DNA from: a virus
Reading direction: 5' to 3' (one strand)
Length of the DNA: 57,201 nt
Virus record (IMG/VR): IMGVR_UViG_3300021373_000198
Span: 1 to 57,201 of that record
The position numbers and the translations under genes were made by a program. Each line of letters starts with the position of its first letter. The first letter of the stretch is position 1. Below the pieces are notes generated by a model, which was given only the letters and a program-made list of their open reading frames with translations, was not told where the DNA came from and did no database searches. Shown here in pieces: positions 1-57,201 of this stretch.

Positions 1-217
1 AGATCAGTTCAAATTTGTTAGACAAGTATGTGTCTTGAAATTTTGTTTCTGATTCACAAATTGTTCTAGAGAACGATGGATTTTTATTTTCTATATAAGC
101 GTTGGAATAAGCAGAGTCTTGATTAAAGAACCATGAAAAATCTTTTCCCTCAACTATTTCCTTGAACCACTTGTGCTGTCCGAAAGGCAGCACATCATTA
201 TATTCAACGAAATTCAC
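1..217 (-). CDS. partial protein, possibly 2OG-Fe(II) oxygenase-like (3' end outside window)
   Basis: An open frame begins at a GTG at 217 that overlaps the nrdB stop codon (GTGA) and runs off the window edge, giving 72 residues. The visible N-terminus (MNFVEYNDVLPFG, then KDFSWFFNQDSAY) resembles, from memory, cyanophage proteins of the 2OG-Fe(II) oxygenase superfamily, which often start with a WFYN-like segment. The iron ligands would lie in the missing part, so the function is not established. The coupling to nrdB by overlap supports it being a real gene. Confidence 0.5.
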   Translation of the reverse strand, partial: MNFVEYNDVLPFGQHKWFKEIVEGKDFSWFFNQDSAYSNAYIENKNPSFSRTICESETKFQDTYLSNKFELI

Positions 218-1344
218 AATTTAAATCCAGCAAATGTACTTTCACTAACGTCCTGTTTGATACCACCAATGACATAAGACTCAACCTCTGTCTCCTGTGG
301 TGCTACTTGCATAGACTTGGAATTGAGCCAGTGCTCTGTCCATGGTAAAGGGTTATTGTTTGCTGGGACATCAAAGATCGGTTTTAATCCGATTGACTTC
401 ATACGACGGTTAGCAATCCACTCAACATATTTGGAGAGTAGTTTATCATTCAGTCCGATCATGCTGCCATCTTTGAACAGATACTCCGCCCAGTTCTTCT
501 CTTCCTCCACACATTGTTTGAACATCTCAATGATGTTCTCCTCTTCCTCCTTGGCAATCTCACGCATATCAGGATCATCACCTTCCAACCACTTCTTGAT
601 AATGTTCTGGGTGATAGTCATGTGCTGCGACTCATCGCGAGCAATCAGTCCGATGATCTTGGCGTTGCCCTCCATCATCTTCAGTTCACCAAAAGCGAAA
701 GAACATGCAAAGGAAACATAGAAACGAATACCCTCAAGGATATAGACGTTGACTACAGCACGGTAGAGTTTACGTTTGAGTTCCTTGAGTTCCCACTGTG
801 CAGAATCAACCTGCTCTAATGCCTGTTCCCAACGGTTGCCAGCACCCCACTCCTGGGATGCTTGTAAGAACTCATCGTATGCTGCAGTAACACTCTTGGC
901 CCTCTCCAGGATACGATCATCATCAACGATGGTGTCCAGCACCTCGGTGGGGTCTGGGTATACGTTCTTGATGATGTATGTGTAGGAGCGACTATGAATC
1001 ATCTCCATAGTCTGCCAGATGTTCATGGCACCCTCAAGTTCAGGTAATGAACAGAAAGGACTAAAAGCCATCCCAGGACCACGCCCTTGTACAGAATCCA
1101 GGAGGATCTGGTACTTAAGGTTAGCAGTGAAAATGTGCTTTTGCTCGGGGCGAAGTGTTTGATAGTCTGCACGATCTTTTTGTAGTGACACCTCCTCTGG
1201 TCTCCAGAAATAACCCAGTTGTGTCTGGGTTAGTTTATCAAAGACTGGATATTTAAACTGATCATATCTTTGGACCCCAAGAGGGGCACCAAAGAACATC
1301 TTCTGCTTGGTGGTATCAACTTTGTTCGTATTGAACACGGTCAT
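214..1344 (-). CDS. nrdB: ribonucleotide reductase, class Ia beta subunit
   Basis: Small subunit of aerobic class I ribonucleotide reductase; it carries the di-iron tyrosyl radical that NrdA uses to make deoxynucleotides for phage replication. Visible signatures are LKYQILLDSVQGRG (first iron-ligand Asp), EMIHSRSY (Glu, His and the radical Tyr with the usual spacing) and ARDESQHM (Glu and His). The protein is about 376 residues, normal for the family. I prefer the ATG at 1344 (MTVFNTNKVD); the frame is also open to a GTG at 1392 that would overlap nrdA. It lies just downstream of nrdA in the same operon. Confidence 0.95.
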   Translation of the reverse strand: MTVFNTNKVDTTKQKMFFGAPLGVQRYDQFKYPVFDKLTQTQLGYFWRPEEVSLQKDRADYQTLRPEQKHIFTANLKYQILLDSVQGRGPGMAFSPFCSLPELEGAMNIWQTMEMIHSRSYTYIIKNVYPDPTEVLDTIVDDDRILERAKSVTAAYDEFLQASQEWGAGNRWEQALEQVDSAQWELKELKRKLYRAVVNVYILEGIRFYVSFACSFAFGELKMMEGNAKIIGLIARDESQHMTITQNIIKKWLEGDDPDMREIAKEEEENIIEMFKQCVEEEKNWAEYLFKDGSMIGLNDKLLSKYVEWIANRRMKSIGLKPIFDVPANNNPLPWTEHWLNSKSMQVAPQETEVESYVIGGIKQDVSESTFAGFKL

Positions 1345-1372
1345 ACCTGTTGGTCTCTTGGGTTCCGTCACT

Positions 1373-3682
1373 CTAAATCGCGCAACTGTCACAAGCTTCC
1401 TCCTCGGTGTCTAGAATTTTATTTAATAGGTCTTCGATAGATTGTTTCTCTTCTTTTGGTTCCTCTACTTCATCGCTCTTATTGTCGTAGGTGTTCTGGT
1501 AGTAAGATGTCTTCCAACCATACTTATATGTATTCAAAAAGTCACCCGCCATTACGGACACTGGGACTTCATTGTTGGGGTAGTTCTCTGGATTGTAAGA
1601 CCAGTTTCCACTGATGGCTTGGTCGAAGAACTTTTGCATGACTGCGACCACGTTGATATAGCCGCTATTATTAGGCATGTCCCACAGTAAAGTATAATTA
1701 TTTTTGAGAGTGTTGAACTGCGGTACAATCTGTTTAAGGGGTCCCTTCTTGCTCTTTTTAACGGACAAGTATCCGCGAGGTGGTTCGATTCCATTGGTTG
1801 CATTTGACACAACGGAACTGCTCTCCGAAGGCATTTGTGCGGACAGTGTGCTGTGTCGTAGTCCATGTTCGACGATGCTGGATCGTAAAGTCTCCCAATC
1901 ATAATTGTACTCTGGGTTCACCAGTTCATCTACGTCTTTCTTGTATGTATCAATTGGCAGAATACCGTCTGCATACTTGGTGCGATCAAAGTAACCACAC
2001 TTTCCTTTTTCGATAGCAATCTGATTAGATGCTTTCAGAAGATTGTATTGGAAAGACTCTGTAAGGGCATGTACTTTCTTAAGTGCTTCAGGATCGTCAT
2101 AGGATACGCCCTGCTTGGCGAGGTAATGGGCAAGACCGATATACCCAACCCCAAGAGACCTACGGTTGATTGTAGACGCTTCTGCTGCCTTTACAGGGTA
2201 CTGTTGGTAATCAATCAATTCCTCCAGACCGCGAACAGCCAGATCACACAGCTCTTCCATATCATCCAGAGACTTTAGTTTGCCTACGTTGACAGCAGAC
2301 AAAATACACAGAGCAATCTCACCTTCGCCATCAATATGCTGAAGAGGATCTGTAGGCAGGGTGATCTCCTGGCACAGATTGCTCATGTTCACCTTGTCCT
2401 TGAAGGAAGAGTGACTGTTGCAGTGGTCGATGTTCATCAGATACATCCGACCAGTCTCTGCTCGCTCCTTCAGGAGGTCCAGAATGAGTGCTTGAGCTTT
2501 GATAGTTTTCTTTGGAATCGATTCATCAGATTCATAGCGCGTATAGAGATCATCAAATTTGTCAGTGCCAAAAGCATTATAAAGACCTGGGACATCGTGA
2601 GGTGAGAATAACGTGATGTCTCCATCCGTGATGAATCGCTCGTAGAAGAGTTTGGAGAGTTGGATTGAGTAGTCGAGTTTTCGGACACGGTTATCTTCGC
2701 TTCCTTTGTTATTCTTTAGGACAATGATGTCTTGGATTTCTTGGTGCCAGATTGGGAAGTGGACAGTTGCGCTTCCACCTCGAATGCCATTTTGAGTGCA
2801 GCATCTGACAGTGCTCTCAAACTTTTTGAGGAATGGAATAACACCCGTGTGCGCGACTTCTCCACCTCTGATCTTACTGTTGACGCCACGGATTCTGCCT
2901 GCGTTGATACCGATGCCCGCCCTTTGTGCAACATATCTGCCGATAGCCATATCAGAACTAAAGATGCTATCGAGGGTGTCATCAGAATCAACAAGAACAC
3001 AGCTAGCAAATTGTCGAAGTGGAGTTCGCACTCCCGCCATGATAGGTGTGGGAATGTTGATTTTGTGCTTTGAGATTGCGTTGTAGTATCGTCTGACATA
3101 ATCGAGTCTCGTAGACAAGGGGTATTCTGCGAAGAGAGTCAAGGCAATCATCATATACATGTACTGGGGAGTCTCATAGACATCTCCACCACTACGATCC
3201 TGAACAAGATACTTGTCCACTACCTGGCGAAGACCAGCATAGGTAAACAGGTAGTCACGATCATGATCAATCCAACTATCAATCTTGATCCAATCTTCAT
3301 CGCTATACTTATCTAGGATTTCTTCATCGTAGACTTTATTAACTGTAGCATTATAAGCCGCGACATCAAAGACAGAAGGCATACCTTCCTTCCAAATGTT
3401 CTTGTGGAAAGTTTGCTTACGCAGACCGAATAGCAGCAGGCGAGCAGCGACGAACTGATAGTTAGGATGGTCCAGGTCGATCAGATCAGAAGCAGAACGA
3501 ATCAGGATCTCTTGGATAGCCTCGGTGGTGATACCGTCATAGAACTGGATGCCCGAGTTCATTTCTACCTGCGATGCAGAGACACCACCAAGTCCCTTAC
3601 ATGCTTCATCGACCATCTTATGAATCTTATCCAAGTTGAGAGGTTCTTGTGAACCGTCTCGCTTTACAACATTGATGCTCAT
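1373..3682 (-). CDS. nrdA: ribonucleotide reductase, class Ia alpha subunit
   Basis: Large catalytic subunit of ribonucleotide reductase, 769 residues. The N-terminus (INVVKRDGSQEPLNLDKIHK) matches the ATP-cone domain. The core contains FASCVLVDSDDTLDS with an active-site Cys, NLCQEITLPTDP, and RSLGVGYIGLAHYLA; the C-terminus ends CDSCAI, the mobile Cys pair that reduces the active site. The ATG at 3682 overlaps the primase stop as ATGA; an in-frame ATG also exists at 3694. No intein or intron interrupts it. It should work with NrdB and MazG to feed nucleotides to gp43. Confidence 0.95.
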   Translation of the reverse strand: MSINVVKRDGSQEPLNLDKIHKMVDEACKGLGGVSASQVEMNSGIQFYDGITTEAIQEILIRSASDLIDLDHPNYQFVAARLLLFGLRKQTFHKNIWKEGMPSVFDVAAYNATVNKVYDEEILDKYSDEDWIKIDSWIDHDRDYLFTYAGLRQVVDKYLVQDRSGGDVYETPQYMYMMIALTLFAEYPLSTRLDYVRRYYNAISKHKINIPTPIMAGVRTPLRQFASCVLVDSDDTLDSIFSSDMAIGRYVAQRAGIGINAGRIRGVNSKIRGGEVAHTGVIPFLKKFESTVRCCTQNGIRGGSATVHFPIWHQEIQDIIVLKNNKGSEDNRVRKLDYSIQLSKLFYERFITDGDITLFSPHDVPGLYNAFGTDKFDDLYTRYESDESIPKKTIKAQALILDLLKERAETGRMYLMNIDHCNSHSSFKDKVNMSNLCQEITLPTDPLQHIDGEGEIALCILSAVNVGKLKSLDDMEELCDLAVRGLEELIDYQQYPVKAAEASTINRRSLGVGYIGLAHYLAKQGVSYDDPEALKKVHALTESFQYNLLKASNQIAIEKGKCGYFDRTKYADGILPIDTYKKDVDELVNPEYNYDWETLRSSIVEHGLRHSTLSAQMPSESSSVVSNATNGIEPPRGYLSVKKSKKGPLKQIVPQFNTLKNNYTLLWDMPNNSGYINVVAVMQKFFDQAISGNWSYNPENYPNNEVPVSVMAGDFLNTYKYGWKTSYYQNTYDNKSDEVEEPKEEKQSIEDLLNKILDTEEEACDSCAI

Positions 3683-4674
3683 ACCTTTTTCCATTCGTTC
3701 AGTTTAAGAGTTGCTTCTAATCCTTGATATACATTGGATTCTACCACAGATTGAACGTCATGTCCATGAAGAACCATGTCATTGATGTCTTTCTGTGTGA
3801 TTGATTTAGGCCAGATAACTACGGAGTTGCCTTGATTGATTGAGTTACGGATTCGGTTGACGATTTGTGGGTTTCGGGGTTCGTTATCATAAACATAGCA
3901 GCAATCGCTAGCAAACCCACTAGGAAGTAGAACATCACTTCCGCACATAGCAATCGAATTGCGAATGAACGTTGAGTCGAAAGGACCTTCGCATATGTAT
4001 ACTCTTTCATTAGTGTTTACCTTATCAAGACCAAAAAGTTTCGGTTGATTCTCGTCAAGAATAACCGTGATGTACCGTAGTTTCGTTGCTTTAGATAGTG
4101 ACCTACCTTGAAAACCAAATAGTTTTTTGTCTGCTGTGTATAGAGGCAGAATAATACGTGGACTATCACCTCTCATGTCAGAGAAGGTTTCTTTCTGTTG
4201 ATTGGTCCACTCCTTAAATTTAGGACAGTAAAAGAAGTAATCGAGATCTTTAATTTTTCGTTGCTCTAGATATTGCCTCGCCAGGTGAGAAGTATTTAGC
4301 TCCGAAATCTTTTGCAGTTTGATATCTTGTTCTGATTTCTTGAAGACTGGCTTCTTGAATTCAAACTTGGGTGATGCAGTTTGAGTATTCTTACCAGTCA
4401 ACCCCTCCCTATATCGTTCCAGGACATACTCATCGTAAAGAAGTTTGTTCTGATCCTTCAGGAAGTTAGTAAAAGTCCTACCTGCACCACAGTTGTGGCA
4501 CTTGTAAACATAATCATTCTTCTTCTTAAACAGATACCCCCGTGCCTTGTCCTTACGCTTCTGGGAGTCACCACAGTATGGACAACGAAAGTTATACAGT
4601 CCTTCTTTCTTGCGTTCAAACCTCTGAAGAGAGGCAGAAACCATGCTGATATACTTTACGTCAAGATAGCTCAC
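3679..4674 (-). CDS. 61: DNA primase (T4 gp61-like)
   Basis: Primase subunit that makes RNA primers for lagging-strand synthesis with helicase gp41. The 331-residue protein has an N-terminal zinc ribbon (FRCPYCGDSQ and, after about 20 residues, YKCHNCGAGRTF, four Cys) followed by a TOPRIM-like half (RVYICEGPFDSTFI, then VYDNEPRNPQI). The start is a GTG at 4674 in an overlap with the upstream gene; a later ATG at 4644 would remove part of the leader before the zinc ribbon. It lies directly upstream of nrdA. Confidence 0.92.
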   Translation of the reverse strand: MSYLDVKYISMVSASLQRFERKKEGLYNFRCPYCGDSQKRKDKARGYLFKKKNDYVYKCHNCGAGRTFTNFLKDQNKLLYDEYVLERYREGLTGKNTQTASPKFEFKKPVFKKSEQDIKLQKISELNTSHLARQYLEQRKIKDLDYFFYCPKFKEWTNQQKETFSDMRGDSPRIILPLYTADKKLFGFQGRSLSKATKLRYITVILDENQPKLFGLDKVNTNERVYICEGPFDSTFIRNSIAMCGSDVLLPSGFASDCCYVYDNEPRNPQIVNRIRNSINQGNSVVIWPKSITQKDINDMVLHGHDVQSVVESNVYQGLEATLKLNEWKKV

Positions 4675-5095
4675 GGACCACAGGATTCACTGATCCCATG
4701 ATACCACTGGTTTGTATGTTAGTCAAGGGTCTTAACATAGGTCCAACCACTTGTCCAACCGCCACAAGAGTGGCAAGCACAGCACCTGCACCGACCACAA
4801 ACTTCTGATTCGCATCAACTTTCTTTTGAATGCGATCGATTCTTTCGTGCAAGATATTATGATTTTTTTCCTCTTGCTTTTTCATCTCCTCAATCATTTT
4901 AATGATGAGTTGATCCGATCTTTCACTATCATCCAGACGATTTTCATGACGCTCCAATACAATAGCAATTTTGTTGCTGTTGTCAGAGATAGTTGTTACC
5001 GCTCTCTCAAGCTTGTCAAGCATCTCTTTAGAGAGATCTTCATAAATTCCCAGTTTACTTTCCAAAACTGCTAGTTTACCAAGACCAAAGGCCAT
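4661..5095 (-). CDS. coiled-coil protein with one C-terminal membrane segment
   Basis: A 144-residue protein of unknown function. Residues about 10-95 are charged and heptad-like (LDKLERAVTTISDNSNK, MIEEMKKQEEKN), suggesting a long coiled coil. A hydrophobic stretch follows (FVVGAGAVLATLVAVG) that would fit one membrane span. This layout resembles XhlA/holin-associated proteins, but no family motif settles it. It overlaps primase by 14 bases and sits 12 bases below the next gene. Confidence 0.75.
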   Translation of the reverse strand: MAFGLGKLAVLESKLGIYEDLSKEMLDKLERAVTTISDNSNKIAIVLERHENRLDDSERSDQLIIKMIEEMKKQEEKNHNILHERIDRIQKKVDANQKFVVGAGAVLATLVAVGQVVGPMLRPLTNIQTSGIMGSVNPVVRELS

Positions 5096-5107
5096 GTCGC
5101 TCCTCTA

Positions 5108-5827
5108 TCAAACGTTACGGATAGCAAAGTCAAGAGCGGATTGATAAGTAGCAGCGTCTTTGTTCAGCATGTAGCGGAACTGGGTCTGTTGCTCATCAGG
5201 CAGCTGTGCATAACAAGCAGCGATACGCTTCGCTGAAAAATTGTCCAGGTTCTGTTGCGATCCATCACCAAAGGTGATCTTGGCGAATGATGCTTCTCCT
5301 GTTGGGTTGAGTTCCGAGGTTGCAACTTCTAATGCAACTTCCAGAGCGTCCACTTGTGCAGTGTTTTCAGTAATCATGTTAGTAGTCACGTCAGTTTCTT
5401 CTTTCTTGAGTTTCTTGGTTTGATCAGATGCTTTCTTTTTGAAGTCTGCCATACGAGCCTTCATAAGAACGTCCATTTCTTTCGTCTTGGACTGCATCTT
5501 CTTCTTTGCTTCGTCGCGCTTCTTCTGCAGATCTTTAGCACGGTTCAGTTTCTTCATCTGACCGATCTGCTTCTGCGCTCTCTCGGTCTCCGAGGGTGCA
5601 GCTTCAGAAATAGTTTTTTCTAGTTCTTCTTTCATTTTCTTACGGGACTGTATACGAGAGAGCATAGATTTTGCACCCTTGGTGCGACCATCTACCTTAT
5701 CTTGATTTGCTTTTTTATAGCGACGATGCGATCTAGGATTGACAAATACAAAAGCAGGTGGAATCTGCAGACCAGCACCATTGCCTGCCATCATTTCATT
5801 CAAATTAGGTTTAGTTCCTTCAGACAT
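5108..5827 (-). CDS. lysine/glutamate-rich coiled-coil protein
   Basis: A 239-residue protein I do not recognise. After an N-terminal segment (NPRSHRRYKKANQDK) it has a highly charged region, about residues 50-145, rich in Lys, Glu and Gln, probably one long helix. The C-terminal part (FGDGSQQNLDNFSAKRIAAC, then YMLNKDAATYQSALDFAI) looks globular. It has no membrane segment. The 28-base overlap with the next gene upstream suggests coupled translation. Confidence 0.75.
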   Translation of the reverse strand: MSEGTKPNLNEMMAGNGAGLQIPPAFVFVNPRSHRRYKKANQDKVDGRTKGAKSMLSRIQSRKKMKEELEKTISEAAPSETERAQKQIGQMKKLNRAKDLQKKRDEAKKKMQSKTKEMDVLMKARMADFKKKASDQTKKLKKEETDVTTNMITENTAQVDALEVALEVATSELNPTGEASFAKITFGDGSQQNLDNFSAKRIAACYAQLPDEQQTQFRYMLNKDAATYQSALDFAIRNV

Positions 5828-6156
5828 TCTTGATCAACTTCTTCGTTTAAAGATTCAGGTAGACGATTAAGTACAAGCATAAATGCTTTTAGTGCTGGCC
5901 AGTGTGTCGCCTCTATCTTATAGAAGAGTAGAGGCGTAGCAGCATCATCAAATACATTATACATCACAATGACATGATTTAATATAAGATGAGTCTTCAA
6001 TTCGCCATGAGTTTCATAGCGACGAAACAACCTTTTGATGTACTTAATCTTATTTAGATCTTTCTTAAAGTCATCAAAGGTAACAGAATTAGGATTATTA
6101 TAATGTTTAATAGCAAACATTACCCAGTTGTCTGGGGTCAACTCATCAAATAGCAT
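5800..6156 (-). CDS. conserved small protein of unknown function
   Basis: A 118-residue soluble protein beginning MLFDELTPDNWVMFAIKHYN. From memory, proteins with this opening recur in marine T4-like phages, usually between structural and replication genes. It has a basic middle (KYIKRLFRRYETHGELKTHL) and a hydrophobic helix (LILNHVIVMYNVF). No catalytic motif is visible. It follows the Ig-like virion gene by 7 bases, so it is probably expressed late with it. Confidence 0.8.
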   Translation of the reverse strand: MLFDELTPDNWVMFAIKHYNNPNSVTFDDFKKDLNKIKYIKRLFRRYETHGELKTHLILNHVIVMYNVFDDAATPLLFYKIEATHWPALKAFMLVLNRLPESLNEEVDQECLKELNLI

Positions 6157-6163
6157 TTACTCA

Positions 6164-6745
6164 TCAAGCAACGGTGAGCAGAGCAGCATCAGAGGTGACA
6201 TCAGCACCACCAACAACAGAGATGACTACACGATACTGATAAGTATCAAATCCTGTAGCATCAGAGATGTCAAGGGTTGCACCAGTAGCACCACTGTATA
6301 CTCCGCCATCTACGACATTAACAAATCCAAGTCCTTGATCTTCTTGCCACTGGAAGGATAGTGTTCCACCTGCTGGGCGAGATACCGCAGCAACAACAAA
6401 CTGTGCGGGATCACCAGTCAATACAGAAGCAGCTTGTGGTTGGTTATCAATAGTGATAGCGAAGTCTGCTGCGATTGCGTCGTCTGGTTGAGTCTCGTTA
6501 GAGTTGAGATCAGGATTAGCGATGGTTACAAGATGCTCTGCCTTATGACGGACGTTACCTTCGCCATCAGTATAGGTGTAGTATGACCACCAACCAGGGG
6601 CATTGATACCACGATCCTTGTTCTCTTTCAAGGCCGCTTCTTGGTTATCTACAAATACAATAGTTTTTGCTTGAGCAGATGCTGCAATACCGCGACTTGC
6701 TTTCGTCACGTTGTCAGCACTGTCCGTTCTTCCGTATAAGGACAT
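6164..6745 (-). CDS. putative virion protein with Ig-like domain
   Basis: A 193-residue protein. The N-terminal half (MSLYGRTDSADNVTKASRGI, then INAPGWWSYYTYTDGEGN) looks like a small virion or adaptor module. The C-terminal half has the pattern of a bacterial/phage Ig-like domain: GGTLSFQWQEDQG, a Gly-rich turn, then ATLDISDATGFDTYQYRVVI, ending in a beta strand. Such domains decorate capsids and tails. A strong late box (TATAAATA) lies 33 bases upstream and a terminator just before that, so the gene starts its own late unit. Confidence 0.75.
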   Translation of the reverse strand: MSLYGRTDSADNVTKASRGIAASAQAKTIVFVDNQEAALKENKDRGINAPGWWSYYTYTDGEGNVRHKAEHLVTIANPDLNSNETQPDDAIAADFAITIDNQPQAASVLTGDPAQFVVAAVSRPAGGTLSFQWQEDQGLGFVNVVDGGVYSGATGATLDISDATGFDTYQYRVVISVVGGADVTSDAALLTVA

Positions 6746-6777
6746 GGTTTTTCCAGCGCGTTAATTTACCTAGTATA

Positions 6778-6785
6778 TATTTATA
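6778..6785 (-). promoter_or_regulatory. late promoter box TATAAATA
   Basis: Perfect match to the T4 late-promoter box, 33 bases upstream of the Ig-like virion gene start at 6745 and directly after the terminator of the preceding unit. It would be read by the gp55 late sigma factor encoded in this window. Confidence 0.75.
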
Positions 6786-6811
6786 AAAAATGGGAGAGGC
6801 GTACCTCTCCC
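6785..6811 (-). terminator. Rho-independent terminator
   Basis: On the minus strand an 8-bp perfect stem (GGGAGAGG / CCTCTCCC) closes a TACG loop and is followed, after one A, by TTTTTT. It lies 8 bases past the stop of the gene at 6819-7037. Confidence 0.9.
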
Positions 6812-6818
6812 AATATAT

Positions 6819-7037
6819 TCATTCACCTTCTGCAGGTGCTTCCTCTCTTGATTTAATAGCAGCGGAGACAACTTCTAGAAGTTGATCATCCATATCAGTC
6901 TTCGTGAGTTTAACTGCTTTGCCTAGAATAACCAGACAAATGTCGATTAGTTTCTCACCTAGTTCTTCGTTATCGGGAATTTTAGATACTGCATCAGAAA
7001 TAATTTTTGATGCAAGTGGAAGTAGAAATGCAAGCAT
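6819..7037 (-). CDS. small protein with N-terminal hydrophobic helix
   Basis: A 72-residue protein starting MLAFLLPLASKIISDAVSKI. I chose the ATG at 7037 because the longer frame (to 7106) would run backwards through the previous gene and its late box. The first 20 residues are hydrophobic or amphipathic; the rest is acidic, with helices (LGEKLIDICLVILGKAVK, then VVSAAIKSREEAPAEGE). Function unknown. It has its own late box and is followed by a strong terminator, so it ends a late unit. Confidence 0.75.
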   Translation of the reverse strand: MLAFLLPLASKIISDAVSKIPDNEELGEKLIDICLVILGKAVKLTKTDMDDQLLEVVSAAIKSREEAPAEGE

Positions 7038-7062
7038 GATTTTAAGGGCATAATGTGCCCTA

Positions 7063-7317
7063 TTATTTATTCTTGTTCTTATGCTTCCACGCAGTAGCGT
7101 ATGCAATACCCTCTTTATCTTTAGGATAGTTCTTCTTAATGTGCTTTACCATCCTTTCGTACTTCTTACCAGGAGGAGCGACTTCATCGAGTTCAACTGA
7201 CTCTTTTTGCTGCTTCTTCACGGCACCGAGAACATACTTCTTATGCTTCTTTTTAGCAGAAGCATCTTCCGCTCCGTCTTTGATGTCAGGCATCACTTCG
7301 ACGGAAGCGGCTTTCAC
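7063..7317 (-). CDS. small basic conserved protein
   Basis: An 84-residue lysine-rich protein. The C-terminal segment (PPGKKYERMVKHIKKNYPKD followed by GIAYATAWKHKNK) is a short helical module that I recall as common in marine phage virion or head-associated proteins. No enzyme motif is visible. The ATG overlaps the stop of the upstream gene by 4 bases, so the two are coupled. Confidence 0.75.
   Translation of the reverse strand: MKAASVEVMPDIKDGAEDASAKKKHKKYVLGAVKKQQKESVELDEVAPPGKKYERMVKHIKKNYPKDKEGIAYATAWKHKNKNK
7064..7071 (-). promoter_or_regulatory. late promoter box AATAAATA
   Basis: Late-type box 27 bases upstream of the start at 7037, sharing bases with the TAA stop of the gene before it. 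A 5-bp hairpin (GGGCA / TGCCC, 7046-7060) lies between the box and the start codon. Confidence 0.55.
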
Positions 7318-8360
7318 TTTTTTTCTTCTTCAATCTCCCCACGAAGCTCTGCCTGCTCCTTCATCTTCTTTTTGGTGTTGATGATCTTGGAGACTTTCTT
7401 GCGGCGAGCAAGTAGATACTTGTCGGACTTGTCATGATCACCGTCATTGTCAACGTCCTTGTCTTCCTTGCCTACAGGATCAAGTTTCTTCTCACCAAGA
7501 ACTTCTCTGTTCTTTGCGTCGTTAACAACGTGCTCATGAACTTCACTGATCATGATCTCAAGGTCTTCTACAGGTACATTATGGAGAATGGTGGTCTCTC
7601 TCATAATATCATAGTGAGTTACTGTTCCATCCTCAAGCATGGTGTGCTCACCAGGGATGACAGTGTACTCAAGACCTTCTTTCTTGACTTTCTTTGCACA
7701 GTTGTGCTTCTTAACCATCTTGCCAGACTTGGGGTCCTTCTCAAAGTATTCCTTAACGCAGTTATCAACACGCTTGCCACCCTTCATCTTGGTGCCCATT
7801 TGCTTGTATCCTTTCCAACAAGCTTTACCATCGAGACCTTTTTTCTTCTCCATCATGTATGTGACACCTTCGAGTTCAAACTCATAAGTTGTACCAACCA
7901 GTTCTTCATGGACTGTCTCTTCTTTCTTCATAGCAGCCTTATCTTTCTTCTCACACTTGGAGCACCCTTTTCCTCCACAATAAGAGCAGGCTTCCTCACG
8001 GGCAACCACCTTCGTGGTGTCTTTAATTTCTGATCCGTGAGATTGTTTGATACCTGTACCAGCACGAAGATTGGGAGCAGGATCAGGCGCACCAGAATTT
8101 GTTTTGGGATCCTTTGTAGAGAAATCATCTGCTTTCGCCTCCTTTCCTGCGAGGGATGGGATTGATGTAGAAGAATCAGCACCACCTGCAGGACCAGGAG
8201 TTGGAAGTTCTTTCTTTTCTGGTGCTGGGATTGTAGTAGCCTCTTTAATTGTGGACTGTTGGAATCCTTCTCCACCCATCCATCTACCATATGCTTCAAT
8301 CAAAGCATTTGAATAAGCATCATTATGTTGCACACTATTGACTGGTTTTTGTCTTTCCAT
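7314..8360 (-). CDS. multi-domain protein with Cys4 zinc motif and EF-hand-like loop
   Basis: A 348-residue protein of unknown function, probably virion or head-assembly related. After a Pro/Ala/Ser-rich linker (residues 45-100) it has a C-x2-C-GGKG-C-x2-C knot (Cys125, 128, 133, 136) like the DnaJ zinc repeats. Near residues 302-313 Asp/Gly residues fall at positions 1, 3, 5, 6, 7, 9 and 12 of a canonical EF-hand or dockerin calcium loop. The C-terminus is a charged helix. A TATAAATA late box lies 31 bases upstream. Confidence 0.78.
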   Translation of the reverse strand: MERQKPVNSVQHNDAYSNALIEAYGRWMGGEGFQQSTIKEATTIPAPEKKELPTPGPAGGADSSTSIPSLAGKEAKADDFSTKDPKTNSGAPDPAPNLRAGTGIKQSHGSEIKDTTKVVAREEACSYCGGKGCSKCEKKDKAAMKKEETVHEELVGTTYEFELEGVTYMMEKKKGLDGKACWKGYKQMGTKMKGGKRVDNCVKEYFEKDPKSGKMVKKHNCAKKVKKEGLEYTVIPGEHTMLEDGTVTHYDIMRETTILHNVPVEDLEIMISEVHEHVVNDAKNREVLGEKKLDPVGKEDKDVDNDGDHDKSDKYLLARRKKVSKIINTKKKMKEQAELRGEIEEEKK

Positions 8361-8613
8361 TGTTGAAAATACTACTACTTTTCCTTTCTTTATTTATAGT
8401 GTCCGTCACGTTAACGTGCCGCACATCCTTAATCCACGCACGAAACATGTCTCCTGACTCGGTAATTGCGATGACATAGTTGACACCAGCACGATGAATC
8501 GTGCCTTTCTCACCAGTGATAGACGACATGATAACATCACCCTCCACAAAGACATCACCTTGTCTATGTTGCTGACGCAGTGCTTCTTCGCGTAGTGTCT
8601 TGAAATTTTTCAT
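8335..8613 (-). CDS. small conserved protein of unknown function
   Basis: A 92-residue protein starting MKNFKTLREEALRQQ. The middle (GDVFVEGDVIMSSITGEKG, then TIHRAGVNYVIAITESGDMF) looks like a small beta-barrel of the SH3/KOW kind: short strands with Gly turns. The last 25 residues are polar and probably disordered. It overlaps both neighbours, so it is translated with the HxGH nucleotidyltransferase gene upstream. Its 3' end contains the late box of the next gene. Confidence 0.75.
   Translation of the reverse strand: MKNFKTLREEALRQQHRQGDVFVEGDVIMSSITGEKGTIHRAGVNYVIAITESGDMFRAWIKDVRHVNVTDTINKERKSSSIFNNGKTKTSQ
8391..8398 (-). promoter_or_regulatory. late promoter box TATAAATA
   Basis: Perfect T4-late box 31 bases upstream of the start at 8360, inside the 3' end of the preceding gene. 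Confidence 0.7.
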
Positions 8614-9173
8614 TTATAGTTGTCTGGCAAATTACTCTTAATCTCTGCCATAAGTGCCCTACAATCCTTCTCCGATAACGCTTTAGGTATACCCTGGCGG
8701 AATGTTTTGAAGTCGTTGGCCGCAGCAGCACGTCTCATTTTAGTACCCGAGATAGCAAAAGTGTCTCCGTCAGCATCTCTGCTGCCCGAAGACTCAATGC
8801 GGATACTTCTAAAGGAGTAATCCTTACCATTATATTTATGGAGGAACTGCATGGCATTAACTCTATCAGAACCCACCAAGAATACTACATCATCATACCC
8901 AGCGAGCATGAGTTCTTGTAAGATTGCAACAGGTTGTTTGGGTCCCGAAAATATTTTACCACGATGTTGCGGAAACATCAAGTTCATGTAGTGCAATTTA
9001 CGATCAGGAGGTAGAGGGTTATTACCTTTAGCATCAACAGACTGTGAGATGTAGATGCGATAGTCATGCTGACCAGCAGCACGTTTCACGCCATTGAAGT
9101 TATCTTCATGACCTGTTGTAGGTGGTTGGAACCTACCAAATGTGAAGTAACATACCTTTCCTTCTAACGCCAT
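8610..9173 (-). CDS. HxGH-family nucleotidyltransferase (NMNAT/cytidylyltransferase-like)
   Basis: A 187-residue enzyme of the nucleotidyltransferase superfamily that includes NMN adenylyltransferase and CTP:phosphate cytidylyltransferases. Motif 1 is GRFQPPTTGH (T/HxGH at residues 19-22), and the second nucleotide-binding motif is ISGTKMR at 141-147. The length matches a stand-alone single domain. The substrate cannot be read from the sequence; NMN is the first guess. It overlaps the ligase-like gene upstream by 10 bases, forming a cassette with it and the nuclease-like gene. Confidence 0.85.
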   Translation of the reverse strand: MALEGKVCYFTFGRFQPPTTGHEDNFNGVKRAAGQHDYRIYISQSVDAKGNNPLPPDRKLHYMNLMFPQHRGKIFSGPKQPVAILQELMLAGYDDVVFLVGSDRVNAMQFLHKYNGKDYSFRSIRIESSGSRDADGDTFAISGTKMRRAAAANDFKTFRQGIPKALSEKDCRALMAEIKSNLPDNYK

Positions 9174-10357
9174 TTCTTCTCGATAGTAAAATTATTGTAC
9201 GCGAACTCAAGACGGTTAACAAACTTGATCATACTACCGTCTTTATGCATAACATATCCTTCAGGACTGGTTACCTTATAACCTTTATCTGTTTGAACAA
9301 ATGTCTTGAAAGTTTCAAGGTGATCTAATTTATCTATAACCATTTGTTTGATAGCCTGCAACTCTTTATAGAGTGCAATCATCGTCTTGAAACTGTATAT
9401 GTTATCTAATAGGTAATTTTCACTCTGATATACCAAGTTTCTTTTCTTTGTAAGAGTAGCAACTGTCTTTATCTTGGACAGTTCCTTTGTCATCTTGGCG
9501 TGGTAGAAGTTTACCAGTTCATTTATTGTCTCATCAACGTTGGAGATTGCCCTCGCATTTTTAATTTCAGAATTAAAGAACTGCTTGAGGGATGAGGATA
9601 TGTGGAGTTTTTTCTCTCCTGAATTGCCAAAATTGTCCACCAACTGATCCAGGAAAGGACCAGCAAGAACACACATGCGCTCAATCTTCTGAACATGGTT
9701 GTCAAATGTACGGAGTTCTGCTGTAGAAAATCCCACTCTGTCCATAGGTGTATCGTTTTTGACGACCAATACGTTACTATTGCCTTCTACTTTTGCACCT
9801 GCCATGGCCTGCATATTTTCTAATGCAGTACCAGTGTAGTGAGTGTGAAATACTACCCCAATTTTAGCAGTGTTTGCAGCTTTGCCAATGGGATGATCAA
9901 CTGGTATACCATATGTAATAGTATTAGGACGGAATGTATACAACTCTTCGCCGTCTACAGTTTCTTTCTTCAAATCTGTGGTGAATAGCAGGTCTCCCTG
10001 CACCACACCCTTGATACCTAGTTGACTAAAATATTTTAGAGCAAACTTTAGTTTCTCTGCTAGATCTCCTTGATACCATTCATCAATACTCTCCTCGGTG
10101 AAGCAGATCTTTGGTTCTGTTTTGTTAAAAACTGACTTTGTTCCTACAAAGAACATCTCTGTCAGCGGTTCTACACCACAAACAACTGAAGGCGCACCAT
10201 CCCACTTGGTCTGCATGAATCCGCTGCTCTCTTGCTTGCCCAGCATCTTGCGAAGTTCTTTCAAGAATGAAACTGCTGCCATACACCCCTCGGTGCCGTA
10301 GTTCAGCATCTCATCTTCCAAGTGTTCTAGGTGTTTGAGTTGTTTAATGTTTGCCAT
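9164..10357 (-). CDS. ligase-type (KxDG) covalent nucleotidyltransferase-like protein
   Basis: A 397-residue protein usually listed as hypothetical in related phages. It has the ordered motifs of the ATP/NAD ligase and mRNA-capping superfamily: motif I TKWDGAPS (Lys51 as candidate AMP-accepting Lys), GVVQGDLLF (GD at 121-122, like motif III), IGVVFHTHYTG (like IIIa), EGYVMHKDG (366-374, motif IV) and MIKFVN (Lys378, motif V). A helical insert of about 180 residues separates IIIa and IV, unlike ordinary ligases. Assignment rests on motifs read by eye. It starts on the last base of the nuclease-like gene. Confidence 0.7.
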   Translation of the reverse strand: MANIKQLKHLEHLEDEMLNYGTEGCMAAVSFLKELRKMLGKQESSGFMQTKWDGAPSVVCGVEPLTEMFFVGTKSVFNKTEPKICFTEESIDEWYQGDLAEKLKFALKYFSQLGIKGVVQGDLLFTTDLKKETVDGEELYTFRPNTITYGIPVDHPIGKAANTAKIGVVFHTHYTGTALENMQAMAGAKVEGNSNVLVVKNDTPMDRVGFSTAELRTFDNHVQKIERMCVLAGPFLDQLVDNFGNSGEKKLHISSSLKQFFNSEIKNARAISNVDETINELVNFYHAKMTKELSKIKTVATLTKKRNLVYQSENYLLDNIYSFKTMIALYKELQAIKQMVIDKLDHLETFKTFVQTDKGYKVTSPEGYVMHKDGSMIKFVNRLEFAYNNFTIEKKWR

Positions 10358-11658
10358 TACGCCAGCAGATAGTTTACCGTTCCTTGACTAGCATCAATGT
10401 TGCTGGTAGATGCCTTTGAACCAGAAAAACTCAAGTTCATCTGTGCAGCTTTACTCATCCTGAAGTACACTTCTCCCTTCAAGAACTTACTATCATCCAA
10501 GTTTGCTTGATAGAAATCCTTTCCAGCGATCAATCTCTTTGCTTCGTTTAGAGATGTGGTATCTTTATTTAATCTGTCTGCTATACCCCTTGATAGAATA
10601 GCGGTCAGTGATTTACCACCCTTTTTGCCGTTGGTGATCAGCACTTGAGCCGATGACTCTGTACCATCACCACCAGACTTGACATACTGCAGTGCCTTGA
10701 GCAGGACAGGAGCATGTTCAGCAGGTTTTCCTGCCTTAAATGCCTTGAAAACATCGTATGGTGTGTTGGTGTCCACGCCTAGGATCTGCTTGACTCCATA
10801 CTGATATACTATCTCCTTTCCCTTGCGTGTGGGGTCGCCACCGACCTCTTCAGCAGCTGTCACAAGGTCTTTCAAAACACAATCGGACAAACTACTCTTG
10901 TATTTTATAGCAACTGGGATGATGTTGGCCCAGACAGATGCCAGAGCACCTCTACCATACTTGGATGAGATAGGAACCTGGGTGCCATCTTCTGCTAAAA
11001 ACAGCGAGTCAACACCCGCAAACTGTGGATCATCAGGTACTAGGAAGCACTTATTATTTTTGGGAAGAATGTTTTGAGATAGGTGTCCCTGTGCTGCGTT
11101 GGACATACCAATATATCCCACCAACATCTCACCAACGTAGGTTCCTAGTTGTTTTTTGATACCATCTACTACTGCTGCAGACCATGTGAAATTATAGTTG
11201 CCATCCAGATTACTCATGAAGTAATCCACAACTTGTTCGGTCACATAGTCAGGCACCGATGGTTCGTTTTCCAGTCCATGTATAACTGATGTAGCAATCT
11301 GTTCTGGTGTAGTAAAACATTTACACTTTACATCAGGTATGCCCAGGATAGAAGGCACAATTTCATTGCTACCTTTTGATATAAGTTTCGTTGCTTCGAT
11401 CTGCATCCTGACATTTGTCTTACCAGGCTTGTCGATGCAGTCGATATGGAGTTCACTACTGTTATTACCCCAACTGATTTGCAGTTTGGTATTGTACTGG
11501 TCGCCGCCGAACACAGTGATAGGTGTTCCGTGCGATAGTTTCACGCCAGAGGCAGTGGTATTTTTTGTTTCAGTTGCCTTACTGTTGGCCTTAACAAAAG
11601 TATCAACGGTCCTACCTTTGAAGTAGTGCTCCCATTTTACTCTACCAGTCTTTGCCAT
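10357..11658 (-). CDS. unknown protein with PD-(D/E)XK-nuclease-like pattern
   Basis: A 433-residue protein without a family I can name. Its central part has the spacing of a PD-(D/E)XK nuclease core: Glu177 in a predicted helix (YVGEMLVGYIG), Asp217 in a strand (AGVDSLFL), then PISSKYG with Lys233 where Asp/Glu-x-Lys is usual (here Ser-x-Lys). The rest is alpha/beta with a Gly/Ser-rich C-terminus. A strong ribosome binding site (GGGGAGGA) precedes the ATG but lies in a terminator-like hairpin. It heads the cassette with the ligase-like and HxGH genes. Confidence 0.7.
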   Translation of the reverse strand: MAKTGRVKWEHYFKGRTVDTFVKANSKATETKNTTASGVKLSHGTPITVFGGDQYNTKLQISWGNNSSELHIDCIDKPGKTNVRMQIEATKLISKGSNEIVPSILGIPDVKCKCFTTPEQIATSVIHGLENEPSVPDYVTEQVVDYFMSNLDGNYNFTWSAAVVDGIKKQLGTYVGEMLVGYIGMSNAAQGHLSQNILPKNNKCFLVPDDPQFAGVDSLFLAEDGTQVPISSKYGRGALASVWANIIPVAIKYKSSLSDCVLKDLVTAAEEVGGDPTRKGKEIVYQYGVKQILGVDTNTPYDVFKAFKAGKPAEHAPVLLKALQYVKSGGDGTESSAQVLITNGKKGGKSLTAILSRGIADRLNKDTTSLNEAKRLIAGKDFYQANLDDSKFLKGEVYFRMSKAAQMNLSFSGSKASTSNIDASQGTVNYLLA

Positions 11659-11689
11659 AAAAAAATCCTCCCCTATTATTTAGAGGAGG
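11659..11689 (-). promoter_or_regulatory. terminator-like hairpin that encloses a late box and sequesters the ribosome binding site
   Basis: Minus strand: CCTCCTC, a 9-base loop TAAATAATA, then GGGGAGG, A and seven T, directly before the ATG at 11658. The stem is 7 bp with one G-T pair. The 3' arm is the Shine-Dalgarno of the 433-residue gene. The late box CTAAATA (11677-11683) spans the last base of the 5' arm and the loop. Transcripts from upstream would fold or terminate; those started at the late box lose the 5' arm. Confidence 0.7.
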
Positions 11690-11695
11690 TATAAA

Positions 11696-11780
11696 CGGAA
11701 GGGGTGGGATTCGAACCCACGGAAGCTTTCACTTCGCTGGCTTTCAAGACCAGAGCCATCAACCACTCGACCACCCTTCC
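11696..11780 (-). tRNA. tRNA-Ser (anticodon UGA)
   Basis: An 85-base class II tRNA. The acceptor stem is GGAAGGG / CCCTTCC with a G discriminator, the anticodon stem CTGGT / GCCAG encloses loop CTTGAAA (anticodon TGA, reading UCA), the long variable arm is GAAG-TGAAAG-CTTC, and the T arm is GTGGG-TTCGAAT-CCCAC. CCA is not encoded. It is the only tRNA seen in the window. The small gene upstream ends inside its 5' half. Confidence 0.95.
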
Positions 11781-11959
11781 TTGTATTGTAATGCTCCAGA
11801 CAAATCGAAGAGCATTCTATGTTTTTCAGTGAGCACATAATACCCACAAATGTCCTTGCCATTATCTTCCCATCCGTAACCCAGGACACGTTCACCTGTG
11901 ATGTCGTGTTTTCTGTTGCTGTTCAGGTAGTGTCCGTAGCGTTCGTGGAGGTTGATCAT
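11759..11959 (-). CDS. small unknown protein whose 3' end overlaps tRNA-Ser
   Basis: A 66-residue frame starting MINLHERYGHYLNSNRK and continuing with VLGYGWEDNGKDICGYYVLTE, which reads like a real globular protein (aromatic/Gly pattern, no low-complexity bias). The last seven codons are tRNA-Ser sequence and the stop TGA falls in the tRNA D-arm region. A 10-bp inverted repeat covers the start codon. There is no clear Shine-Dalgarno. A tRNA inserted or retained at the gene's tail could have replaced an original stop. Confidence 0.5.
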   Translation of the reverse strand: MINLHERYGHYLNSNRKHDITGERVLGYGWEDNGKDICGYYVLTEKHRMLFDLSGALQYKEGWSSG

Positions 11960-12002
11960 GTGGTGGTTGCTGCTGTATATATTTTATCAGGAAACCACCA
12001 CA
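11959..12002 (-). promoter_or_regulatory. 10-bp perfect inverted repeat over a start codon
   Basis: TGTGGTGGTT (12002-11993) and AACCACCACA (11968-11959) flank an AT-rich 24-base spacer containing GATAAAATATATA. The second arm ends on the A of the ATG of the small gene at 11959. It lacks a T run, so it is more likely an operator or a translation-blocking hairpin than a terminator. Confidence 0.55.
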
Positions 12003-12025
12003 AAACAAGGTCTTTTAATTATTTT

Positions 12026-12430
12026 TTAACGATCGTCTGCTGCTCGATTCTCGGAGTAGTAGATGTCGAAAGACCCACCAGGGTAACGCTTCTCAAGTTT
12101 CTTGACATTGGTTGCAAGCACTTCCTCAAAAGAAATGCCAAGCGCCTGGGTAGCTTGTGCTACGTACCACATAAGATCACCCAACTCAATAATAAGATGT
12201 TCTCGGTTATCGTCGTTCCAAGGCTTACCTTGGAAGACCATCTTCTTAATGATCTCAAGGAACTCACCACCTTCAGCATTAATACCAACACCAGCAGTGA
12301 GAAGTCGTTCAATATTGGCACCTTTAGAATCAAGTTCGACAAGGCGATCAGAAAGCGCAACAAAATCAGTAGAAGCGTCGGAGGTAACTGCATCTACAAA
12401 CTCTTCGTAGCGAGAGAAATTAATGGTCAT
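12026..12430 (-). CDS. mazG: MazG-like nucleotide pyrophosphohydrolase
   Basis: A 134-residue all-alpha NTP pyrophosphatase, a common cyanophage gene. The metal-binding motif ExxE...ExxD is visible as EFLE (56-59) and ELGD (82-85), within AEGGEFLEIIKKMVFQGKPW and HLIIELGDLMWYV. It should hydrolyse (d)NTPs; roles in trimming host nucleotide pools or alarmones have been proposed for cyanophage MazG, but the substrate is not readable here. The ATG overlaps the gp41 stop (ATGA). Confidence 0.88.
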   Translation of the reverse strand: MTINFSRYEEFVDAVTSDASTDFVALSDRLVELDSKGANIERLLTAGVGINAEGGEFLEIIKKMVFQGKPWNDDNREHLIIELGDLMWYVAQATQALGISFEEVLATNVKKLEKRYPGGSFDIYYSENRAADDR

Positions 12431-13818
12431 ATAACGAATTGGGAAAATTTATCGAGTCGTGATTGTTTAGTTGAGATCTCCTCAAGTGCTTCGTAGGTTT
12501 CATCTTCTGGTTCAGAAGTTAGGTCGCCTTCGGAGTCATCAACATTATACAGCTTCATCTTCGCCCTGTCAATACCCACAGTGAAGCGTCTGTAATAGGC
12601 AGCATCGTTGTATCGGTTCTTGAGCTGCTTGATCATAATGCGACCAGACTGCTCTAGCTCTTCCGTTGATATAAGAGCAAGCATAAGGTCAGCAGTAGCA
12701 GGCAAACCAAAACTTTCAGAAGTGTCAGTAAGGTCCACATCACTATTGCCATATCCACTACGAGTAGTTTGGGTAGCAGTAACAATAGGAAGATCATGCT
12801 CAACAGCAAGACCACGAAGTTCTTCAGCGATTGCCTTGACATAAGTATAGGAGTTCACAATGTGTCCTTTATATCGAGATGAAGCACAGATATTCAGATA
12901 GTCAACAAAAATAATGTTGGGTCTGAAGTCTTTTTTGAGAGAAAGATCATTCAAAAGAGATTTGAAGTGACCTGTGTGTGCTGCAGCAGTAGGATACTCT
13001 TTGATGATCAGCTTACCTTGAGACTTCCTACCAATCTCATTGACACGGTTCTTGAAGATGTCTTCAGGAATAGAACCAATCTCCTGAATGTTGACATTGA
13101 GAAGGTTAGCGTCAATACGTTCAGCAATCTTTTCTTCTGCCATCTCCATTGTGATATACAGCACATTATACCCAATGGATAGGCATGAAGCTGCCATGTG
13201 ACACATGAACAAAGACTTACCAACACCTGTACCAGCAAGAGCAACATTGAGTGTCTTGTTAGGTAGACCACCTTTGGTTACCAGATTCAGTTTGTCAATA
13301 TCAAACGGGATCTTGTGCTCCTCAAGGTGATAATAGTCGTAGCGTTCTGCTACATTTTGTACGTAGTCGTGTCCGATGTGTTCGTTGAAAGATACTGCCA
13401 GGGCCTCTTGGAGTATGCCTGGTATCGCGTCCTTTGATACTTCCTTATCGCCTCCTTCTGCGATCTTGATAGACCGTAAGATGGCGTTGTAGACTGCTCG
13501 TTCTTGGCACCATTTTTCTGTGGCGTCAGTGAGCCACTTGGTGTCAACCCATTCGTCTGTGAAGGCGTTGATCTGTTGAACAGACGTTTGATAAGTTTCT
13601 TCAGTGAGGTCATTTCTCTGTTGCAATTGTAAGATTAGCACTTCCTTTGTAGGGAACTTATCATATTTCCCAGCAAAGTCTTGAATCTCATCAAAGATAA
13701 CCTGTTGATGCTGGTCCTGAAAGTATTCTTTCTTTAGGAAGGGAACTACCTTACGAAAGTAGTCTTCACTGCATATCAGATTTCTTAAGATGGTTTGCTC
13801 AAGACTCTCCGTCATCAT
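12427..13818 (-). CDS. 41: replicative DNA helicase (T4 gp41, DnaB family)
   Basis: A 463-residue hexameric helicase that unwinds the fork 5'-3' and recruits primase gp61. Walker A is [12 protein letters not shown] (about residue 203), Walker B lies in [14 protein letters not shown], and the motif IV-like [20 protein letters not shown] is the DnaB Gln motif. The N-terminal helical domain matches the DnaB/gp41 layout. The first ATG (MMTESLE) lies inside the uvsX 3' end, a 20-base overlap, in the operon gp43-uvsX-gp41-mazG. Confidence 0.94.
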
Positions 13819-14830
13819 CTGCTCCGTACAAAAATTCGCGTTGTGCTTGTTTATCTAGTTTGGCAAGAATCTCTTCAGTAAAGTATGTCTCGGGGTCCTT
13901 TAGGATTGCCTTTGCATACACTTTCTTGCCGTCAATCTCGTAGCGACCAGCAGTGTTTTTCCACAGTCCTGCTCGCTCTCCTAATTCAAGGAGTCCATAG
14001 TGTCTCTCAAGTCCACGCTCATCAAAGAACAGACGTGTCTCAATTTTTGATCCCTCTCGTGTCAGACGAGACTTTTTAGCCTCGCATTTGACAATGTTTC
14101 CGACGAGATCCGTTCCATCTTTTTCCTTTCTCTTTCCGAGATATACGATTGTGCTAGCAGAATACTTGAGTCCACTGCCTCCCCCCATTTCTTTTGTAGG
14201 GACATAAGAACCGACGACATCATAGGTGTGATTGGTAACTAACATAGGTATATTAGCCTTACCAAGTTTCAAAGTAAGGATTCTGAAACAAGACTTGATA
14301 AGTTGTGCCTTGGTCATGTCGCGAACGTTCTTGTCGTTCGACGCATCCTCAACCTCTTTGTTGGTGGCTAGCATACCAAGAGAGTCTAGCACAAACATCA
14401 GTGGTTTGCGATCCTCTTTCGGTTGTTCTACATATTTGTCGATGATCCTGACTGCCTGGGTCCTGAACTCTTCCACTGTATTTACGGGAAAGATTACCAT
14501 GCGCTTGGAGTCGATGCCACGACTCTCAATCATCTGCTTACTAATGGCAGACTCGGTTTCAAAATATAATACGCCAGCATCAGGATCAAGATCAAGGAAA
14601 TTACGAACGACAGAAAGACAAAAGAAAGTCTTTCCTGTGCCGCTCTCTCCTGCCAAAGCCGTAATCTTATTTGAGGGAATACCCCCAAACAGGCTTCCAG
14701 AAACCAGGGCATTAAAGATGTAACTACCAGTATCAACGAAACTTTCAACGTCACCAGCAGCAATACCATCAGATGCAAGAGAAGCAAACTCATTTTTGCT
14801 ATCCTTAATTACTTGCGATAGAAAATCCAT
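13799..14830 (-). CDS. uvsX: RecA-like recombinase UvsX
   Basis: A 343-residue strand-exchange protein of the RecA/UvsX family that drives recombination-dependent replication with UvsY. Walker A is [11 protein letters not shown] (about residue 66), Walker B is [12 protein letters not shown], and [12 protein letters not shown] followed by [14 protein letters not shown] corresponds to the RecA L2 region. It ends with an acidic tail (GADDDGES). It begins 2 bases before the gp43 frame ends in transcription order, so it is co-transcribed with polymerase. Confidence 0.94.
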
Positions 14831-14831
14831 A

Positions 14832-17324
14832 TTAAAAGAATGATAGAAGTGATACTGTTTTCTTACTGCTCCAACCGATACAGTTTAACACATTCTTGAG
14901 AGGTTCATAGAACGACTTGTCGAACTGCAAGTTGTAATCAATGTATTTTTCTACATTGAACTCGGTAGGGATGCGCCCCATGAATGAGATTACATTCTCA
15001 CCAATGGGATTTGGTTCTTTCAAGTACAAGAACTTGATCTTTTCACCTTCCTGTATTTTAGCATACTTATGCTCTACCTTATGCTTTTTCACATAATGAT
15101 TATAGAGCAAGGCACCACGAACATGGATAGGAGTTCCCTTGTTATAGATGTCAGTGTGACTACGATACTTGTCCAGATTGTTGACACCACGAGGGAAAGC
15201 AATGTCTGCATACTCTTGCTTGCGAGTGTCAGTCTTTACCTTGTCGATGTACTCAAGAACATCATCATTAGAACCATTGATGATAATCTTGTATGCCTCT
15301 TTGAGTTTGTTGCGGAAGAATGCAGGAGTGGATGAACGTGCCGTCTCCATGCCACAGATTTTCATCTTGGCTTCGGAGTAACGAACACCCTCGCTGTCCC
15401 AGACGTTGAGGATATAGCGTTTCTTGGCAGTCCAGATGCCCTTGGAAGCAATGTTCTCCCGCTTCATCTTCATCTTCTGTTCGTATGCCCGAACATAAGT
15501 GGCGAGCTCTTGGTAAGAACTTTCAATAAACTTTTCAAATTCCACCTGACACACCTTGTCAAGGAACCCAACAATGATTTCATCATTTGTCTCTCGTCCC
15601 TTGAATACAGCCTCGACCAAAGGACCGAGGTTAAGATACATAGAATCGGTATCGCAAGCAATAACGTAATCAACATCATTAGTCTTCAGAATCTTGTTTA
15701 GATATGCATTGGTTTTATTACTGATCCAACGGATAGACAACTGACCTGACGTTGTAATCGCTTCTGCAATCTCCAGACGGTAGTATCGGAAGTGTTCGTT
15801 ACCGATAGCACCATAAGCGGAGTTGAGTTGGATCTTCCTTGCCATCTGAATGTTGTTGCAGCGAGAGATTTCTTTCTGCAACTCGACGGTAGGAGTATTC
15901 TCATACTGCTGCTTGGCAGCAAGCATCTTCTTCTTGTAGATGGTACGTTCTTGGTAGATTTTGTCCATCAATTCAGGCAAGAAACCGTGGAATGTGGTGT
16001 CGTAATATGTGCCATTAGCACATACAGTCTTGCCATCGAGATCACTCAAATCAATCTCTTGATTCAGGAGTCTTTCGACGTTAGCCGAAGGGTGCTTAAC
16101 TGGTAACAACGTCTCTGGCGAGAGGTTGTACTGCATAATGAGGTGAGGGTATAGGGAGTTGAGGTCAAAACTGACCACCCAGTCATAAATCCCTGGAATA
16201 GGTTCTTTGACATACGCACCAGCATATTTGTTGTCCTTTGTGCTTTGATGTTTAGGAGGAATAGCAATGTTGCGACGTGCAAGATACACGTAGATGATGT
16301 TATCCCACATGCGGACCTGTGAATACACGTCCTCAAAGTTTACCTTGGCATCATACGCCATGGTAATGGCAAGTTCAAGTAGCTTCATCTTGTCATCCAA
16401 CCTGTCCACCAGGCGAACGTCAATGATGTTATACTCTACAAACTTCTGCCAGTCATTATCATAGAACTCTTTGAAGGTATCATACTCACTGTGATCCAGT
16501 TTGTTCTGTCCTAGTTCCACAAAGGCAATGTGATCAAGACGATATGATTCCTGGTTGGTGTAAGTAAATTTACGATACAACTCAAGGTAATCAAGAGTAG
16601 CCACGCCAGTAATGTCATAGGCAATGTTCTTCCTGCCTTTGATGTAGACTTCCCTGCAGAAAATATTCTTCCACGGAGATAGAAGTCTCGCCTCCTTCTC
16701 TCCTAGGATACGTTCAATGCGACGGACGATATACGGAATATCGAACAACTGCACGTTCCATCCAGTGATAACGTCAGGGCAGTTGCCAGACCACCAGTGG
16801 AGGAATGCTTTGAGCATACCTTCCTCTGTCTGGAAGTGCATGTAATGAACATCCTTCTCGGTGTTCTTGAATGGACGTGTACCGAAGACAGAGATCTTAC
16901 CAGTGTGGGAGTCTTTCAGCGAGATCAACAGGATCTCCTGGTCAGCCGACTCAATATCAGGGAATCCGTTCTCGGCACCTGTCTCAATATCAACAGTGAA
17001 GACACGAATCTGATTGATATCGTACTTCATCTCCTCTTCAGGATACTGATCAAAGATATATTGATTCAAGAAGCGTGTCTGTCCGCAGATCTCAAAGTCA
17101 GAGATCTCTTTGTGTTCTTCAATGAATTGCTTGGCATCTTTGATAGTGCCTTGCTGCACAGGGCGAACGTACTTACCGTCCAGTGTCTTCCAATCTGTAG
17201 GTTTGAGAGATGGTAGATAGAGAGTAGGGTTGAACTTTACCTTATCTTCAAATGCTCTACCATCTTGATATCCTCTTACAAAAATGTTGTTTCCAGATTG
17301 TTCGACACTGGTGTAAAACTTCAT
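14832..17324 (-). CDS. 43: family B DNA polymerase (T4 gp43)
   Basis: An 830-residue replicative polymerase. The 3'-5' exonuclease domain shows [15 protein letters not shown] (Exo I), [19 protein letters not shown] (Exo II) and [13 protein letters not shown] (Exo III). The polymerase domain shows motif [13 protein letters not shown] (Asp387), motif [15 protein letters not shown], motif [13 protein letters not shown], and a C-terminal clamp-binding-like hydrophobic tail. It is in one piece, unlike some cyanophage homologues. It lies in the operon that starts at 17976-18004. Confidence 0.96.
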
Positions 17325-17578
17325 TCGTCCTCTTTGTCTTTCAGATCATAATATAATGATGCGAACATAGCAGATGGTTCGCAAATGAGAGTGATGTCCG
17401 ATGAACGAACAGCAAGCTCTCGGTCGTCACTGAACTCGGGGAAGGGCACTGCTCCATCCCCGCTCACTTCACATGGGTATTTTAGCACACAGTCGGGGTC
17501 TCCGAACTCTACACCAGGAATCTCTTCAACCTCTGCGACGATCCAATGACCGTCAAACTTGAGCAGTTTCAGCATCAT
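17321..17578 (-). CDS. small Sm-like family protein (paralog 1)
   Basis: An 85-residue protein: LLKFDGHWIVAEVEEI, DPDCVLKYPCEV, PFPEFSDDRE, then SDITLICEPSAMFASLYYDL. Its order of elements (short strand with Gly, an Asp-Pro...Leu...Pro stretch, a PF/P-rich turn, then a strand ending EPs and a terminal helix) matches the genes at 17553, 20720 and, less closely, 31023, a set resembling Sm/LSm folds. It sits between a paralog and DNA polymerase with overlaps on both sides. Confidence 0.7.
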   Translation of the reverse strand: MMLKLLKFDGHWIVAEVEEIPGVEFGDPDCVLKYPCEVSGDGAVPFPEFSDDRELAVRSSDITLICEPSAMFASLYYDLKDKEDE

Positions 17579-17951
17579 TAGGAACGAAACCAGTGTCAGC
17601 AGCAGGTGCTTGAGTTACTTCAGTGCGAGTAGCAGCTGCTTCTGCTGCTTGAGCCTGTGCAACAGTGTTGTTATAGGCTTCAATCAATCCAGGATCAGGA
17701 GCACCGATGGAGATAAGTGTAGAGAATGCCACTTTAAATTCAGTATCAGTGGAGTATGGCAGCCACTTGCTAAAACGAACCTGAACTTCTTGGGAGGAAG
17801 GATCACCAACAGTCTTCTCTACACTCAAGATGTAAGGTCTAATCATGACCAGGCATACAGGTTTGCCCTCTGGGTCATTGTTCTCACGCATTTCCTGGAG
17901 ATCAGTAATAACACGTTCTCCTGTTTGGAGCACAACAATAGATGTAGCCAT
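17553..17951 (-). CDS. Sm-like family protein (paralog 2), first gene of polymerase operon
   Basis: A 132-residue protein: VVLQTGERVITDLQEM, GKPVCLVMIRPYIL, VRFSKWLPYSTDTEF, VAFSTLISIGAPDPGLIEAY, then an Ala/Thr-rich disordered tail. The TGERVI strand, the WLPYS segment and the final Pro-x3-Tyr helix match the 94-residue protein at 20720 (SGEDVI, FAPWSPLS, VEPNPNIAEQY). It is the first gene after a strong sigma-70-type promoter. A role in RNA binding is inferred only from the Sm-like pattern. Confidence 0.72.
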   Translation of the reverse strand: MATSIVVLQTGERVITDLQEMRENNDPEGKPVCLVMIRPYILSVEKTVGDPSSQEVQVRFSKWLPYSTDTEFKVAFSTLISIGAPDPGLIEAYNNTVAQAQAAEAAATRTEVTQAPAADTGFVPNDAETAQV

Positions 17952-17975
17952 AGTTTATACGAAATGGATAATAGT

Positions 17976-18004
17976 ATGATAACACAGAAAAAGAGGGGTG
18001 TCAA
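17976..18004 (-). promoter_or_regulatory. strong sigma-70-type promoter for the replication operon
   Basis: TTGACA (18004-17999), a 17-base spacer and TATCAT (17981-17976), 25 bases before the ATG at 17951. The -35 hexamer lies inside the hsp20 terminator stem. It should fire early using host RNA polymerase and drives the Sm-like genes, gp43, uvsX, gp41 and mazG. Confidence 0.85.
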
Positions 18005-18028
18005 CTGGATTTGGCCAGTTACCCCTCT
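17988..18028 (-). terminator. Rho-independent terminator after hsp20
   Basis: Minus strand: outer stem AGAGGGGT / ACCCCTCT and inner stem AACTGG / CCAGTT around a CCAAAT loop, followed by TTTTT. The 3' arm contains part of the -35 box of the next promoter, so termination and initiation signals share bases. Confidence 0.88.
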
Positions 18029-18060
18029 GTCTGCGCCGACGATATTTGGGTCGCAGTTAT

Positions 18061-18498
18061 TTATTCTAACAGCAATTCCTTTGCTGTGTCTGCAATAGAA
18101 TATGTCACCTTCTTCTGATGATCGGGAATAATTTTCTTCAGCGAAATACGCAATAAACCGTCCGCAAATGCTACATCAGACACACGCAGATCATCAGATA
18201 GTTGCCATGTATTTAAGAAAGATCTCTTTGATAATCCTTTGTGGAGATACTCGACATTAGGATCTGTTTTCGTATCTTTGCTGGCAACTCGGAGAATGTT
18301 TGATTCAGTAGATACTTCGATCTCATCTTTTTTAAATCCCGCCAAAGCGATTTCAATTTCGTAATTAGCGGTGTCATGCTTGATTAAATTATAGGGAGGA
18401 TAGTTTTTATTATGACTCGTCATCGATTCGAGTCTGTGGAAAACATCATCCAATCCCACATAGAAGGGAGAGTAAACGTCCCAAGCGTATTTATTCAT
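18061..18498 (-). CDS. hsp20: small heat-shock protein (Hsp20 / alpha-crystallin)
   Basis: A 145-residue ATP-independent chaperone common in cyanophages. The alpha-crystallin core runs from YPPYNLIKHDTANYEIEIAL through AGFKKDEIEVST to DLRVSDVAFADGLLRISLKK; the family's A-x-x-x-n-G-v-L signature is seen as AFADGLLRISL. The ATG at 18498 is chosen because AAGGAG lies 8 bases upstream; the frame is open to 18552. It is a one-gene unit between two terminators, with a TATAAT at 18558-18563. Confidence 0.92.
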   Translation of the reverse strand: MNKYAWDVYSPFYVGLDDVFHRLESMTSHNKNYPPYNLIKHDTANYEIEIALAGFKKDEIEVSTESNILRVASKDTKTDPNVEYLHKGLSKRSFLNTWQLSDDLRVSDVAFADGLLRISLKKIIPDHQKKVTYSIADTAKELLLE

Positions 18499-18557
18499 TG
18501 ATAGTCTCCTTGAGTAAGCGAGAGTTGTTAATGGACCCATTACGGCATCCACTACTA

Positions 18558-18563
18558 ATTATA
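18558..18563 (-). promoter_or_regulatory. possible -10 box (TATAAT) of hsp20 promoter
   Basis: TATAAT lies 60 bases upstream of the hsp20 ATG and just after the regA terminator. No good -35 is present at 16-18 bases (the region is terminator stem and T run), so it may need an activator or act weakly. Confidence 0.4.
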
Positions 18564-18572
18564 ATCGAACAT

Positions 18573-18598
18573 AAAAAAAGCGGGGTGTTGAGCCCCGC
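18573..18598 (-). terminator. Rho-independent terminator after regA
   Basis: GCGGGG / CCCCGC stem, CTCAACA loop, then seven T on the minus strand, 16 bases after the regA stop. It ends the long clamp/clamp-loader transcription unit. Confidence 0.92.
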
Positions 18599-18613
18599 AC
18601 ATTTTTATTCGGT

Positions 18614-19036
18614 TTACACTTCTGTTTTCTTTCGACCGATGTTATACTTGGACTCAAGCGTCCATTCATCCTTATCTTTAAAAGCAAGAACTTTAATTTG
18701 ATTGAGAGGTGCTACATCTTCAATAGCAGTAGCATCAACAATAGCAACCAGTCCCCAGTCTGATAGCAATTGTGCAATACGATTGCGTCTTTGTAAATCA
18801 TTCAAAGTAAAGTTTGTCTTCTTACCATCAAGAGCAAACAGTTCTTTAAAGTGTACAATATAATATCTACCCTGTTTGTGAAGGATATGACAGGATTGAT
18901 ATAGTTTACGTTCTTTACGAGAAGCAACGCCGATACGAGTGAGTGTCTCACGAACCTTTAGAAAGTCATCTGGTTCGGACAAACTCACTTCCACCATGTC
19001 AGAGGGTTGCCACTGTACTTCAATTTCAGTTGTCAT
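18614..19036 (-). CDS. regA: RegA translational repressor
   Basis: A 140-residue RNA-binding autoregulator. The stretches DDFLKVRETLTRIGVASRKE, LYQSCHILHKQG and YYIVHFKELFALDG match the T4 RegA core almost position for position, and the C-terminus ends in WTLESKYNIG as in T4 (WKLVPKYTIG). In T4 it blocks ribosome binding at early mRNAs, including clamp and clamp-loader genes. It ends the gp45-gp44-gp62 unit, as in T4. The ATG overlaps the gp62 stop. Confidence 0.95.
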   Translation of the reverse strand: MTTEIEVQWQPSDMVEVSLSEPDDFLKVRETLTRIGVASRKERKLYQSCHILHKQGRYYIVHFKELFALDGKKTNFTLNDLQRRNRIAQLLSDWGLVAIVDATAIEDVAPLNQIKVLAFKDKDEWTLESKYNIGRKKTEV

Positions 19037-19413
19037 CTTTGTCCGCCTGTATCTAATAGTTTTTTAATCTCATCTAATTCAGAATTCGTGAGAATCCTCA
19101 ATGCAGCGACGGCTTTGTTATGGCTATAACCATAATATTGCTTCACCAATTCAAGATGCTCAAGAGTTTCTTTTCTCACCCACGGCGTAAAACGCTTTCT
19201 AGGCTTCAAACTATTTATGTAAAAGTCATATTGCATCTTCTTATCTAACTGATGATACTTGTTCATCTCGTTAGCGAAGAGAATGCTATCGGTAAATCCA
19301 GACAGACACTTGTTGATAATAAAAGGAGGATACTTTTTTACAGCATCCTCATTATCATCAAGTAGATTCTTTTTTGATTGATTAATACTATAAAGATAGT
19401 CCTTTAGTTCCAT
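19033..19413 (-). CDS. 62: clamp loader small subunit (T4 gp62)
   Basis: A 126-residue protein that pairs with gp44 to load the sliding clamp. The motifs are diverged, but position (just before regA), length and segments such as KKYPPFIINKCLSGFTDSI, MNKYHQLDKKMQYDFYINSL and RKRFTPWVRKE are those of cyanophage gp62. The start ATG shares its A with the TAA stop of the gene before. The TPW-x-K segment is a good family marker. Confidence 0.9.
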   Translation of the reverse strand: MELKDYLYSINQSKKNLLDDNEDAVKKYPPFIINKCLSGFTDSILFANEMNKYHQLDKKMQYDFYINSLKPRKRFTPWVRKETLEHLELVKQYYGYSHNKAVAALRILTNSELDEIKKLLDTGGQR

Positions 19414-19556
19414 TATTTAAATACAGCAGTCACACCAAGAACTTTGGCATTAGGATTACGTGCCAGGGCAACCTCCCTGGCTTCTTGATAGTTGCGAGCG
19501 ATCACCTCTTCGGTGAAGACCTGACCTGCAACGTAGAGTTTCACTTCACACTTCAT
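19413..19556 (-). CDS. very small conserved protein between dam and gp62
   Basis: A 47-residue frame, MKCEVKLYVAGQVFTEEVIA then NYQEAREVALARNPNAKVLG, short enough to be missed by gene callers. It has a beta-beta-alpha-beta look with no charged bias. The stop overlaps the gp62 ATG by one base (TAATG) and the start overlaps the dam stop by 11 bases, which fills a gap exactly in an otherwise gapless operon. Function unknown; translation coupling to gp62 is likely. Confidence 0.75.
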   Translation of the reverse strand: MKCEVKLYVAGQVFTEEVIARNYQEAREVALARNPNAKVLGVTAVFK

Positions 19557-20391
19557 AATTTAAAAGGACGAGTTCCTTGCGAGACGCTTGATCTGTATTA
19601 TAACTCCCCACGGAGCGCATGGTGTAAGTGTGTGCAAATTCTGCTACTGTCCACCCTTCGAACCTTTCTTTAACAAGATTAGACGAGTTGTAAGATATGC
19701 ATTGAGGACCAATAAAACGGTCACAATCAGCAGCAAAGGTGTCATGATCGAAGCACTTGTGCATACTACCTCGCCTTCCGTATAAGTTAGATTTAATATC
19801 ATAGGGCGGGTCGAGGTAAGTGAAGGTGTCTCGATCGTCGGTAAGTAGCTCTTCATAAGATAGGTTAGTAATTTTCCAATTCTTAATCATCAACGAGAAG
19901 TCTGGGAGTCTATCAATGCCTCGCATTGAGAAATTGCTCTCTGAAGCCTGCTTTGAGAAGGATGAGGATTCAGTGAGACCAGAAAAAGAGCACTTGTTAA
20001 TAACGTAAAAAGCAACAGCACGAGATAGATTGGATTGATCACCTTGTGTTCCATTTAGATAGTCCTTTGATTGCTTAAACAATACTTCTGCAGATGTAGG
20101 ATCACAGTGAATATACTTTAGCTGCACAAGTTGATCTCTCATCTCACGACCGTGATCTCTCAACTCACACCAGAAGTTATAGAGAGGTTCATATAAATCG
20201 TTGACCCAGATATCCAATTTAGGATACCTTTTAGACACTTCAATTGCTACGCTACCACCACCCAGAAAAGGCTCACGATACTCCGTTGCCTGGGAAAGGT
20301 CTGGGAGGAATCGGAACAGGTTTGCCAGTGCTCTGCTTTTCCCCCCTGGATAGCGGAGTGGTGTCTTCAGTGATTTTAAAGTTTGGGTCAT
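19546..20391 (-). CDS. dam: DNA adenine methyltransferase (Dam family)
   Basis: A 281-residue N6-adenine methyltransferase of the D12/Dam class. The SAM-binding motif is TPLRYPGGKSRALANL near the N-terminus, FLGGGSVAIEV follows as motif I, and the catalytic motif IV is TYLDPPYD. The family usually methylates GATC, protecting phage DNA from restriction or marking it; the target cannot be read here. The ATG lacks a Shine-Dalgarno and lies inside the previous gene, which overlaps it by 119 bases. Confidence 0.93.
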   Translation of the reverse strand: MTQTLKSLKTPLRYPGGKSRALANLFRFLPDLSQATEYREPFLGGGSVAIEVSKRYPKLDIWVNDLYEPLYNFWCELRDHGREMRDQLVQLKYIHCDPTSAEVLFKQSKDYLNGTQGDQSNLSRAVAFYVINKCSFSGLTESSSFSKQASESNFSMRGIDRLPDFSLMIKNWKITNLSYEELLTDDRDTFTYLDPPYDIKSNLYGRRGSMHKCFDHDTFAADCDRFIGPQCISYNSSNLVKERFEGWTVAEFAHTYTMRSVGSYNTDQASRKELVLLNYEV

Positions 20392-20533
20392 GATATTTGA
20401 GGTATTCCCAGAAGGTCATTTTCATTTCTTTCTGCGTCATGCCACAATGTGCAGCTGCAGCAGGTAGATTCATTTTAGCATGAAACAATCCTTCGTTTGA
20501 TTCTTTCACGTTTTCAGGTGTGGTCTTCTTCAT
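20273..20533 (-). CDS. small conserved protein overlapping dam
   Basis: An 86-residue protein starting MKKTTPENVKESNEGLFHAK, then NLPAAAAHCGMTQKEMKMTF and WEYLKYHDPNFKITEDTTPL. The ATG at 20533 is chosen for the GGAG 7 bases upstream; the frame is open to 20629. The middle looks like a small helix-turn-helix (AAAAHCGMTQKEMKMTFWEY). The last 39 codons overlap the start of dam in another frame and are Pro/Gly/Lys-rich, unlike the rest, so the tail may be an extension. Confidence 0.75.
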   Translation of the reverse strand: MKKTTPENVKESNEGLFHAKMNLPAAAAHCGMTQKEMKMTFWEYLKYHDPNFKITEDTTPLSRGEKQSTGKPVPIPPRPFPGNGVS

Positions 20534-20720
20534 CGACTTCTCCAGCAAATTCAAATTCTTCGATGTCACTAGCAGGAACTTCATATTCACCAGCAACCAA
20601 GTACCAATGATGACCAGCCCTTTCACCAAGATACTTCATTTGATCTTCGGGAAAGCTGTTCTCACGCATTGCTGCCTGAATCTTAAGGTGAATAAGTTCT
20701 TCTTGGGTTGGTACTTTCAT
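20514..20720 (-). CDS. small conserved protein
   Basis: A 68-residue protein: MKVPTQEELIHLKIQAAMRE, PEDQMKYLGERAGHHWYLVA, then an acidic tail rich in Glu and Asp. It is soluble with no recognisable motif. It overlaps the next gene by 20 bases, and its ATG is directly at the stop of the Sm-like gene before it, so it is a member of the same translation-coupled chain. Confidence 0.75.
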   Translation of the reverse strand: MKVPTQEELIHLKIQAAMRENSFPEDQMKYLGERAGHHWYLVAGEYEVPASDIEEFEFAGEVDEEDHT

Positions 20721-21004
20721 TAGAGAACAAGTTGCTTTTTGGGAGTAATCAGAGTAGAGAAAATACCTTCGTATTGCTCCGCAATATTAGGATTTGGTTC
20801 TACAATATAGACTGTATAGTCCCGTGGAACAGTGAATTCAATATCCTCTTTGGATAGAGGAGACCATGGAGCAAATCCTAATTGTCCTTGACCTTGAGGA
20901 ACTGCTACGAGAGCATTCCCAATAGTAATTTCAGTATCAGTCTCGTTAATGAGATCGCAAATTACGTCCTCGCCAGAACGAAAGCGCACAAGTTTAGTGT
21001 TCAT
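20720..21004 (-). CDS. Sm-like family protein (paralog 3)
   Basis: A 94-residue protein and the cleanest member of the family: KLVRFRSGEDVICDLINETD, TEITIGNALVAVP, FAPWSPLSKEDIEF, YTVYIVEPNPNIAEQY, with five likely strands and a terminal helix. The pattern strand-SGE-x-VI-strand followed by Asn-x-Leu/Val-Pro is typical of Sm1/Sm2-like folds. I recall a solved Sm-like structure of putative cyanophage origin; I cannot check that this is its homologue. It lies between the oxygenase and dam clusters. Confidence 0.75.
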   Translation of the reverse strand: MNTKLVRFRSGEDVICDLINETDTEITIGNALVAVPQGQGQLGFAPWSPLSKEDIEFTVPRDYTVYIVEPNPNIAEQYEGIFSTLITPKKQLVL

Positions 21005-21527
21005 TTATTTTCCTTAAGTGTTGTTTCCACGGAACAGAATACTGTCCCCTACTTCTATTGTAAAATAGAAATGCGTTAGCATGATACTGACCCATAAAAG
21101 GATCACGACCATGTTCTGCCGTCATACCATTGTATATCATTGCGTCCCCATATGTCAAGGTAACGTAATTTTTATTTCCACTTGGATCTCTTACCCATAT
21201 ATCCCATGGTTCATCAGATGATAGATGAACCGTGATTGCTATTTCACTTTCCAATCTGTCTACATGTGGCTTGAGAATATTGCCATTGTAATACACCCTA
21301 CCGTAGCAGTACGTAGGCAATACTTTTTCACCAAGTATCCAATTCACTTCTGGCGTCTTCGCAACCAGCAGTTCTAGGAAAGAAATGTATCCAAAGTTTT
21401 GGCGATTGCCATCTTCGTTTACTTCAACATACTTTTCACAGTAGTCAATATATTCTTTCCCTAAATCCTGTGCTTCCTGTGAATCTAGGAATCCACGAAG
21501 AACCTTATAATTATTACTTAAACTCAC
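20994..21527 (-). CDS. 2OG-Fe(II) oxygenase (prolyl-4-hydroxylase-like)
   Basis: A 177-residue protein with the double-stranded beta-helix signature of 2-oxoglutarate/iron dioxygenases. Iron ligands are HVD (His88, Asp90, in NILKPHVDRLESEIAITVHL) and a distal His139 in MTAEHGRDPFMG; an Arg after FLFYNRSRG could bind 2-oxoglutarate. Such genes are core in cyanophages, and the target is unknown. The start is a GTG at 21527, overlapping the gp44 3' end. Confidence 0.85.
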   Translation of the reverse strand: MSLSNNYKVLRGFLDSQEAQDLGKEYIDYCEKYVEVNEDGNRQNFGYISFLELLVAKTPEVNWILGEKVLPTYCYGRVYYNGNILKPHVDRLESEIAITVHLSSDEPWDIWVRDPSGNKNYVTLTYGDAMIYNGMTAEHGRDPFMGQYHANAFLFYNRSRGQYSVPWKQHLRKINEH

Positions 21528-22461
21528 AACTCATCATAACTTCAGTAAGACATGCTAGTAGGTTGATCTCTTGGTCAGCAACAAAGGCAATCTGATACTG
21601 ATACTTTGCCAGGATCAGAACAGCCTCTGGAATAGATGCTCCTTTGAGGTTTTCATACAAGCAGTCATAGATCTTACGGATGACAATGTTAGGATCATTG
21701 TCAATGTTTTCCACAACCCACTTACGAACCGTGGTGAACTCTTTGTTCTTCATAGACCTGACTAGATCATTGACTGATACGTCAGCAATATCAACCAAGA
21801 TTGACGTATCGATCTTACCAGTAGCAGCATGACGCTGACACTCATTGATCAGACGACGCCAGTCAGGATAGTAACGTTGAATCAACTTGACAAGAATCTT
21901 GTCCTCGCACTCAACATCATTCTCCTTCAGGATTTGCTTGAGTCGCATGAAGAACTGACCCTGCAGTTCCATCTTGGCTTCGTTCTTGACACGAAAGTCC
22001 ACCACCGTGCATCGAGAATGCAGCGGTTCAATGATCTTGTTTGGGAAGTTGCAGGTGAAGATGAAGCGACAGTTGCTGTGAAACTCCTCCACCGCCGCCC
22101 TCAAGGACAGTTGCACGTCGTTGGTGGTGTTGTCTGCCTCATCGATGATAACGACCTTGTGGGGCGCTCCAGAGGCGAGAGAGACGGTGCTAGCGAACTG
22201 CTTGACCTTGTTCCTCACCGTGTCTAGGAAACGACCCTCGTCAGACCCGTTGATGACGATATAAGACGCACCAATCTCCTCACAGACTGCCCTGGCTACA
22301 GTAGTCTTACCAACACCAGCAGTACCTGCTAGCAACAGGTTTGGAATCTCACCTTGTTCTAGGAATGCCTGAAAAGATTCCTTGATATTCTTGGGCAGAA
22401 TACAGTCTTGCAGTTTGCGAGGTCGATACTCTTCGACCCAAAGGAATTTTTTATTCATCAT
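21514..22461 (-). CDS. 44: clamp loader large subunit (T4 gp44)
   Basis: A 315-residue AAA+ ATPase of the RFC/gp44 family that opens gp45 and loads it with gp62. It has EEYRPRKLQDCILP (RFC box II), Walker A LLLAGTAGVGKTTVARAV, Walker B VVIIDEADN, the sensor IFTCNFPNKI and the SRC arginine-finger motif (PLHSRC). The C-terminal collar domain is present. It lies in the order gp45, YkgJ-like, gp44, with gp62 further on, so an unusual gene separates clamp and loader. Confidence 0.95.
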   Translation of the reverse strand: MMNKKFLWVEEYRPRKLQDCILPKNIKESFQAFLEQGEIPNLLLAGTAGVGKTTVARAVCEEIGASYIVINGSDEGRFLDTVRNKVKQFASTVSLASGAPHKVVIIDEADNTTNDVQLSLRAAVEEFHSNCRFIFTCNFPNKIIEPLHSRCTVVDFRVKNEAKMELQGQFFMRLKQILKENDVECEDKILVKLIQRYYPDWRRLINECQRHAATGKIDTSILVDIADVSVNDLVRSMKNKEFTTVRKWVVENIDNDPNIVIRKIYDCLYENLKGASIPEAVLILAKYQYQIAFVADQEINLLACLTEVMMSCEFK

Positions 22462-22924
22462 TAAGTAATTCTACAGGCTCAAAAATTTCATCCATAGATC
22501 CATGCTTAAACACAGACTCTGGATGATTCATAATACTACCACGAAAATACTCGCCAAGTCCATCAGACTTTACGGTATAAAACATAGTTTTTTTCTTTTG
22601 TTTACACCACTCAATAGCAAAGAGTAGTGCAGCTCCATCAATTTTACCACTAAAGTCGGCAGTAAGAGTGACAAATTTCTTTTGTTCTGTCATCAAGAAT
22701 CCAACCTTATCTGGTCGCATCCATTCTGGCAAAGTCCACTCTTTCAACCAAGCACATCCATAGCTATCACATATTGGAGGTCGTGATAGATCGTCATAGA
22801 TGCCACAACCATGTTCAACAACGTGAGGACAAGGATGCTCTGGATATACTTTATGTTCGTTGATCTTAACTGTTAAAGTTCCACGACAACATAAAGTACA
22901 TCCACCACATTCTTTTATGTTCAT
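22451..22924 (-). CDS. YkgJ-type cysteine-cluster protein
   Basis: A 157-residue protein with eight Cys in the first 57 residues: CGGCTLCCRG (Cys6, 9, 12, 13), PCPH (Cys32), HGCGIYD (Cys40) and PPICDSYGCAWL (Cys52, Cys57). This matches the YkgJ/zinc- or iron-sulfur-cluster family, whose members have been linked to protein methylation or redox chemistry, mostly uncharacterised. The C-terminal half is free of Cys. It lies between gp45 and gp44 with overlaps on both sides. Confidence 0.82.
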   Translation of the reverse strand: MNIKECGGCTLCCRGTLTVKINEHKVYPEHPCPHVVEHGCGIYDDLSRPPICDSYGCAWLKEWTLPEWMRPDKVGFLMTEQKKFVTLTADFSGKIDGAALLFAIEWCKQKKKTMFYTVKSDGLGEYFRGSIMNHPESVFKHGSMDEIFEPVELLNDE

Positions 22925-23592
22925 CAGGGTTCAAGTGCAATATAGTATTTCAATTCAATACTCTGGTGAATCCACTCCGTAATACCTCCAGAAGCAACGT
23001 TTACTTTGTAGTTACCTGGGTGTAGACGAAGGTTCTCAACTTTCATAGAGATGTCAAACTCACCAGTGCTCTCACCACTTACAGTTTGACTGTATACATT
23101 ACCAGTATCATTCTCTTTGTCACACAGATCAAGATTGATCGTACCATCAGAAGAAGCTCGGAATGCTAGATCTGGTAAATCATACACCGCAGATGCTTTC
23201 TGAAGTGCAACTAGATCTTCGTACTTAACAACAAAACTAAAGTCAGTTCCAGGAAACTTAACAGTAGTTTCTGGTGCAGCACTCAAAGTAATCTCTGGGT
23301 TTGAGAAATAATACTTTGCTGAACGACCATTACCACGAATGGTAACATAATTTTCATTGTCAAACTGTAGAGCCGCATCATCAAAGAGAGACAATCCAGC
23401 AAGAAATTGGTTCAAATCATAGATACCAAAAGTTTGCGGGAAAGATTCTTCACTTTTGTATTCGGCAATAGCATTCTGCCCAACACTAATAGTCTTGAGT
23501 ACAGTGCCTTCCCGAATCAAAATAGAACTATTGATTGTGCAAAAGTTCTTGAGAATGTCGCGAGTTTGTTTAGAAAGAGTTACTGTGCTCAT
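22924..23592 (-). CDS. 45: sliding clamp (T4 gp45)
   Basis: A 222-residue processivity clamp that tethers gp43 and also, in T4, activates late transcription with gp55 and gp33. It starts MSTVTLSKQTRDILKNFCTI, like T4 gp45 (KLSKDTTALLKNFATINSGI), with two repeats of the PCNA-type fold, the second starting near VKFPGTDFSFVVKYEDL. Length is normal. It overlaps neighbours on both sides; the gp44-gp45 pair is split by the YkgJ-like gene. Confidence 0.94.
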   Translation of the reverse strand: MSTVTLSKQTRDILKNFCTINSSILIREGTVLKTISVGQNAIAEYKSEESFPQTFGIYDLNQFLAGLSLFDDAALQFDNENYVTIRGNGRSAKYYFSNPEITLSAAPETTVKFPGTDFSFVVKYEDLVALQKASAVYDLPDLAFRASSDGTINLDLCDKENDTGNVYSQTVSGESTGEFDISMKVENLRLHPGNYKVNVASGGITEWIHQSIELKYYIALEP

Positions 23593-23876
23593 TGAGGATA
23601 GGTTTCAAGGTTAGCGGATTTGTCAGAGAAGTGAAGAAGAAGCAGAGCGTAGTGAAGGATCTTGATGATATCACGACGGGCAGTGCCTTTCTTATCGTAT
23701 CGGGAAGCATACTTCAGGATGTTGCTTCGGCAGAATGCTTCAGCGTCTCCACATGCTTCAATCAAGTCTAACGTTTGAATGCTGTCGTTACCAGCAGAGT
23801 AGTGTTGTCCATAAGTGCTTGTAATGTAATCACGTAGCTCTGTGATCAGAGCTTCTTCATTATATTTGAAAGTCAT
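23589..23876 (-). CDS. DUF3310-like small protein
   Basis: A 95-residue protein. The segment SIQTLDLIEACGDAEAFCRS, NILKYASRYDKKGTARRDII and KILHYALLLLHF matches the DUF3310 pattern (T-x-D-x-I-E, then N-x-x-K-Y-x-x-R-Y-x-K-K-G). The family is widespread in phages, often near nucleotide metabolism or replication genes, and its role is unknown. It overlaps gp45 by 4 bases. Confidence 0.75.
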   Translation of the reverse strand: MTFKYNEEALITELRDYITSTYGQHYSAGNDSIQTLDLIEACGDAEAFCRSNILKYASRYDKKGTARRDIIKILHYALLLLHFSDKSANLETYPQ

Positions 23877-24046
23877 TTATCCCAGATAAAGTCAATGTCA
23901 TTATGATAGCATTCAATGATGGAACCGTCAATCTTTCTGACAAATAGTTTGAGGTTTTGTCCACCAAGAATTTTAACGGTCTGCCCGTCTTTGAGGCGGG
24001 CAAGGTGACCTACGTATCCGTGAAATTCAATCTGCGGTTTCTTCAT
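23873..24046 (-). CDS. very small beta-rich protein
   Basis: A 57-residue protein from the ATG at 24046 (MKKPQIEFHGYVGHLARLKD, then GQTVKILGGQNLKLFVRKID). The frame is open to 24118, but the extra part would be the cobS-like coding region read in another frame. The Gly-x-Thr-Val-Lys-Ile-Leu strand pattern suggests a small SH3-like barrel. Function unknown. It overlaps the CobS-like stop by 20 bases. Confidence 0.68.
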   Translation of the reverse strand: MKKPQIEFHGYVGHLARLKDGQTVKILGGQNLKLFVRKIDGSIIECYHNDIDFIWDK

Positions 24047-25115
24047 TAGCGTTCTCATCGATTTTGTCGTAGAGTTCAATAAAGGAAGTCTTGGTCTCGT
24101 CATCGAAACGATTGACACAGACTTCGATTGCCTTCATGCGCTTTCCGAAGATCGAGAAAGCACGGACAATGTGGGTGAGGCGACGGGTAGAGATAACTTC
24201 ATCAATACCACCGTCATTAAAAGTTTTACGAATAACTTCTGCCCAGGTAGCAAGTTTAGCACAGAACTCATCATCTTGGCAACCCAGTTGTTCAGCAAGT
24301 TTCTCAAGAATCTTGGTCTCAACAGCGGGAGTAGGATACTCCTGCTCGAAGGTCAAAGCAAAACGCTCAAGGAATGCTTCGTTGAGAACATTGGTGCCAA
24401 TGAAACGACCGTCGTCACTACCCTTACCTTTGGTATTGGCTGTAGCGATAACATTAAAACCAGCAGCGGGTTGAACATAACGACCAGTCTTTTTCAGAAA
24501 CACACCTTTGCCTTCAAGGATGGACTGGAGGCATAGAATTTTGTTGGAAGCAAGGTCAACTTCATCGAGTAGCAAGATTGCACCTCGTTGGAGTGCTTCA
24601 ATGACAGGTCCGTTATGCCAAACAGTTGCCCCATCCACAAGGCGAAAGCCACCAATAAGATCGTCTTCATCAGTTTCAATCGTAATGTTTACACGGATTA
24701 GTTCACGACCCAACTGGGCACATGCTTGCTCCACAGAGAAAGTCTTGCCGTTGCCAGACAGACCAGTGATAAAAGTGGGGTAGAAGAGACCAGACTTGAT
24801 GATCTTCTTTACGTCAGCAAAGTTCCCGAACGGGACATAAGTGTCATCCTTGAGGGGAACGAGGTTCTGTTCTTCCCGTTCGGTAACAGGAACAGCCGCA
24901 GGAGCATTATAGGTCTGCTCAAGTTTCTCTTGAACAGTCAGATTCCAAGTACCACGGCGGACATAGAAATCACGCAGACGCTTTACCGCAGTCGGATACG
25001 TAACTCCAAAGTGATCTGCAGCAGAACGAACAGCATCAGCATTGATGTCGTTACCATAAGTTTCGAACAGATAAGAGGTGAGTTGAGTAGTGGTCAGTTC
25101 AGAACGAGCGGGCAT
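24027..25115 (-). CDS. cobS: CobS-like AAA+ ATPase (MoxR/chelatase type)
   Basis: A 362-residue AAA+ ATPase. Walker A is FITGLSGNGKTFSVEQA, Walker B is GAILLLDEVDLASN, the sensor is FNVIATANTKGKGS, and the ETDEDDLIGGF segment is the CobS/MoxR insert. The N-terminus has a small helical domain (ADHFGVTYPTAVKRLRDFYV) not typical of bacterial CobS. The family loads metal or remodels partners with a VWA protein. I use the ATG at 25115; the frame is open further. It lies 68 bases after its VWA partner. Confidence 0.88.
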   Translation of the reverse strand: MPARSELTTTQLTSYLFETYGNDINADAVRSAADHFGVTYPTAVKRLRDFYVRRGTWNLTVQEKLEQTYNAPAAVPVTEREEQNLVPLKDDTYVPFGNFADVKKIIKSGLFYPTFITGLSGNGKTFSVEQACAQLGRELIRVNITIETDEDDLIGGFRLVDGATVWHNGPVIEALQRGAILLLDEVDLASNKILCLQSILEGKGVFLKKTGRYVQPAAGFNVIATANTKGKGSDDGRFIGTNVLNEAFLERFALTFEQEYPTPAVETKILEKLAEQLGCQDDEFCAKLATWAEVIRKTFNDGGIDEVISTRRLTHIVRAFSIFGKRMKAIEVCVNRFDDETKTSFIELYDKIDENANEETAD

Positions 25116-25136
25116 TGGTTGGTTGCGTATGAAGTA

Positions 25137-25165
25137 ATTATAGGGCAAGGGAGTGGTGATACCAC
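25137..25165 (-). promoter_or_regulatory. dyad and possible -10 box upstream of cobS-like gene
   Basis: The gap between the CobT-like stop and the CobS-like ATG contains a GTGGT-ATC-ACCAC dyad (25165-25153) followed by TATAAT (25142-25137), 22 bases before the ATG. No convincing -35 box is seen, so a promoter is only possible. Confidence 0.35.
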
Positions 25166-25183
25166 CCCCGAGTGGACAGTCTG

Positions 25184-27319
25184 TCAAGCGACATACTGGA
25201 TGAAGGAGTTGAGCAGTTTCTTGTTTGTGGACTTGCTAGCAAGCATCTTCTTGAATGCTCGCGTGATCTCTGCTTTCTTGGCACCAGATTCAACTTCAAA
25301 TTCAGTGTCAGCAGTCAAAGAATTATTAGATAGTGCATAAAGAGCCGTGAATGATTTGGGATCAGGAATGATCGCAGACTTCTCTTTCTTCCACTGCTTT
25401 TGTACATCAGCATACTTCATGCTGTTGCCATAAACAGAAACAAAGTTAGACAGTTGTGATGCGCTACCGATACGAAAACCAAGAACATTTACACCAGGGT
25501 TACGATCTCGAACTTGCTGGATAAAGTTGTTAGTGGATACACCATAGTATTCGGTCTTGCTGTAAGTGATTCCTGTTTTGCGATCACGGAGAATGCAACT
25601 TTCAGTGCGACGAGGACGAATATAATACTCATCTTTGTATTCACTATAATACTTACGACCATAAGTGCTCATGCAAGATTCACCATCAGTCAAGATACAC
25701 ACGTTAACTTTCTGAAGATCATTCTGCTTTTTAAATTGAGGAATGATGTAGTTCAGCATGACAACAGCTTCATTAAGAGGAGTGCCAGACAGACCGATAC
25801 CAGGGGTAGTTTGATACGAGACGTATTGAACGTAAGCATATGCTTCGCGGAACAAGTTGTAGCACATCCGTTCATAATCTTTGGAGTTAGAACGAGAAGA
25901 CACAAAGTTCATCAGATGGAACTGGTCCTTGTGCAAAAAGACTTTGTTCTCTTCACAACCCCTGCTCTCAAAATATTCATCATCATTGTGGTTATCAACT
26001 ACCTGACCATTTGCACGGCGAACAGGATAGTAGTCATTGGTAAACGCATAGACTTCAAAAGGGATCTGAACTTTCTTGCAGAAAGCAGTCATGTTTAAGA
26101 CTTGCTTTACTGCTGCAAGAATATCATGTTGCATTGATCCAGACCAGTCAAGGAGGAACAACAAACCATGGTTCTTACCATCAGTCACTACAGTCACTTT
26201 CTTGAAGATGTCTTCAGAATACTTATAAGTATGAAGCTTTGAAGTATCAAGAACACCAGTTTTAGATTCTCCAGAACGAGCATAAGCGTCAGCAGACTTA
26301 CGGCACTCAAACTCTTTAACAAGATAGTTTACCTCTTTCTGCGATTGCTTTCTGAACTCACGATAAGCATCTTGTACTTCTATGTATCCAGCAAAGTCCT
26401 CATTTCGCTCAAGAAATCCCTTGGAATAAGAATCAATCCAGTCATGAACTTCAGTCCAGTCAGCGACATAATCAGGAAGATTAACGCTGTCAGGAATCTC
26501 GATGTAATTGTTGTTACCAGACCAGCGATCAGTAAATCCTTTTGCGTTCTCATCAAAAGCACGTTGGGTGCGAGACTCCTCTTCATCCATATGGTCACCA
26601 CCTTCAGGTGCGCTGCTACCTTGCGGCACAGATTCTCCGCCATCAGAGTTTTCGTTTTCACTCTCACGACGCTGTGCCTCATCCAGCATCTCTTCATGAG
26701 TCATAGTGTCACCATCAGAACCTTCAGGACTCTGACGTTGTGATTGCATCTCTTCAGGAGCAGGTTCCTGAACCTTTTCTTTCTTGCTGTAATTATAAAT
26801 GTCAACAGCAATTTGCAGGGCTTCCTCAAAAGTTTCGCAGTCATCGATGCGAGGAAGGAACTGACGCTCATCTGATTCAAAAGGAATCATGGCAGAAGCA
26901 CCAATCTTATAGTTCAGATTGATACGATCAATCAAGCTGAAGGTGTTGAGATCTTCGTCAGCGATCTCAAAGAAATCTCTCTCATGCAGTTCTTTGTAAC
27001 CACCAGCGAAAGAACGACGCAGACCAGGATACTTGCGCTTCATCAGCTTCTCAATGCGAGCATCCTCAACCACGTTGATGAAGTCCATAGGACAGTCAGC
27101 AACGTTCCTCCAATCTTCATTAGGGGTGAAGAGAGCGTGACCAACCTCATGCCCCACCAAGAGGTCATAGACGATGTTAGATGCCTTGTCCCAATTAGGC
27201 AGGGTAAGCACACGGGTGTCCACATTGAACTGTGCTGTAGAACAGTTGCGGTGCTCAACAATCAGGTTCTCGGTTGCCAGCAAACGGGCAAGGTTACCTT
27301 TGATTGCTTGGGTGGTCAT
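25184..27319 (-). CDS. CobT-like protein: HExxH metallopeptidase-like domain plus VWA domain
   Basis: A 711-residue partner of the CobS-like ATPase. The N-terminus has a zinc-protease motif HEVGH (57-61) with a possible third ligand Glu85 in FINVVEDARIE. A Ser/Glu/Gln-rich acidic linker (about 190-260) follows. The C-terminal VWA domain has a MIDAS motif DWSGS (Asp391) and LSGTPLNEAV and CILTDGES. Cobaltochelatase CobT has a VWA domain and acidic linker; the HExxH motif is more like VWA/metallopeptidase families. It follows gp46 after a terminator. Confidence 0.82.
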   Translation of the reverse strand: MTTQAIKGNLARLLATENLIVEHRNCSTAQFNVDTRVLTLPNWDKASNIVYDLLVGHEVGHALFTPNEDWRNVADCPMDFINVVEDARIEKLMKRKYPGLRRSFAGGYKELHERDFFEIADEDLNTFSLIDRINLNYKIGASAMIPFESDERQFLPRIDDCETFEEALQIAVDIYNYSKKEKVQEPAPEEMQSQRQSPEGSDGDTMTHEEMLDEAQRRESENENSDGGESVPQGSSAPEGGDHMDEEESRTQRAFDENAKGFTDRWSGNNNYIEIPDSVNLPDYVADWTEVHDWIDSYSKGFLERNEDFAGYIEVQDAYREFRKQSQKEVNYLVKEFECRKSADAYARSGESKTGVLDTSKLHTYKYSEDIFKKVTVVTDGKNHGLLFLLDWSGSMQHDILAAVKQVLNMTAFCKKVQIPFEVYAFTNDYYPVRRANGQVVDNHNDDEYFESRGCEENKVFLHKDQFHLMNFVSSRSNSKDYERMCYNLFREAYAYVQYVSYQTTPGIGLSGTPLNEAVVMLNYIIPQFKKQNDLQKVNVCILTDGESCMSTYGRKYYSEYKDEYYIRPRRTESCILRDRKTGITYSKTEYYGVSTNNFIQQVRDRNPGVNVLGFRIGSASQLSNFVSVYGNSMKYADVQKQWKKEKSAIIPDPKSFTALYALSNNSLTADTEFEVESGAKKAEITRAFKKMLASKSTNKKLLNSFIQYVA

Positions 27320-27354
27320 GGTTTCTCTTGCGTTGATGCCTATAGTATATACGC

Positions 27355-27380
27355 AAAAAGGGGAGTCCGAAGACTCCCCT
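27355..27380 (-). terminator. Rho-independent terminator overlapping the gp46 stop
   Basis: AGGGGAGTC / GACTCCCCT stem with a TTCG tetraloop followed by TTTT on the minus strand. The gp46 stop codon TAG (27381-27379) is the first part of the stem. A TATACT lies just after it, without a good -35, before the CobT-like gene. Confidence 0.88.
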
Positions 27381-29109
27381 ATGCCGCTTCCGCAACTGTC
27401 TCTCGGACGACCGAGTAGTTCTTTACTTTCTCACACTGTAGAGTTCTATCAAACTTTCCGTCAAGATTTTCTTTGTGAGAGATCACAAACACATTAGTGT
27501 CATCATCAAAGTTACGAAGGATCCATCCCAATTCACCAGTGCCATTCTGATCTAATGAGCCATCAAAGATCTCATCTAATATGAGGATGTTAGTATCAAC
27601 GCTATTCTTAAGTTTAGCAACAGCACGCCAAGTAAGCAGAAGAGCGATATCGATACGAGCTTTCTCTCCCTCGCTGAAGGATTCGTAAGAGAACGTATCC
27701 CTGTATCTTGACTTGATTGTTTCTTCAAAGTTCTCGTCCAGCGCAAAGTTGACATAGAAGTCCATGTTCTGAAGGTACTGGTTGATGAGTTTGTTCATCA
27801 CGGGAAGATATCTCTTGATGATCCTGGTTTTGATTCCATTATCTTTCAAGAGTTGTGACGCTGCAAGAAGTGTGTCACGTTCTTCTTTGATCTCGGAGAT
27901 CTGTTTCTTCAGTTTCAGGTATTCTTCCTGTAAGTATTTTAACTTCTCGTCTGCTTCTGAAGAATCTGATTTATTATTTCTTAATAATTCAATCTGATCC
28001 ATCAGGTCTTTGACTTGCAACTGAATGCGTGTGATGGTAGAGTTTGCTATTGCAATATCAGAATTAACTTTGTTGATAAGTTTAGATGTTTCGATATATT
28101 TTGATTCTCTTTCTTCCTCAAGTTTAATAGCAATATCCATTTCATCAAAGCCCTTGTTTAGTTCTTTGATGGAGTCCATGATAGTGGTAATTCTAGCATC
28201 CTTCAACTCTTCTGTAATTGACTGACTACAAGTAGGACATGTAGAGTTGTGCATAAAAAACTCATGTTCTTTTTTATGCGTAGAAAACTTTTGTTGAATC
28301 TTCCCCTTTAAAGTGTTTAACTTTTTAAGTTTTGTTGGTGTATAAGAGTTGGTTTCTAAATCTTTAGAATATTTTTCACTTTCTACGTTAAGGTTGTTAA
28401 CAATTTCAATAGTTTTTTCTTCTTCTGCTAACAAAGAAGCAATGGCATTCTGTTTTTCAACAACCGTCTCTTCGTTTTTCTTGCTGATGTGTTCGATGTA
28501 TTGTTTTTGCATCAGAATTTTTTCTTCAGCAAGATTAGATTGATAGTCAATCTGTTTCATCTCATCAGTAGACATCTTCACCTTGTCTTTCAACACGGTG
28601 TTCATTACAGAGAAGATCTGAATGTCAAGAATGTCTTCGATGATGTCCCTACGTTGAGCGATAGGAAGACGCATGAAAGGAACAAAGGTACTACTTCCTA
28701 GTACCACAATCTGGGTAAATGATTTATAGTTCATCTTGAGAATGTTAGTCTCAAGTTGTTTTTGATAATCATTTGTCGTACTTGATTGATCAAGCATCTG
28801 ACCGTTCTGATATATCTCAAAGACACCAGGCTTAATACCACGAACTACTTTAAAGTCGTTCTTTGCAATATTAAACTCGATCTCAACCAGACAATCCTTT
28901 TGATTGATGCTATTCACCAGCATCGGTTTGTTGATCTTACGGAAAGGTTTTCCAAAAAGTGAGAACGTCAGTGCATCTAGAATGGTAGACTTGCCTGCAC
29001 CATTAGCACCAATAATTAAGTTTGTTTTTGAAGCAAGCAAATCAATTTCGGTGAATACGTTTCCAGTGGACAGGAAATTTTTCCAACGAAGTTTTTTAAA
29101 GACAATCAT
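27379..29109 (-). CDS. 46: recombination nuclease subunit (T4 gp46, SbcC/Rad50-like)
   Basis: A 576-residue SMC-type ATPase that with gp47 resects DNA ends for recombination-dependent replication. Walker A is IIGANGAGKSTILDAL near the N-terminus, a zinc hook CPTC lies in the middle of long coiled-coil arms (about residues 170-410), and the C-terminal lobe has the signature SEGEKARIDIALLL and Walker B NILILDEIFDGSLD. Length matches T4 gp46 (560). It ends in a terminator and follows the DUF3110-like gene. Confidence 0.95.
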   Translation of the reverse strand: MIVFKKLRWKNFLSTGNVFTEIDLLASKTNLIIGANGAGKSTILDALTFSLFGKPFRKINKPMLVNSINQKDCLVEIEFNIAKNDFKVVRGIKPGVFEIYQNGQMLDQSSTTNDYQKQLETNILKMNYKSFTQIVVLGSSTFVPFMRLPIAQRRDIIEDILDIQIFSVMNTVLKDKVKMSTDEMKQIDYQSNLAEEKILMQKQYIEHISKKNEETVVEKQNAIASLLAEEEKTIEIVNNLNVESEKYSKDLETNSYTPTKLKKLNTLKGKIQQKFSTHKKEHEFFMHNSTCPTCSQSITEELKDARITTIMDSIKELNKGFDEMDIAIKLEEERESKYIETSKLINKVNSDIAIANSTITRIQLQVKDLMDQIELLRNNKSDSSEADEKLKYLQEEYLKLKKQISEIKEERDTLLAASQLLKDNGIKTRIIKRYLPVMNKLINQYLQNMDFYVNFALDENFEETIKSRYRDTFSYESFSEGEKARIDIALLLTWRAVAKLKNSVDTNILILDEIFDGSLDQNGTGELGWILRNFDDDTNVFVISHKENLDGKFDRTLQCEKVKNYSVVRETVAEAA

Positions 29110-29384
29110 TCTAGATCAATCGGCGGAATAATAAAATCATCAACGGTTATTATAGCATACCTATGGTTTCTTTGTTCACAGGCTGCAACAATAAGTTCTC
29201 TTTCTATTTCAACTAACTGCAGATTTGGTCCCTCTTCATCTTCTATAAGTTGTATAGCATAGCGTTCCGCATCATCTTGACACTCAAAAATAGGAACTAT
29301 TTTTTCTCCAGTATCCTTATCTATGAGAGAAAACACACCCTCTGGGTGGTCAACAAGTGTCAAGATGTACGTAGCGTCTGTCAT
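29106..29384 (-). CDS. small protein between gp47 and gp46 (DUF3110-like)
   Basis: A 92-residue protein: YILTLVDHPEGVFSLIDKDT, IVPIFECQDDAERYAIQLIE, then RYAIITVDDFIIPP. The ECQDDAERYAIQL helix and flanking strands resemble cyanobacterial DUF3110 proteins (a host-like family), as recalled, not verified. It sits inside the gp47-gp46 operon with 4-base overlaps on both sides, so it may act with the nuclease or simply be a coupled passenger. Confidence 0.75.
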   Translation of the reverse strand: MTDATYILTLVDHPEGVFSLIDKDTGEKIVPIFECQDDAERYAIQLIEDEEGPNLQLVEIERELIVAACEQRNHRYAIITVDDFIIPPIDLE

Positions 29385-30424
29385 ACCATCTCACAGCTTT
29401 CAATATATAGGTTCCTCATGAGTTTTTTGAGCGAGGTTTTGTCTACGGATATCTCCACCTCATCGATATATTCGTTCAGAAGTGTGAGGGTATCTTTCAC
29501 TTCAATGTCAGCATCATCGGTTTGATCCTCACTCACAAGAGTCTCAACAACTTTGATATCATGTACACCAGCAGCATACAAAGAATCAATCATTGTTTCG
29601 AACCTGTAGTAGTCTCTCTTTTCTTCTACAACTACTTTAACAAAGGTATCTTTGTACTCCGTGTAGTCAAGAACCATGTCTTTATCTACATCATTGTAGT
29701 AGACCTTCTTGAAGATCTCATATGGATTCTTGACTCTAGTCAGTCTATTTGTCTTGGGTTGCCACAGATGAAATCCACGCTCATCCTTGTAATCATTCCA
29801 GAACATTTGGTAAGGATTACCTAGGTATGTGATGTTGCCCTTGCTTGACTTGTGATGGTAGTGACCAGAGAAGACTTGTTTGAAGTCCTTGTAGATAGAA
29901 GGATCATGTCCGTGCTCCATCTTAAGCCCAGGTGTTACTTCGAAACCGTCAAGTTCGAGGTGTCCCATGACAATTTGTGCATCTGTTTGTTGGAGATGTT
30001 CCATCGTCGATGCTTCGTTCTCCCTGTTGATCCAAGGGACAAAACAAACTTTCGTACCCTCAATAGTAACAGTAGTAACCTCATCGTAGACACGAATATT
30101 ATCATAGTCACCTAGCAATAAGTCAGGAGAGTTGATGGAGTTTGTGTTCTTGTAGTACACACAGTGGTTGCCCAAGATTGTATGCACTGTGATGCCCATT
30201 TCATTCAGGCGATCAAAGTAGTGAGTACGAACACGATTCCATACATTAAAGTCAATACCTTTACGGTTGTCAAATGTGTCGCCCAGGTCGATGATCTCTT
30301 TGATACCTTTCTTCTCTAGCGTAGGAAAGAAGACATCATCATAGAACTTTTGGAAGTAATTCCAAAATGCCAGACTACCCTTACGACCGTCTAGATGTTG
30401 ATCAGTAATCAATGCTACAGTCAT
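29381..30424 (-). CDS. 47: recombination nuclease subunit (T4 gp47, Mre11/SbcD-like)
   Basis: A 347-residue metallophosphoesterase, the nuclease partner of gp46. Phosphoesterase motifs are in order: ITDQHLDGR (I), DLGDTFDNRKG (II), LGNHCVYY (III, GNH), VMGHLELDGF (IV) and SGHYHHKS (V). The C-terminal part is an alpha/beta cap region that binds gp46. Length is typical. It overlaps gp55 by 4 bases, so late sigma and the recombination nuclease are made from one mRNA. Confidence 0.95.
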   Translation of the reverse strand: MTVALITDQHLDGRKGSLAFWNYFQKFYDDVFFPTLEKKGIKEIIDLGDTFDNRKGIDFNVWNRVRTHYFDRLNEMGITVHTILGNHCVYYKNTNSINSPDLLLGDYDNIRVYDEVTTVTIEGTKVCFVPWINRENEASTMEHLQQTDAQIVMGHLELDGFEVTPGLKMEHGHDPSIYKDFKQVFSGHYHHKSSKGNITYLGNPYQMFWNDYKDERGFHLWQPKTNRLTRVKNPYEIFKKVYYNDVDKDMVLDYTEYKDTFVKVVVEEKRDYYRFETMIDSLYAAGVHDIKVVETLVSEDQTDDADIEVKDTLTLLNEYIDEVEISVDKTSLKKLMRNLYIESCEMV

Positions 30425-30912
30425 CGGTTCATTCTTGTCTCAATGTTTTCTTTGATGCTACCCATGTCGGCATAAGAAGCATTCATACCAGCCATATCAC
30501 CTTCGTATGTTTCTGTGTACATAACTTCTTGGTGACCAGATCTCTCAAGAATTTTACTCTTAATTTCTAGTTGGCGTTTTTCTTTCTGAATGCGGCGAAG
30601 GAAAGCGTAGTAGATAATTTGTGTGAAGTAGGCAAAAGGATTGGAAGACTTCTCTGGATTAAAGTTGTCAATATACTGTAGGCAGTTTTCAATGCCGTCA
30701 CAGATCATGTCCTCTCGGAACATGTAGTTAACAAAGTTTGGTTTGTAAGACAGGTGTGTAGCAATCTTCAGGAAACATTCACCAATGTAATTTGGTACAA
30801 GCGGTTTTGATTTACCTTTCTTTTTAGCAAGCTCGACCTTACGTTTATATTCCACGATTGCTTCGAGGAACTCTTTGTTATTAACGTAGTATTCGGTCTT
30901 TGCCTTTGCCAT
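30421..30912 (-). CDS. 55: late-transcription sigma factor (T4 gp55)
   Basis: A 163-residue phage sigma factor that directs RNA polymerase to late boxes. The region from about residue 60 (NFVNYMFREDMICDGIENCL, then NFNPEKSSNPFAYFTQIIYY and AFLRRIQKEKRQ) aligns with sigma-70 region 2, as in T4 gp55. The N-terminus is Lys-rich. It is the first gene after the promoter at 30935-30963, so it should be made early. Confidence 0.93.
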   Translation of the reverse strand: MAKAKTEYYVNNKEFLEAIVEYKRKVELAKKKGKSKPLVPNYIGECFLKIATHLSYKPNFVNYMFREDMICDGIENCLQYIDNFNPEKSSNPFAYFTQIIYYAFLRRIQKEKRQLEIKSKILERSGHQEVMYTETYEGDMAGMNASYADMGSIKENIETRMNR

Positions 30913-30934
30913 CTAGTTGCTATTTGCTAACAAC

Positions 30935-30963
30935 AGTATAACTCGATTCTGTAATTCTGTCAA
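30935..30963 (-). promoter_or_regulatory. strong sigma-70-type promoter for gp55-gp47-gp46
   Basis: TTGACA (30963-30958), a 17-base spacer, then TATACT (30940-30935), 23 bases before the gp55 ATG. The -35 hexamer is half of a perfect dyad, TGTCAA-TAGC-TTGACA (30958-30973), an operator candidate. Confidence 0.88.
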
Positions 30964-31022
30964 TAGCTTGACAAAAGACCTAAAACCTAATAGAATAACT
31001 CTGTAAGGGTTCAAGAGACATA

Positions 31023-31418
31023 CTAGCTTTTATTAAATAGAGCTTCTAATTTCTTTTTAGTTTCTTCTACAGAACCAAGGTATCCCATCTCTCTAGAGAT
31101 TTCATTTGTTTTTGATTCTGGTTCATCAGAATTAATATTGTTTACATTCATCAAGTAATATACTTTGACTCTCTCATCTAATTCGGAGATAGTTAGTACC
31201 TTATCCATTTGAATAATAAACATGTCATCATAAGAAGAAGCGATCCATTCTTTTAATGAGAATCCATCGATTTGTTTTCCAGATTTTTTTGATGTCACTC
31301 TGTCAACTAGTAAAGGATTCTCCATTAATAAAGAATCCTCATCTACCATGTAACAGACTTTAGAGATTAATTCTTCTCCAGATGATAGTTTTATCGTTGC
31401 ATAAAATTCGTCTTCCAT
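31023..31418 (-). CDS. Sm-like family protein (paralog 4, diverged)
   Basis: A 131-residue protein: ATIKLSSGEELISKVCYMVD, SLLMENPLLVDRV, SLKEWIASSYDDMFIIQMDK, then a charged helical tail. The SGEELI strand, the Glu-Asn-Pro-Leu strand (Sm-like second half) and the Asp-Asp...I strand match the other three paralogs, though less closely. It lies between uvsW and the gp55 promoter. An RNA-binding role is inferred, not shown. Confidence 0.7.
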   Translation of the reverse strand: MEDEFYATIKLSSGEELISKVCYMVDEDSLLMENPLLVDRVTSKKSGKQIDGFSLKEWIASSYDDMFIIQMDKVLTISELDERVKVYYLMNVNNINSDEPESKTNEISREMGYLGSVEETKKKLEALFNKS

Positions 31419-31420
31419 TA

Positions 31421-32884
31421 TTACCTTAAATCTACTTTTACTGTTTCATACTTAAAATTTTCTTCCTGGTAGATTGCAATCCTTTCGTAAAGGTGTTTAA
31501 GTGTATAGTTTTCTCGACGACCAGAGATGTCGTCTGCAATATCATAGAGAGTAGCGATTTCTTTTCCTTCTCCCTTCCTCAATACACGACCTATGCTCTG
31601 TAGGTTACGCACTCTTGACTTGGAAGGTGATGCGAAGATGATGTTGTGCAGTCTCCTGATATTAATACCAGTGCTGAATGTTCCATAAGAAGCAATGATC
31701 ACTGCATTGTCTTCTTTTTCTGTAATGAGTCTGACAGCTTCACGATCCTCAATGTCAGTGCCGCCGTGTACGAAAAATACTTTTCTTTCATTACCAACAC
31801 TATTATTTATGAGTTCAAAGAGTGGTTCACCGTGCTTCTCCACATAGTTGAATAGCACCAGTGTATTACCACCGATGTCATTAACAAGATTCTTAATTAG
31901 ATTGTTTCTTTTCTGATGAGTTACAATGTATTCCATTTCAGAATGGAAGTCTGCAAAATGCTGATACTCATGTTTACACACCAGAACTTTGATCCTGAAG
32001 TTCGACAGATAACCCTTCTTGATAAGATCGTCAGTCTTTGTGACTTTTTCACAAGCACCAAACAATCCTTCTAGAACCCACTTGTGTGTCTTGCTTCCGT
32101 CAAGCGTTCCAGTAAAACCAAAACGATACTTGGCATTATGAAGCTTCGTCATGATTCCTGTGAGGGACTTCGACTTAAATAAGTGTGCCTCATCTCCGAT
32201 AACACAGTCAATGTCATCAAAGTATCTCTTTGGGAATTTGTAGATGGACTGCCATGTTGAGATAACAACTGGTTTGTCAGTATTCTTATCTTTGCCCGAA
32301 TATATGGTATGACAGTGTTCGTCAGCGGACCATCCATAGTCTTTAAAATCCTTGATCATCTGCTCCACTAGTGAAGTAGTAGGAACTACGAGCAGAATCT
32401 TTTTACCTGTTGCAACATAGTATCTTACGATACTGTAGATCATGAGTGACTTACCAGATCCTGTTGGTGACAGGAACAAACCTCTGTTATTTTTGAGGGC
32501 TTGATAAACTGTGTTGTACTGATAGTCTCTTGGTTTATATTTAGAGATCTTATCCATGAAGACCTTAACACCACCAGGAGATACTAACTGGTTTGGTTCT
32601 TCTACGTCACCATACCAATCATTACTTTCATACTTAATCTGATATCTACGTTCCTTACACCACTCTTTAAGGTGTGGCAGCAGACCATTGTACAGTTCTC
32701 CTGTAGCAGGAGAGTACAAGTGGATCATCCCATCCCAGTATCTAAAGCGTGGTTGTCTTTTTAAAAACTTTGCTTCTGGCAGCTCAAAAGAAAAATAGTC
32801 TGCTAACTCTCTATGTACGTGTGGTTCTGAATTGACTGTTAGATAAACTTCATTCTTCTTCTTGACGACGATGTTAGACATCAC
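31421..32884 (-). CDS. uvsW: UvsW ATP-dependent helicase
   Basis: A 487-residue superfamily 2 helicase that in T4 reverses forks and unwinds origin R-loops to switch replication mode. It has an N-terminal DNA-binding region, Q-like YQYNTVYQALKNNRGLFLSP, Walker A SPTGSGKSLM, DEAH box CVIGDEAHLFK, GFTGTLDGSKTHK (motif III), and motif VI SIGRVLRKGEG. Length matches T4 UvsW. It overlaps uvsY by 4 bases. Confidence 0.94.
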   Translation of the reverse strand: MMSNIVVKKKNEVYLTVNSEPHVHRELADYFSFELPEAKFLKRQPRFRYWDGMIHLYSPATGELYNGLLPHLKEWCKERRYQIKYESNDWYGDVEEPNQLVSPGGVKVFMDKISKYKPRDYQYNTVYQALKNNRGLFLSPTGSGKSLMIYSIVRYYVATGKKILLVVPTTSLVEQMIKDFKDYGWSADEHCHTIYSGKDKNTDKPVVISTWQSIYKFPKRYFDDIDCVIGDEAHLFKSKSLTGIMTKLHNAKYRFGFTGTLDGSKTHKWVLEGLFGACEKVTKTDDLIKKGYLSNFRIKVLVCKHEYQHFADFHSEMEYIVTHQKRNNLIKNLVNDIGGNTLVLFNYVEKHGEPLFELINNSVGNERKVFFVHGGTDIEDREAVRLITEKEDNAVIIASYGTFSTGINIRRLHNIIFASPSKSRVRNLQSIGRVLRKGEGKEIATLYDIADDISGRRENYTLKHLYERIAIYQEENFKYETVKVDLR

Positions 32885-33357
32885 GCACTCCCGTTAATAA
32901 ATTTTTCCCATTCAATAGCACTCTTGATAGCAAAACCTCGGTTAGAGATCTGGCGCATTACTTGGTCTAGGTAGTACAACATTTGGTCAATGTATTTGAC
33001 CTTGGCTTCTAGGTTGATAATTTCGTCATCTGATTCCAGATAGACTTTCATCTTTTCTGAAGTCTTGATACTTGCCCCAAACGGTTTTTCGGCGTATACT
33101 CTTGCGTCAGCTTCGCCACCGTAATATTCTCGTTTATCTTTTACAAGTCTGCGAACCTCAAACTCTAAAGAAGTTTTAATTTGTGAGAGGTCTGTGTAAT
33201 GGTTTAAGTATTTATTGTGCTGGAAAGGGATCTCTAATGCGAGCTTTGCGAGATCCTCTGTGTATTCTTTGTTTTTAAATTGGAAATCAATTTGTGTATC
33301 TTGTGCCCACTCTTCCTTAATTTTCTGGAAGCGATTATGTAGTTGATCAAATTTCAT
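32881..33357 (-). CDS. uvsY: UvsY recombination mediator
   Basis: A 158-residue protein that loads UvsX onto SSB-coated DNA. The segment NKYLNHYTDLSQIKTSLEFE matches T4 KWLNKHSSIKKE, REYYGGEADARVYAEKPFG matches LDYYSGRGDGDEF, and the C-terminal NRGFAIKSAIEWEKFI matches SRGFAIKHIQDMRAFE. It is mostly helical. The gene order gp3-uvsY-uvsW fits other T4-like cyanophages as I recall. Confidence 0.92.
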   Translation of the reverse strand: MKFDQLHNRFQKIKEEWAQDTQIDFQFKNKEYTEDLAKLALEIPFQHNKYLNHYTDLSQIKTSLEFEVRRLVKDKREYYGGEADARVYAEKPFGASIKTSEKMKVYLESDDEIINLEAKVKYIDQMLYYLDQVMRQISNRGFAIKSAIEWEKFINGSA

Positions 33358-33869
33358 AGAATCCTGAAGTTCTTATCACGTAAAGTATAGCGTGTATACT
33401 TAAAGGTCACATTAGCAGTAAAGAAATCGATGTCGTTTACACTGGCATCGAATGATAGTTCTGTTAGAGATACTGGAAACAGTCTCTCAAAATCGATAAA
33501 GAAATTAGCGTTGTGATTTGATGTAGAGATTTGTAATTGACCAGCGGAATAACCCTCTCCCTCCACATCTCCATCTCTATCAGCATTTCCGTTATCGCGA
33601 ATCCAATTCCAGATAGAAGAATAATTTACCATGTCTTCATCTACGATAAAACGAAGCTGAAGATCGCCATAAGTTACTCCACCACCAGCAATAATTGGAT
33701 ACTCCCTGAACCTTGTAGGTACTTGAGTAACCTGCGCGGATACATCAGGGAGATTGACTGCTTGGCACAAGAAATCTACAGCAGCAAATCTTTCAAGCTT
33801 CAACTTGAAACCTACTGGTGTTAGGTAGTTTCTATTTACTAACTGTTCCTTATACCAATCGGCAGACAT
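33354..33869 (-). CDS. 3: tail completion protein (gp3-like, tail-tube fold)
   Basis: A 171-residue protein in the usual cyanophage gp3 position between capsid and uvsY. It looks like a tail-tube-type fold: GFKLKLERFAAVDFLCQAVN, LPDVSAQVTQVPTRF, YGDLQLRFIVDEDMVNYSSI, WNWIRDNG, then FFTANVTFKYTRY. T4 gp3 caps the tube. It could instead be a gp19/gp54-type protein; the call rests on synteny and fold pattern. A CTAAATA late box is 22 bases upstream. Confidence 0.72.
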   Translation of the reverse strand: MSADWYKEQLVNRNYLTPVGFKLKLERFAAVDFLCQAVNLPDVSAQVTQVPTRFREYPIIAGGGVTYGDLQLRFIVDEDMVNYSSIWNWIRDNGNADRDGDVEGEGYSAGQLQISTSNHNANFFIDFERLFPVSLTELSFDASVNDIDFFTANVTFKYTRYTLRDKNFRIL

Positions 33870-33890
33870 GTCAACTTCCCAAGCTACTAC

Positions 33891-33897
33891 TATTTAG
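33891..33897 (-). promoter_or_regulatory. late promoter box CTAAATA
   Basis: CTAAATAG, 22 bases upstream of the gp3-like ATG at 33869. It overlaps the TAA stop of the preceding gene. Confidence 0.65.
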
Positions 33898-34556
33898 CAG
33901 TCGTTGAAAACTTGTCCTACTTGAGATCCTAGTTCTGATCCCGCCTTCTGACCTAACAATAGAGCCCATCCACCTGCTAACCATCCGATGTAAGGAATGC
34001 TAGAGACGGCAGGAACAGCAACACCAGCAGCGATAGCACTACCCGCCATAGCACCTTGTGACCGAGCTCCAGCGTCCGCGATTAAACATTCTACTTGTTT
34101 CGCAGACTTTCCCTCGGAGTTTGTATCACCTCCAAGGTTACGAGTTCCTTCTCTGGTATATTGATCGCGACGATATTCTAATCTTTTTTCCGTACCACCT
34201 CCAAACATTCCTCTCTTCTCTTTGTTGAGGTTAAGAGATCTTTCTGATTCTAAAACTTTAGGATCATCTGAACGATATTCAATCTCATATCCATCTTTTC
34301 CCGCTTTAATTTTGTAAGATGAATAGGGTCCTCTTGGAATATTAATCGTAGGAACTGGTTGCACTTTCTCTTGTGGTCTCAAAACATAACCCAGAAGACC
34401 AATATGCGACAAAGCAAATAAAGTTCCCGCAACAACAGCAACAGTTTTTAATGGAGACCTAGAGGATTTACTAGGATCTACGGTAGTATTAGAATTTTTT
34501 TTCTGTTCCTGTAGTTTTGCTTCTTTTGCTGCTTTCGCTTCTTCTAGGGTTGCCAT
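33894..34556 (-). CDS. membrane-anchored or virion protein of unknown function
   Basis: A 220-residue protein. A charged N-terminal arm (EEAKAAKEAKLQEQKK) precedes a hydrophobic helix (VAVVAGTLFALSHIGLLGYVL), then a polar basic region, then a Gly/Ala-rich hydrophobic C-terminal part (GAMAGSAIAAGVAVPAVSSI and IGWLAGGWALLLGQKAGS). It may insert in a membrane or be a glycine-zipper-like virion protein. It lies between gp23 and gp3 with its own CTAAATA late box. Confidence 0.75.
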   Translation of the reverse strand: MATLEEAKAAKEAKLQEQKKNSNTTVDPSKSSRSPLKTVAVVAGTLFALSHIGLLGYVLRPQEKVQPVPTINIPRGPYSSYKIKAGKDGYEIEYRSDDPKVLESERSLNLNKEKRGMFGGGTEKRLEYRRDQYTREGTRNLGGDTNSEGKSAKQVECLIADAGARSQGAMAGSAIAAGVAVPAVSSIPYIGWLAGGWALLLGQKAGSELGSQVGQVFNDC

Positions 34557-34582
34557 TATTCTCTATGACGTAGAGCAATAAT

Positions 34583-34589
34583 TATTTAG
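34583..34589 (-). promoter_or_regulatory. late promoter box CTAAATA
   Basis: CTAAATAA directly after the capsid-gene terminator, 27 bases upstream of the ATG at 34556. Confidence 0.7.
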
Positions 34590-34591
34590 AC

Positions 34592-34619
34592 AAAAAAAGA
34601 CCCCCCTTTCGGGAGGTCT
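34592..34619 (-). terminator. Rho-independent terminator after the capsid gene
   Basis: Stem AGACCTCCC / GGGGGGTCT (one G-T pair) with a GAAA tetraloop, followed by a T run, 23 bases past the gp23 stop. It probably sets the high level of capsid mRNA. Confidence 0.92.
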
Positions 34620-34641
34620 GTGGAAAACCTGAAGTGATGGA

Positions 34642-36060
34642 TCACATGAGGTTGATAACTTGTACTCTTCTGTAGTACATGTTTGCATTTGCCGAGAGGG
34701 TTTCGCCATCGGGAGTGCCGTTGTATGCACCGTTGGTGGTGACGAATGGGTTCGATACCATGCCGTAACGAGTCTTGAAGCCAATCTTGGGCTGGAAGGT
34801 GTTAGGATCGATCGAACGAACCATCTGGAGGGGAACATATGGGCAGTAGAATAGACCTGCGTCATATGGTGAAGTACCCTTATAACCGATAACATAGTAG
34901 TGCTTATCGGAAAGGTTAGCAGCATAAGGATCAACATAGACCTTGATGCGACCGTTGATAGTACCGACTGAAAGGTTACCAGTGTCATCAACCTGACCGA
35001 TGGAAGGACCACCAGCACCGTTGAGACCTGAAGAGTAGTCAAGTACACCAGCCATTGCGAGTGCAGAAGCAACGTCAGCTGAACAGATCAGGAAGTTGCC
35101 CTTTCCTCTACGAGTGTCTTGTGCGATAGCGTTAGCGTCACGCTCGATTTGGAAGAGAAGACCTTTGAACTTCTCAACCGACCAACGACCGTTGGAGTCA
35201 ACGTCGAGGTCAAATACGCCAGGGGTTGCTACGTTGTTTTGAGCACCTTTCTTTGCAACGGTGTAGACGGTACGAACGACTTCACGGTTGATTTCTGCTA
35301 GAACTTCGCTGGACAGAATGTTAGCGAGTTCTTGCTCTGCATCAAGACCATGGATCGCCTTGAGGTCTTGTGCGAGTTCTAGGGTGTACTCTGCTTTGAG
35401 TGCTCTGGACTTCGCGGTTACCGAGGTCTTCTCGATGCTGAAGGACATTTCGCGGAACAGTCTGTTCGCTTCGCCCATGCGCTCAAGATCTTCGCGGGGC
35501 ATTCCACGACCTACTTCATATGCGTTAGCAGCAGGTGCTGCATCGTTGAGCAGAGCGGGGTTGTTGCCTTCAGAATCGCCACCAACACCAGCACCAGTTC
35601 TAGGTGTGTAAGCGCCAGCGGTTGCATCGTAAGATGCAGAGAATCCAGTGTCAGGCTCGTTGAAGAGTGCCTCTTCGCCTTGTAGACCTTCGTAGCGTGA
35701 ACGCATTGCGAAGATTAGTCCAGTAGGACCTGACATTGGTTGAACGCCACAAACGTCATATGCCATTAGGTTAGGCATTGCACGACGGACAAGGCTGATT
35801 AGAACGGGATCGAAACCAGCAAGTCCAGTTGCGTTATCTGCGCTGTTGCCGAGAGGTGCGCCAGTACCCAAACTTGCTGAAGTATTGAGTGAGTTGACAG
35901 CAACTTCGTTTAGCATTCCACGCTCTTCGCGTAGAAATCTTTCTTGGTTTTCCAGGAGAACAGAGGTAACAGCCTTCTTATAACGGTCAGTAATTGGCGA
36001 AGCCATTTCGTGACCTAGAACAGGCGACCACTTTTCCTGGAGTCTTTCTGCGTTAAACAT
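34642..36060 (-). CDS. 23: major capsid protein (T4 gp23)
   Basis: A 472-residue HK97-fold capsid protein and the main head component. The N-terminus (MFNAERLQEKWSPVLGHEMA) is a cleaved prosequence; LNE at residues 50-52, before VAVNSL, fits the gp21 cleavage consensus (I/L)-x-E. Conserved parts include FDPVLISLVRRAMPNLMAYD, VCGVQPMSGPTGLIFAMRSR and IEKTSVTAKSRALKAEYTLE. It lies after gp20-gp21-gp22, with late box TATAAAT and SD CGGAG upstream. Confidence 0.97.
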   Translation of the reverse strand: MFNAERLQEKWSPVLGHEMASPITDRYKKAVTSVLLENQERFLREERGMLNEVAVNSLNTSASLGTGAPLGNSADNATGLAGFDPVLISLVRRAMPNLMAYDVCGVQPMSGPTGLIFAMRSRYEGLQGEEALFNEPDTGFSASYDATAGAYTPRTGAGVGGDSEGNNPALLNDAAPAANAYEVGRGMPREDLERMGEANRLFREMSFSIEKTSVTAKSRALKAEYTLELAQDLKAIHGLDAEQELANILSSEVLAEINREVVRTVYTVAKKGAQNNVATPGVFDLDVDSNGRWSVEKFKGLLFQIERDANAIAQDTRRGKGNFLICSADVASALAMAGVLDYSSGLNGAGGPSIGQVDDTGNLSVGTINGRIKVYVDPYAANLSDKHYYVIGYKGTSPYDAGLFYCPYVPLQMVRSIDPNTFQPKIGFKTRYGMVSNPFVTTNGAYNGTPDGETLSANANMYYRRVQVINLM

Positions 36061-36089
36061 TTGTAACTCCGAGTGTTTTTAGAAAAGGG

Positions 36090-36096
36090 ATTTATA
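36090..36096 (-). promoter_or_regulatory. late promoter box TATAAAT of capsid gene
   Basis: TATAAATC 30 bases upstream of the gp23 ATG, just after the gp22 stop. It differs from the consensus only in the last base. Confidence 0.65.
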
Positions 36097-36099
36097 TTA

Positions 36100-37260
36100 T
36101 CAGGAATTCCAGCGGTTGATTGCGTTGAGGTAAGCCGCCATTGCTGGGGATACTGCCTCGCCTTCTACTGGGGTTTCATCGGTAACTTCTGCCTTTGGAG
36201 CAGAACCCGAGGGGAAGTATGACTCGCGGAGAGTTTTTAATTTCTCTGCGAACTTCTCTTCTGTCTCAAACTCTACGCCTTCAGCGAGAGAAGCTAGTTT
36301 ATCTTTTTGAGTGTCTGCCAGACCTTCTGAAACAATGTTCAGAACTACAGTTTTTGCAGACTCATCAAGACGACCTTGAAGTTTCACATTTGCTTTGACC
36401 TGTTCGTCAAGGCGTTCCTCCATCTTACGAAGATCTTCAGTCAGACCCTCAACGACATCAACTTTGTCGTCGGGGATATTGATGTAATGCTCTTGGAAGA
36501 GATTCTTGAGTCCAGCAATGAAATCTTCAGTGATCTCATTACGGATGCCGCGATCAACTGCGACTTGGTTCTCTTCTAACCATGCGCTGATAGCATACTT
36601 AACGGTGCCACCAACTTCTTCAGCAAGTTCTGCTTTAACTTCAGATACTTGCTCATTGAGACGAGTTTCAAACTGCTCTTCGAGTTTCTTCCACTCTTCA
36701 GAAAGCTTGGACTTGACTGCTGCCTCAAAAATTGTCGTTGCTTTTTCTTTGAACTCTTCAGAAAGTTCGGTTCCCTCGGTGAGTGCTGCAACGTCTGCAC
36801 TCATGTCAAGTGATTCAAAGGAAGGCTTGATGGGATAAGAAACGTCAGGACCAGTCTTTGTTCCATATGATACGTTTGTGCCAACAGAGGGTTGTGCGTT
36901 CATACCAGTAGACTCACCAGCTCTTTGCTGGGGATCACCACTGACTGGCTTAACAGGAGCAGCTGCTTTAGCGCCAGGATTATCCTCGCCCTCTTCGTTA
37001 CCATCTGGACGTGGACCACCGTTGTCGGTGATCGACTGTTGTGCGCCATAACCGTTTACAGCGTCAGTACCGATAGAACCTTTTCCTTCTGCACTGCCAC
37101 CTTTGGAGTTTACTTCTGTCTTTGATTGACCAGAAGCACTATGCGTACCACCACCAGGAATAACGGATGCGGAAACAGTTGGCATAGGATCGCCAGCTTC
37201 TACAACCAAACCTGATTCGGTTACAAACTCCTCAAATTTTTCCTTTAACATATCTGACAT
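36100..37260 (-). CDS. 22: prohead scaffold core protein (T4 gp22)
   Basis: A 386-residue scaffold around which the capsid assembles and which is degraded by gp21. The N-terminal part (residues about 20-140) is Gly/Pro/Asn-rich and disordered; the rest is helical and acidic (ELSEEFKEKATTIFEAAVKS, LEEQFETRLNEQVSEVKAEL, MEERLDEQVKANVKLQGRLD). Many (I/L)-x-E sites occur, as expected for a gp21 substrate. It is followed by gp23 and preceded by the AATAAATA box at 37300. Confidence 0.92.
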   Translation of the reverse strand: MSDMLKEKFEEFVTESGLVVEAGDPMPTVSASVIPGGGTHSASGQSKTEVNSKGGSAEGKGSIGTDAVNGYGAQQSITDNGGPRPDGNEEGEDNPGAKAAAPVKPVSGDPQQRAGESTGMNAQPSVGTNVSYGTKTGPDVSYPIKPSFESLDMSADVAALTEGTELSEEFKEKATTIFEAAVKSKLSEEWKKLEEQFETRLNEQVSEVKAELAEEVGGTVKYAISAWLEENQVAVDRGIRNEITEDFIAGLKNLFQEHYINIPDDKVDVVEGLTEDLRKMEERLDEQVKANVKLQGRLDESAKTVVLNIVSEGLADTQKDKLASLAEGVEFETEEKFAEKLKTLRESYFPSGSAPKAEVTDETPVEGEAVSPAMAAYLNAINRWNS

Positions 37261-37299
37261 TTGAGTTTCCCCGTAAATTTCTGATAATTATTCTATGAT

Positions 37300-37307
37300 T
37301 ATTTATT
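37300..37307 (-). promoter_or_regulatory. late promoter box AATAAATA
   Basis: Late box 40 bases upstream of the gp22 ATG, right after the gp21 stop; a GGGGA Shine-Dalgarno follows near the start. Confidence 0.65.
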
Positions 37308-37311
37308 AATA

Positions 37312-37956
37312 TTAGAGATTTGAGAGGAAGTGCTCAAACACCTGTAGTGTTCTTGCTTCCAACTCTCTTCTCGATGATTCATTAATGTGTCTTTGATATT
37401 TAGCAACAGTTTTCTCCTGGAGAATACCGTTGTCCCATACCCATTCCTTACCTTCCATAATGCCGTTTACAAATGCATCAGGGGCGGAAGGATCTGCAAC
37501 AATATCTGCTGCAGTTGCAAGCATGAAATCATCCATGACATAGTTAGCATTCTCTTGGCGATCAATACTACCCATACCACGGGAAGAAACTCCTAACTTC
37601 ACACCTTCCTCAAGCAGGGACTTCGCAATGCTACCCATTGGTGTAGCAAGAATCTGTGCCTTGCCAATGAAGTTATTGCCTTCTGCTTTCAGAGATGTAA
37701 TTCTGTGTGACACACGATCAAGATTCACAGTTGGTCCATCGGGATGTCCAAGCTCTCCCAGAGCACGTCCTGTTTTGACGTACTCTTCGTTGTAACGATT
37801 AACTTCCTTTTCTAAAACAGAGAAAGGATAGATGCGACCGTTACGATTCTTGATTTCGGATTGCAAGAATACACCCTCAATGTAGAGGTTCTTCTTACCA
37901 TCCTTTTCCTCGGTAAGGATTTGGATGTCCTCGATGTTTTCTGTGATAAGTTTCAT
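37312..37956 (-). CDS. 21: prohead maturation protease (T4 gp21)
   Basis: A 214-residue serine protease of the T4 prohead protease family (S77) that cleaves gp22 and gp23. The catalytic His71 lies in GELGHPDGPTVNLDRVSHRI and the Ser (124/125) in LGVSSRGMGS. The opening strands (KKNLYIEGVFLQSEIKNRNG, RIYPFSVLEKEV) match the family. Length is normal. It overlaps the small core-protein gene by 4 bases. Confidence 0.95.
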   Translation of the reverse strand: MKLITENIEDIQILTEEKDGKKNLYIEGVFLQSEIKNRNGRIYPFSVLEKEVNRYNEEYVKTGRALGELGHPDGPTVNLDRVSHRITSLKAEGNNFIGKAQILATPMGSIAKSLLEEGVKLGVSSRGMGSIDRQENANYVMDDFMLATAADIVADPSAPDAFVNGIMEGKEWVWDNGILQEKTVAKYQRHINESSRRELEARTLQVFEHFLSNL

Positions 37957-38147
37957 TCTTCTGCCGATGGTTCGTCCCCAGTAGGTTCATCAAAATATGA
38001 TGAGGCTACTGTTTGTTTGTACGTGTCGATAACGTCGGATGCCTTTGAATAAAGATAGTCATTGATTTTATCCAACGCTTCTCCGCGTTTTTTGTCTGCG
38101 ATTAGATCAACAATGTCAACCAATTCAGATTCTAATGGTGTATCCAT
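37953..38147 (-). CDS. small acidic prohead core protein candidate
   Basis: A 64-residue acidic protein: MDTPLESELVDIVDLIADKK, GEALDKINDYLYSKASDVID, ending GDEPSAEE. It occupies the place of T4 genes 67/68 between portal and protease, so it is probably an internal prohead core protein; no sequence motif proves it. It has an AATAAATA late box 29 bases upstream. Confidence 0.75.
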   Translation of the reverse strand: MDTPLESELVDIVDLIADKKRGEALDKINDYLYSKASDVIDTYKQTVASSYFDEPTGDEPSAEE

Positions 38148-38174
38148 ACTATTAAAATTATCCGTAGATATGAA

Positions 38175-39872
38175 TTATTTATTAGACTTTGGTTTTGAAG
38201 CGGTGGGAGCGGGCTTTAATTTTTCCATCTCTTTCGCTTTTTCCAGTTCACGATCCGCAGAATCAGATGCCTGCTGCGCTGTAATCTCTGGTTGATAAGC
38301 AGAGTTTTGCTTGTCCATCATGTCCAGAGTATTAACATCAACAGGATCAATTGCCATACCTGAATCAATATCAGAACGCATCTGCTTATCAATTTCTTTA
38401 TACTCTTTCTCGGTCTGCATGAGAACCTGACGGCGGATATACTCTGAAGAGAAATACTTACCAACAAAAGGATCCATCTGTGTAACGAGAGTGATGCGCT
38501 GCATCATCATCTCTTGTTCCTTTAATTCATTGAAATGATTGTCAAACAGGAAGTCATACTGGATATGCTCTTCCATCTCATCCCAGTCATCGGGTGTGAT
38601 AATACCCTTGAGGATCAGTTGAGTCTTTAGAATATCGTGGAAGAGTGAAGAGAAACGCTTGCGGAGACGACCGATGAACTTACTAAACTTCAGTTCGTCG
38701 CGCAGAATCTCTGTGGTCTTTCCAAGGTTGAATGCCTTGTTATCGTCTGTCAGACGAGATGGTGGCAGGTTTAGGGAGTTGTATAGTTTCTTTCTGAAAT
38801 ACTCAACGTCCTTAAGTTCGCCAAGGTTCTGTCCGCCAGGTAGAGTAGAGATCTCGGTTCCTCTACCACCTTCGCGGCGAGGAAGCCAGAAGTCTTCCAG
38901 CATACTCATATGCTTTTTGTCATCACGAATTTCCCCAGTGGCAGCATCGTAAACAAGCTTGTTGCGATAACGCGCCATCACATCACGGAGATACTGCTCC
39001 GCTTTTACTTTAGGTAGATTGCCGACATCGATGTAAAAAATTCTACGTTCTGGAGCACGGGACAATCTGTAGATAACAAGAGAGTCTTCAATCATACGCA
39101 GTTGATTGAGAGACTTGATTGCTTTGTGTAAGAAACTCAACTGATACTTCTTGTTCAGATCCATCACACCAGAGTTACAAGTGGCGATAGAATCAGAAGC
39201 AATTTTAATACCGTTGTTGGTCGAGAAGTCTGATGCACTATTGCTAGGCATACCCATCGAACCAGAGAATCCTTTGGGATTGTAGAGATAGTAATCTACA
39301 TAGTCTCCCCAATCATATTCTAATGCCGTGCCTCGTACCAGATTGGGATTAGCAGCAGCAGTTGGATTGGTGATCTTTTGGCGAACCTTGCGGATCTTTA
39401 GTGGATCAATGTAGCGCAGTTCAAGAATACCTTTTCTGGGGTTGTCTAAATCTACTACTTTGTGGTAATATGTACGACCATCAACATACCAATTACGAAT
39501 AATCTGGTGAGCATTCTTGTCGAAGTTGATCATCTTTTTGATACGATCAAATTCATCTCTAATTTTTTTCTTGACGCCTGCTCCGATGTCAAGATTAGAC
39601 AGTTCAATCTCAACGGGACTATCATCAGCATCGCTGACAACAAACTCGTTCACAATCTCGTCGATAGCAGTATCGACTTCTGGATGAAGTGACATGTCGC
39701 GATATCTTTTGATGAGTTCATACTCATTCTTGGAGACACCTTCGACATCTACGTATGTACCAAAATAGCCACCTGCTACGGTGGCTACGCTGTCATCACT
39801 ATTAGGAGGGATAGGGGATTGACCCCTATCCTCCTTTCCTTTGTTGATTAGAAAACCAAACAGTTGACTCAT
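38175..39872 (-). CDS. 20: portal protein (T4 gp20)
   Basis: A 565-residue dodecameric portal that nucleates head assembly and threads DNA. Recognised by VEGVSKNEYELIKRYRDMSL, HPEVDTAIDEIVNEFVVSD, RIEDSLVIYRLSRAPERRIF in spirit (here RMIEDSLVIYRLSRAPERR), YIDVGNLPKVKAEQYLRDVM and KLYNSLNLPPSRL. It ends with a Pro/Lys-rich tail. Late box GATAAATA precedes it. It stands in the order gp17, gp18, gp19, gp20. Confidence 0.96.
   Translation of the reverse strand: MSQLFGFLINKGKEDRGQSPIPPNSDDSVATVAGGYFGTYVDVEGVSKNEYELIKRYRDMSLHPEVDTAIDEIVNEFVVSDADDSPVEIELSNLDIGAGVKKKIRDEFDRIKKMINFDKNAHQIIRNWYVDGRTYYHKVVDLDNPRKGILELRYIDPLKIRKVRQKITNPTAAANPNLVRGTALEYDWGDYVDYYLYNPKGFSGSMGMPSNSASDFSTNNGIKIASDSIATCNSGVMDLNKKYQLSFLHKAIKSLNQLRMIEDSLVIYRLSRAPERRIFYIDVGNLPKVKAEQYLRDVMARYRNKLVYDAATGEIRDDKKHMSMLEDFWLPRREGGRGTEISTLPGGQNLGELKDVEYFRKKLYNSLNLPPSRLTDDNKAFNLGKTTEILRDELKFSKFIGRLRKRFSSLFHDILKTQLILKGIITPDDWDEMEEHIQYDFLFDNHFNELKEQEMMMQRITLVTQMDPFVGKYFSSEYIRRQVLMQTEKEYKEIDKQMRSDIDSGMAIDPVDVNTLDMMDKQNSAYQPEITAQQASDSADRELEKAKEMEKLKPAPTASKPKSNK
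38176..38183 (-). promoter_or_regulatory. late promoter box AATAAATA
   Basis: Late box 29 bases upstream of the ATG at 38147; it includes bases of the gp20 stop codon (TAA). Confidence 0.6.
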
Positions 39873-39900
39873 GATTAATTAAACAGTACCCTTGATGTAC

Positions 39901-39908
39901 TATTTATC
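39901..39908 (-). promoter_or_regulatory. late promoter box GATAAATA
   Basis: Late box 29 bases upstream of the portal ATG, sharing bases with the TGA stop of gp19. A small AGTAC/GTACT dyad follows it. Confidence 0.65.
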
Positions 39909-40530
39909 AGGCTTCAATTCTGATGCCGCTGCCTGCTGGGTCTGCTGATGCACCACTAGTGATTGCGCTAGCGGAAGGATCTACTGCCTTCCAGTATGAA
40001 TACTGGAACTCAACTGTGAATTCTTCGATCTGATCGTTGCTGTCATAAGCAAGATCAATTTGAGAAACGCTAGTTGGGAAAGCGTGAAGTAGATCATACT
40101 GACGTAAGACACTACCAGCTTCGGTGCTGTCCTTACGAAGTTGCTTGACACCCAATGTTGCCATGTAACCTTCGCTATTGTTTGGTTTAAACAGTGGCGA
40201 GTTGTTGGTTTCGTGAGTGTTGATTTGCTCCAACCACTTCTCGAAGTAAGCGCGAAGCTTGAACTCTCTGTCGTTGAAGAATGTTGCGGACCATGTATCG
40301 AAAGTGCGATCACCAGCAATCTTGACTGTTCTTCCTCTGAAAGGAACCTCAATCACTCCCAGGTTTGATGCTGGGAGTGCTGCGGACTTACAGAGGAGGT
40401 TTACTAAATCTAGATCATCGCTCTTCGGTGCGTTTGCCAATGTTTGTGGCCAATTAATATCGACCGCAAACATATTAGGCTTAACGCCTTCACCAATTTT
40501 AGTTAGAAAATCGTTTAATTTAGTTGCCAT
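39907..40530 (-). CDS. 19: tail tube protein (T4 gp19)
   Basis: A 207-residue protein forming the inner tube. It matches the gp19 pattern: KPNMFAVDINWPQTL, LCKSAALPASNLGVIEVPFR, GRTVKIAGDRTFDTWSATFF, then REFKLRAYFEKWLEQINTHE and a C-terminal EFTVEFQYSYWKAVD. It follows gp18 directly with an AGAGGT Shine-Dalgarno and has no late box of its own, so it is read through from gp18. Confidence 0.95.
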   Translation of the reverse strand: MATKLNDFLTKIGEGVKPNMFAVDINWPQTLANAPKSDDLDLVNLLCKSAALPASNLGVIEVPFRGRTVKIAGDRTFDTWSATFFNDREFKLRAYFEKWLEQINTHETNNSPLFKPNNSEGYMATLGVKQLRKDSTEAGSVLRQYDLLHAFPTSVSQIDLAYDSNDQIEEFTVEFQYSYWKAVDPSASAITSGASADPAGSGIRIEA

Positions 40531-40558
40531 TTTAGTTTACCTCTTGTGTGTGATTATA

Positions 40559-42982
40559 TCAGCGACCGACTACTTCAGCAAACGTGACACCAGTCTTCGT
40601 TGCTGTGAAGGTTACGGTGATGTAGTTAATTGAGCGAGTTGGCTTAACGAAGAGTTCAGCGACAAACTCGTTACGATCAATTACATCTGGGGTGTTGTTG
40701 GACTCATCACATACCACAAGGAAATCAGTTACGCCGCGACGTGCCTGAACTTCTGCCAGATAGCTGTTAACAGCAGAGGCAAAAGCAGAACGAGTTGTCG
40801 CATCGTTTTGCTCAAATAGAACTCCTTTTGCGAGATCACCAACTCTCTTCTCAAGATTGAGGAAGAGGCGACGAACGTTGATACGATCGAACGCTGAAGG
40901 TGATGCAAGAGCAGTCTTGTCTCCAAACAGAGTGACTCCACTACCAGGGAAAATAACCACAGGGTTAATTCTGTTCATGTAGAGTTCGTCTCTGTCTGCT
41001 TTGCTTGGATTGTAAGCAAGCTTGATTGCGTTACGAAGTGAACCTCTGTTGACGCCAGCAGGTGAATACCAGTCATCTAGGAGAGCTGAAGTGTTAACGC
41101 AAAGACCTGCAACGTCGCCGTTGCAAGGGATGTAGCGGTACTTATCGTTGAAACGATCGTAGTAATACTTATAACCGCTATCAAATACTGCATATGAAGT
41201 AGAAGTCATTCCGTTGAAGAAGTTCAGTGTGTTCTCCTTCTGTTGGAATGCGGTGAGGACACCAGCACTACCTACTTGGTTTGCTTTATGTGGTGAAACA
41301 AAAGCAACACAGTCTTTTCTTGCAGCAGCAATAGAGATTACTTTATTTGCTTTTGCTTTTGTATCAGTCTCGGTTGAGAGAGAACCTCCCATGAGTAGGA
41401 AGTTGATATCAACTAGTTCTGTATCCGCAAACTCATCAAATGCAGTCTCAATTTCCGATGCTGTATAAGCATAATCATCAGCACCACCTTGTAGTGTTGC
41501 TTCTAACTTACCAACCAATTGGAATGCATCTCCAGAAGTTAGAGCACTGGAGTCTGAACCTAGTGCTACACCAGCACCAGAACTAGAAGGATTCCAAGCA
41601 GCAGCAGGAGCAGTGCCATTGAAGATAGCAATTGATTGATCGTTGATTAAATCTTTGAAGTAGTTAGCAGCATTTTCTGCACTTCTACCATCAGAGAGTT
41701 TTGAACCATAGAGGACTCTTTCGACGACTGTGTTAGCAGCACCGCTGTATACACCAGTTACATCAACAACAGCAACGTGAATCTCGTCATACTTAAGACC
41801 TTTTTCTTCAGCATACTGTGAAGTGCCAGGACGAGGACCGATAGCCGATAGAGTAAGACCAGTTGATCCGATCTGGGTTGTGGTGTACCAATCTCTTACA
41901 GCAGAGATAGTAATTTGACCGTCAACTACAGTTGCAATTTCGAATGTAGCATCTCCACCGCCACCAGCAATCGTGATGGTATCACCAACAACGTAACCTA
42001 CACCAGCGTTGTTAATGACTGCAGATGCAACTCCACCCTCTACTGAAGCTACAGTAAATGTTGCGTTGTTATCGCCAGCAGCAATTGTTAGTGTATCGCC
42101 AACAGTATAACCAGTACCACCACTATTAATAGCGATGCTAGTTACAGAACCAGCAGTTGCAACTACGTCTACAGTAGCATTAGATCCAGTACCACCAGTT
42201 GTTGCTAATCCAGTTTGGGTGATATAAGAACTACCACCAGCACCACCAGAAAGAGTAAGAATAGTACCAACAGTAACTGTAGTATCAACCGTTAGACCAG
42301 ATCCTTGACCACCAGTAGTAGCAACTGCCGTAGCTGACTGATAACCAGTACCAGCAACAAATGTTCCGATAGTTGCTGTAATACCAATTTCTGGTGAATC
42401 TAGAGAATCGGATGTAGTTAGTCTAGATGTGGGGTCATCAAGAATAACAGCAGCCGTCTTACTTGCTGCATCCCACGAATAAACAGTACCAGTTTTTCCG
42501 CCAACAAAAGTTAGCGTATCGCCCATAGCAATTGAAGCAGGGGTATTTGATAGAGTTACATACTGATCAGCACCACGGTCAACAAAAACAACCTTAAGAT
42601 CATTTGCCCATTTACCTGCAGATCTTGCTACGAGGAAATTTCCGTTTCCGTTACCTGCTTCCCAGTCTTCATCATTTCTAACAATGACTGCTGTTCCAGT
42701 ATCTGTTGCGCTATTTACTCCAGTGGCAGCACGTACCACATTTAACCTTCCGCCATAGTTGAGGAATTCTGAAGCAACGAACCAATCTTCTGCATTTTGT
42801 TCAGCAGGAGCACCAAAAATAGAAAGAAGTTCTTTCTGTGAACTGATAGGTGTTGGCTTTCCAATAGGACCCTTTTGGAAAGTTGATGCAACACCAGCAG
42901 TAATTGTGGATGCGCCGACGATGACAGCATTAGATAAGTCGCGTTCCTTTAGAACGATTCCAGGCGAGACTTGACTTGCCAT
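40559..42982 (-). CDS. 18: tail sheath protein (T4 gp18) with large repeat insert
   Basis: An 807-residue contractile sheath protein, longer than T4 gp18 (659). The start MASQVSPGIVLKERDLSNAV and the C-terminal part (NINPVVIFPGSGVTLFGDKT-like RINPVVIFPGSGVTLFGDK, then RINVRRLFLNLEKRV) are standard. Residues about 205-352 are a Gly/Thr-rich insert with repeated units GTGYTVGDTLTI and GVGYVVGDTITI, each followed by a beta stretch. The insert may form surface domains on the sheath. Late box and AGGAG precede it. Confidence 0.95.
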   Translation of the reverse strand: MASQVSPGIVLKERDLSNAVIVGASTITAGVASTFQKGPIGKPTPISSQKELLSIFGAPAEQNAEDWFVASEFLNYGGRLNVVRAATGVNSATDTGTAVIVRNDEDWEAGNGNGNFLVARSAGKWANDLKVVFVDRGADQYVTLSNTPASIAMGDTLTFVGGKTGTVYSWDAASKTAAVILDDPTSRLTTSDSLDSPEIGITATIGTFVAGTGYQSATAVATTGGQGSGLTVDTTVTVGTILTLSGGAGGSSYITQTGLATTGGTGSNATVDVVATAGSVTSIAINSGGTGYTVGDTLTIAAGDNNATFTVASVEGGVASAVINNAGVGYVVGDTITIAGGGGDATFEIATVVDGQITISAVRDWYTTTQIGSTGLTLSAIGPRPGTSQYAEEKGLKYDEIHVAVVDVTGVYSGAANTVVERVLYGSKLSDGRSAENAANYFKDLINDQSIAIFNGTAPAAAWNPSSSGAGVALGSDSSALTSGDAFQLVGKLEATLQGGADDYAYTASEIETAFDEFADTELVDINFLLMGGSLSTETDTKAKANKVISIAAARKDCVAFVSPHKANQVGSAGVLTAFQQKENTLNFFNGMTSTSYAVFDSGYKYYYDRFNDKYRYIPCNGDVAGLCVNTSALLDDWYSPAGVNRGSLRNAIKLAYNPSKADRDELYMNRINPVVIFPGSGVTLFGDKTALASPSAFDRINVRRLFLNLEKRVGDLAKGVLFEQNDATTRSAFASAVNSYLAEVQARRGVTDFLVVCDESNNTPDVIDRNEFVAELFVKPTRSINYITVTFTATKTGVTFAEVVGR

Positions 42983-43019
42983 GTTTAACTCCTGTAAGTT
43001 ACCAAACTTGATCTAAAAA

Positions 43020-43027
43020 TATTTATT
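43020..43027 (-). promoter_or_regulatory. late promoter box AATAAATA
   Basis: Late box 38 bases upstream of the sheath ATG, in an 85-base gap that contains no gene; AGGAG lies 8 bases before the ATG. Confidence 0.7.
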
Positions 43028-43067
43028 ATTTCTACTCTCTCAAGTGGGGAAACAATGCATGAACACT

Positions 43068-43307
43068 CTACCAGTCAGGATATTCCCATTTATCAAAAAC
43101 AGCATTGGTCATCCTACTCAATACTATTCTTTTTTTAGTACAGTCTTTACACTCATATGAATATGCTGAAGAAGAAGTTCTATCTTTGCGAGTTCTATAA
43201 AAATCTACAAGAATGTCTTTCTTGACACCACAAGTTCTGCACTTTCTTTCTTTGAAAATAAGATGGTCTAAATCGAAAAGATCTTCTACGTCCATTAGAT
43301 ACTCCAC
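43068..43307 (-). CDS. small zinc-finger protein
   Basis: A 79-residue protein with two CxxC pairs: KCRTCGVKKD and YECKDCTKKR, about 27 residues apart, spanning VDFYRTRKDRTSSSAYS. This looks like a compact zinc ribbon of the kind found in phage HNH-type or RNA-binding proteins; no HNH His/Asn set is visible. It overlaps the gp17 stop by 13 bases, so it is coupled to the terminase. Confidence 0.75.
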   Translation of the reverse strand: MEYLMDVEDLFDLDHLIFKERKCRTCGVKKDILVDFYRTRKDRTSSSAYSYECKDCTKKRIVLSRMTNAVFDKWEYPDW

Positions 43308-44944
43308 ATATAACTAACGTCTTCTTGCGTTTCGCCATATTCCCAAACAGATCCTTGATCTACGAATCCATCATCACCTTCTAACCCAGTAGTGATAAAT
43401 CCAAATGGTGCCATGTCTTGTTCGATCTGATTACGCTGTTCGTCATAGATACGCTTACGAACATCATTATCAGTCATCTCTTTGAAGTAATCTTGCTGAA
43501 CAAGCCATGCAAAGATTACCATACACATTACTAGGTCATCATGGAATCCTTCATCCGCTTCAAAGGATTGCTTCTTCTGAATAAACGTAGTAAGTTCGTT
43601 AATGATTTCATAGTCATTGAAGATGAGTTTGTCATCCTCTACGATCTGCTTGAGGTTGGCACATCCAACCTTCTTCACAGTCACGCTCATCTTCACACCC
43701 AACTGGGTCTTGGTTCCAGAGAATCCATGCCCCACAATCTGCCCTGCACGCCCTCTCATGGCGCACATAAGCACGTTAGGATATTCTAGGTCATAATTTA
43801 GAATCGACGCCACAGAGTCTCCTACGTCGTTCACCTCGCACAAAACCCATGCATTATTGTACGCTCTCGCAACGTCATTGATAATGTTTGGGAACAACAT
43901 AGGCTTGACCTCATTGTTCCTATATTTTGCTACTACCCTATATGGAACCGTAGTAATGTCATAAACAATGAAAGCAGAATAATCTCCGCCAATGCCGCGA
44001 CTAACATCAACTGTAAAAAGATACTCGTTACCGTTCTTTGGTTCTTCATAAATGTCGAGTCCATTACTACGCTTCACTGGGTCAATGAATGTGAGTGCTC
44101 TCAACTTTGCAGCAGAGATTAAAGTATCAACCGATCCAAGGAACTCACACTCAAATTCCTGTGTGAACTGTCGTTCAGACGTGTTCTTAATCGTTTCTTC
44201 TTTCCACTTATCATCTCTACCTGGGACTTGTGACCAGTGTACTTCCGACCACGTATATCCGTTCTTACCATTCTGTGCATCAGTCCACAACTTGTAGAAG
44301 TGGTTCATGCCTTGTGGCGTTGAGATGATAATTACTTTCGTGCTTTTACCAGAAGTAATAGTAGGATAAACAGAGGCAAAGAACGATTCAGCGATGTGAT
44401 TAGGGACGAACGCGAACTCGTCGAGGAAGATGATATTGAACGACATGCCTCGGACAGCAGACGCAGATGTAGAAGCTGCCAATATCTTACTGCCATTTTC
44501 CAACTCCATGCTACCTTTGTTCCATGATATCACGCCTTGCTGAATCCATTTCGGTAAGTTTTCATATGCTGTCTGAAGACGACCGAGTAGATCCCTTGCG
44601 GTACTTGCTTTGTTGGCGAGGATACCAATGTTAACGCTGTCATTAAACAACGCATAATGCAACAAATACGAAACCACCGTCGTAGACTTGCCAGTCTGAC
44701 GAGGTAGCTTCGCAATGTTAAATCTATTCTTGTGAAAGTTCCAGATCAGTTCCTCTTGGAAGTCCCACATTTTGAATGGCACCAGACCTTCATCGAGTGA
44801 TACGATCTGTACATAGTTCTTGGTGAAGTATACAGGGTCTTTCGCACACTTGACATACTCTGCAATCTGTTCTTTGGTAAAATCCTGCTGGACGTTTGCT
44901 TTCTTTAGAAGCGGATTGCCAAGATAAATCTGATCGGATGCCAT
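43295..44944 (-). CDS. 17: large terminase subunit (T4 gp17)
   Basis: A 549-residue packaging motor and headful nuclease. The ATPase domain has Walker A PRQTGKSTT (81-89), Walker B IIFLDEFAFV and the coupling motif VIIISTPQGMNHFYK. The RNase H-like nuclease domain has FTVDVSRGIGGDYSAF, WVLCEVNDVGDS and HDDLVMCMVIFAWL. Length matches T4. It is preceded by a late box and separated from gp16 by a 6-kb island. Confidence 0.97.
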   Translation of the reverse strand: MASDQIYLGNPLLKKANVQQDFTKEQIAEYVKCAKDPVYFTKNYVQIVSLDEGLVPFKMWDFQEELIWNFHKNRFNIAKLPRQTGKSTTVVSYLLHYALFNDSVNIGILANKASTARDLLGRLQTAYENLPKWIQQGVISWNKGSMELENGSKILAASTSASAVRGMSFNIIFLDEFAFVPNHIAESFFASVYPTITSGKSTKVIIISTPQGMNHFYKLWTDAQNGKNGYTWSEVHWSQVPGRDDKWKEETIKNTSERQFTQEFECEFLGSVDTLISAAKLRALTFIDPVKRSNGLDIYEEPKNGNEYLFTVDVSRGIGGDYSAFIVYDITTVPYRVVAKYRNNEVKPMLFPNIINDVARAYNNAWVLCEVNDVGDSVASILNYDLEYPNVLMCAMRGRAGQIVGHGFSGTKTQLGVKMSVTVKKVGCANLKQIVEDDKLIFNDYEIINELTTFIQKKQSFEADEGFHDDLVMCMVIFAWLVQQDYFKEMTDNDVRKRIYDEQRNQIEQDMAPFGFITTGLEGDDGFVDQGSVWEYGETQEDVSYMWSI

Positions 44945-44965
44945 AAGAAACTAGTTCACCACTAC

Positions 44966-44973
44966 TATTTATT
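44966..44973 (-). promoter_or_regulatory. late promoter box AATAAATA
   Basis: Late box 22 bases upstream of the gp17 ATG, fused to the TAA stop of the preceding gene (GAATAAATA). Confidence 0.65.
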
Positions 44974-45220
44974 CCAGCGGATGATCTTGATCAAGTTGCT
45001 CCAAACGATCTTCCCATGTTGTGCCACCATCTTGTCCCTTGCAAGGATTAATGCATTGGTGGTTTCCTAACTTGTTACACACAAGACCAGCAAGATCAAG
45101 TTCGTTTCCTTTCTTGCCTGTGCCAGACCAGTAATGTTGACCGTTAATCCAAACAGCACCACACTTTGGACATTCTGCTCTGCTCATAGACAGATCAGAC
45201 ATTTCTTTATTGTTTGCCAT
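44969..45220 (-). CDS. small zinc-ribbon protein
   Basis: An 83-residue protein from the ATG at 45220 (MANNKEMSDLSMSRAECPKC); the frame is open to 45262 inside the gene before. The ECPKCGAVWINGQHYWSGTG segment, a later VCNKLG and CINPCKGQD supply Cys for a zinc site; the end is acidic (RLEQLDQDHPLE). Function unknown. It overlaps the upstream membrane-protein gene by 14 bases. Confidence 0.72.
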   Translation of the reverse strand: MANNKEMSDLSMSRAECPKCGAVWINGQHYWSGTGKKGNELDLAGLVCNKLGNHQCINPCKGQDGGTTWEDRLEQLDQDHPLE

Positions 45221-45422
45221 ATGTTTTGTAATGTTCCGAGAAACTTGTGGGTTTGATACCAAGCTCTTTTTCCAACTTTCTTCTTAAGAAGTATGCTCTA
45301 AAAATTACCCAGTGCCAACGTAACTCGATATCAACATAGGCAAAAAATCTCATCGTTGGTTCTACTCCTCCTACAGCGAAGAGGATGAGAACGAAGACGA
45401 GAATTAAATATGTGCCATACAT
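45207..45422 (-). CDS. small single-pass membrane protein
   Basis: A 71-residue protein with an N-terminal hydrophobic span (YLILVFVLILFAVGG) and a basic, aromatic tail (WHWVIFRAYFLRRKLEKELG). Function unknown. It is the first gene after the gap at 45423-45528 and one of seven small membrane proteins in this island. Confidence 0.75.
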   Translation of the reverse strand: MYGTYLILVFVLILFAVGGVEPTMRFFAYVDIELRWHWVIFRAYFLRRKLEKELGIKPTSFSEHYKTYGKQ

Positions 45423-45528
45423 TCTGTTACATCCAGCTACAATACATTATAGATCTATGTAGCAAAAAATGTTGTAAATTTATATTACAATTTAATAAGT
45501 ATGTCTTTACATGCTGATAATATATTGA
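45423..45528. promoter_or_regulatory. AT-rich gap with -10-like and late-like boxes
   Basis: No gene fits. On the minus strand it has TATAAAT (45484-45478) inside a TTGTAA/TTACAA dyad, TATAAT (45451-45446), and a TAGATCTA palindrome between CTACA and TGTAG arms. A promoter for the small membrane-protein gene at 45422 is likely, but no -35 at proper distance is clear. Confidence 0.4.
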
Positions 45529-45990
45529 TTACTCAACGAGAGTTCCGTTGGTACGTCTGATTTCTAGTAGTTCTTCAAAGTTCTTTTGCTTGGTGCCGCC
45601 ATCATATTCCCAAGCGTAACCTTCTGTAATCATTTGCTCATTGAGGGACAACTCTGCGTCCCCAATGTAAAGCCAACCCAGAAGACGCCCATACTTCCCA
45701 ACACCGCCGACAAGTTCAGTACGGATAACAAGATCATCGTCACCAGAAATGGCACCTTCCAGTTTTTCTTTGAGCCATCTGGTTGCGTCGAGTCCAAGTG
45801 CTTTCTCCTCTAAATCTCTTGTACGTTTCTCTGGGGTATCTACACCTGCAACTCTGACCCTCTCTTTTTTGTAGAGGTCAAAACCGAGATCAATCGTGAC
45901 ATCGATCGTATCCCCATCCAACACTCTATCTATGCTTATCACTCGGAAGTTGTAACAACTCTTCCTGCTGGGTGGTGTCATCGCTCCCAT
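45529..45990 (-). CDS. thermonuclease-like nuclease (SNase family)
   Basis: A 153-residue staphylococcal-nuclease-fold protein. It has VISIDRVLDGDTIDVTIDLG (DGDT), RVRVAGVDTPEKRTRD (catalytic Arg and the D-x-P-E motif) and GKYGRLLGWLYIG (second Arg). No signal peptide is seen, so it should act in the cytoplasm, possibly on host nucleic acid. The ATG at 45990 has GAGG 9 bases upstream; an ATG at 45981 is also possible. It overlaps the previous gene by 65 bases. Confidence 0.88.
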   Translation of the reverse strand: MGAMTPPSRKSCYNFRVISIDRVLDGDTIDVTIDLGFDLYKKERVRVAGVDTPEKRTRDLEEKALGLDATRWLKEKLEGAISGDDDLVIRTELVGGVGKYGRLLGWLYIGDAELSLNEQMITEGYAWEYDGGTKQKNFEELLEIRRTNGTLVE

Positions 45991-46126
45991 CTTCTAGTTC
46001 CTCGTATGCTAATTTCATAATTGTATATATGTAATAAGCAACGCCCCCCAAAAGAAGAACGAGTGACCAGATAATACTCCAGGTCACATCGTTTACATCT
46101 TCCAGGGGGCGTAAAAATAAATTCAT
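45926..46126 (-). CDS. small single-pass membrane protein
   Basis: A 66-residue protein: MNLFLRPLEDVNDVTWSIIW, then a span SLVLLLGGVAYYIYTIMKLA and an acidic, Gln-rich tail (EELEDGSDDTTQQEELLQL). The tail region overlaps the nuclease gene in another frame. Function unknown; part of the small membrane-protein series. Confidence 0.72.
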   Translation of the reverse strand: MNLFLRPLEDVNDVTWSIIWSLVLLLGGVAYYIYTIMKLAYEELEDGSDDTTQQEELLQLPSDKHR

Positions 46127-46347
46127 GGATTCTTCGGATCAATTCCTAAACTAATTAGGTATTTAATCCACCAGTCTGGATCTTTTCGTTTCCATTCTGG
46201 AACATCTCTACCTTGCTCTGAATACCATTCATACAGAGCATCATTGATAGTCTGTGCGATCTCCAAATTCTTCTTCCTCCGCATCAACGTCTGCATATGG
46301 ATTTTCCAAGAAGGGTCCTCGTTCTCGTAGAGGTTCTTTTCTGACAT
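46123..46347 (-). CDS. small soluble protein overlapping a membrane-protein gene
   Basis: A 74-residue protein: MSEKNLYENEDPSWKIHMQT, RRKKNLEIAQTINDALYEWY, DPDWWIKYLISLGIDPKNP. It has an excellent ribosome binding site (AGGAG, 8 bases before the ATG) even though its first 107 bases lie inside the upstream gene in another frame. Helical, Trp-rich, no membrane span. Function unknown. Confidence 0.75.
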   Translation of the reverse strand: MSEKNLYENEDPSWKIHMQTLMRRKKNLEIAQTINDALYEWYSEQGRDVPEWKRKDPDWWIKYLISLGIDPKNP

Positions 46348-46450
46348 AATCAGTCTCCTCGTTTACTGCTTCAATCCAAACAGCAAGTTTCATCACTATG
46401 AAAATAATTGCTAATGGAGTAAAGCAACCAATTAAGATAAGTGGATTCAT
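46241..46450 (-). CDS. small single-pass membrane protein (overlapping next gene)
   Basis: A 69-residue protein: MNPLILIGCFTPLAIIFIVM with a span to KLAVWI, then RGPFLENPYADVDAEEEEFG and a short end. The AGGAG site 7 bases before the ATG is strong. Its acidic cytoplasmic tail is encoded by the same bases as the start of the 46123-46347 gene. From memory, proteins with this opening occur in other cyanophages. Confidence 0.75.
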   Translation of the reverse strand: MNPLILIGCFTPLAIIFIVMKLAVWIEAVNEETDYVRKEPLRERGPFLENPYADVDAEEEEFGDRTDYQ

Positions 46451-46608
46451 TTGTGGCTCCTATGAAAAGGTTCCCAGTGCTCCCAATTATATTTATGGAC
46501 TGCCCACATACCTAGAATAGGAACGAATACAAGAAGAAACCCCATGACACCAAGGCACCAAGGAGTTTGCATCGTTGCTCTGATGAACAATTGAACATTA
46601 TGTATCAT
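46447..46608 (-). CDS. small single-pass membrane protein
   Basis: A 53-residue protein from the ATG at 46608, whose ATGA overlaps the zwf stop; the longer frame to 46698 would run into zwf. It has MIHNVQLFIRATMQTPWCLG and a span VMGFLLVFVPILGMWAV, then an aromatic/His-rich end (HKYNWEHWEPFHRSHK). It may bind metal or haem via the His/Trp tail; that is speculation. Confidence 0.72.
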   Translation of the reverse strand: MIHNVQLFIRATMQTPWCLGVMGFLLVFVPILGMWAVHKYNWEHWEPFHRSHK

Positions 46609-47978
46609 GCTGGATAATCCCAAACAGTTATCATGTGTGTTTTGTACTCTGGACCCCATCCACCACCGTAGATGTAAGGGACAGTACGAATTGGACAACT
46701 ATCACCAGTACACAGAAGGTCATCTACAATCCTCCAACTTTCCATAACTTCATCGACATGGACAAAGTGCGATTGGTCTCCATTTATAGCATCATAGAGG
46801 AGTTTTTCATATCCGTCGATTGCTCTATCTTGGGGGTAGTCGTGAGTGAGTGTAGCCAATTCAAGATTATCATTGAGCCCAGGAGATTTAATATCCATCC
46901 TAATGTCCAGATGAGGATTAGGCTGTAGACGCATGACAATACGATCGTTGATTTCACCTTCATAGAGTTTTAGCGGTGGTGCTTTGAGTTTAATGACTAC
47001 CTCTACACACTGGTATGGTAGTTTTTTTCCTGTCATGACATTAAAAGGAACTCCTTCCCAACGCCAGTTATCGACGAATAAAGTACCAGCAAAATAGGTA
47101 GGAGTACCACTGTTAGGATCAACGCCCTCTTCGTTACGGTAGCCATCGTATTGTCCAAGAATAATGTTCTCTGATAGTCTAGTAGCGGATAAAACTTTTG
47201 TCTTCTCTCTTCTGACTTCTTTTGCTGACATTTTGCTTGGAGGTTCCATAGCAATCAATGCCAGAACTTGCAGAATATGATTCTGTAGCATATCTCTGAC
47301 AGCACCAGCGGTCTCATAATACTGGGCACGACCCTCACAACCAATAGTCTCCGAAGCAAAGATCTGCACTTCTTCTACATACTGGCGATTCCAGAGTGGT
47401 TCAAGAAGAATATTACTAAACCGTGTAGCAAGAATATTATTGACAGTATCTTTGCCGAGATAATGGTCAATGCGATAGACTTGTTTCTCGCGTAGACATC
47501 TAGCAACCACAGTTGATAGACGATCAGCAGATTTATAATCGTGCCCAAAGGGTTTCTCAATAACAACACGCGAGAGTTCTGGGTTGTTGAGGAGTCCTGC
47601 TTCTTTGAGATTGATGATAGCATTCTCATATCGTTCTGGGGGTACGGATAAGAAGTAAGTTGAATCATCTGCATCTGGTAGATTTTTCAATGACTCTGGA
47701 TTATCCAGATCAGTGCTAATCCAATCCAGACGATGGAGAAAGTCTTCAGGATACTCTCCCAAAGATTCCACCCATGTTTGTTTTGCGATCTCACGACGAG
47801 ATGTCCCTACAATCACAAGATTAATTGGAAGTAAATCTTTCTGATGTAGTTTATACAGAGCAGGGATTAGTTTCTTCTTTGCCAGATCTCCAGTAGCACC
47901 GAAGATTACTATCTGGTAAGTAAGTATTTCAGTGTGCGGTTCCGTTTCCATCATAGTCGTCCGAGTCGTAGTAGTCAT
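46605..47978 (-). CDS. zwf: glucose-6-phosphate 1-dehydrogenase
   Basis: A 457-residue auxiliary metabolic enzyme, first step of the oxidative pentose phosphate pathway, giving NADPH for nucleotide synthesis. It has the NADP-binding IVIFGATGDLAKKKLIPALY (27-36), VVIEKPFGHDYKSADRL, the active site RIDHYLGKDTVNNILATRFS and the C-terminal LLYDAINGDQSHFVHVDEVM. I use the ATG at 47978, preceded by AAGGTG; the frame is open to a GTG at 48050. It overlaps the tiny gene at 47929-48057. Confidence 0.95.
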   Translation of the reverse strand: MTTTTRTTMMETEPHTEILTYQIVIFGATGDLAKKKLIPALYKLHQKDLLPINLVIVGTSRREIAKQTWVESLGEYPEDFLHRLDWISTDLDNPESLKNLPDADDSTYFLSVPPERYENAIINLKEAGLLNNPELSRVVIEKPFGHDYKSADRLSTVVARCLREKQVYRIDHYLGKDTVNNILATRFSNILLEPLWNRQYVEEVQIFASETIGCEGRAQYYETAGAVRDMLQNHILQVLALIAMEPPSKMSAKEVRREKTKVLSATRLSENIILGQYDGYRNEEGVDPNSGTPTYFAGTLFVDNWRWEGVPFNVMTGKKLPYQCVEVVIKLKAPPLKLYEGEINDRIVMRLQPNPHLDIRMDIKSPGLNDNLELATLTHDYPQDRAIDGYEKLLYDAINGDQSHFVHVDEVMESWRIVDDLLCTGDSCPIRTVPYIYGGGWGPEYKTHMITVWDYPA

Positions 47979-48057
47979 TTTCACCTTTTCGTAGCCCGAA
48001 ATATATCGTGGCCAATACAAAGGGTATTGCCACCCACTTGAGTGCTTCACCTAACAT
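47929..48057 (-). CDS. tiny single-pass membrane protein between gnd and zwf
   Basis: A 42-residue frame too short for most gene callers: MLGEALKWVAIPFVLATIYF, then GLRKGENDYYDSDDYDGNGT and AH. It has a hydrophobic span and an Asp/Tyr-rich tail. Its ATG overlaps the gnd stop by 11 bases, and the zwf start lies inside it, so it fills a gap exactly as a real gene in this operon would. Confidence 0.7.
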   Translation of the reverse strand: MLGEALKWVAIPFVLATIYFGLRKGENDYYDSDDYDGNGTAH

Positions 48058-49108
48058 CGTGACCACCAAACATTGCTCTCATTCCGTTCAGAACCTTGGC
48101 CGTGAAAGCACCAAGACGGCGTGACTCAAAACGTGCCCACAGCGCACTGCTGATAACAGGAATGGGTACGCCAAGATCCACACCAGCGTGAACCGTCCAA
48201 CGACCCTCACCAGAGTCTGATACTCCACCATCGAACTTGCCAAGCTCTCGATCGCGCCGTAGAACATCAGCGGTAAGATCGAGCAACCAACTACCAACCA
48301 CGCTACCACGACGCCAAAGCTCAGCCACTTCAGCAACATTAATGTCGTACTGATAATCGGCAGGGTTGTCCATTGGGGCGACTTCTGCATCTCCTGCTTT
48401 GACATACTTGGCACCAGCATTTGCTTCATGTAGAATGTTGAACCCTTCGGCATATGCTTGCATTATACCGTACTCAACACCATTGTGGACCATCTTGACA
48501 AAATGACCTGCTCCTGGTCCACCACAATGCAACCATCCGTGCTCTGCTTGTGTTACCCATGAGTTAGGTTGAGTCCTGGGGGCAGAATCAATTCCTGGGG
48601 CGAGGGCATCAAAAATTGGACGACAAGTGGTGACCGCAGTATCTCCGCCACCAACCATAAGACAGTATCCACGGTCCAGACCGTAAACACCACCACTAGT
48701 ACCACAGTCAATATACGCGATGCCAAGTTTTGCAAGGCGCTCGGCTCTTTTCCGACTGTCCTTAAAATTGCTATTGCCATGATCAATAATAATATCGCCT
48801 TCACGACAAAATCGTAGTAAGTCATTGAGTGTATCCTCTACAGTTTCTGCTGGAACCACCATCATGAAGATGCCTGGTTGTGGAAACCGTAGAGTTTCTC
48901 CAGACTTCTCTCCATATAATTCTTTAGTCTTAACTATTTGAACAAGGCTTTCCAGAGAAGTGGTATATCCACTGATATAACCCTTCTCATATTGTTCATT
49001 TGCTTTTTTAACATTGTTGCGATAACCATGAACTTCATGTCCTGCTGCGATAAGACGGCGAGACATACCCTCACCCATCCTACCTAATCCGATCATTCCT
49101 ACTTTCAT
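48047..49108 (-). CDS. gnd: 6-phosphogluconate dehydrogenase (decarboxylating)
   Basis: A 353-residue auxiliary metabolic enzyme that turns 6-phosphogluconate into ribulose-5-phosphate with NADPH, feeding deoxynucleotide synthesis. The Rossmann motif is GLGRMG (7-12), and the substrate/active region has ECGTSGGVYGL-like DCGTSGGVYGLDRGYCLMVG and AGHFVKMVHNGVEYGIMQAY (catalytic Lys). It is the short form (about 350 residues against 470). The ATGA overlaps the small gene before it. Confidence 0.95.
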   Translation of the reverse strand: MKVGMIGLGRMGEGMSRRLIAAGHEVHGYRNNVKKANEQYEKGYISGYTTSLESLVQIVKTKELYGEKSGETLRFPQPGIFMMVVPAETVEDTLNDLLRFCREGDIIIDHGNSNFKDSRKRAERLAKLGIAYIDCGTSGGVYGLDRGYCLMVGGGDTAVTTCRPIFDALAPGIDSAPRTQPNSWVTQAEHGWLHCGGPGAGHFVKMVHNGVEYGIMQAYAEGFNILHEANAGAKYVKAGDAEVAPMDNPADYQYDINVAEVAELWRRGSVVGSWLLDLTADVLRRDRELGKFDGGVSDSGEGRWTVHAGVDLGVPIPVISSALWARFESRRLGAFTAKVLNGMRAMFGGHDVR

Positions 49109-49284
49109 ATGTCTTTAAATAAATCTTCTATTTGCTTACGAGCATTATCCATTTTTTGTTTTTCTCGTTCGCAGTGCCTATAACCACGTTTGCCTGTCAT
49201 AATCAATGTCCCCTGATAGAACATTGTGGCAGCAAACACCAACAGTAGAACAATACCAATCAGTTCAGGGTAATGTTGAGCCAT
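49105..49284 (-). CDS. tiny single-pass membrane protein
   Basis: A 59-residue frame: MAQHYPELIGIVLLLVFAAT with a span, then MFYQGTLIMTGKRGYRHCER and a charged helix (EKQKMDNARKQIEDLFKDI). It overlaps gnd by 4 bases (ATGA) and the next upstream gene by 25. Just below a 60-residue cut-off, it would be missed by simple gene calling. Confidence 0.75.
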   Translation of the reverse strand: MAQHYPELIGIVLLLVFAATMFYQGTLIMTGKRGYRHCEREKQKMDNARKQIEDLFKDI

Positions 49285-49481
49285 GGCAGTACGGGGGGTA
49301 TTACTCCGATAAGTCGAAGCAGACCTTCAGCAAAAAGTGCAAGAACAACCCAACCAACACACATACTAATAATCGAAGCATTCCGATTATGACGGCGTAT
49401 GGCAGCATCGATCATCTCCTGCACTCTTTCTTCGGTTAATCTTTCGGGTGGATTCACCCCCTTGCCCCAGTCTTTAAACAT
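49260..49481 (-). CDS. small membrane protein with possible two spans
   Basis: A 73-residue protein: charged N-terminus (GKGVNPPERLTEERVQEMID), then ASIISMCVGWVVLALFAEGL and LRLIGVIPPVLPWLNI, possibly one long or two short spans. It begins with the base overlap at the petE stop. Function unknown; part of the small membrane-protein series. Confidence 0.75.
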   Translation of the reverse strand: MFKDWGKGVNPPERLTEERVQEMIDAAIRRHNRNASIISMCVGWVVLALFAEGLLRLIGVIPPVLPWLNITLN

Positions 49482-49804
49482 TAGTTTACATGCACAGTAC
49501 CGATCATGCCTGCACCTTTATGAGGACCACACCAGTAAGTGTAATCTCCTGCTTCAGTGAAAGTCACATCAAACTCTTCACCAGGCATCATAGCGAGACC
49601 TTCGTGAGAGATTTCTGGATGATCTTCTACAACCACATTGTGAGGTGGTAGCATGTTGTTTACAAAGTGAACCGATTCTCCTGCAGCAATAGTGATCTCT
49701 GATGGTTCAAAAACTAGGTTACCGTTGTAACCCATCTGAACATCAACTGCCCATGCGGGTGCTGCCAGGAATAGTGTTGCAAGAAATGCGAAAATAAATT
49801 TCAT
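49481..49804 (-). CDS. petE: plastocyanin
   Basis: A 107-residue copper protein that carries electrons from cytochrome b6f to photosystem I in the thylakoid lumen; phage copies may keep electron flow during infection. A signal peptide ends at AWA (17-19). The copper ligands are His55 (LPPHNVVVEDHP), Cys92, His95 and Met100 (YWCGPHKGAGM). The mature part is 88 residues, a little shorter than host plastocyanin. The ATG overlaps the small gene before it. Confidence 0.95.
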   Translation of the reverse strand: MKFIFAFLATLFLAAPAWAVDVQMGYNGNLVFEPSEITIAAGESVHFVNNMLPPHNVVVEDHPEISHEGLAMMPGEEFDVTFTEAGDYTYWCGPHKGAGMIGTVHVN

Positions 49805-49956
49805 TCTTTTGTCGAATATTGATCTTGATAAGTTTTGAGCTTATTGATCAAGTCATCATATTGTTCCCACATCCATTCACTACCAGTATTCTCTTGATAG
49901 AGTTTACAGGCTGTGATTAAACGTGTTATATCTGTGTCGTTGAGACGCATTTTCAT
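49801..49956 (-). CDS. tiny soluble protein before petE
   Basis: A 51-residue frame: MKMRLNDTDITRLITACKLY, QENTGSEWMWEQYDDLINKL, KTYQDQYSTKE. It looks helical and charged with no membrane span. Its TGA overlaps the petE ATG (ATGA) and it is the first gene after the promoter at 49975-50004. Function unknown. Confidence 0.75.
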   Translation of the reverse strand: MKMRLNDTDITRLITACKLYQENTGSEWMWEQYDDLINKLKTYQDQYSTKE

Positions 49957-49974
49957 ATCAAAACTCACTTACTA

Positions 49975-50004
49975 ATTATAGGTTCACTATGTAATAATAC
50001 ACAA
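49975..50004 (-). promoter_or_regulatory. sigma-70-like promoter for the plastocyanin/gnd/zwf operon
   Basis: TTGTGT (50004-49999), an 18-base spacer and a perfect TATAAT (49980-49975), 19 bases before the tiny gene upstream of petE. The -35 box is imperfect. The gap around it is AT-rich and free of genes. Confidence 0.6.
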
Positions 50005-50029
50005 TTTTAACAATATTTTTACAGTTATG

Positions 50030-50314
50030 TCAGCAATTCCACGCACGAAGAGACTTATTGATACGAGAGTCCTTATCGTTAGCAGTTTTTTTGCTGGTTA
50101 ATTTCTTCTTCATGCCCTTCATTCGAGCGCAGAAGGATGCCCTCCTGGGATTTCCAACCTTCTTGCTTGGTGCTTTGAGGTCAGATCCTGGATTTTCCTT
50201 TTCATAAGACTTTCGTCCTTTTTCGTTGAGTCCTCCAGATTTGTTCTGTCCTGATTTTTTTGTCCAGGCTGCTCCTTCGGAGATGTCATGCCTTAACTGT
50301 TTGAACGACTTCAT
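50030..50314 (-). CDS. conserved basic marine-phage protein
   Basis: A 94-residue Lys-rich protein: MKSFKQLRHDISEGAAWTKK, then KSGGLNEKGRKSYEKENPGS, GNPRRASFCARMKGMKKKLT and DSRINKSLRAWNC. This is a widespread marine phage family of unknown role, as I recall. The C-terminal RAWNC may bind metal or be a virion peptide. GAGGT precedes the ATG. Confidence 0.85.
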   Translation of the reverse strand: MKSFKQLRHDISEGAAWTKKSGQNKSGGLNEKGRKSYEKENPGSDLKAPSKKVGNPRRASFCARMKGMKKKLTSKKTANDKDSRINKSLRAWNC

Positions 50315-50326
50315 ATTTATACCTCA

Positions 50327-51169
50327 TTAGTTATCTACGAGAATGAGATTGAATGTTGAACTGATTTGAGTTCCAGCACCATTGAATGCCTGAACTTCAA
50401 TGTCTACTTTCTCGTTAAACTTTAGTGGAATAGAATAGTTCTTTACATGGAAACCACCCGATACTGACATAGTATCTGATGTTGTCATCACAAATCCATT
50501 GACTGGCAATCTGGTTCTCAAGAAAGCAGATGTTGATGTATTGTAATCTCCTGCTCCGATAGTCCACTGTGTTAGATATGCTGTCTTACCAGCAGGCACT
50601 GTATACAAAGATAGCATAGTTTGACCAAAACCAATATAGTTAGCTCCAGTTCCATCACCACCAATTTGTGCTACGACTGTGCCTGCTCCTGATGCTGCGG
50701 TGCTGATAACAAGATCACCTCTATTGTATCCATCAGAACCAGCATCAGTAATAAATGCTCGGTAAACTCTCAAGAATGTTTGTATAGAAGCAGCACCATT
50801 AACTGTAACTTCTTCCTGAACCAAATTGTAATCAGTATCCAGTCCTTGAACTGTTACTTTTCTAGCTCCAGTTCCAGTCAATCCATCAGCAGCATTAGCA
50901 GAATAAACATAAACTGCTGTAGCAGATGTTAGATATTCGTAGATACCACCACGATCCCAAATAGTTTCAATACTTGTAGCGACACTTGGATTTCTACCGA
51001 ACTTTTCAATAGAGGAATATCCGTCTAACAGTCCAGCAGCAATGGGGATGTTAGCAGCGGATCCATAACTATTCAGTGGGTTGCCGTCTTGGTCGGCAAG
51101 CATCACTACCTCAAAGTTTGTTGTGTCCTGTGCTCTATATGCTTGAGCGTCTTTGTTCCACTGTGCCAT
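50327..51169 (-). CDS. putative virion structural protein
   Basis: A 280-residue beta-rich protein: GYSSIEKFGRNPSVATSIET, GARKVTVQGLDTDYNLVQEE, VTVNGAASIQTFLRVYRAFI, YTVPAGKTAYLTQWTIGAGD, PLKFNEKVDIEVQAFNGAGT. It resembles baseplate- or capsid-associated proteins of marine phages. No enzymatic motif. It follows the 80-residue protein by one base and lies between terminase and a basic protein. Confidence 0.75.
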   Translation of the reverse strand: MAQWNKDAQAYRAQDTTNFEVVMLADQDGNPLNSYGSAANIPIAAGLLDGYSSIEKFGRNPSVATSIETIWDRGGIYEYLTSATAVYVYSANAADGLTGTGARKVTVQGLDTDYNLVQEEVTVNGAASIQTFLRVYRAFITDAGSDGYNRGDLVISTAASGAGTVVAQIGGDGTGANYIGFGQTMLSLYTVPAGKTAYLTQWTIGAGDYNTSTSAFLRTRLPVNGFVMTTSDTMSVSGGFHVKNYSIPLKFNEKVDIEVQAFNGAGTQISSTFNLILVDN

Positions 51170-51170
51170 T

Positions 51171-51413
51171 TTAGTATCCTACTGATGTTGCCCAGATTTC
51201 TGTTGCTGTGTGACCAGGAGCATCAATAGTTTCTGTTGGTAGTTTTTCAATAAGAACTCTCTCACCAGCAGCAATGTACAGAGTAGCTCCATTACCCAAA
51301 GCAATCAATACTGGAGCAGTATGAATATTAACAACAGAACAAACTGTTGCCTTGTTTAAATCTACAGGATTGCTAGCAATATCTGTTGCTGTTCCTTTTA
51401 CTTTAAGTAACAT
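51171..51413 (-). CDS. small putative virion protein
   Basis: An 80-residue beta-rich protein: MLLKVKGTATDIASNPVDLN, VVNIHTAPVLIALGNGATLY, IAAGERVLIEKLPTETIDAP. It may be a capsid-decorating or tail-associated protein. Its start coincides with the stop of gp16. A late box is 20 bases upstream, inside gp16. Confidence 0.72.
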   Translation of the reverse strand: MLLKVKGTATDIASNPVDLNKATVCSVVNIHTAPVLIALGNGATLYIAAGERVLIEKLPTETIDAPGHTATEIWATSVGY

Positions 51414-51847
51414 CAGTCTTCTGCTTTTTCTTTATTTATTTGCTTGAGCATTTTCTGTAGGTCTGCTGTGCTGCCTACAAACAAATTATTTGTGGTGTTG
51501 TTGGTCTCTCGCTTGGTAGGTGCCTCAAGGTCCTTCATCTTTTTCTGTAGATCAATCAGTTTGTCAGTGGTGTCTGCAACCTGCTTCATAGCGTTCACAG
51601 CGACTTCATACGCTCTAGGGTGCCCTGACTCCTGCGCCACCTCTAACGCCCCGTTGAGCGCCTCCTGACCCTTATCTATGAGGTTGTAAAGCTGTGCTCT
51701 AGAATATTCATAGTCTTTACTTTGATCATCCTTGTCCTCTTTCTTGGGGGCGGGCTTGGATGGTTTAGATTCTTCGACTGGTTCGATGTCTGTAGTTTCA
51801 ACTTCGATATCAAAGATATCTTCCATGTTCTTTTCAAATTCGTTCAT
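51413..51847 (-). CDS. 16: small terminase subunit (T4 gp16)
   Basis: A 144-residue DNA-recognition subunit for packaging. It has an acidic, Lys/Pro-rich N-terminus, then YEYSRAQLYNLIDKGQEALN, GALEVAQESGHPRAYEVAVN and AMKQVADTTDKLIDLQKKMK, the coiled-coil-like core of T4 gp16 homologues. Unlike T4, gp17 is not next to it but about 6 kb downstream. The start overlaps gp15 by 4 bases. Confidence 0.92.
   Translation of the reverse strand: MNEFEKNMEDIFDIEVETTDIEPVEESKPSKPAPKKEDKDDQSKDYEYSRAQLYNLIDKGQEALNGALEVAQESGHPRAYEVAVNAMKQVADTTDKLIDLQKKMKDLEAPTKRETNNTTNNLFVGSTADLQKMLKQINKEKAED
51433..51440 (-). promoter_or_regulatory. possible late box AATAAATA
   Basis: Late-type box inside the gp16 3' end, 20 bases upstream of the 80-residue gene. 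It could be chance, since it lies within a coding Lys/Asn/Lys segment. Confidence 0.45.
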
Positions 51848-52647
51848 AGCAATTCAATCCCCTCGTTAAATCCAAAGTCATCTGTGCTGACAACCAGTGC
51901 ATCGTCTGCAGCATCAATAACACCATCATTGTTTTTATCTTCCAATGCTTTTGGTGTGTATGTAAGTGCAACTGCACGCTTGTTCTGATCAGGATCTCCA
52001 ATTGATTCGTATACAGTTGCCTTCTTGATAAGACCACTGTTGCTGTAAGGACCGTAGATGTAAGACCTGGCAGTGAAGTTAAGAGTCCACGTAATAAATC
52101 TTCTGTTTAAGAAATCACCATCCCAGTCATCCTCGTGGTTGATACCGTTGAGAATAATGGAGATGTCTTTCTTCTCGTTCATATCACTGATCATATTTAC
52201 AGTGATATTAAAATTAGGTTGGAAGTATGGTAAGATCTGCTCTAAAATTTGAAGTCCATCATCCTGCGATTTAGAGATGATGCCAAGTTCAAACTCCATA
52301 TTATATGGAACAGGAACATACTGCATCTTAATTTCAGTTCCATCATCATTGACGACAGTCTTATATTTCTGTGTAGGTGCAGTCTTTCTTGAGCCATCAT
52401 AATTGATACCAGTCATCTCAAAGTAGAGACGTGGCAACGTGATAGCGACCTTCTTATCAACGTCAGGATTCTGCTCAAGACGTGTCAAGAATTTATTCTT
52501 GGGACCATAAGCCAGAGGAACTTTCTCTGCCTCGATCACATCACCAGTTGATGGATCTTTTTTTCTGATCTCAATGTTATTGAATAATGTACCGAAACCG
52601 ATTACTGTTTTTCTAATCGCCTCGTTATAAAAATGTGGACCTAACAT
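51844..52647 (-). CDS. 15: tail terminator/sheath stabiliser (T4 gp15)
   Basis: A 267-residue protein that closes the tail and connects it to the neck. It shows MLGPHFYNEAIRKTVIGFGT, VAITLPRLYFEMTGINYDGS, VPVPYNMEFELGIISKSQDD, GLQILEQILPYFQPNFNITV and FLNRRFITWTLNFTARSYIY, matching T4 gp15. It lies in the gp13-gp14-gp15-gp16 order with overlap on both sides. Confidence 0.94.
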   Translation of the reverse strand: MLGPHFYNEAIRKTVIGFGTLFNNIEIRKKDPSTGDVIEAEKVPLAYGPKNKFLTRLEQNPDVDKKVAITLPRLYFEMTGINYDGSRKTAPTQKYKTVVNDDGTEIKMQYVPVPYNMEFELGIISKSQDDGLQILEQILPYFQPNFNITVNMISDMNEKKDISIILNGINHEDDWDGDFLNRRFITWTLNFTARSYIYGPYSNSGLIKKATVYESIGDPDQNKRAVALTYTPKALEDKNNDGVIDAADDALVVSTDDFGFNEGIELL

Positions 52648-53525
52648 CAGAACTCACCAGTTACTTTACCATACTCACCGAATGGGTTCCTCTCGGTGAA
52701 GTCGAGAAGATCATCAGCTGTTGTTTCAATATATTTATTGTCGGCGTACTCAACGTTTTCTAGAGTCAAGTTATCGACTTCTACGCTGTCTTGAACAACG
52801 CCACTTTCAGATCCAGTGATGGTCTCTCCAGGGGTAAAATTACCGTTTCTGTTGATAAGTGTGAGTTTGTGATTATCTCTATCCCAGAAGGATACTTCTG
52901 CAGTTGTGCCAGTAGTTCCACCAGTTACTGTCTCGCCTTGAATGTAATGTGTGGTAGCCGCTGGATCCATATCAATAGTAATCGAAGGTGCGAAGATCTC
53001 TTCGATCTCATCAATCTCTTCGATGCCAGTTTCAAACTCATCGTTGCCGAGCTCGTAGATTTCTGCGGTTAGAGTGTAAATATAGTTCTTACCTAACTGG
53101 TAGAATGGTGCTTCTCTTTCTACAAACTTGATCTCATATAGATCTTCTGTAAGAGGTAGGTAGATTAAATCTCCTTCGTTAGGTCTACCATCTACAGTAG
53201 TGATGTCAGCAAACTCTTGGAATACCTGACTCCATCTGTTCTGGGATACCACCATTGTGATCTCATCGGTGATACGTAGACCAAACTTACTGATGAATTC
53301 AGATGGTGATCCAAATCCCTCAACATTGATCAGTAGCATCTCAATCATGTATTGAGTCTTGAACTCGGAATACAATACATCATTGAGAGGAACATCTTTA
53401 ATCATCTTCCTGGGAAGATAATAAACATCACTACCAAATAATCTTATCTGTTCGTCTACTAGACTTTGGATAAGATTCTGTTCGGTGTTGACACCACCAT
53501 GTTGTGGGAAATAGATACTCTTCAT
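52647..53525 (-). CDS. 14: neck protein (T4 gp14)
   Basis: A 292-residue neck protein that joins head and tail with gp13. It has FPQHGGVNTEQNLIQSLVDE, VYYLPRKMIKDVPLNDVLYS, LLINVEGFGSPSEFISKFGL, RITDEITMVVSQNRWSQVFQ, then an insert-like beta stretch (GETVTGGTTGTTAEVSFWDR). The insert may be an extra domain absent from T4 gp14 (256 aa). Overlaps gp13 by 4 bases. Confidence 0.94.
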   Translation of the reverse strand: MKSIYFPQHGGVNTEQNLIQSLVDEQIRLFGSDVYYLPRKMIKDVPLNDVLYSEFKTQYMIEMLLINVEGFGSPSEFISKFGLRITDEITMVVSQNRWSQVFQEFADITTVDGRPNEGDLIYLPLTEDLYEIKFVEREAPFYQLGKNYIYTLTAEIYELGNDEFETGIEEIDEIEEIFAPSITIDMDPAATTHYIQGETVTGGTTGTTAEVSFWDRDNHKLTLINRNGNFTPGETITGSESGVVQDSVEVDNLTLENVEYADNKYIETTADDLLDFTERNPFGEYGKVTGEF

Positions 53526-54352
53526 CCGATCATATCCATTGGGGGAAGTTCATAATAGGTTGCGCTCTTCTCCATGAGAGCGTCAATCTCTTTCTGTGCA
53601 TCCTCAAATAACTGTCTGCCATTTAGTGACACACCACCAGGCAGTTGTACGTTGTTAAACTTGATTAGGTTCTGACCCCACTGTCTCTTAATTAATGCCG
53701 TCAGATATTGCTTGACAAAGCTATCATTGTAGACTTGAGTATAATCATCTGGGTTTAGATAGCGATAACACTCAATCAGAAGATAGTTGCCTTCAGCCAA
53801 TCTTGACTGATCAATATCAATGAACAGACGATCTTGTCTTTGGTTAAATCTGAACTGTACTAAAGCTCCAGTGTTGACAACCATGTCAAGAGTCTCGAAG
53901 TATTGACGAATCATAAAGTAGTTCGTCATGTCAAAGTTGCCAAAAGCAAAACCTGATGAGAACGAGAAGATATCCATCAGGAAGTATTGATTGCTCAATC
54001 CAAATAGGTCATTACGAACCCAGTTAGAAGAGACACCAAATACTTTTGAGATCCCAACTACATGCTCTGGAATCTCAATAAAGTTATTTCTGTTCACCCA
54101 TGTCGCTGCATCGGGAGCAAGCGTCGATGTTGTTTCATTAGAAGATTCAAATCGTGTTACATCATCTGCTGTAATCTCATGTTTGAGATACATCTTTTCA
54201 ACGCCATCAAAATGACGCTCTCTATAGTATTGGAAAGCGTCATCAATTAGGTCATCCAGCTGATCATCATCTACGTTAATTTCAAGAACTGGATGACCTA
54301 AACGCCTCAAGCAATACTCTTTAAGTTCTGCTCTCGATGCGGGTTCTGCCAT
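53522..54352 (-). CDS. 13: neck protein (T4 gp13)
   Basis: A 276-residue head-closure protein. Segments AELKEYCLRRLGHPVLEINV, DDQLDDLIDDAFQYYRERHF, VGISKVFGVSSNWVRNDLFG, FGNFDMTNYFMIRQYFETLD and RQDRLFIDIDQSRLAEGNYL match T4 gp13. AAGGAG lies near the ATG. Follows the large virion gene by 10 bases. Confidence 0.94.
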   Translation of the reverse strand: MAEPASRAELKEYCLRRLGHPVLEINVDDDQLDDLIDDAFQYYRERHFDGVEKMYLKHEITADDVTRFESSNETTSTLAPDAATWVNRNNFIEIPEHVVGISKVFGVSSNWVRNDLFGLSNQYFLMDIFSFSSGFAFGNFDMTNYFMIRQYFETLDMVVNTGALVQFRFNQRQDRLFIDIDQSRLAEGNYLLIECYRYLNPDDYTQVYNDSFVKQYLTALIKRQWGQNLIKFNNVQLPGGVSLNGRQLFEDAQKEIDALMEKSATYYELPPMDMIG

Positions 54353-54362
54353 TAGTTACTCC

Positions 54363-57201
54363 TTATGCCTGTGCTTCGGACCAGCGAACGTTGATCGTTG
54401 CATTAATTGGATTACCAGAAGTTAGGTATGCGTTGATCGCTAGTACGTCTGGACCGTTGGGGAATGTACCTCTACCACCGATTGGGGTGTTGGTAAGTTC
54501 CTTCAGTTCGGAAAGATCGATGGCGTCTCTGTTGCCAGGAGATGCTGTGAATGCAAATACCTGCTCCCCAGGAATTGCAGCACCAGTCAGTGGTTCGAAT
54601 GTATATGTTGTTGTGCCTGCGTTACCTGCTCTAGTTCTGTCGGAGAACTGAATCCATGTTGTACTGCTGTTTCTTCTGAAGATGTTAACAACCGTAGTAC
54701 CTCCTCTCAAGTCACCACCAGTAACAGACCAACCAATCTGTACACCACCGATGTCTGATGTATTGAAGAAGACATAGTTAGAAGAGTAGTTCTGGGTTCC
54801 AGCGTTAGCAGCACTAATAGGAGCAGTACCGCCGATGAATGTAATATCACCACCAGATGCAATCTGCGCGAATGATGGTTGTCCACCTGCACCGCCCGTA
54901 TTCAAACCTGCCCAGGTAACGTCATTTGGATTAGTTGGGTAGTTCTTGGGATTTAGAACACCCTCAATAATAACACCTTGAGAGGACGTTCCACCTTGGG
55001 TGGTAATCTCAAGATTCTTGAGAAGAAGCTGTGCTCTGTTGATCAATTCTCTTTCACCGAGATCTCCTGTGATAGCATTAGATACGCTAGGTGATAGTCT
55101 GATCAAGAATAGAGTGGTCTTTGTAGTTGTGATTTCAATTTCTTTTTCTTGGTAGTTAAAGAGGTAACCACGGTCTTCATCAAATCCACCATCAGTTAGG
55201 AATGCAGAACCCCAGTGATTAATTTGTGGAGTTGCAGTATTTGTCAGTAGAATAACACCAGTGTTTACAGTGTGGTCTGCAGCTGCGCCTGCTGTGTAAG
55301 ATCTTTGAGATCCAGCAGCAAAGTTTGTAAATGTTGCTGCTCTAGTCAATCCTGATAATGTGCTATTTTGCTTACTGGTGTATCTAATAATTTCATTGTT
55401 GATTAAAAGAGTTCCACTGTTGGGGAACAATTCTGATCCAGTAGATTGTAACTGCAAACTATCAGTTTCTGTGGATGTTAATAACGTATTGAGTCTTCCT
55501 CTAGCACCTTCATTGATGACCTCATAACGAACAGGGAGGTTACCAGAACGCATAAATGCTTCGTTGTTTCTGTTGTTATTTTTCAGTCTATGTAAGAAGA
55601 TAAAGTTACCAGAAGGACCACGTAGCATCCAGTCAATAAATCCAGCACCATACCATGTATACTGGAATCCGATCATCTGCATTCTGTTGATCTCGATGTT
55701 GTAACCAGACTTACCAGTTCCATCACATTTGTCAATGTTCCATCTATCTTGTGGAATAATAATTTCTTTAGTCAATGCGGCTTTAACATTAACTGCGGGT
55801 GAGACACCTCTAAAGTCTGGATTTACAAAGAGTCTAGTATCGTTATCAATTTTTGTAATAACATGAGACATTCCACGGATAACTAATCTTTGACCAACAG
55901 ATAACTGCTCTGTAAATTTGGTGTTATTACCAAGAACCGTGTTTAAGTTTGGTTGACATGTCACCGTTCCTGCAATTTGGAATGTAGAAGATCTCAATCC
56001 AACTGCAAGGTTTGTTCCATCATACTGGAAGAAAATACCATTCTGATCATCAAATGCACCAGCACGAACAGTAGCACCTTTCCATCTATAGAGAGCTACT
56101 GATGGCTGATCTCCAAATGCTGCTTGTGTGAGTGCTAAAGGTTGTTGTGCAATAACAGTAAAAGTAATTTCATCTACAATAGATGCAACCGTATAATGAT
56201 CATTATATCCAGGAGTGTTCAATCCTAGTAGTTGAACTTCTGCACCTACTTGAAGACCGTGATTGAGGTCATCAGTAACAACAGTAATAATACTGCCAAC
56301 CGCAGTTCCATCAGAGGTTACAGATCTCAAGTCATATGATGGTGCAAATAGAGCACCAGTGGTATACATGATACCTTTACCAGATTGATATCTGATGTAC
56401 TTTTTAGATTGACGAACAGACTGTGCGCCATGTGCAGGAGAACCTGTTCCTAACTGCACACCACCATCAAAAGGTCTGTGAGTATAGAAGCAGTCTGTTC
56501 TTGGGTATACTCTACCTGTTATTCCTGTGGAAACAGTTCCAGTAGATCTAACGACGTATGCGAGTTGATTGAGAGCGGGAACTTCGTCTACAAAGAAAGG
56601 TCCAGATGCCAAATCATGACCAGATCCATTAGAAGTAATCGCGCAAAGAATAGTATCGCCAGGAACTAGACCGTGGTTTGATTGGAATTCAACAAGAATT
56701 TTTGCAATAGCGGCATATGTAACATTGGTTCCATTTCCGATTACGTTAGACGTAGCAGAACTCAAAGAAATTGCTGGGAAGAATGCAATCGAATCACCAG
56801 AGACTGGAGTACCAGCAGCACTAATTTCTGTAATAGCTCCAGTATCACTTACATCAGTGACTGTAATTACAAGGTCATTTGTTGGTGAAACGCCACCAAG
56901 AGACACTCCAGGAATATTGAATTGATAACCAATTTTATATCCTTCTCCAGCTGCACTAATTTCTGGTTGATATGAAGAGCTGATAATTCTTGGTAAGAAT
57001 AGAGCGTTAAATGCAGTTGGGTTTGCTACGTAATTAATGTAAATTTGGTTACCATCCCAAGGAGTTCCCGAAGTTGTAATTCCTGTGATGCCACCAGAAG
57101 CGTTAACTGTCTGCACTGTAATGGTTAAGTCATTTACGGTATCAGTACCGCCAAGTTGAGATCCTAGAATTGTAATTGTGTCTAGGTTTGCATATCCAGA
57201 A
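54363..57201 (-). CDS. large virion structural protein (5' end outside window)
   Basis: At least 945 residues; the frame stays open to the window edge, so an apparent GTG at 57116 is probably internal. It has repeated beta units (SQLGGTDTVNDLTITV and VSLGGVSPTNDLVITVTDVS), a GLNTPGYNDHYTVASIVDE-like bead, RWNIDKCDGTGKSGYNIEIN and MQMIGFQYTWYGAGFIDWML, and a C-terminal Gly/Thr-rich domain. It precedes gp13, where cyanophages carry tail-fibre or baseplate proteins (gp10-gp12 region). Exact T4 counterpart not assigned. Confidence 0.85.
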   Translation of the reverse strand, partial: SGYANLDTITILGSQLGGTDTVNDLTITVQTVNASGGITGITTSGTPWDGNQIYINYVANPTAFNALFLPRIISSSYQPEISAAGEGYKIGYQFNIPGVSLGGVSPTNDLVITVTDVSDTGAITEISAAGTPVSGDSIAFFPAISLSSATSNVIGNGTNVTYAAIAKILVEFQSNHGLVPGDTILCAITSNGSGHDLASGPFFVDEVPALNQLAYVVRSTGTVSTGITGRVYPRTDCFYTHRPFDGGVQLGTGSPAHGAQSVRQSKKYIRYQSGKGIMYTTGALFAPSYDLRSVTSDGTAVGSIITVVTDDLNHGLQVGAEVQLLGLNTPGYNDHYTVASIVDEITFTVIAQQPLALTQAAFGDQPSVALYRWKGATVRAGAFDDQNGIFFQYDGTNLAVGLRSSTFQIAGTVTCQPNLNTVLGNNTKFTEQLSVGQRLVIRGMSHVITKIDNDTRLFVNPDFRGVSPAVNVKAALTKEIIIPQDRWNIDKCDGTGKSGYNIEINRMQMIGFQYTWYGAGFIDWMLRGPSGNFIFLHRLKNNNRNNEAFMRSGNLPVRYEVINEGARGRLNTLLTSTETDSLQLQSTGSELFPNSGTLLINNEIIRYTSKQNSTLSGLTRAATFTNFAAGSQRSYTAGAAADHTVNTGVILLTNTATPQINHWGSAFLTDGGFDEDRGYLFNYQEKEIEITTTKTTLFLIRLSPSVSNAITGDLGERELINRAQLLLKNLEITTQGGTSSQGVIIEGVLNPKNYPTNPNDVTWAGLNTGGAGGQPSFAQIASGGDITFIGGTAPISAANAGTQNYSSNYVFFNTSDIGGVQIGWSVTGGDLRGGTTVVNIFRRNSSTTWIQFSDRTRAGNAGTTTYTFEPLTGAAIPGEQVFAFTASPGNRDAIDLSELKELTNTPIGGRGTFPNGPDVLAINAYLTSGNPINATINVRWSEAQA

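What the first reader, a model, noticed from the sequence alone, without database searches (positions are those of the whole stretch)
8610..11658. Cassette of nuclease-like, ligase-like and HxGH nucleotidyltransferase genes
Three adjacent overlapping genes carry, by eye, (1) a PD-(D/E)XK-like core with Glu177, Asp217 and Ser-x-Lys233, (2) the five-motif order of covalent nucleotidyltransferases with KWDG (Lys51), GD, EGYV and Lys378 around a large helical insert, and (3) an NMNAT-like enzyme with TTGH and ISGTKMR. Cut, adenylylate and nucleotide-making activities side by side suggest a nucleic-acid processing, repair or end-modification system, perhaps with NAD or AMP as currency. None of the three fits a named T4 replication role.
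Basis: partly seen in the sequence, partly recalled or inferred. Interest (0 to 1): 0.85.

Follow-up and report, generated by a model that had tools for sequence, protein, structure and literature searches.

The report
Phage-carried nuclease, ligase-like, nucleotidyltransferase cassette
A marine cyanobacterial virus carries three linked genes, a swappable DNA-cutting type of enzyme beside two conserved nucleotide-handling enzymes; in related viruses members of this set are found in, or look tagged for, the virus particle, which suggests a ready-made enzyme kit delivered into the next cell.

Summary
On the minus strand of this T4-like cyanophage fragment lie a nuclease-like gene (10357-11658), a ligase-like gene (9164-10357, Pfam DUF6267) and an HxGH-type nucleotidyltransferase (8610-9173). 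The key residues are invariant in divergent relatives. The DUF6267 model matches only ligases in the 50 rows listed; the nuclease model is weak against solved structures (best row MspI). (2) In many distant relatives DUF6267, the nucleotidyltransferase and sometimes the nuclease start with a T4-like capsid-targeting leader. (3) Published virion proteomes contain this nucleotidyltransferase in four cyanophages; in S-SCSM1 the adjacent slot-type nuclease is also labelled a virion protein. My reading: an enzyme kit, at least partly delivered in the capsid, with an exchangeable restriction-like nuclease. Against: the window's three proteins have no leader, and S-SZBM1's DUF6267 and slot protein were not detected in virions. 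Activity, targets and timing are inferred. My searches found no paper on the cassette.

The parts
10357..11658 (-). Exchangeable nuclease-like gene (433 aa): N-terminal SH3-like domain (about 1-80) and a PD-(D/E)XK-like region with E177, D217, S231-x-K233
   Evidence: Invariant in 11 relatives; AF2 mean pLDDT 78.2; MspI Z 6.1 over model 119-431; viral fold match to S-PM2 GC841 at E 1.5e-5
9164..10357 (-). DUF6267 ligase-like covalent nucleotidyltransferase (397 aa): KWDG at Lys51, QGD to 122, helical stretch about 205-345, EGYV 366-369, Lys378
   Evidence: PF19782 5e-127; AF2 pLDDT 87.8; all 50 VIA rows listed are ligases or ligation complexes, best Z 8.0
8610..9173 (-). HxGH-superfamily nucleotidyltransferase (187 aa; relatives annotated cytidyltransferase, NMNAT or T4-GC190)
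   Evidence: phrog_3041 2.5e-69; motif invariants; T4-GC190 detected in S-SM1 virions (PMC3037559)
8335..8613 (-). Small protein (92 aa) overlapping the end of the nucleotidyltransferase gene; a similar region follows the nucleotidyltransferase domain in longer relatives such as S-SM1; N-terminus loosely leader-like
   Evidence: phrog_4808 5e-48; phrog_395 (cytidyltransferase) profile positions 207-276, 1e-9; S-SM1 protein
7314..8360 (-). Lys-rich modular protein (348 aa) sharing short modules with virion proteins SSZBM1_139 and SSCSM1_92
   Evidence: phrog_4359 2e-97; modules compared by eye
8391..8398 (-). TATAAATA, T4 late-promoter-like (consensus recalled), 30 nt before the ATG of 7314-8360
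   Evidence: 3 matches in the window against 1.96 expected, so weak alone
11677..11683 (-). CTAAATA 18 nt before the nuclease ATG; a weak promoter lead only
   Evidence: not enriched in the window (7 against 7.4 expected)
11696..11780 (-). tRNA-Ser(TGA) between mazG and the nuclease slot
19546..20391 (-). D12-class N6-adenine DNA methyltransferase, a possible self-protection enzyme (not linked to the cassette)
   Evidence: PF02086 1e-27

Best explanation
The cassette encodes an enzyme kit that T4-like marine phages build late and, wholly or partly, carry in the capsid into the next cell. The exchangeable gene is a restriction-type PD-(D/E)XK nuclease that cuts DNA lacking the phage's modification (host or competitor DNA). 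DUF6267 charges Lys51 with a nucleotide and acts on ends, most likely sealing or capping nicks in the phage's own genome. The HxGH enzyme makes or recycles the nucleotide cofactor or modifies the end. Shown: the motifs, the cassette, the slot turnover, the ligase-like fold, leaders in relatives, and virion detection of the nucleotidyltransferase (published) and of one slot-type nuclease (label in its record). Inferred: catalysis, substrates, targets, self-protection, timing, and delivery in this particular phage.
For: Slot turnover: 68 distinct loci whose DUF6267 is at least 74% identical to the window's hold slot proteins from 5 BLAST-separate clusters (36, 13, 10, 8, 1). Motif: 14 of 14 multi-member slot subclusters have a conserved D...SxK (one, s12, at a dubious place); among clusters with 30% or fewer conserved columns 11 of 11 slots (s12 included) against 1 of 13 controls, that one being a window-nuclease relative. 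Profile links: window cluster to c6 at 88.6%, with E, D and SxK in register; 0 of 280 slot-control pairs reached 30%. The window nuclease model matches S-PM2's slot-type protein in fold, E 1.5e-5 at 13% identity. Cluster c2: 3 of 3 tested proteins match a Type II restriction-enzyme model, 3.2e-11, 1.7e-12, 4.5e-6. Ligase-like fold. Leaders: DUF6267 under 70% identical to the window 31 of 67 distinct N-termini, nucleotidyltransferases 26 of 83; UvsX 0 of 50, gp41 0 of 65; second set, slightly looser rule: DUF6267 18 of 51, slot nucleases 6 of 38. Virions: S-SM1, S-SZBM1, S-CREM2, S-SCSM1; all four of those nucleotidyltransferases start with a leader; SSCSM1_90, labelled virion protein, is a slot-type nuclease.
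Against: None of the window's three proteins has the leader; 0 of 7 distinct N-termini of DUF6267 at least 70% identical to it do. S-SZBM1_141 (DUF6267) and _142 (slot) are not among the 30 virion proteins of its Table 1. Slot nucleases rarely have the leader (1 of 98 in set 1 by the rule; L104 and L151 only by eye), and MazG, a control, matched the rule in 7 of 57. The leader rule was written after seeing set 1, and no control genes were counted in set 2. In set 2, 9 loci with upstream DNA have no nuclease beside DUF6267. Most profile pairs between BLAST clusters stayed below 30%. In S-CREM2 the nucleotidyltransferase is in virions with no DUF6267 next to it, and in S-SCSM1 nuclease and nucleotidyltransferase are adjacent with no DUF6267 between, so DUF6267 is separable. 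The authors of two proteome papers say carry-over through CsCl purification is possible. The nuclease model is weak against solved structures. No methyltransferase is linked to the slot in the window.
Confidence: 0.42

Rival explanations
1. A cytoplasmic nucleic-acid end-processing or repair cassette, expressed and used in the infected cell; virion signals in relatives are secondary.
For: In the window's clade DUF6267 lacks a leader; it was not detected in S-SZBM1 virions; the cassette lies beside mazG, gp41 and uvsX.
Against: The nucleotidyltransferase is reported in virions of four cyanophages; leaders occur on DUF6267 itself in many relatives; repair alone does not explain hypervariable nucleases.
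Confidence: 0.25
2. An RNA repair set: DUF6267 is an Rnl2-like RNA ligase that mends RNA cut by host nucleases; the slot nuclease acts on RNA or is accessory.
For: The best VIA rows are RNA ligases (Naegleria Z 8.0, T4 Rnl2 Z 6.8).
Against: Restriction-enzyme similarity of one slot cluster points to DNA; DNA ligases follow at Z 6.1, within or near one unit of T4 Rnl2.
Confidence: 0.13
3. NAD metabolism: the nucleotidyltransferase is an NMN adenylyltransferase supplied in the virion; the neighbours are incidental.
For: Weak NadR similarity (0.0062, far below the model's cutoff; 0.013); proteome papers propose it.
Against: 100 of 107 loci keep it within 3 kb of DUF6267 or fused; specificity unproven.
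Confidence: 0.08
4. The slot holds selfish (homing-type) endonucleases that hop between phages at a permissive site.
For: In-place replacement beside a conserved DUF6267 and, in the window, a tRNA.
Against: Occupancy is near complete, 140 of 142 distinct set-1 loci with at least 1 kb upstream (the families were defined on this set), where homing genes are usually present or absent (recalled); some slot proteins carry leaders.
Confidence: 0.05
5. Catalytically dead structural or scaffold proteins of the head.
For: Virion association of family members.
Against: Catalytic-type residues are invariant across relatives down to 26-33% identity.
Confidence: 0.07

Closest known systems
Chlorovirus virion-packaged restriction endonucleases (PBCV-1; PMC7019647, passages read)
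   Same: Virus-encoded restriction endonucleases carried in the particle and thought to degrade host DNA early; virus-encoded DNA methyltransferases.
   Different: Those passages describe no ligase-like or HxGH partner; chlorovirus endonuclease genes sit beside their methyltransferase, whereas the slot here has none next to it; eukaryotic host.
T4 internal proteins with capsid-targeting sequence (PMC9026906 and PMC12373910, passages read)
   Same: Short N-terminal leader with an L/I-x-E cleavage site in relatives of the cassette; sequence-diverse injected cargo.
   Different: T4 Ip1-3 are restriction inhibitors; these look like enzymes, and the window's own copies lack the leader.
T4 RNA ligase 2, Naegleria RNA ligase, ATP-dependent DNA ligases
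   Same: Motif order KxDG...EG...K (motif names recalled) and nucleotidyltransferase core.
   Different: 7-14% identity in the listed rows, long helical stretch, only one helix after the last motif and so no C-terminal OB domain in the model.
Type II restriction enzymes (MspI; PADLOC REase_II)
   Same: Best structural row for the window nuclease is MspI; cluster c2 slot proteins match a restriction-enzyme profile.
   Different: Ser in place of the usual Glu two residues before the Lys; the window protein itself has no profile match.
DUF6267 / phrog_455 / T4-GC71 and T4-GC190
   Same: Same families.
   Different: Named before, but I found no function for DUF6267 and no description of the cassette.

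Membership tests
PD-(D/E)XK nuclease superfamily | Conserved acidic residue, Asp and (E/D/S)-x-Lys in order | tested here: met
   E177, D217, S231, K233 invariant in 11 sequences; Ser for Glu is a departure from the classic form
PD-(D/E)XK nuclease superfamily | Alpha-beta-beta-beta-alpha-beta core fold | tested here: inconclusive
   AF2 pLDDT 78; MspI is the top VIA row but only Z 6.1, and the other listed rows align residues about 1-85; Foldseek E about 0.4 for EcoO109I and MspI
PD-(D/E)XK nuclease superfamily | DNA cleavage | not testable with these tools
   needs protein
Type II restriction enzyme | Sequence-profile similarity | tested here: not met
   Window protein: no PADLOC match; slot proteins of cluster c2 do match
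Covalent nucleotidyltransferase (ligase/capping) superfamily | KxDG, EG and distal Lys motifs in order | tested here: met
   invariant in 76 sequences
Covalent nucleotidyltransferase (ligase/capping) superfamily | Nucleotidyltransferase core fold | tested here: met
   all 50 listed VIA rows are ligases or ligation complexes, Z 5.2-8.0, up to 190 residues aligned; Z of this size can be a common arrangement, and Foldseek alone was weak
ATP-dependent DNA ligase | C-terminal OB-fold domain | tested here: not met
   only one helix follows the last motif in the model
Covalent nucleotidyltransferase (ligase/capping) superfamily | Self-nucleotidylation at the motif I Lys | not testable with these tools
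   needs protein
HxGH nucleotidyltransferase (cytidylyltransferase-like) | (H/T)xGH and ISxTxxR-type motifs | tested here: met
   PHROG match
HxGH nucleotidyltransferase (cytidylyltransferase-like) | Pfam CTP_transf_like score above the curated cutoff | tested here: not met
   window 13.7 bits against 21; relatives P-HM2 (28.5) and S-SM1 (30.4) pass
NMN adenylyltransferase | NMN/NaMN specificity | not testable with these tools
   only weak NadR similarity
T4-type injected internal proteins | N-terminal capsid-targeting leader | tested here: not met
   absent from the window's three proteins; present in many relatives
T4-type injected internal proteins | Presence in virions | not testable with these tools
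   published for the nucleotidyltransferase in relatives

The most novel reading that the evidence does not exclude
T4-like marine phages carry a modular DNA weapon: a conserved ligase-like enzyme and HxGH nucleotidyltransferase coupled to one of many interchangeable restriction-type nucleases, loaded into virions. The nuclease destroys host or rival DNA on entry while the co-delivered enzymes seal or cap the phage's own ends, so swapping the nuclease changes who is kin.
Probability: 0.22. Interest if true: 0.9.

Novelty: new variant of a known kind. Interest (0 to 1): 0.72.

Why it matters
DUF6267 and this nucleotidyltransferase are found in 468 and 530 of 50,697 phage records, mostly cyanophages, and the nucleotidyltransferase cluster T4-GC190 belongs to the core of all 16 cyanophage genomes compared in PMC3037559; I found no tested function for either. 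Linking them to an almost always occupied, repeatedly swapped nuclease slot and to capsid delivery gives a testable role for common marine virus genes, a likely reservoir of unexplored restriction-type nucleases, and a possible bacteriophage parallel to the packaged restriction enzymes of algal viruses.

Tried and rejected
Sequence search against solved structures gave only chance matches for DUF6267 (profile: fibrinogen and other helical chains at 0.007 or worse), none for the nuclease profile and none for the single nucleotidyltransferase; the nucleotidyltransferase profile gave UPF0348 MJ0951 (4.3e-5), a NadR-family chain (0.013) and S-layer noise. Foldseek alone against PDB was not significant for either model. 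NCBIfam gave nothing for DUF6267 or the nuclease. PADLOC gave nothing for the window's three proteins; outside cluster c2 the slot proteins tested gave no restriction-enzyme match, only weak hits of P0003 to ZorA2 (0.0014) and L027 to PDC-S05 (0.013) (in one search the reference L259 was by mistake its DUF6267, not its slot gene, and does not count). Plasmids: no match to S-SM1's DUF6267. Genome contigs: 36 loci, 34 in metagenome bins by title, one Prochlorococcus AG-418 genome and one Nonlabens isolate; I take them to be phage contigs but did not test it. P-loop genes after DUF6267 first looked to me like polynucleotide kinases; Pfam says adenylate kinase for L132 and L140 and AAA_33/zeta-like for L127. 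S-CREM1 (14 virion proteins, none identified as ours in the passages or in the stretch read) and Atu_ph07 added no usable virion data. A second search with a distant nuclease relative found again only Cr30 among phages. The late-promoter scan is suggestive at best. Literature: no paper for 'DUF6267' or for 'cytitidyltransferase' with 'phage'; one for 'capsid targeting' with 'cyanophage', a T4 review, listings only except where passages are cited. Subscription papers (for example Clokie 2008 and Weigele 2007) and all supplements were not seen.
Full report
Setting. The window is a 57,201-base virus record classed by IMG/VR. It has uvsX, gp41, mazG, a tRNA-Ser and the cassette in the same order as Synechococcus phage S-CAM3, whose DUF6267 is 78.6% identical, so it is a T4-like cyanophage fragment. 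All cassette genes are on the minus strand: nuclease-like 10357-11658, DUF6267 9164-10357, nucleotidyltransferase 8610-9173, then 8335-8613 and 7314-8360.

Check of the observation. DUF6267 also has invariant H9, H12 and E14 near its N-terminus, unexplained.

Folds. DUF6267 modelled well (pLDDT 87.8, pTM 0.78). Foldseek alone was weak (T4 Rnl2 E 0.39). In the VIA second look, of the 50 rows listed 45 name a ligase and 5 are end-joining complexes whose aligned chain I take to be DNA ligase IV; they run from Z 8.0 (Naegleria RNA ligase, 176 aligned, rmsd 3.8) to Z 5.2. Z of this size can be a common arrangement; the uniform list together with the motif order makes me accept the superfamily. There is no C-terminal OB domain, so it is not a canonical DNA ligase. 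The nuclease modelled less well (pLDDT 78.2, pTM 0.65). Its best VIA row is the restriction enzyme MspI (Z 6.1, 199 aligned, rmsd 6.0, model 119-431); the other listed rows align residues about 1-85 to small, mostly SH3-like domains. Against viral models nine matches have E 0.001 or better: an unnamed 406-residue protein (1.3e-26, probably Cr30's by length), six unnamed or uncharacterised proteins, one from Atu_ph07 (1.3e-5) and S-PM2 GC841 (1.5e-5, 13% identity). S-PM2 GC841 is the slot-type protein of S-PM2's own cassette, so two slot families without BLAST similarity share a predicted fold.

The slot. By tblastn the window nuclease matches only Cr30 (two records) among 50,697 phage records, whereas DUF6267 matches 468. 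The reason is replacement in place. In 180 loci with DUF6267 (not deduplicated, reference loci and window included) the upstream neighbour is usually a 300-620 aa protein. I dropped four loci (L003, L121, L163, L166), proteins under 200 aa and loci without an upstream ORF, and added three downstream genes; 140 distinct proteins form 14 BLAST clusters, six of them singletons, one singleton (L102) being Cas4/RecB-like by eye. In the dropped L003 and L121 a candidate lies downstream of the nucleotidyltransferase, L166 has D...EVK, and L163 has none in view. Among 68 distinct loci whose DUF6267 is at least 74% identical to the window's, five clusters occur (36, 13, 10, 8, 1). Of 14 subclusters with two or more members, 14 have a conserved D followed by SxK; s12 matched at a dubious place, though its profile alignment shows another SxK in register. 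In clusters with 30% or fewer conserved columns the rate is 11 of 11 for slots against 1 of 13 for other genes, that one being a window-nuclease relative. Over all clusters 12 of 37 controls match, 11 of them with more than 30% conserved columns. The largest control cluster (243 proteins, 60 aligned) is a single-linkage merger that could hardly match. hhalign links the window cluster to c6 (88.6%), c6 to c7 (76.0%), c3 to part of c0 (67.4%) and L151 to L153 (34.7%); other pairs between BLAST clusters stayed below 30%, as did all 280 slot-control pairs. Three of three tested c2 proteins match PADLOC Type II restriction enzyme PDLC03459 at 3.2e-11, 1.7e-12 and 4.5e-6; tested proteins of other clusters do not. 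A few slot genes have E-x-K instead (L166; L241, L257, L264; by eye).

Second set, fetched after the rule was formed (40 compact-clade loci, 36 genome-contig loci and three reference records, 77 of them with DUF6267, not deduplicated): 51 of 77 hold a slot-family nuclease by profile. Of the 26 others, 12 have under 0.8 kb upstream, 5 have another nuclease-like or related protein upstream (L241, L257, L263, L264, L265), and 9 have none (L236, L246, L247, L248, L250, L252, L254, L256, L269).

Leaders. T4 internal proteins enter the capsid through 10-19 residue N-terminal leaders, with residues 4 and 7 important for targeting and gp21 cleavage after L/I-x-E (PMC9026906, passages). Many relatives have such N-termini just before the conserved start of the domain, including DUF6267 of Stenotrophomonas phage DLP_6; for most loci the host is unknown. 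By a rule written after seeing set 1: DUF6267 below 70% identity to the window 31 of 67 distinct N-termini, above 70% 0 of 7; nucleotidyltransferases 26 of 83; UvsX 0 of 50; gp41 0 of 65; modular protein 0 of 62; MazG 7 of 57, which I read as false positives of a rule that also tries internal Met codons (an earlier rule without them gave DUF6267 22 of 56, nucleotidyltransferases 20 of 79, MazG 0 of 53, gp41 0 of 61, UvsX 4 of 47). Slot nucleases: 1 of 98 in set 1. In set 2, with a slightly looser rule and no control genes: slot nucleases 6 of 38, DUF6267 18 of 51. The window's own three proteins have none.

Virion data. The T4-GC190 nucleotidyltransferase was detected in S-SM1 virions (PMC3037559, passages), in S-SZBM1 (PMC9146016, passages that include the 30 rows of Table 1), in S-CREM2 (PMC10665884, passages and section 18, 3 unique peptides) and, as NMNAT, in S-SCSM1 (PMC9602691, passages). 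All four proteins start with a leader. In S-SCSM1 the adjacent SSCSM1_90 is labelled virion protein in its record and is a slot-type protein with PADI...SLKK, without an evident leader and without DUF6267 between it and the nucleotidyltransferase. In S-SZBM1 the modular protein _139 was detected but DUF6267 (_141) and slot protein (_142) were not. The authors of two of these papers allow for carry-over. So delivery is well supported for the nucleotidyltransferase, supported by one record label for a slot nuclease, and predicted only from leaders for DUF6267 of distant relatives.

Mechanism. I commit, at 0.42, to an enzyme kit carried at least partly in the virion, with a restriction-type nuclease as the exchangeable cutting part, DUF6267 as a nucleotide-charging end enzyme and the HxGH enzyme as its partner. 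Working analogues are chlorovirus packaged restriction enzymes (PMC7019647, passages) and T4 injected proteins (PMC12373910, passages). A phage N6-adenine methyltransferase in the window could protect phage DNA, but it is not linked to the slot. In some relatives the gene after DUF6267 is an adenylate kinase with a leader, which would fit AMP release by a ligase. None of the activities was tested.

Novelty. The single families are known by name; I found no description of the cassette, of the nuclease slot or of DUF6267's function (open-access library only, no supplements). I file it as a new variant of injected phage proteins.

Noticed in passing
L132:1244-1831, L140:1864-2439 and similar: Adenylate kinase genes (Pfam ADK 1.9e-37 and 3.6e-44) with a T4-like capsid leader directly after DUF6267 in distant relatives.
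   Followed up: partly
L127:7351-8025; L180:6435-7049; L096:3443-4144: A zeta/AAA_33-like P-loop protein and two proteins that look HAD-like by eye after DUF6267; L127 and L180 have leader-like N-termini.
   Followed up: partly
window 9164-10357, residues 9-15: HLEHxED near the N-terminus of DUF6267 is as conserved as the catalytic motifs and unexplained.
   Followed up: no
L003 (S-PM2) 6992-8771; L175:5995-7770; L186:34-1806: DUF6267 fused to the nucleotidyltransferase (seen in the S-PM2 second piece; inferred from about 590 aa length in L175 and L186); in S-PM2 the reading frame is split in the record.
   Followed up: partly
L190 17296-18270 (S-SM1) and other cyanophages: A compact DUF6267 (324 aa against 397), presumably with a smaller helical insert; not modelled.
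   Followed up: partly
window 7063-8360: Lys-rich short modules (for example KACWKGYK...GGK..NCVK, DVDNDGDHDKSDKYL) recur, by eye, in virion proteins of other cyanophages; role unknown.
   Followed up: no
S-CREM2 ORF12, PMC10665884 Table 3: A protein annotated CRISPR-Cas9 nuclease is reported in S-CREM2 virions (28 unique peptides).
   Followed up: no
window, minus strand, 18 sites: ATAAATA occurs 18 times, all on the coding strand, against 8.9 expected; six of 54 ORF starts listed have one within 60 nt upstream.
   Followed up: partly
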